DNA of 13,533 nucleotides from an uncultured Candidatus Competibacteraceae bacterium (GTDB lineage: Bacteria; Pseudomonadota; Gammaproteobacteria; Competibacterales; Competibacteraceae). The stretch is taken from the NCBI GenBank assembly GCA_937872125.1, contig CALMNY010000316.1:1-13533 (forward strand). The letters run 5' to 3'. Every line of letters begins with the position of its first letter. Positions within the stretch are counted from its first letter, which is position 1. The notes under the pieces are model-generated. The model was not told where the DNA came from. It saw nothing but the letters and a program-made list of their open reading frames with translations, and made no database searches. Made by a program: the position numbers and the translations under genes. Shown here in pieces: positions 1 to 13,533 of the stretch.

Positions 1-751
1 CCGGCTGGCCGTCCACCGTCAGGCGCAGTGGGCAGGCCGGCGTCGGCAACTGCAGCGCCGCCGGGCGCGTCAGCCAGGCCAGGCGGCCGCTGAGGCGCAG
101 ATCGGGGCGCGCCTCGGCGGGGATCTGCACCATCGGCACCCCGTCGCGCTCGACCACCCCGACCGGTTCGCCATTGAGCAGCACCGCCTGTGGCCAGGCG
201 TCGGCGGCGCCAGGCAACGGCAACCAGCTCGCCGCGAGCACCTCCCACTCGGCGCTGAAGTCGGCGCCCGCGGCGCCGACGTCCAGGGTCAGGCCCCGGG
301 GCCAGGCGCATTCCGGGGCGCTGCCGTCGGCCCGCCAGGGGCACAGCAGCGGGGCGGACGCCGCCTGGGCGGCCCAGGCCAGCCAGGGCGCCAGGGCGGG
401 CGGGAGCGCGGGGACGCGGGCCTGGGCCGCCGCCAGCAGCGCCGCGCGGGCCGGGCTCGGCTCCGGCGCGGCCGGGGCCGCGGGCGCCGGCGGGGGCGAG
501 CGGGTCGCCTCGTGCTGCGCATCGATCACCGCCACCGCCCGCGGCGCGGCGTCGTCGGGGGCGGCGGGGTCGCGCGCCCCGGCTTCAATCAGCTGCCGCA
601 GGTGCGCGGCCTTGTCCGGGGGGAGATCCAGTAACCAGCCGAGCGCGGCGGTGGGCGGGGCGGACGGCAGCGGCGCGCTGCTCAGGGCCAGCGACAGCAG
701 CAGCCCGCGCGCCAGGGCGCGGGACCAACGGTTTATGCAGGCAAGCGGCAT
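1..751 (-). CDS. Exported protein of unknown function (partial, 3' end outside window)
   Basis: Reading the minus strand from the ATG at 751-749 gives an open frame to the left edge, so about 250 N-terminal residues are visible. The first 35 or so residues form a typical Sec signal peptide: basic start (INRWSRALARG), hydrophobic core (LLLSLALSS), then small residues. The mature part begins with a short helical stretch, then an Ala/Pro-rich linker at about residues 80-100, then a segment with Trp and three Cys that looks beta-rich. An AGGAG lies 12 nt before the ATG, a little far but acceptable, and there is no better start. It is divergent to the RDD/TPR gene, so the two may be co-regulated. 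I do not recognise the family. The larger plus-strand frame over this DNA (174-914) lacks a ribosome site and has shadow-like composition. Confidence 0.72.
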   Translation of the reverse strand, partial: MPLACINRWSRALARGLLLSLALSSAPLPSAPPTAALGWLLDLPPDKAAHLRQLIEAGARDPAAPDDAAPRAVAVIDAQHEATRSPPPAPAAPAAPEPSPARAALLAAAQARVPALPPALAPWLAWAAQAASAPLLCPWRADGSAPECAWPRGLTLDVGAAGADFSAEWEVLAASWLPLPGAADAWPQAVLLNGEPVGVVERDGVPMVQIPAEARPDLRLSGRLAWLTRPAALQLPTPACPLRLTVDGQP

Positions 752-796
752 GGGGCAGAGCGGACTCCTGACGGACAGGGCGGGCGACCGGCGTGT

Positions 797-817
797 CCCG
801 GGGGCGCGGCCCCCGGG
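797..817. repeat. Perfect 9-bp stem hairpin in the divergent intergenic region
   Basis: CCCGGGGGC at 797-805 and GCCCCCGGG at 809-817 are perfect complements around a GCG loop. The element sits about 46 bp upstream of the minus-strand start and 137 bp upstream of the plus-strand start. No T-run follows on either strand, so it is not a standard intrinsic terminator. It could shape the 5' leader of the minus-strand gene or serve as a protein-binding dyad; its role is unknown. Confidence 0.5.
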
Positions 818-850
818 CGGCGGGGATTATCGGGCGCGGGGTCGGGGGGT

Positions 851-897
851 TTTGCCGGGAATGCGCGGGTTTTGCCCCCGTTTGCCGGGCAATGCGC
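851..897. repeat. Direct repeat pair, possible operator of the RDD/TPR gene
   Basis: TTTGCCGGGAATGCGC at 851-866 recurs at 881-897 as TTTGCCGGGCAATGCGC, identical apart from one inserted base. The copies start 30 bp apart, about three helical turns, so a regulator could bind both on the same face of the DNA. They end about 56 bp before the ATG at 954. The block also follows a -10-like TAGAAT at 912-917, for which no well-spaced -35 is visible. A regulatory role is inference. Confidence 0.4.
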
Positions 898-953
898 CCC
901 GGGCGCGCACCTAGAATCGCCGGCGGGTCATCACGGGCGGGAGCGGGGGGCAG

Positions 954-2588
954 ATGGGCAGCACGACACACCAGGCGGCGGATGACGTCCCGTTCACGCC
1001 GCTCGCGCCGCACCGTTACTGGCTGGCGGTGGTGGTGGACGGGGTGCTGGCGGGGGCGCTGGGACTGGCCGCCCTGCTGCTGGAGCGCCGGCTGGCCGGG
1101 GCGGCGGGGGTGTCCCCCGGACTGCTCGTCGCGGTCGGCGGCGGCGTGATCAGCGCCTGGCTGCTGGTCTGCTGGGGCGTGCGCCAGGCCACCCCGGCGC
1201 TGGCGGTGCTGGGGGGGCGGATCGTGACCGTCGCCAGCGGCGAGCCGCCGGGCTGGGGGCACTGGGCGCGGCGGTTGCTGGGCGTGGCGCTGCTGGTGGC
1301 GAGCCTGGGTCTGGCCGGGGGGGTGGCGCGGCTGCGCGGGGCGCGCCGCGGCCTGCCGGACCGGCTGGCGGGGACGCGGGTGGAGGCGCGCCCGCCCCCC
1401 GCCCCGCGGACGCGGCGCTGGGCGCCCCGGGTGGCGCTGCTGTGGCTGGGGGCGGCCCTCTTTGCCGTCAGCGGCGCGCTGGTGGTGATCGCGGGGTTCC
1501 AGGCCTTGACCGAAGGGCTGGTGCTGCGCACCCGCACCGCGGCGCAGTTTCCCGATGACGCCCGCTTCGCCCGCCTGTGCCCGCCAGCGGACGCCGCCGG
1601 TGAGGCCAACGGACCCGGGGTGGACGCGGCGGCGCGGGCGGCGGCGCAGGGCAAGCTCGCCGCAGCGGACAGCCGTCTGGTGGACTACGCCGGGGTGACG
1701 TCGCGCCTGGAAAGCGCGCGCAATCTGCTGGACTCGGCGGTAGCGATCGATCCCTGCTACGCCGCCCTCTATGTCGGCTATAGCCGCTATTTTCTGCGCC
1801 AGGCCACCGGGACGGAAACCCCCGCGGCCCTGGCGCGGGCGCGTACCGCCGTGGCGCGGGCGATCGCCCTCGAGCCGGACTACGCTCCGGCGTATGTGGT
1901 GGCGGGATTTGTCGCGCTGCGCCAGGGCGAGCTCGGGGCCAGCGCGGCCTATTTAGACACCGCCGAGCGGCTGGGTTCGACCGATCCCTGGCTGTTGAAT
2001 AACCGGGCGCTGCTGCACGAGGCGCACGGCGACTATGAGGCCGCCGCGGTGCTGTATCACCAGGTGAGCACCGCCAAGGACATGGAGCGGCACGCCCGGC
2101 GCTTCGCCCTCGATGGGCTTGGGCAGTACTACCGGCGCATCGGCGCGGTCGACCGCGCCCGGCAGGTGATCGGCGCGCGCATTGATGCCATTCCCGATGA
2201 CGGGGAGGGGTATGCCAAGCAGGCGGAGTTATTGCTCTGCGAGACCGGCGAGATCACGGCGGCGCTGGCCGCCGCGCAACGGGCCAATGAATTGCAGAAT
2301 AGTCTGCGCACCACCGGCTTGCTGGCCCAGGTGTATGTCGCGCGCTGGGCCGAGCAACTGCTGGCGGATAATCGCCAACTCCGGCGCGAGGCGCAACGCA
2401 GTCTGACCCTGGCGCAACGCCTCCATCCCGTCCCGCCGCCGGAGATGGTGGCCGGGGCCTGTCCGGGGGCGCGGCTGGCGACGCGGGTCGCGGCAGCGTG
2501 GGCGAAACATCAGGCCGATCAGGCAGCGCTGGCGGCACGGCGCGCGCAGGCGCGGCAGGCCAAGCGGCCGGACGCCGCGGGGGGCTGA
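954..2588 (+). CDS. RDD-family membrane protein with C-terminal TPR repeats
   Basis: The 544-residue product begins with an RDD domain: R21 and D29 in a first hydrophobic segment (about 24-43), a second segment (57-75), the family-typical RQATPALAVLGGRIV stretch (77-91), a third segment (about 108-124), and the closing DRLAGTRV motif (136-143). A further transmembrane helix lies at about 160-182. The rest is Ala-rich and helical, with TPR-like units at about 240-460 (for example LDSAVAIDPCYAALYVGYSRY and ALARARTAVARAIALEPDYAPAY). RDD proteins are poorly defined inner-membrane proteins, some linked to ion transport; the TPR part probably binds a protein partner. The start is supported by GGGAG and a G-run just upstream. 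The fusion of RDD and TPR in one chain is less common than RDD alone. No operon partner follows. Confidence 0.9.
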   Translation: MGSTTHQAADDVPFTPLAPHRYWLAVVVDGVLAGALGLAALLLERRLAGAAGVSPGLLVAVGGGVISAWLLVCWGVRQATPALAVLGGRIVTVASGEPPGWGHWARRLLGVALLVASLGLAGGVARLRGARRGLPDRLAGTRVEARPPPAPRTRRWAPRVALLWLGAALFAVSGALVVIAGFQALTEGLVLRTRTAAQFPDDARFARLCPPADAAGEANGPGVDAAARAAAQGKLAAADSRLVDYAGVTSRLESARNLLDSAVAIDPCYAALYVGYSRYFLRQATGTETPAALARARTAVARAIALEPDYAPAYVVAGFVALRQGELGASAAYLDTAERLGSTDPWLLNNRALLHEAHGDYEAAAVLYHQVSTAKDMERHARRFALDGLGQYYRRIGAVDRARQVIGARIDAIPDDGEGYAKQAELLLCETGEITAALAAAQRANELQNSLRTTGLLAQVYVARWAEQLLADNRQLRREAQRSLTLAQRLHPVPPPEMVAGACPGARLATRVAAAWAKHQADQAALAARRAQARQAKRPDAAGG

Positions 2589-2620
2589 ACGGCCGCGCAC
2601 GGACCAGTTGCGCCCGCCGG

Positions 2621-2641
2621 GGGCAGAGGGTAACCTTGCCC
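2621..2641 (+). other. Hairpin with GTAA tetraloop downstream of the RDD/TPR gene
   Basis: GGGCA (2621-2625) and AGG (2627-2629) pair with CCT (2634-2636) and TGCCC (2637-2641), closing a GTAA loop, with one bulged G. It begins 32 nt after the stop codon. No T-run follows, so it may stabilise the 3' end of the mRNA rather than end transcription by itself. Confidence 0.4.
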
Positions 2642-2890
2642 GCAAGCTGTGCATCAGCGATGGCCGACGCCCGCGCGGCGTCCCCGCTCTTTCTCCGTCG
2701 CGGCGCCGGCGCGACCCGGCCGCCGCGGCCGTGGTAGGCCGGTTACCGGTGCCGGCGCGCTCCCGGCGGTCGCCGGCGCGCCCGCGGCGCGTTGGCCGCC
2801 CCCTCTCTCCCGCCTCGTTGCGTCCCTGGCCAGGCCCGGTCCGTCCGCCGCCCGCGCCGCGGGTCGTCCGCTTTCCCTGACGTCACCGCA

Positions 2891-2922
2891 CGTCCTTGTG
2901 CTGGCAAGTAGTCCAGCGATAG
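2891..2922 (+). repeat. 32-bp dyad repeat, copy 1 (upstream of module 1)
   Basis: This block matches 8374-8405 at 30 of 32 positions. Its core is GCTGG (2900-2904), 8 bp, CCAGC (2913-2917), an 18-bp dyad of the size bound by dimeric helix-turn-helix regulators. Looser similarity extends about 20 bp upstream in both places. It lies 138 bp before the nuclease start; copy 2 lies 124 bp before the first gene of module 2. I infer a shared operator or promoter element. The spacing between GG and GC is 11 bp, one too many for a sigma-54 promoter, and no good -10 box is visible. Confidence 0.6.
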
Positions 2923-3030
2923 CAGTCCCGCTCCGGGGGTCTTTTACCACCCCCACGGGGCTGGTGATCACCCTCCGTAGCGGGTCTTGTTCGGCCGGTG
3001 CGCGCACCCGGCTTTCTGACTGACCCCACT

Positions 3031-3054
3031 CACGGGCTGCGCCCCCGTGCGGAG
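3031..3054 (+). promoter_or_regulatory. Leader hairpin abutting the nuclease ribosome-binding site
   Basis: CACGGG (3031-3036) pairs with CCCGTG (3044-3049). The GGAG site at 3051-3054 follows after one base, and the ATG is 6 nt further on. A hairpin this close to the ribosome site could modulate initiation. This start is preferred over an in-frame codon at 2998 because only this one has a ribosome site and because the family's conserved N-terminus begins here. Confidence 0.45.
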
Positions 3055-3060
3055 AATTCC

Positions 3061-3918
3061 ATGAACGAGCTGAAACTAAGCCCCACCGGGGTGCTGCGTT
3101 ACGACACCTGCCCCCGGCAGGCGTTGTTTTACCTGCAGGGTTGGCGGACCAAGGCCAAGGCGGACGCCCTGGTCTTCGGTTCGGTGGTCCACGAGGTGCT
3201 CGCCGGCTATCACGCCGGCACCTTGCCCCCCGACCAGCTGGGCGCCGCCTGGGACCAGAAATGGTCCGCGGCCATCACCCAGCCCATCGCCTACGGCGCC
3301 GAGCGCACCCCGGAAGGGTTGCGTCAGACCGGCGCCGCCTTGTTCGCCGCCTACCATGGCGTCTGGCAGGCCACCGGCCTGCAGACCCTCAGGGATGACC
3401 AGGGCCCCTGCGTCGAACGACGCCTGTTCGTGCGCTTGCCGCGCGCGCAGGTGTTGTTCGAGGGGGTGATCGATCTCGTCGCGACCCGTGACGGTCCACC
3501 GGCGATCGTCGACCACAAATCCCCCGGCGCCAAGCCGGACCCCAACTTCGCCGAAAAGTCGGATCAGCTCCTGGCCTACCAGGCGCTGTTCGACGCCAAT
3601 GCCCCGCTGCATGGATTGGGGCTGGCGGCGCAGATCGGCTTTGCCGCGCTGGTCAAACGCGCGGTGCCGAAAACCAGTCGCGGCACCGGACCGGAGGTCT
3701 TGCCGCCGTTGCTGGTGGAGCGGCGTCCCGCCGCTGAGGTGGCGGCGTATTGGGAAAAGGTCACGGATACCGCCAGCGCCATGCGCGCGGGCAGTTTTCG
3801 CCGCCGGTCCCTGGCAGAGCACAACTCGCCCTGCAAGTTGTGTGAGTACGAAGCCGCGTGTTGGCGCAACGACTTTACCGGCTTGACCCAGGGTCAGGAT
3901 CGCACCCTCGACCTGTAG
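3061..3918 (+). CDS. PD-(D/E)XK nuclease with Cas4/AddB-type iron-sulfur cysteines
   Basis: The 285-residue product has the RecB-like nuclease order (PDDEXK_1 type): N-terminal LSPTGVLRYDTCPRQ with C17, helix FGSVVHEVL with H44, a conserved Glu (E119 in VERRLF), FEGVIDLV with D138, IVDHKSPG with D151 and K153, and QLLAYQ (Q169, Y173). At the end, C258-x2-C261-x5-C267 together with C17 make the four-cysteine set that holds a 4Fe-4S cluster in Cas4 and AddB. All expected catalytic residues are present, so it should be an active metal-dependent DNA nuclease; strand polarity cannot be told. No cas1/cas2, helicase or CRISPR array is in the window, so it is not an ordinary Cas4 or AddB. It is the first gene of module 1, followed 93 bp later by a small cysteine-rich gene and then an AAA+ ATPase. 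Confidence 0.9.
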   Translation: MNELKLSPTGVLRYDTCPRQALFYLQGWRTKAKADALVFGSVVHEVLAGYHAGTLPPDQLGAAWDQKWSAAITQPIAYGAERTPEGLRQTGAALFAAYHGVWQATGLQTLRDDQGPCVERRLFVRLPRAQVLFEGVIDLVATRDGPPAIVDHKSPGAKPDPNFAEKSDQLLAYQALFDANAPLHGLGLAAQIGFAALVKRAVPKTSRGTGPEVLPPLLVERRPAAEVAAYWEKVTDTASAMRAGSFRRRSLAEHNSPCKLCEYEAACWRNDFTGLTQGQDRTLDL

Positions 3919-3926
3919 TTTTCTTG

Positions 3927-4014
3927 GGGGCTACGCCCCAGTCATCCCCGCGGCCCTGGCCAGCCGCGTTCGCTTTCCTGTACGCCCGTGGCCGGGGCGT
4001 TGGAGCATCCCATG
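3927..4014 (+). repeat. Duplicated leader, copy A (before the small Cys4 gene)
   Basis: From CCCCGCGG at 3946 to the ATG at 4012-4014 this 69-bp leader aligns with 4321-4391 (71 bp), with few substitutions and one or two small gaps. Shared landmarks are CCCCGCGG, CCTGGCCAGC with the palindrome CTGGCCAG, GCGTT, CCTG, a GCCC-TGGCC stretch and GGAGCAT at the ribosome site. A small hairpin (GGGGC-TAC-GCCCC, 3927-3939) stands in front, as in copy B. The preservation of non-coding sequence suggests a cis-acting element or a recent local duplication. Confidence 0.6.
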
Positions 4015-4254
4015 GACCACAACATGCTGGTGAAACTCGTCGACAACGGCGGCGTGACCATCCCGCCGGAGGTCATCGCCCAAGTCGGCAAACTGGTGCG
4101 GCAAAACACCCCGCACGACCTCGCCGGCCGGCCCTGGACGCCCTGCGGATTTGAGCGCAACGGCGCCTGTCAGGGCCCCCGCAACCCCCCCTGCCTGATG
4201 GCGGAGGCGGGACGCTGCGGCTACCGCCAGGACCACGACCAGGGTCTGCATTGA
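4012..4254 (+). CDS. Small protein with four evenly spaced cysteines
   Basis: The 80-residue product has a short N-terminal half with the turn DNGGVTIPPEV followed by a helix (about 18-31), and a C-terminal half with C45, C53, C61 and C69, each separated by exactly seven residues. Four Cys plus nearby His (H75, H80) could bind zinc or an iron-sulfur cluster, though the C-x7-C spacing is not one of the classic CxxC types. The ATG at 4012 is chosen over a GTG at 3988 because GGAG lies 6 nt upstream and because the matching leader before the ATPase gene ends at the same point. It sits between the nuclease and the ATPase genes. I do not recognise the family; an accessory or adaptor role is a guess. 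Confidence 0.75.
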   Translation: MDHNMLVKLVDNGGVTIPPEVIAQVGKLVRQNTPHDLAGRPWTPCGFERNGACQGPRNPPCLMAEAGRCGYRQDHDQGLH

Positions 4255-4281
4255 TCCCGGCCCGCCGGCTGCTCACGCACC

Positions 4282-4301
4282 GCCGCCCAGGCGGCATTTT
4301 T
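4282..4301 (+). terminator. Intrinsic terminator or attenuator before the ATPase gene
   Basis: GCCGC (4282-4286), loop CCAG, GCGGC (4291-4295), then A and five T (4297-4301). The stem is short but pure GC. It lies 28 nt after the stop of the small gene and directly before the second leader copy, so the ATPase may have its own transcription start or depend on read-through. Confidence 0.5.
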
Positions 4302-4302
4302 C

Positions 4303-4391
4303 GGGCGTAAGCCCTATCACCCCCGCGGTCCTGGCCAGCTGCGTTATTACCCCTGATTTGCCCTTGGCCCGGGCATGGGAGCATTCTCATG
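4303..4391 (+). repeat. Duplicated leader, copy B (before the AAA+ ATPase gene)
   Basis: This is the second copy of the leader described at 3927-4014. It starts with a hairpin GGGC-GTAA-GCCC (4303-4314, GNRA-type loop), continues with CCCCGCGG at 4321-4328 and CCTGGCCAGC, and ends with GGGAGCAT and the ATG at 4389-4391. The similarity to copy A is in non-coding DNA, while the downstream genes are unrelated. Confidence 0.6.
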
Positions 4392-5408
4392 AGCATGATT
4401 CAGACTGTTGAAATTTCCGTGGCCCAAACCTTTGGGGTCAACGTGCCAGAGGGGATGACCCTGCCCCGGTATGTCGACGGCCACCCCCTGCAGCATTTGG
4501 TGCCGCGTGTCGAAGCGCACAGCTTCGATCTCGATCTCCTGGCGCGGGGCATGGGCTGGCTGGTCGATGAGGAGCTGCAAGCCAACCCGCTGCTGTTGTG
4601 GGGGCCGCCGGGCTCGGGCAAGTCGAGCTTCGCCGCGCAAGTCTCGGCGCGGTTGAACCGCCCCCTGATCCGCGTGGACTGCCACGCGGACATGGATGCC
4701 CGCGATCTGCTGGGCGGCCTGCGGCTGGTGGACGGCGAAACCGTGCCCCAGCCGGGACCGACGGCGGTCGCGGCGCAATTGGGCGCCATCTGCCTGCTGG
4801 AAGAGGTGGACCGCCTGCGGCCGGAGACCCTGGTGGGTCTGAACGGCGTGTTGAACGGTGACGCGGTGCGGCTGCCCGAGGACCCGGGGACCATCTACCA
4901 ACGGGCGCCGGGGTTCGCGATCATCATGACCGCCAACACCAACCTGGCGCGGGACCCGCAGGCGCGCTACGTCTCCAACTCCCACGACATCAGCCTCCGT
5001 GATCGGGTGTTCCCGATCCACGTAGGGTATATGACGGAGGAGGCGGAGATCGCCACCATCCTCGAGCAGGTCCCCCTGCTCGCCAATGGCGGCGAACCGG
5101 AAGTGGCCAAGATGGTGAAACTGGCCCGGGCCTTGCGGGGCGGCTTTGTCGCCGGCGAGACCTCCTTCGTCATCAGCACCCGCACCCTCGTGCGTTGGGC
5201 GCGAGCGCTGACGATGTTCGTCGGCAGCGCGAACCGCATGGGCGTGCCGCCCCTGCTGTACGCCCTGAACGCCAGCTTCGCCGATGGGCTGGATGAGGAA
5301 GAGCGCACCATGCTCTTCGAGGGGTACCGCACGGTGATTGGCGACCAGGACGGTCGCTTCCAGGAGGCGGTGCGCAAGCTGGGCCGAACGACCTACGAGG
5401 GGGCGTGA
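4389..5408 (+). CDS. MoxR/CobS-like AAA+ ATPase
   Basis: The 339-residue product carries Walker A GPPGSGKS (72-79), the CobS/MoxR-style segment RVDCHADMDARDLLGG (95-110), Walker B ICLLEEVDR (134-142), sensor 1 in IIMTANTN (N183) and an arginine-finger region SLRDRVF (R204, R206), then a helical lid. The first Walker B acid is Glu (E138) in place of the usual Asp; the catalytic Glu (E139) is kept. MoxR-family ATPases act as chaperone-like remodelers, usually with a vWA protein; none is found here. GGGAG lies 7 nt before the start. The gene overlaps the next by one base (TGATG), so the two are translationally coupled. It is the likely energy-using core of module 1; proteins with the shared W-F tail are candidate substrates or adaptors. 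Confidence 0.92.
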   Translation: MSMIQTVEISVAQTFGVNVPEGMTLPRYVDGHPLQHLVPRVEAHSFDLDLLARGMGWLVDEELQANPLLLWGPPGSGKSSFAAQVSARLNRPLIRVDCHADMDARDLLGGLRLVDGETVPQPGPTAVAAQLGAICLLEEVDRLRPETLVGLNGVLNGDAVRLPEDPGTIYQRAPGFAIIMTANTNLARDPQARYVSNSHDISLRDRVFPIHVGYMTEEAEIATILEQVPLLANGGEPEVAKMVKLARALRGGFVAGETSFVISTRTLVRWARALTMFVGSANRMGVPPLLYALNASFADGLDEEERTMLFEGYRTVIGDQDGRFQEAVRKLGRTTYEGA

Positions 5409-5857
5409 TGACCACCCCCGCCACCCCGGCGCCCCGCTACCGCAATTACGGGGAGCTGATCAACCCCGCGACCAACACCTGCAAATTCTGGCTGGTGGAG
5501 GAGCGGCAGGGGGCGGTCTGGGTGCGGCACGGACGCATCACCCCGACCATGGGCAGCACCCCGGAGGAGCGCTGTCGCACCCTGATCGCCCACCCGAACA
5601 CGGCGGCGGTCAAGCGGGTGGGGCAGCTGGTGGGCGCTGGCGCCCTGATGACCGCGGTGGTCCGCGCCAAGGACAAGGCCAAGGAAGGTTACACGCTCCT
5701 TTGGGAGCCGTTGGCCGGCCAGCCGGATCGGGAACTGACCGCGTCCCCCCCGGCGACAACGGACGCGGCGCCCCGTCCCACCCCGGAGCCCGCTCCGGAC
5801 GCGACCCCACCGGAATCACCCGCGCACTGGACCTCCCAGGCGCGGCACTGGTTCTAA
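5408..5857 (+). CDS. Degenerate WGR-domain protein with W-F tail
   Basis: The 149-residue product has a WGR-like domain at about 19-98: NPATNTCKFWLVEE, then VRHGRITP where the name-giving Trp is His (H41-G42-R43), and a closing AKDKAKEGYTLL. WGR domains bind nucleic acids in PARPs and occur alone in bacteria. A Pro/Ala/Thr-rich linker (about 99-138) leads to the tail PAHWTSQARHWF at the very C-terminus. The same tail type ends the products at 6044-6916 and 9227-10048, which are otherwise unrelated to this one. The start ATG overlaps the ATPase stop by one base; G-rich GAGGGGG lies just upstream. A GTG at 5405 is an alternative one codon earlier. It probably works directly with the ATPase. The domain call is by motif and moderately certain. 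Confidence 0.82.
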   Translation: MTTPATPAPRYRNYGELINPATNTCKFWLVEERQGAVWVRHGRITPTMGSTPEERCRTLIAHPNTAAVKRVGQLVGAGALMTAVVRAKDKAKEGYTLLWEPLAGQPDRELTASPPATTDAAPRPTPEPAPDATPPESPAHWTSQARHWF

Positions 5858-5867
5858 CCGGCGGCGC

Positions 5868-5894
5868 GGGCCAGACAGTCTCCCTGTCAGGCCC
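5868..5894 (+). other. Hairpin after the WGR gene
   Basis: GGGCC-A-GACAG (5868-5878) pairs with CTGTC-A-GGCCC (5884-5894) with a single A-A mismatch and a 5-nt loop, 10 nt after the stop codon. There is no T-run, so it may protect the 3' end of the ATPase-WGR message or assist termination. Confidence 0.45.
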
Positions 5895-5944
5895 GTGCCC
5901 GCTCACCCTGACCCCGCGCGCGGCGGTGACGGACGGCACTCCCC

Positions 5945-6007
5945 GTGAGTACCTTCCGCGCCGTTCGCGCTTTTTTTTATCCCGGTTCGCGCCCCGGGGT
6001 TACTCAC
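5945..6007 (+). promoter_or_regulatory. Inverted repeat flanking a terminator-like hairpin
   Basis: GTGAGTACC (5945-5953) and GGTTACTCAC (5998-6007) are complementary apart from one extra base. They enclose the hairpin plus eight T at 5958-5978. The pairing could form a long-range stem in the leader of the next gene or mark a dimeric binding site. It does not overlap the terminator stem, so it is not a classic antiterminator. Confidence 0.35.
5958..5978 (+). terminator. Short intrinsic terminator between WGR and next gene
   Basis: GCGC (5958-5961), loop CGTTC, GCGC (5967-5970), then eight T (5971-5978). The stem is only 4 bp, but a run of eight T stands out in DNA of this GC content. It would separate the nuclease-to-WGR unit from the gene at 6044. 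Confidence 0.5.
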
Positions 6008-6043
6008 GACTGGCGGTCGCGCCCCGCCCTGGAGAAAAAAACG

Positions 6044-6916
6044 ATGACCAGGAGACCGTTTGCGCCCCCCCAGCCCGTGTCCTGCCGCGGCTACACGACG
6101 GTCGATATCGAGGCCTGCGTGCGCCGGCCGACGGCGGCGGCCCAGGACCAGTTTCTGGCGGACTTTCGCCGCTGGGGGATAGGGCTGTGGGCCAACGAGC
6201 TCAACGCCCTCCGGCTGCTGGTGGATCTGTGCCAGGACTGGCGCAGCTTCGCGCTGCTGGAGCGGGTCGCCGCGCTGGAACTGCCGAGCTTTTACCTGTG
6301 GATTCGCCGCTCACGGACGCCGGAAGCGCTGAGCCGCTTGTTTGGGGATTACGTGGTGGCCCACCAGGCCGTGGGCATGCACCTGCCGCGCTGCAGCGGT
6401 TTGTTCCCGCTGGGGTGGCTGGTGACGTCGCCGCTGGAGCTGGGCGCGATGCTCCGCCCCTGGCAATTCGTCGCCCAGGGCCCGGTGGGCACGCCGCCGA
6501 ACTGGGCGTTTCCCGCCCGCGCGTTGCTCGACCCGCTGCTGGCTAAACTCACCGCGGAACGGGGCGCCGCCGACGCGCGGGCCCGGCTGGATGACGCGGC
6601 CCTGGAGGTGCTGCTGACGCCAGCGGAAGCGGTGACCGTGGTCTCACGCCGCCAGGCGCGGGCCTATGTGGTCCACGGCAGTGGCGGTCCCCAGCGTCGC
6701 CTGGACGCGCCACCCGCCGGGGAGCCGCTGACGGTGGTCGCCACCCGGCCCGCGGCGGGCATCGCCTTGTGCTACGCCCACGCCGGGGGCTATGACCTGG
6801 TGACGGACCCCGCGCTCGCGGCCCTGCGCCCGGGCACGACGGTGGACGCTTCGCCACCGGGACCCCTCCGGAAGAGCGTGACCCCGCCGCTTTGGCAGGG
6901 GCGTATCTGGTTCTAA
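6044..6916 (+). CDS. Unrecognised protein with W-F tail, paralogue of the 9227-10048 product
   Basis: The 290-residue product matches no family I know. It aligns over most of its length with the 273-residue product at 9227-10048: F83-Y84 with F64-Y65, G111-M112 with G90-M91, WQF 140-142 with 121-123, WAFP 154-157 with WEFP 138-141, S201-R202 with S191-R192, and GGY 248-250 with 237-239, at similar spacings. It ends in PPLWQGRIWF, the tail also found on the WGR protein and on its paralogue. No signal peptide or transmembrane helix is seen, so it is probably cytoplasmic. GGAG lies 9 nt before the ATG; an in-frame GTG at 5945 has no ribosome site and would cross the T-run. A helical N-terminal half and a beta-rich C-terminal half are likely from residue pattern. 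Confidence 0.85.
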   Translation: MTRRPFAPPQPVSCRGYTTVDIEACVRRPTAAAQDQFLADFRRWGIGLWANELNALRLLVDLCQDWRSFALLERVAALELPSFYLWIRRSRTPEALSRLFGDYVVAHQAVGMHLPRCSGLFPLGWLVTSPLELGAMLRPWQFVAQGPVGTPPNWAFPARALLDPLLAKLTAERGAADARARLDDAALEVLLTPAEAVTVVSRRQARAYVVHGSGGPQRRLDAPPAGEPLTVVATRPAAGIALCYAHAGGYDLVTDPALAALRPGTTVDASPPGPLRKSVTPPLWQGRIWF

Positions 6917-6934
6917 AAGCGCCGTACGACTCCA

Positions 6935-6977
6935 CCGCACAGACCCGCCGTAATCCGGCGACTGTGCGGTTTTGTTT
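6935..6977 (+). terminator. Intrinsic terminator ending module 1
   Basis: CCGCACAG (6935-6942) pairs perfectly with CTGTGCGG (6962-6969). Inside, CGCCG (6946-6950) pairs with CGGCG (6956-6960) around TAATC. TTTTGTTT follows at 6970-6977. It lies 18 nt after the stop codon and is a textbook rho-independent site. Confidence 0.88.
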
Positions 6978-7114
6978 GCCCCGTAAAGCGCGTCGTACCC
7001 CGCACCCCCCCGCGTCAGGGCGGGTGGCAACGCGGTACGATTCTGCGGGCGTGCCGTCGCCCTTCTGCCACGGTATCCAACCGCCATACCATCGCCTCAC
7101 CGCGCGGTTTTCCC

Positions 7115-7120
7115 TACAAT
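7115..7120 (+). promoter_or_regulatory. Likely -10 box of the lipoprotein gene
   Basis: TACAAT at 7115-7120 matches the sigma-70 -10 consensus at 5 of 6 positions. It lies 31 bp before the ATG at 7152, between a strong terminator and the gene. No good -35 is seen at 16-18 bp, so the promoter would be weak or activator-dependent. Confidence 0.4.
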
Positions 7121-7151
7121 GGCGCCCTGGTCTTACCCCGTGGAGAACCCC

Positions 7152-8183
7152 ATGCGTTTTTGGCTCACCCTGTGCACCGTCGCGTTACTGGGCGGCCTGT
7201 CCGGCTGCGATCACGCCCCCTCGGCTCCGGTGACGAGCGCCGGGAGCGGAAAGGAAGAAGCCGCGCCGGCCGCCGCCGCGCCGACGGTTGAGGAGAGTCT
7301 GCTGTATTACGGCGGCCGGCCCACGGTCACCGATGCGCGCCTGCTGTACCTGTCCGCCTATCAGCAGCAGAACCTGGGTCAGCCTGACGCGCTGAGCCCC
7401 GCGGCGCTGGGCCAGCGGCTGGCGGCACACGCCCAGCGGGCCCTGGGCGGCGACACGGCGGCCTTTGCCCGCCACCCGCCGCTGCTCAGCCTGCTGAGCC
7501 TGACGGTCGGCGCCCGGGATCACAGCCTCGACTTCGGCCCGCTGTACGCCCGCGAAATCCTGCGCCGGCCGTCGCTGACCCTGCTCGGCACGGTTCCGGC
7601 CGCCGGCGCGCAACCGGGGACCCCGGCTTACGGCGCGCCGCTGGAGGCGCTGTTCGCTCAGGGCGCCCGGCTGCTCCAGGCCACCTCCCTCGCCTGTGAG
7701 CCGGCGCGCCCCGCACCGGACGCCGCGCCGGCGGACGGCGGGGGGCGCCTGGCCGACCCTCACTACGGGGTGGCGAACGTCATTCACCAGCAGAGCTATA
7801 CCTGCGCGCGCCGGGTGGCCCCGGCGGACGGGCACGATCCCCTGGGGCTGTATCAGGTGGGCGTGACGGCGTTCCCGGTGCATGAGGCCCCGCCCGCGGT
7901 CACGCGCGACTTCGGCTACGCCGGGATTACCGGCACCCTGGCCCGGGCCGGCGATCCGCTCGTCATTGTCACCCTGCCCTGGCTAGATGAGTTCCCCCAT
8001 CTGGGCGGCGATCAGGCGGCCTGGACGCTGCTCGACGAGCTCAAGATGGCCCTGCCGACCGGCTGGTATTACCTGCTCAGCGCCGCCCCCCCGGGCGTCC
8101 CCGGCGGCGGCCTGATGCTCTACGCCGGCCGCCAGGAGGAGGGCGCGGTGACGCCCACCGCCCTGGGCGCCTTGCCCTATTAG
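7152..8183 (+). CDS. Putative lipoprotein of unknown function
   Basis: The 343-residue product opens with a lipoprotein signal peptide: R2, hydrophobic core, and lipobox L16-S17-G18-C19. Residue +2 after the Cys is Asp (D20), which in the E. coli Lol rule keeps a lipoprotein in the inner membrane. A low-complexity linker (about 23-45, Ala/Pro/Glu) tethers the folded part. The rest has helical stretches, a few Cys and an aromatic-rich C-terminal region (LPTGWYYLLSA). GGAG is 6 nt before the ATG. It lies between two modules whose products share a tail, but it ends in ALPY and lacks that tail, so membership of the system is unclear. Family not recognised. Confidence 0.82.
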   Translation: MRFWLTLCTVALLGGLSGCDHAPSAPVTSAGSGKEEAAPAAAAPTVEESLLYYGGRPTVTDARLLYLSAYQQQNLGQPDALSPAALGQRLAAHAQRALGGDTAAFARHPPLLSLLSLTVGARDHSLDFGPLYAREILRRPSLTLLGTVPAAGAQPGTPAYGAPLEALFAQGARLLQATSLACEPARPAPDAAPADGGGRLADPHYGVANVIHQQSYTCARRVAPADGHDPLGLYQVGVTAFPVHEAPPAVTRDFGYAGITGTLARAGDPLVIVTLPWLDEFPHLGGDQAAWTLLDELKMALPTGWYYLLSAAPPGVPGGGLMLYAGRQEEGAVTPTALGALPY

Positions 8184-8373
8184 CGCCCCCGGCGCCACGT
8201 CCCCGTGCCGGCCGGCGCGCACCGTTTGCCCGCCCGGGGTGCGCTATCGTGACCATCCGCGGTCTGGCAGCCACCGCCCCGGGTCGGCGCGGACCACTCC
8301 CCTCCCGACCCGTGGCCCGGCGCCTCACCCCGGCGCGCGCCCGGCCCGCGCTCCCCCTTTCTCCGACGCACCG

Positions 8374-8405
8374 CGTCCTTGTGCTGGCAAGTATTCCAGC
8401 GACAG
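8374..8405 (+). repeat. 32-bp dyad repeat, copy 2 (upstream of module 2)
   Basis: Second copy of the element at 2891-2922 with two differences: G to T in the dyad spacer and T to C near the 3' end. GCTGG (8383-8387) and CCAGC (8396-8400) are unchanged. It ends 124 bp before the ATG at 8530. Retention of both arms while the flanks have diverged supports a binding site. Confidence 0.6.
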
Positions 8406-8462
8406 GTAACCCTCACCGGCAACGGTATGCGGGTTCCCGGGTGTGCCCGTTTCCGGGCCGGT

Positions 8463-8485
8463 CGGTTGGCAGGCGCAGCCAACCG
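8463..8485 (+). other. Perfect leader hairpin of module 2
   Basis: CGGTTGGC (8463-8470) pairs with GCCAACCG (8478-8485) around a 7-nt loop, 44 nt before the start codon at 8530. No T-run follows. It may be a leader structure that affects mRNA stability or translation, or a second operator. Confidence 0.45.
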
Positions 8486-8529
8486 CCGCCGCTTGATTCA
8501 TCGCCGTTGCGCACGGCCAGGAGTGACAC

Positions 8530-9243
8530 ATGACCTCACGTTTCATCAGTCGCATTGGCGACTCCCTGCGCGATTTCGCGCATTCGCTCGCCGTGCAATG
8601 CACGGGCTACAACCTGCCGAAGGGCACCATCCGTTTTAACGGTACGCTGCACGGCGACCGGGTCTTCCAGGTCCTGGGAGGGCCGCGGGTGGAGTATCTG
8701 GAATTGCTGGCCGCCAGCGTCCACCTGGATGTGAACCGCCTGGGCGAACGGCTCTCGCAGTGGATGACCGGCTACAGCAAGGCCATGGACGGGCTGAGCG
8801 TGAAGCAGCTGGAGGTGGCGAAGCTGATGGATTCCCGCGTGCGGGTCGCCCTGGCGCAACGGATGCGTCAGGCCCGCCGGTGGCAAGCCTTTGACACGGT
8901 GTTCCCCACCCTGGACCGGACCTTTGCCGTGCCGCCGGGGCTCGCCCAGGACGTGCGGACCATCCGCCTGACGGGAGCGCCGGGCGATCAGCCGGCGCTG
9001 TTTGCGCCGTTCGTCGCCGGTACCTGGCTGCCCAGTGGCTATCAGGACATCTGGGACGTCCCGGAGGATTTCATCAAGGAGCGGATCTGGGCGGGTTTCA
9101 TCGCCTTTGAAGGACACGATGGGACCACCCTGCGCCCCCAGCCCCACCGCCCGGTGGCCTGGCAGCGCGGGGAGGAGGCCGCAGCGCTGCCGGCGCTGTG
9201 GGCCGTGTGCGTCAGGGAGGCCGGTCATGGACATCAACCTTGA
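8530..9243 (+). CDS. Unrecognised 237-residue protein, first gene of module 2
   Basis: The product has no signal peptide or membrane helix. The middle is helical with a basic stretch (about residues 100-125, SRVRVALAQRMRQARRW), and the C-terminal third is rich in aromatic residues (WLPSGYQDIWDVPEDFIKE). It lacks the W-F tail, though it does hold a VAW and an LW near its end. AGGAG sits 6 nt before the ATG, a strong start. The gene overlaps the next by 17 nt (next ATG at 9227), showing translational coupling and a shared role. Family not recognised; a cytoplasmic partner of the tailed protein encoded next is the best guess. Confidence 0.83.
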   Translation: MTSRFISRIGDSLRDFAHSLAVQCTGYNLPKGTIRFNGTLHGDRVFQVLGGPRVEYLELLAASVHLDVNRLGERLSQWMTGYSKAMDGLSVKQLEVAKLMDSRVRVALAQRMRQARRWQAFDTVFPTLDRTFAVPPGLAQDVRTIRLTGAPGDQPALFAPFVAGTWLPSGYQDIWDVPEDFIKERIWAGFIAFEGHDGTTLRPQPHRPVAWQRGEEAAALPALWAVCVREAGHGHQP

Positions 9244-10048
9244 TCTTCGCCCCCTGCTGGCCACCGGCGACGAGGCCGTGCTGGACGAGCTGGTCCAGGC
9301 CTGCGTCGCCCACGGCGCGGCGATCACCTACCGCGGCGTGCCCGTGCTGCCGCTGTTGCTGGATGCGCAGCGCTTTGCGGCGCTCAATGCCATCGCCCAG
9401 GCCCGCCCGCCGGGGTTTTATCAGGTCTTGCGCGCCAGCCATGGCTACAACGAGGGGCACCGCCTCTGGCGGCGACTGGTGGCGCAGGTGGCCGGCATGG
9501 AAGCGGTCTTTAGCCCGCTGCTTGCCTGGCAGGAGCTGGTCACGGTGATGGCGTCGGAGCTGGATGTGACGCGAATTGTCGCGGACTGGCAGTTTGCGCC
9601 CGACACCCCGGGCGCGGGCTGCACCCTGGAGGTGCCCTGGGAATTTCCCGAGGCGCCGGTGGCCCGCACACTGGCGGACCATTTCCAGCGTGTGGGCGGG
9701 GCCGCGGCGAAGCCGCTGGCGCCGGAGACGATGACGCGCATTGCCGCCCAGGTGAGCTATCAGGGGCGGTTGCCGGGAACCCCGATCACGCCCGCGTCGC
9801 GGGCCTGCGCCGATGGCTACCTGAGTGGGCTCAGCCACGGACCGCGCTACCGGGAGGGCACCCGACCGGCGTCGTTCTATGACATCCGGGCGGTGATCCC
9901 GGCCAAAGAACTGGTGCTGGTGTTTTATGCCACCGGCGGCTATGAGGTGGTGCGCAATCGCGCCATCGCCCAGGGCGAAGGGGGGCCGCTCTTTGCGCTG
10001 GACACGGCGCCCAGTCCCCCGGCATGGGCGACCCGGGCGTGGTTCTGA
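9227..10048 (+). CDS. Unrecognised protein with W-F tail, paralogue of the 6044-6916 product
   Basis: The 273-residue product is a divergent paralogue of the 290-residue protein of module 1 (shared anchors FY 64-65, GM 90-91, WQF 121-123, WEFP 138-141, SR 191-192, GGY 237-239). It ends in SPPAWATRAWF, the same W-x2-R-x-W-F tail as its paralogue. No signal peptide or membrane helix is present. AGGGAGG lies 6 nt before the ATG inside the end of the upstream gene. A start further upstream in this frame (9002) would overlap that gene for over 200 bp and has no ribosome site. Function unknown; the tail and the upstream dyad repeat tie it to module 1. Confidence 0.86.
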   Translation: MDINLDLRPLLATGDEAVLDELVQACVAHGAAITYRGVPVLPLLLDAQRFAALNAIAQARPPGFYQVLRASHGYNEGHRLWRRLVAQVAGMEAVFSPLLAWQELVTVMASELDVTRIVADWQFAPDTPGAGCTLEVPWEFPEAPVARTLADHFQRVGGAAAKPLAPETMTRIAAQVSYQGRLPGTPITPASRACADGYLSGLSHGPRYREGTRPASFYDIRAVIPAKELVLVFYATGGYEVVRNRAIAQGEGGPLFALDTAPSPPAWATRAWF

Positions 10049-10070
10049 CCCGGAGGGTCGTCGGCCAGCA

Positions 10071-10128
10071 ACCCCCGCGGACGAGGTGCAGGACTTCCCC
10101 CTGCACCCGCCCGCGGGGGTCTTTTTTT
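10071..10128 (+). terminator. Strong two-part intrinsic terminator ending module 2
   Basis: The outer stem ACCCCCGCGG (10071-10080) pairs with CCGCGGGGGT (10111-10120), 10 bp. The inner stem GGTGCAGG (10085-10092) pairs with CCTGCACC (10100-10107), 8 bp. Seven T follow at 10122-10128. It starts 22 nt after the stop codon and faces the convergent gene beyond. Confidence 0.93.
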
Positions 10129-10163
10129 GCCCGCGTGCCGGGCGCGGCCGCGCCGGGGGGCGG

Positions 10164-10865
10164 TCAGGGCGTCCAGTGCACGACCGGACTGGCCTGCCCC
10201 TTGTCGTTGGTGGCGATGAGCTGCACCTCATGCAGCCCCCGCGCCAGTTGCGCCGTGCTGAAGGACACGGCAGCGCTGGTGCTCTGCCCGGGATCCACCA
10301 GCGTCCCGGGGGCGTCGGCATAGCGCAGCTGCCACTGGTAGCGGGCGATGCGGCCCATGGGCACCGTGCACTGCGCCTTGAGCGTCAGGGCGGTGACGCC
10401 GTCGCCGCTGGCGGTCAGGGCACAGTGCGGGGGCTCGCCGGCGATCAGGGTGACCGTGGCGGGGGCGCTGGCCGTGCGCCCATAGTTGGTCTCCAGCTGC
10501 ACCTCGAGGGCGTAGTCGCCGGGGCGGGGCGCCTCAAAGCGCATGTTGCTGACCAGACGGTCGCTGACCACCTGCCCGTTGACCAGGAAGCGCAGGGCGG
10601 TCACCCGCTCCTGCTCCAGCAGCCCCCCGGCATACCAGTAGACCGACACCGGCGCGGGCGCGCGCCGCCATTGATCGCCGACCACCAGCCGGGTGTCGAG
10701 GGTGATCGCCAGCGGGTCCGGCACGGTCAGGGTGTCTTCCAGCACCGCCTCATGCCCGCGGGTATCGGTGATGCGCAGGCGCAGCGGATGGCTGCCGGTG
10801 GTGCGCAACGCCACCGTGACGTCGGCGTCGTGCCGCTGGTCGACCTGCGCCTGCGGCGGAAAGTC
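10164..10865 (-). CDS. C-terminal open piece of the broken surface protein
   Basis: Same frame as the preceding piece, directly after the TGA. It begins DFPPQAQVDQRHDADVTVALRTTGSHPLRLRI, the second half of a PKD-like unit (the usual G-x-y-x-V-x-L-x-V-x-D ending is visible as LRLRITDTRG). Two more Ig-like units follow, one with RYQWQLRYADAP, and the chain ends at SPVVHWTP with a TGA at 10166-10164. A GTG at 10814 could serve as a start, but no ribosome site is seen. It is convergent with module 2, whose terminator lies 36 bp beyond its stop. Confidence 0.5.
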   Translation of the reverse strand, partial: DFPPQAQVDQRHDADVTVALRTTGSHPLRLRITDTRGHEAVLEDTLTVPDPLAITLDTRLVVGDQWRRAPAPVSVYWYAGGLLEQERVTALRFLVNGQVVSDRLVSNMRFEAPRPGDYALEVQLETNYGRTASAPATVTLIAGEPPHCALTASGDGVTALTLKAQCTVPMGRIARYQWQLRYADAPGTLVDPGQSTSAAVSFSTAQLARGLHEVQLIATNDKGQASPVVHWTP

Positions 10866-13379
10866 TCAGGTGTAGGTCAGCGGCTCATCGCCCAGAGGGG
10901 TGCGCGTCTGGCTCACGGTGTAGCGCACGGTGGTCGGGTCGTATTCGCGCAGCACCTTGGCGGTCCAGGCGAAGGTGGGGAAGACGTAGGTCCAGGGACG
11001 AAGCGGCAACGCGGCCACCGTTTCGGTTTCCGTCCGATAGCCCGGCACCCAGGCGCGGTAGCGCAGGACCTGGTCGGCGTCCGGGGTGACGGTGTAGTCG
11101 AGCGCCACGCCGGGCTGCACGCTGCCGTCCGGCAACAGCCACTCCCCGGTGATCGTCAGACCCTCCGGCGGCGGCAACCGGCTGTGCAGGGGCAGGAGGG
11201 TGACTGCGTAGGCGTAGGTCCGCCCACTCTCGACCACGGTTGGCCCGGTGATGAGGGGGGTGCGCAGGCGTGGCGTCAGGACGGCGACGGCCCCCCGCGC
11301 CCGCTGCCAGGCGCCGGGGATGTCCGGCGCCGCCTCGTAACGTCCCAGGACCTCGAGGCTCCAGGTGGCGGTGATGTCCGCCGGCAGGTTGATCACCGGC
11401 CCGGTGCCGGTCAGCCAGTGGGTATCGCTCAGGCCGCGCCGCACCCGCCAGCGATAGTCGACCGGGCGCGGATCCGCCCCACTTCTCGCCGTCCAGGTCA
11501 CCGCGTGCCCGGTGAAGGTGAACTCCGGGCCGCTGAGGGTGAGGGTCGGCACATCGTAGATGTGGACCTGGGACGGCGCGCAGACGGCGCTCAGCCCGCT
11601 GTGGCGGTTGGTCAGCGTCGCCTGAAAGCGATAGATCCCCGCCGCCGGCAGGTGGGCGACATAGGCAAAGGCCCGCGTCTGGTCCGGCGCCGCGGGGAGT
11701 TCCTGCCAGTCGCCGTCGTCGACCGCCTGCGCCCAGGCAATCGTCCCGACGTCGGTGTTGCGGTGACGATCCGCCGGCACCACCTTCTGCGCCGCCGCGG
11801 TGCCCGGCGTACCCGTGGCCTTGGCGGTCGTCACCTGGCAGTCCACCGGCGCGCCGGCGGCCACGGTGAGCGTGACCGCGCTGCTGGTGACCTTGGCCGC
11901 CGGTCCGGTGTGCGGCGAGCGATACACCGCCTCGGCCACCAGCCGGTGGCGCCCGGCCGCCAGCCGGCCAACGGGCAGGGCAAACCCGCCGGTGGCCGCG
12001 ATGACCTCGGTGGGCGTACCGACCGCTTCGCGCTGCCAGCCGTCGGCGCGGGCGGTCTCGCGGTAGAGCTGGAGACGCCACGTCCCCATGGTCGCGGCAT
12101 CGTAGTGATAGGCGCCCTCGCGATAGGTGCCGAACGCCCCGGTGAGCACCAGATCCTGCGCGCTGTGCGGCGTCGGCGGGCGCTGGAGATTGAGACTGAG
12201 TTTCCCCGGCAGGGCGACGAAATGCAGGACGCTGTCGCTGACCACCTCCGGGTGGCGGGTATAGAAGGCGCGCAGCTGCAGCCGTTGCTTGTCGCCCAGC
12301 GCGGCCAGCTCGGTGGTCAGCACGGCGCGGGCGCTGCTGGTGGTCGAGCGCAGGTCATGCAGCACGGCGCCGCTGGCGACATCGGTGATCTGCAAGGTGA
12401 CCCCGGGGTAGGGCGCGCCGTTGACCAGCACCCGGCCGGCCGCGTGGCGCCCGGGGCGCGTCGGCCAGGAGCCGTCCGGCAACCAGTCGGTCTGATAGCC
12501 CAGGGCGCCGGTGACCTGGTAGGTCAGCTGCGGTGGCGCGGGCTCGACGATCGCCAGCGGGGTCAGGACCGGCCCCGCGTCGGGGAGAAAGTGATAGACG
12601 CCGTCCTGCGCGACCAGCAGTCCCGGCTGGTAGCGGAGCGGCACCGTCCCGGCGGCCGCCTCCAGGTAGCCCTCGAGGCGCGCGGGCTGTCCCGCCAGCG
12701 GCGCCAGGCCGTCCGGCGGGTCGACCCAGTACCCGGCGCACACTGCCTGGCCGTCGGCGCCCGCGGCGGGCGGGGTGGCGTCCGTCGCCAGCACCCCGAC
12801 GACGCCTGCGGGGCAGAGCGGGTCGGCGCGGCCTTCCAGGGCGAGACGCACCGGCTGGATCCGGCGCGCATACGCCGGCTCCACCCCGGTCACGGTCAGC
12901 CGCTCCGCCGGTGACCAGGCCCGCAGCGGGGCGCTCAGACGGCGCACCACGGCCTGGTTAATATCGACCTGCAAGGCGCCGTGCTCGCCTTCGGCGAGCT
13001 GCTCGGGATGCGCCCAGCGCAGGGGCAGGGTGAGCCGGCCGTCGTTGGCGGCAAAATCGTAACCGGGCAGGGTGAGCTGCGCCCCGGGGGCCAGGGTCTG
13101 CGTGCCGATCACCAGGCTGTCGCCGGCGTCGGCGGACAGGGTCAGGTTGAGGTCCGCGACGCCGGTAATCCCGCTCGGCTCCGAGGTCAGCGGCCACAGC
13201 CCGGAGGGATGGCGGACCGCCTGGGCGCCGACGACGCGCGGCAGGGCGATGGCCAGGGCGGTGAAACTGGCCGTGCAGGTGGTCGCCGCGGTGAGGGTGA
13301 CGACGCCATCGGCACAATCCGGGTCGCCACTCCAGCCGGCGAAGACGCTGCCCGGGGCCGGCGTCGCGGCCAGGGCCAC
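10866..13379 (-). CDS. Longer open piece of the broken surface protein (837 residues)
   Basis: This piece can be read from a GTG at 13379, but that codon lies inside a conserved domain ([22 protein letters not shown], a divergent InlB B-repeat; the frame itself is open back to 13469), so it is not a natural start and no ribosome site precedes it. The B-repeat ends by about residue 40. A long beta-rich region with few Cys follows, then several Ig-like units of about 90 residues (for example the one with [11 protein letters not shown] and the one starting [19 protein letters not shown]). The piece ends DEPLTYT at the TGA. Such arrays are typical of secreted or outer-surface adhesin-like proteins. 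Whether any product is made is doubtful. Confidence 0.55.
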
Positions 13380-13476
13380 GACCGTGCCGGCGAGGAAGTC
13401 GGCCGCGCATTGTGCGCCGCAGTCCAGCCGGGGCGCTGAGGACGCGGCCGAAGCCCTCCTTGATGACGGTTAGCTA

Positions 13477-13533
13477 GTAGGTCATTTCTTGTCATTTCAC
13501 ACCATAACCAGTAAGAGGCCAGACAACCCGCAA
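13477..13533. other. AT-rich junction with tandem 8-bp repeat at the window edge
   Basis: Base composition drops from about 70 % GC to roughly 45 % in the last 55-60 bp, and coding similarity to the surface protein stops here. GTCATTTC occurs at 13481-13488 and 13491-13498, 10 bp apart. Repeats of this sort are found near the ends of some insertion sequences, such as the IS21 family, so this could be a mobile-element edge that cut the gene's 5' part away. The DNA is too short to decide. Confidence 0.3.

Follow-up and report, generated by a model that had tools for sequence, protein, structure and literature searches.

Comparison across mobile elements shows that unrelated proteins of a recombination module share one type of C-terminus, short and aromatic, and that these ends shift together inside each element. 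The tag itself is solid. We consider it probable, if by no means assured, that the tails are element-private C-terminal docking or recognition tags for an AAA+-VWA machine. The tag receptor appears to be encoded by the element and is most likely a CobS-like AAA+ ATPase acting with a VWA/HExxH protein. No description of such a tag was found in the open-access literature searched, where the name DUF3150, given to one family of tag carriers, does not occur either.

The window is the whole stretch of DNA analysed (13,533 nucleotides from an uncultured Candidatus Competibacteraceae bacterium). Its relevant features are the following:

3058..3918, + strand: untagged PD-(D/E)XK nuclease (ends ...DRTLDL), encoded upstream of the ATPase gene; PF12705, 85.2 bits (cut-off 22); phrog_1218 exonuclease
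4389..5408, + strand: CobS/MoxR-like AAA+ ATPase, untagged, proposed tag receptor alone or with a VWA partner; PF07728, 82.2 bits; CbbQ_C, 20.8 (cut-off 20.6)
5408..5857, + strand: WGR-like protein, tagged, directly 3' of the ATPase gene; from the ORF end and homologues
5819..5857, + strand: C-terminal tag of the WGR-like product, PAHWTSQARHWF + stop; from the sequence
6044..6916, + strand: protein X, tagged, no family match; homologous to protein Y
6884..6916, + strand: C-terminal tag of protein X, PPLWQGRIWF + stop; from the sequence
9227..10048, + strand: protein Y, tagged, no family match; from homologues
10013..10048, + strand: C-terminal tag of protein Y, SPPAWATRAWF + stop; from the sequence

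The original prediction held that three products of the window share an R-x-W-F tail and stop codon, and that the WGR protein, unrelated to the other two, bears it behind a Pro/Ala-rich stretch. The ORFs and the DNA bear out the three ends; the tail of the WGR product had been placed at 5822, whereas its last 12 residues start at 5819. Proteins X and Y are homologous (BLASTP, E 2e-10, 29% identity), and the WGR product, with the Pro/Ala-rich stretch before its tail, has a different fold (PF05406 17.5 bits, below the cut-off of 22). A Geoalkalibacter protein in the WGR position reaches 23.2 bits with the same family (gathering score 22). The place directly after the ATPase, occupied by the window WGR-like protein, is the usual one in related modules. 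The AlphaFold2 model of protein Y (mean pLDDT 46.6) is too poor for a fold search. PADLOC models gave no convincing match to a known anti-phage defence system: the Cas4/DruK nuclease and IetA/mad8 P-loop matches are weak (E 2.5e-6 at best), and the WGR, X, Y, DUF3150 and VWA proteins have none.

Residue frequencies of the eight forward window genes give a probability of 4.8e-5 for an R-x-W-F end; p is about 6e-12 for three such ends among the eight, and a genome assumed to have 3,300 genes should hold 0.16 of them. The DNA pattern CGNNNNTGGTTYTRR, in a search that covered CGN arginine codons, occurs at 19 places in the MAG and its reversed control at 15; taken alone, the pattern thus shows hardly any enrichment. 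Thirteen of these places are real stops, six of the 13 close frames of at least 100 codons, and five look like genes: the three window genes, one on contig C10 (...TPAWCGRAWF + stop; truncated by the contig edge), and one on contig C181 for a second WGR-like protein (...PPPGGRQWF + stop). For CGN codons, the frequency of R-x-W-F ends in the MAG did not contradict the earlier reading. The same C-terminus stands on non-homologous proteins of one locus, namely the WGR product and the X/Y family, and on the C10 and C181 proteins as well. The Trp and Pro ahead of R-x-W-F are not a constant part of the tail; in the C181 protein that Trp is missing.

Nor is the tail absent from homologues, which cover two of the three proteins: it is kept in five of six non-self close homologues of the WGR product and protein Y. 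For protein Y the count is three of four (P0002-P0004, 71-91% identity), the C-terminus of P0005 diverging and bearing no tail; for the WGR product it is two of two, P0007 (86%) and P0008 (60%). For protein X, sharing of the tail is known from its window paralogue Y. Neither genome_contigs nor viral_contigs yielded a relative when the window ATPase, protein Y, or alignments A1 and A2 served as queries. A W-x2-R-x-W-F DNA scan of 59 genomes gave, outside the MAG itself, no convincing gene end among matches with readable loci (a few were without locus). The view of the tail as an oddity private to this MAG was overturned by reading the neighbours of ATPase relatives. R-x-W-F was rejected as a description of the tag in general and represents a local variant of something wider; the predicted form W-x(2/4)-R-x-W-F holds for this element and its close relatives, not for the tag at large.

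The module in question is found on plasmids and ICEs and comprises an exonuclease, a CobS-like AAA+ ATPase, a WGR-position protein, DUF3150, and a VWA/HExxH protein. The window ATPase (4389-5408), adjoined by a WGR-position gene (5408-5857), belongs with this module. No other protein of the MAG matches it at E<=1e-20; it has CbbQ among its nearest solved relatives, and scores 60.1 bits against the CobS equivalog TIGR01650, below the cut-off of 558.55. Most related modules have an exonuclease of the lambda (YqaJ) type; in place of such an enzyme with RecT/Bet nearby, the window has a PDDEXK_1 nuclease outside that family. No RecT-like product is found among the window proteins scanned, and several other loci of the comparison set are likewise without exo or recT. 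The single DUF3150 gene and the single VWA gene of the MAG lie outside the window, both on contig C540 (L104, L162); this contig and the window contig may belong to one replicon.

Tags were counted in 41 distinct elements, that is, 49 loci with a complete DUF3150 less eight near-duplicates (single linkage, 70% identity). Aromatic tag ends occur on 14/20 exonucleases, 18/19 WGR-position proteins, and 24/41 DUF3150 proteins, under a rule that was fixed only after the first tails were known and that 6/20 exonucleases and 17/41 DUF3150 proteins fail. Together, 56/80 carriers are tagged versus 6/207 other annotated CDS (Fisher p=2.6e-33). In the same elements the ATPase (0/37), the VWA protein (0/39), and SSB (0/17) are untagged, and SSB was rejected as a carrier; RecT is tagged in 1/17, and in IncC, Bet is also tagged. 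With one exonuclease as query, 105/120 homologues bear the tag among the matches listed. Left out of the counts are loci L065, L066, L068, L069, and L124, frames running off a contig, hence L139 (whose exonuclease ends AMWF), and one frameshifted annotated CDS of L085. In annotated records the WGR-position label was given by location behind the ATPase, and elsewhere by an HMM built from the proteins so labelled; Pfam does not recognise most of them as WGR. In L157 the protein that follows the ATPase (...MSLFL; DUF3150 there ...FALFL) has no label and was counted among the other CDS.

Within an element, tags are alike across unrelated folds (SFYF/SFYF/SFFF; DFCV/DFCC/DFCC; SLYF on all three). 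Tails of non-homologous proteins agree within elements for all three pairs (permutation p=1e-4), and own-element tails are closer than the nearest relative's in 11/14, 15/20, and 17/19 elements (p=0.010, 0.005, and 0.0003). The earlier idea of a terminal tag placed on unrelated folds for a common partner is thereby strongly supported, by three unrelated families, dozens of elements, and co-variation inside each. The per-element versions on unrelated proteins suggest a label for one shared, element-encoded machine.

Which protein reads the tag was approached through Mantel tests, in which phylogeny is not fully corrected: for the DUF3150, WGR, and Exo tags, respectively, tag distance correlates with ATPase distance at 0.42, 0.59, and 0.48, with VWA distance at 0.39, 0.56, and 0.32, and hardly at all with RecT (0.07, 0.08, and 0.10). 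For each of the three carriers, the ATPase body is a better correlate of the tag than the body of the carrier itself; the VWA correlation comes close behind for two of them. Both the ATPase and VWA correlations remain significant after partialling out the DUF3150 body. The Exo tag correlates with SSB too (0.46, n=13). The MoxR-like ATPase had been named as the obvious candidate for the partner, a guess that fits these figures; the VWA protein may be the reader as well, the two being inseparable by these correlations. Scanning the ATPase, VWA, and DUF3150 proteins in 40-residue pieces revealed no hot spot for a receptor region.

In the mechanism that we propose, the untagged pair of CobS-like AAA+ ATPase and VWA/HExxH protein would be the common receptor. 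Once bound to the free C-terminus, the two together would take hold of the tagged protein and pull on it. Complexes of nuclease, WGR, and DUF3150 proteins might then be removed from DNA or pulled apart; alternatively, tagged proteins might be fed to the HExxH domain. Drift of each element to its own tag would keep the machine on its own recombination proteins. A wider reading is put forward tentatively, as one that may well prove wrong: conjugative elements would carry their own ATP-driven unfoldase/protease (CobS-like AAA+ plus VWA-HExxH), whose clients are known by a private C-terminal code, and tags would change together so that the recombination machines of co-resident elements stay apart, an evolving address-and-removal system. 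Several observations count against this mechanism: the untagged window nuclease, the tagging of RecT in so few cases, the position of the DUF3150 and VWA genes off the window contig, the exonucleases and DUF3150 proteins that fail the tag rule, the correlation of the Exo tag with SSB, the missing hot spot, and the untagged neighbours of a cyanophage CobS/peptidase pair.

Other readings of the tails deserve weighing. Aromatic C-termini could dock carriers to each other or to another module protein such as DUF3150 or WGR, the ATPase and VWA protein merely co-evolving with the complex. We regard such an assembly tag as unlikely: co-variation among carriers is expected from it, DUF3150 is without known function, and in some loci the ATPase is 8 kb off or not seen, but with the ATPase or VWA protein taken into account the DUF3150 body explains little of the DUF3150 tag (partial r 0.11, not significant), and the ATPase is tracked more than DUF3150 by both the WGR tag (0.59 vs 0.37) and the Exo tag (0.48 vs 0.34).

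The SSB tip and the ssrA tag are established C-terminal signals, and the tails might mimic the acidic SSB tip (...DDDIPF) or a sliding-clamp motif, or serve as degrons that are read by ClpXP or another protease of the host. Many tags are indeed preceded by acidic residues (e.g. DDDGDYFF), and the carriers act on DNA. Host receptors are conserved, yet elements of one genus carry differing tags that shift together; DUF3150 tags of Pseudomonas plasmids, for instance, read DFCC, VVWF, and DFCM, which makes a conserved host receptor unlikely. The window tags, moreover, are basic (R at -4), not acidic, and we judge a host receptor improbable.

Clipping of tagged C-termini by the HExxH domain of the VWA protein, switching proteins on or off, is more doubtful still. 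The domain is present in 36/39 VWA proteins, and a jumbo-phage pair of MoxR and VWA-metallopeptidase has been proposed to process structural proteins (PMC7824862); the HExxH pattern is missing in 3/39, and tags are most conserved in their final position (entropy 0.70 at -1, 1.41 at -2, and about 3 upstream), a profile better suited to a receptor for free C-termini than to a site of cleavage. Chance, composition, or an outer-membrane barrel signal is hardly credible and was rejected, since the near-equal pattern counts in the MAG and the GVRYAF and GLRFAF ends of two C181 frames, which we take to be typical barrel ends, are outweighed by carriers that are nucleases, WGR, and DUF3150 proteins rather than barrels, by the enrichment, by co-variation, and by conservation in homologues.

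The element-private tag for an AAA+-VWA machine has partial precedents. Like the SSB tip, the ssrA degron, and encapsulin cargo peptides, it is a short C-terminal peptide on unrelated proteins with one receptor; those signals are conserved or bound to one host or shell, whereas the module tag differs from one mobile element to the next and shifts jointly on every carrier. The Rubisco activase CbbQ-CbbO, a MoxR AAA+ with a VWA adaptor, needs its client's extreme C-terminus, the last Rubisco residues, much as the proposed machine would (PMC5385338); it differs in having one client, no tag common to unrelated proteins, and other genes and another function, and the passages available report no HExxH. 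The Red-like bet and exo genes of SXT/R391 ICEs and IncC plasmids have a role in recombination, and the available sections of their description make no mention of a tag, co-variation, or an ATPase/VWA link (PMC2786100). Together with the ATPase, DUF3150, and VWA genes next to them, bet and exo match the tagged loci in gene families and order; the window differs from these elements in its nuclease and in having DUF3150 and VWA genes on another contig. The jumbo-phage pair (PMC7824862) and cyanophage CobS likewise combine a CobS-like ATPase with an HExxH-bearing VWA protein, but 0/18 neighbours of the cyanophage CobS/peptidase pair were tagged in the one stretch checked. MoxR-VWA conflict systems of multicellular prokaryotes also have adjacent MoxR and VWA genes, and differ in having conserved aromatic motifs at the ATPase N-terminus; the paper on them nowhere mentions WGR, degron, peptide tag, or CobS (PMC7159879).

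The tag unites the ATPase, DUF3150, and VWA genes with a Red-like exonuclease as one system whose likely clients can be named from sequence alone, and the role of the plasmid CobS/CobT-like pair becomes directly testable by binding. For the question of how AAA+-VWA machines recognise C-terminal ends, such co-variation across unrelated proteins would offer a clean natural data set. Plasmids and ICEs that carry the ATPase, DUF3150, and VWA genes are widespread; a DUF3150 match is present in >1,100 of 72,556 plasmid records.

Three products in the window had been predicted to share a C-terminal R-x-W-F, and all three tails are present in the sequence as described. The carriers and the neighboring ATPase are as follows.

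4389-5408, forward strand: CobS/MoxR-like AAA+ ATPase
5408-5857, forward strand: WGR product, ending in R-x-W-F
6044-6916, forward strand: protein X, ending in R-x-W-F
9227-10048, forward strand: protein Y, ending in R-x-W-F

X is homologous to Y, and the WGR product belongs to another family, again as proposed. Given the residue frequencies of the 8 forward genes of the window, the chance of 3 of 8 ending in R-x-W-F is p ~6e-12. The original prediction had named loss of the tail in homologues as evidence against it; checked for Y and the WGR product, the tail is retained in the Y homologues P0002, P0003, and P0004, is missing from P0005, and is constant beside a variable linker in the WGR homologues P0007 and P0008. 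Across the metagenome-assembled genome (MAG; 3.49 Mb, 553 contigs, 80.7% complete), the DNA pattern in its CGN-arginine form occurs at 19 places, 13 of them with a real stop. The bare pattern is hardly enriched (19 versus 15 in a reversed control), and the signal therefore resides in gene ends. Five plausible genes end in R-x-W-F: the three of the window, one on contig C10, and one on contig C181. The C181 gene encodes another WGR-like protein, which shares 31% identity across 100 residues with the WGR product of the window. In the 58 other relatives, no convincing gene closes with W-x2-R-x-W-F at the loci read.

Relatives of the window ATPase occur in 8 genomes at 29% to 37% identity. Their neighbors end differently from R-x-W-F yet alike within a genome: ...EWFY and ...DWFF in a same-genus relative (G003), ...DWFF and ...AWFF (G025) and ...GWFF twice (G008) in same-family relatives, and ...AWFY and ...DWFY in a further genome (G028). 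These tails belong to a WGR-like protein and a DUF3150 protein (PF11348), with a CobT-like VWA protein encoded next. A search with DUF3150, a name on which no open-access paper was found, leads to a module of plasmids and ICEs: ssb, recT/bet, exo, ATPase, the protein encoded after the ATPase (WGR-position), DUF3150, and VWA, in varying order and content.

The comparison set comprises 49 loci whose DUF3150 gene is complete, taken from named plasmids picked for diversity and from genomes selected by kinship, class, phylum, and order; grouping at 70% DUF3150 identity leaves 41. We call a tail tagged if its final residue is hydrophobic and F, W, or Y fills at least two of its last four positions; this rule was fixed after the first tails were known and used unchanged on exonuclease homologues. 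In the reduced set, the tag is carried by exonucleases (14/20), WGR-position proteins (18/19), and DUF3150 proteins (24/41). It occurs in 1 of 17 RecT proteins (IncC Bet, ...GSYY), in no ATPase (0/37), VWA (0/39), SSB (0/17), or RadC protein (0/4), and in 6 of 207 other annotated coding sequences of the plasmid loci. By a looser measure, an aromatic final residue, the counts are 67/80 for the three carriers (DUF3150 35/41), 5/93 for ATPase, VWA, and SSB, and 23/207 for other coding sequences.

On pR997, SXT-like by gene content, 4 of 78 coding sequences have two aromatics among their three final residues: the exonuclease (SSFYF), WGR-position (QNYYF), and DUF3150 (NSFYF) proteins, and a LexA-family regulator (IIDFW; 84408-85055). 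The 4 of 46 on pALVIN02 are the same three (SFYF, SFYF, and SFFF) and an IHF-like protein (FVYF; 10615-10902, minus strand). The regulator and the IHF-like protein are possible further clients. Two of the six tagged other sequences, small Pseudomonas-plasmid proteins that resemble each other (...EEFDW, L083:8482-8799; ...PTFDW, L156:8436-8762), may be clients as well. Homologues of one exonuclease are tagged in 105 of the 120 listed (of 139 found), which are not independent cases because they are relatives of one query; their last two positions are the most conserved. Six phage exonucleases, among 42 phage records with a match, are untagged, and no ATPase or VWA gene is annotated within the 3.7-3.8 kb stretches that were read. 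Some SSB proteins extend several residues past the usual DDDIPF tip (L083:3909-4454, MRLHHLAGG; L086:6087-6617, REVPFLCMI; L106:3464-4045, YYGHVG), and the last residues of the L152, L154, and L156 SSBs are similar to these; the extension may mask the tip or act as another signal.

Within one element, the tails of nonhomologous proteins agree.

Table. Last four residues of the exonuclease, WGR-position, and DUF3150 proteins, in that order.
Allochromatium: SFYF, SFYF, SFFF
pR997: SFYF, NYYF, SFYF
P. frederiksbergensis: GIWF, GVWF, VVWF
P. aeruginosa: DFCV, DFCC, DFCC
P. psychrotolerans: AFCL, SFCF, DFCM
L102: EWFY, EWFF, GWFF
L099: SLYF, SLYF, SLYF
L107: QFAW, CVYW, EVIW

Exceptions include Azospirillum (exonuclease AAAA), L105 (NAYL, GMFF, GFYF), and L140 (exonuclease NLCW, DUF3150 LSAF). 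Scored by BLOSUM62 over the last four residues, with 10,000 permutations (floor p = 1e-4), similarity exceeds the permuted value for exonuclease and WGR-position (13.6 versus 5.6, n = 14), exonuclease and DUF3150 (11.7 versus 4.1, n = 20), and WGR-position and DUF3150 (19.1 versus 8.2, n = 19), each at p = 1e-4. A further control, the tails of the nearest relative, takes out much shared ancestry; the own element still matches better in 11 of 14 (3 worse, p = 0.010), 15 of 20 (5 worse, p = 0.005), and 17 of 19 cases (1 worse, p = 0.0003), respectively.

Tags differ among plasmids from one host genus; therefore, the reader is expected to be element-encoded. In Mantel tests of tag distance against protein-body distance, where phylogeny is only partly corrected and p values are uncorrected for the number of tests, r for the DUF3150 tag is 0.42 with the ATPase, 0.39 with VWA, 0.32 with its own body, 0.20 with the exonuclease, 0.07 with RecT, and 0.04 with SSB; for the WGR tag, 0.59 with the ATPase, 0.56 with VWA, 0.37 with DUF3150, 0.29 with its own body, 0.08 with RecT, and -0.26 with SSB; and for the exonuclease tag, 0.48 with the ATPase, 0.46 with SSB (n = 13), 0.34 with DUF3150, 0.33 with its own body, 0.32 with VWA, and 0.10 with RecT. 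With the DUF3150 body partialled out, the DUF3150 tag (n = 35) still correlates significantly with the ATPase (0.29) and VWA (0.27); the reverse partial test against its own body gives 0.11, not significant. ATPase and VWA are inseparable as correlates of this tag (0.22 and 0.20, each with the other partialled out), and no receptor hot spot emerged when the proteins were scanned in 40-residue pieces.

By sequence, the closest solved relatives of the window ATPase are midasin, NorQ, CbbQ, and CobS. Midasin, NorQ, and CobS are AAA+ proteins that act with VWA or MIDAS partners. CbbQ is likewise described as acting with a VWA partner that depends on the extreme C-terminus of its client (PMC5385338), and in RavA-ViaA a VWA domain is described as linking motor and substrates (PMC10585395). 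An N-terminal HExxH pattern is present in 36 of 39 plasmid VWA proteins, and a MoxR and VWA-metallopeptidase pair is noted in jumbo phages (PMC7824862). In cyanophage KX349322 (L161; 2002-4113, 4815-5885), CobS lies near a 703-aa annotated peptidase with HExxH, resembling the plasmid ATPase/VWA pair; unlike in the plasmid modules, the neighbors are untagged. In all, 511 phage records contain a CobS-like match. On the simplest reading, the ATPase and VWA protein would grip the tagged C-termini of the nuclease, WGR-position, and DUF3150 proteins, whose complexes would then be either dismantled or degraded. Regarding the module's recombination genes, SXT bet and exo (s065, s066) are described as promoting hybrid ICE formation (PMC2786100), and deletions of orf223 (RecT domain) or orf224 (exo) are among those described as cutting conjugation of the IncT plasmid Rts1 to 1/20-1/100 (PMC10838148). 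That AAA+ machines can read terminal peptides is already known; new is a private tag that is common to unrelated clients and shifts in step between elements, of which we found no account among the matches listed from the open-access literature (subscription papers were outside the scope).

The MAG has one such ATPase (E<=1e-20), on the window contig C316, one DUF3150 gene and one VWA gene, both on contig C540, and two WGR-like proteins (C316 and C181). The C540 DUF3150 protein ends in ...RERRSIW, with R at -4 as in R-x-W-F but I-W in place of W-F; among 41 DUF3150 tails, it alone has R at -4. We infer that C316, C540, C181, and C10 may all belong to a single large replicon. GC content does not settle the question: 0.72 in C316 and C10, 0.66-0.69 in the C540 and C181 stretches, and 0.57-0.69 in 13 others.

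Contig C181 carries, beside its tagged WGR-like protein, recA and ssb as judged by eye. A lipoprotein-like gene of the window (7152-8183) has a 49% identical second copy at the end of C181 (L071, C181:30542-31510). The C10 stretch (L022, C10:1-7906) encodes the fifth protein with an R-x-W-F end, a number of small proteins related to one another (35%-56% mutual identity), and what may be an HSP90-type ATPase; its proteins fall into no clear family. On the minus strand of the window (10164-13379), two long frames (216 and 837 aa) resemble, on visual inspection, a surface protein rich in repeats.
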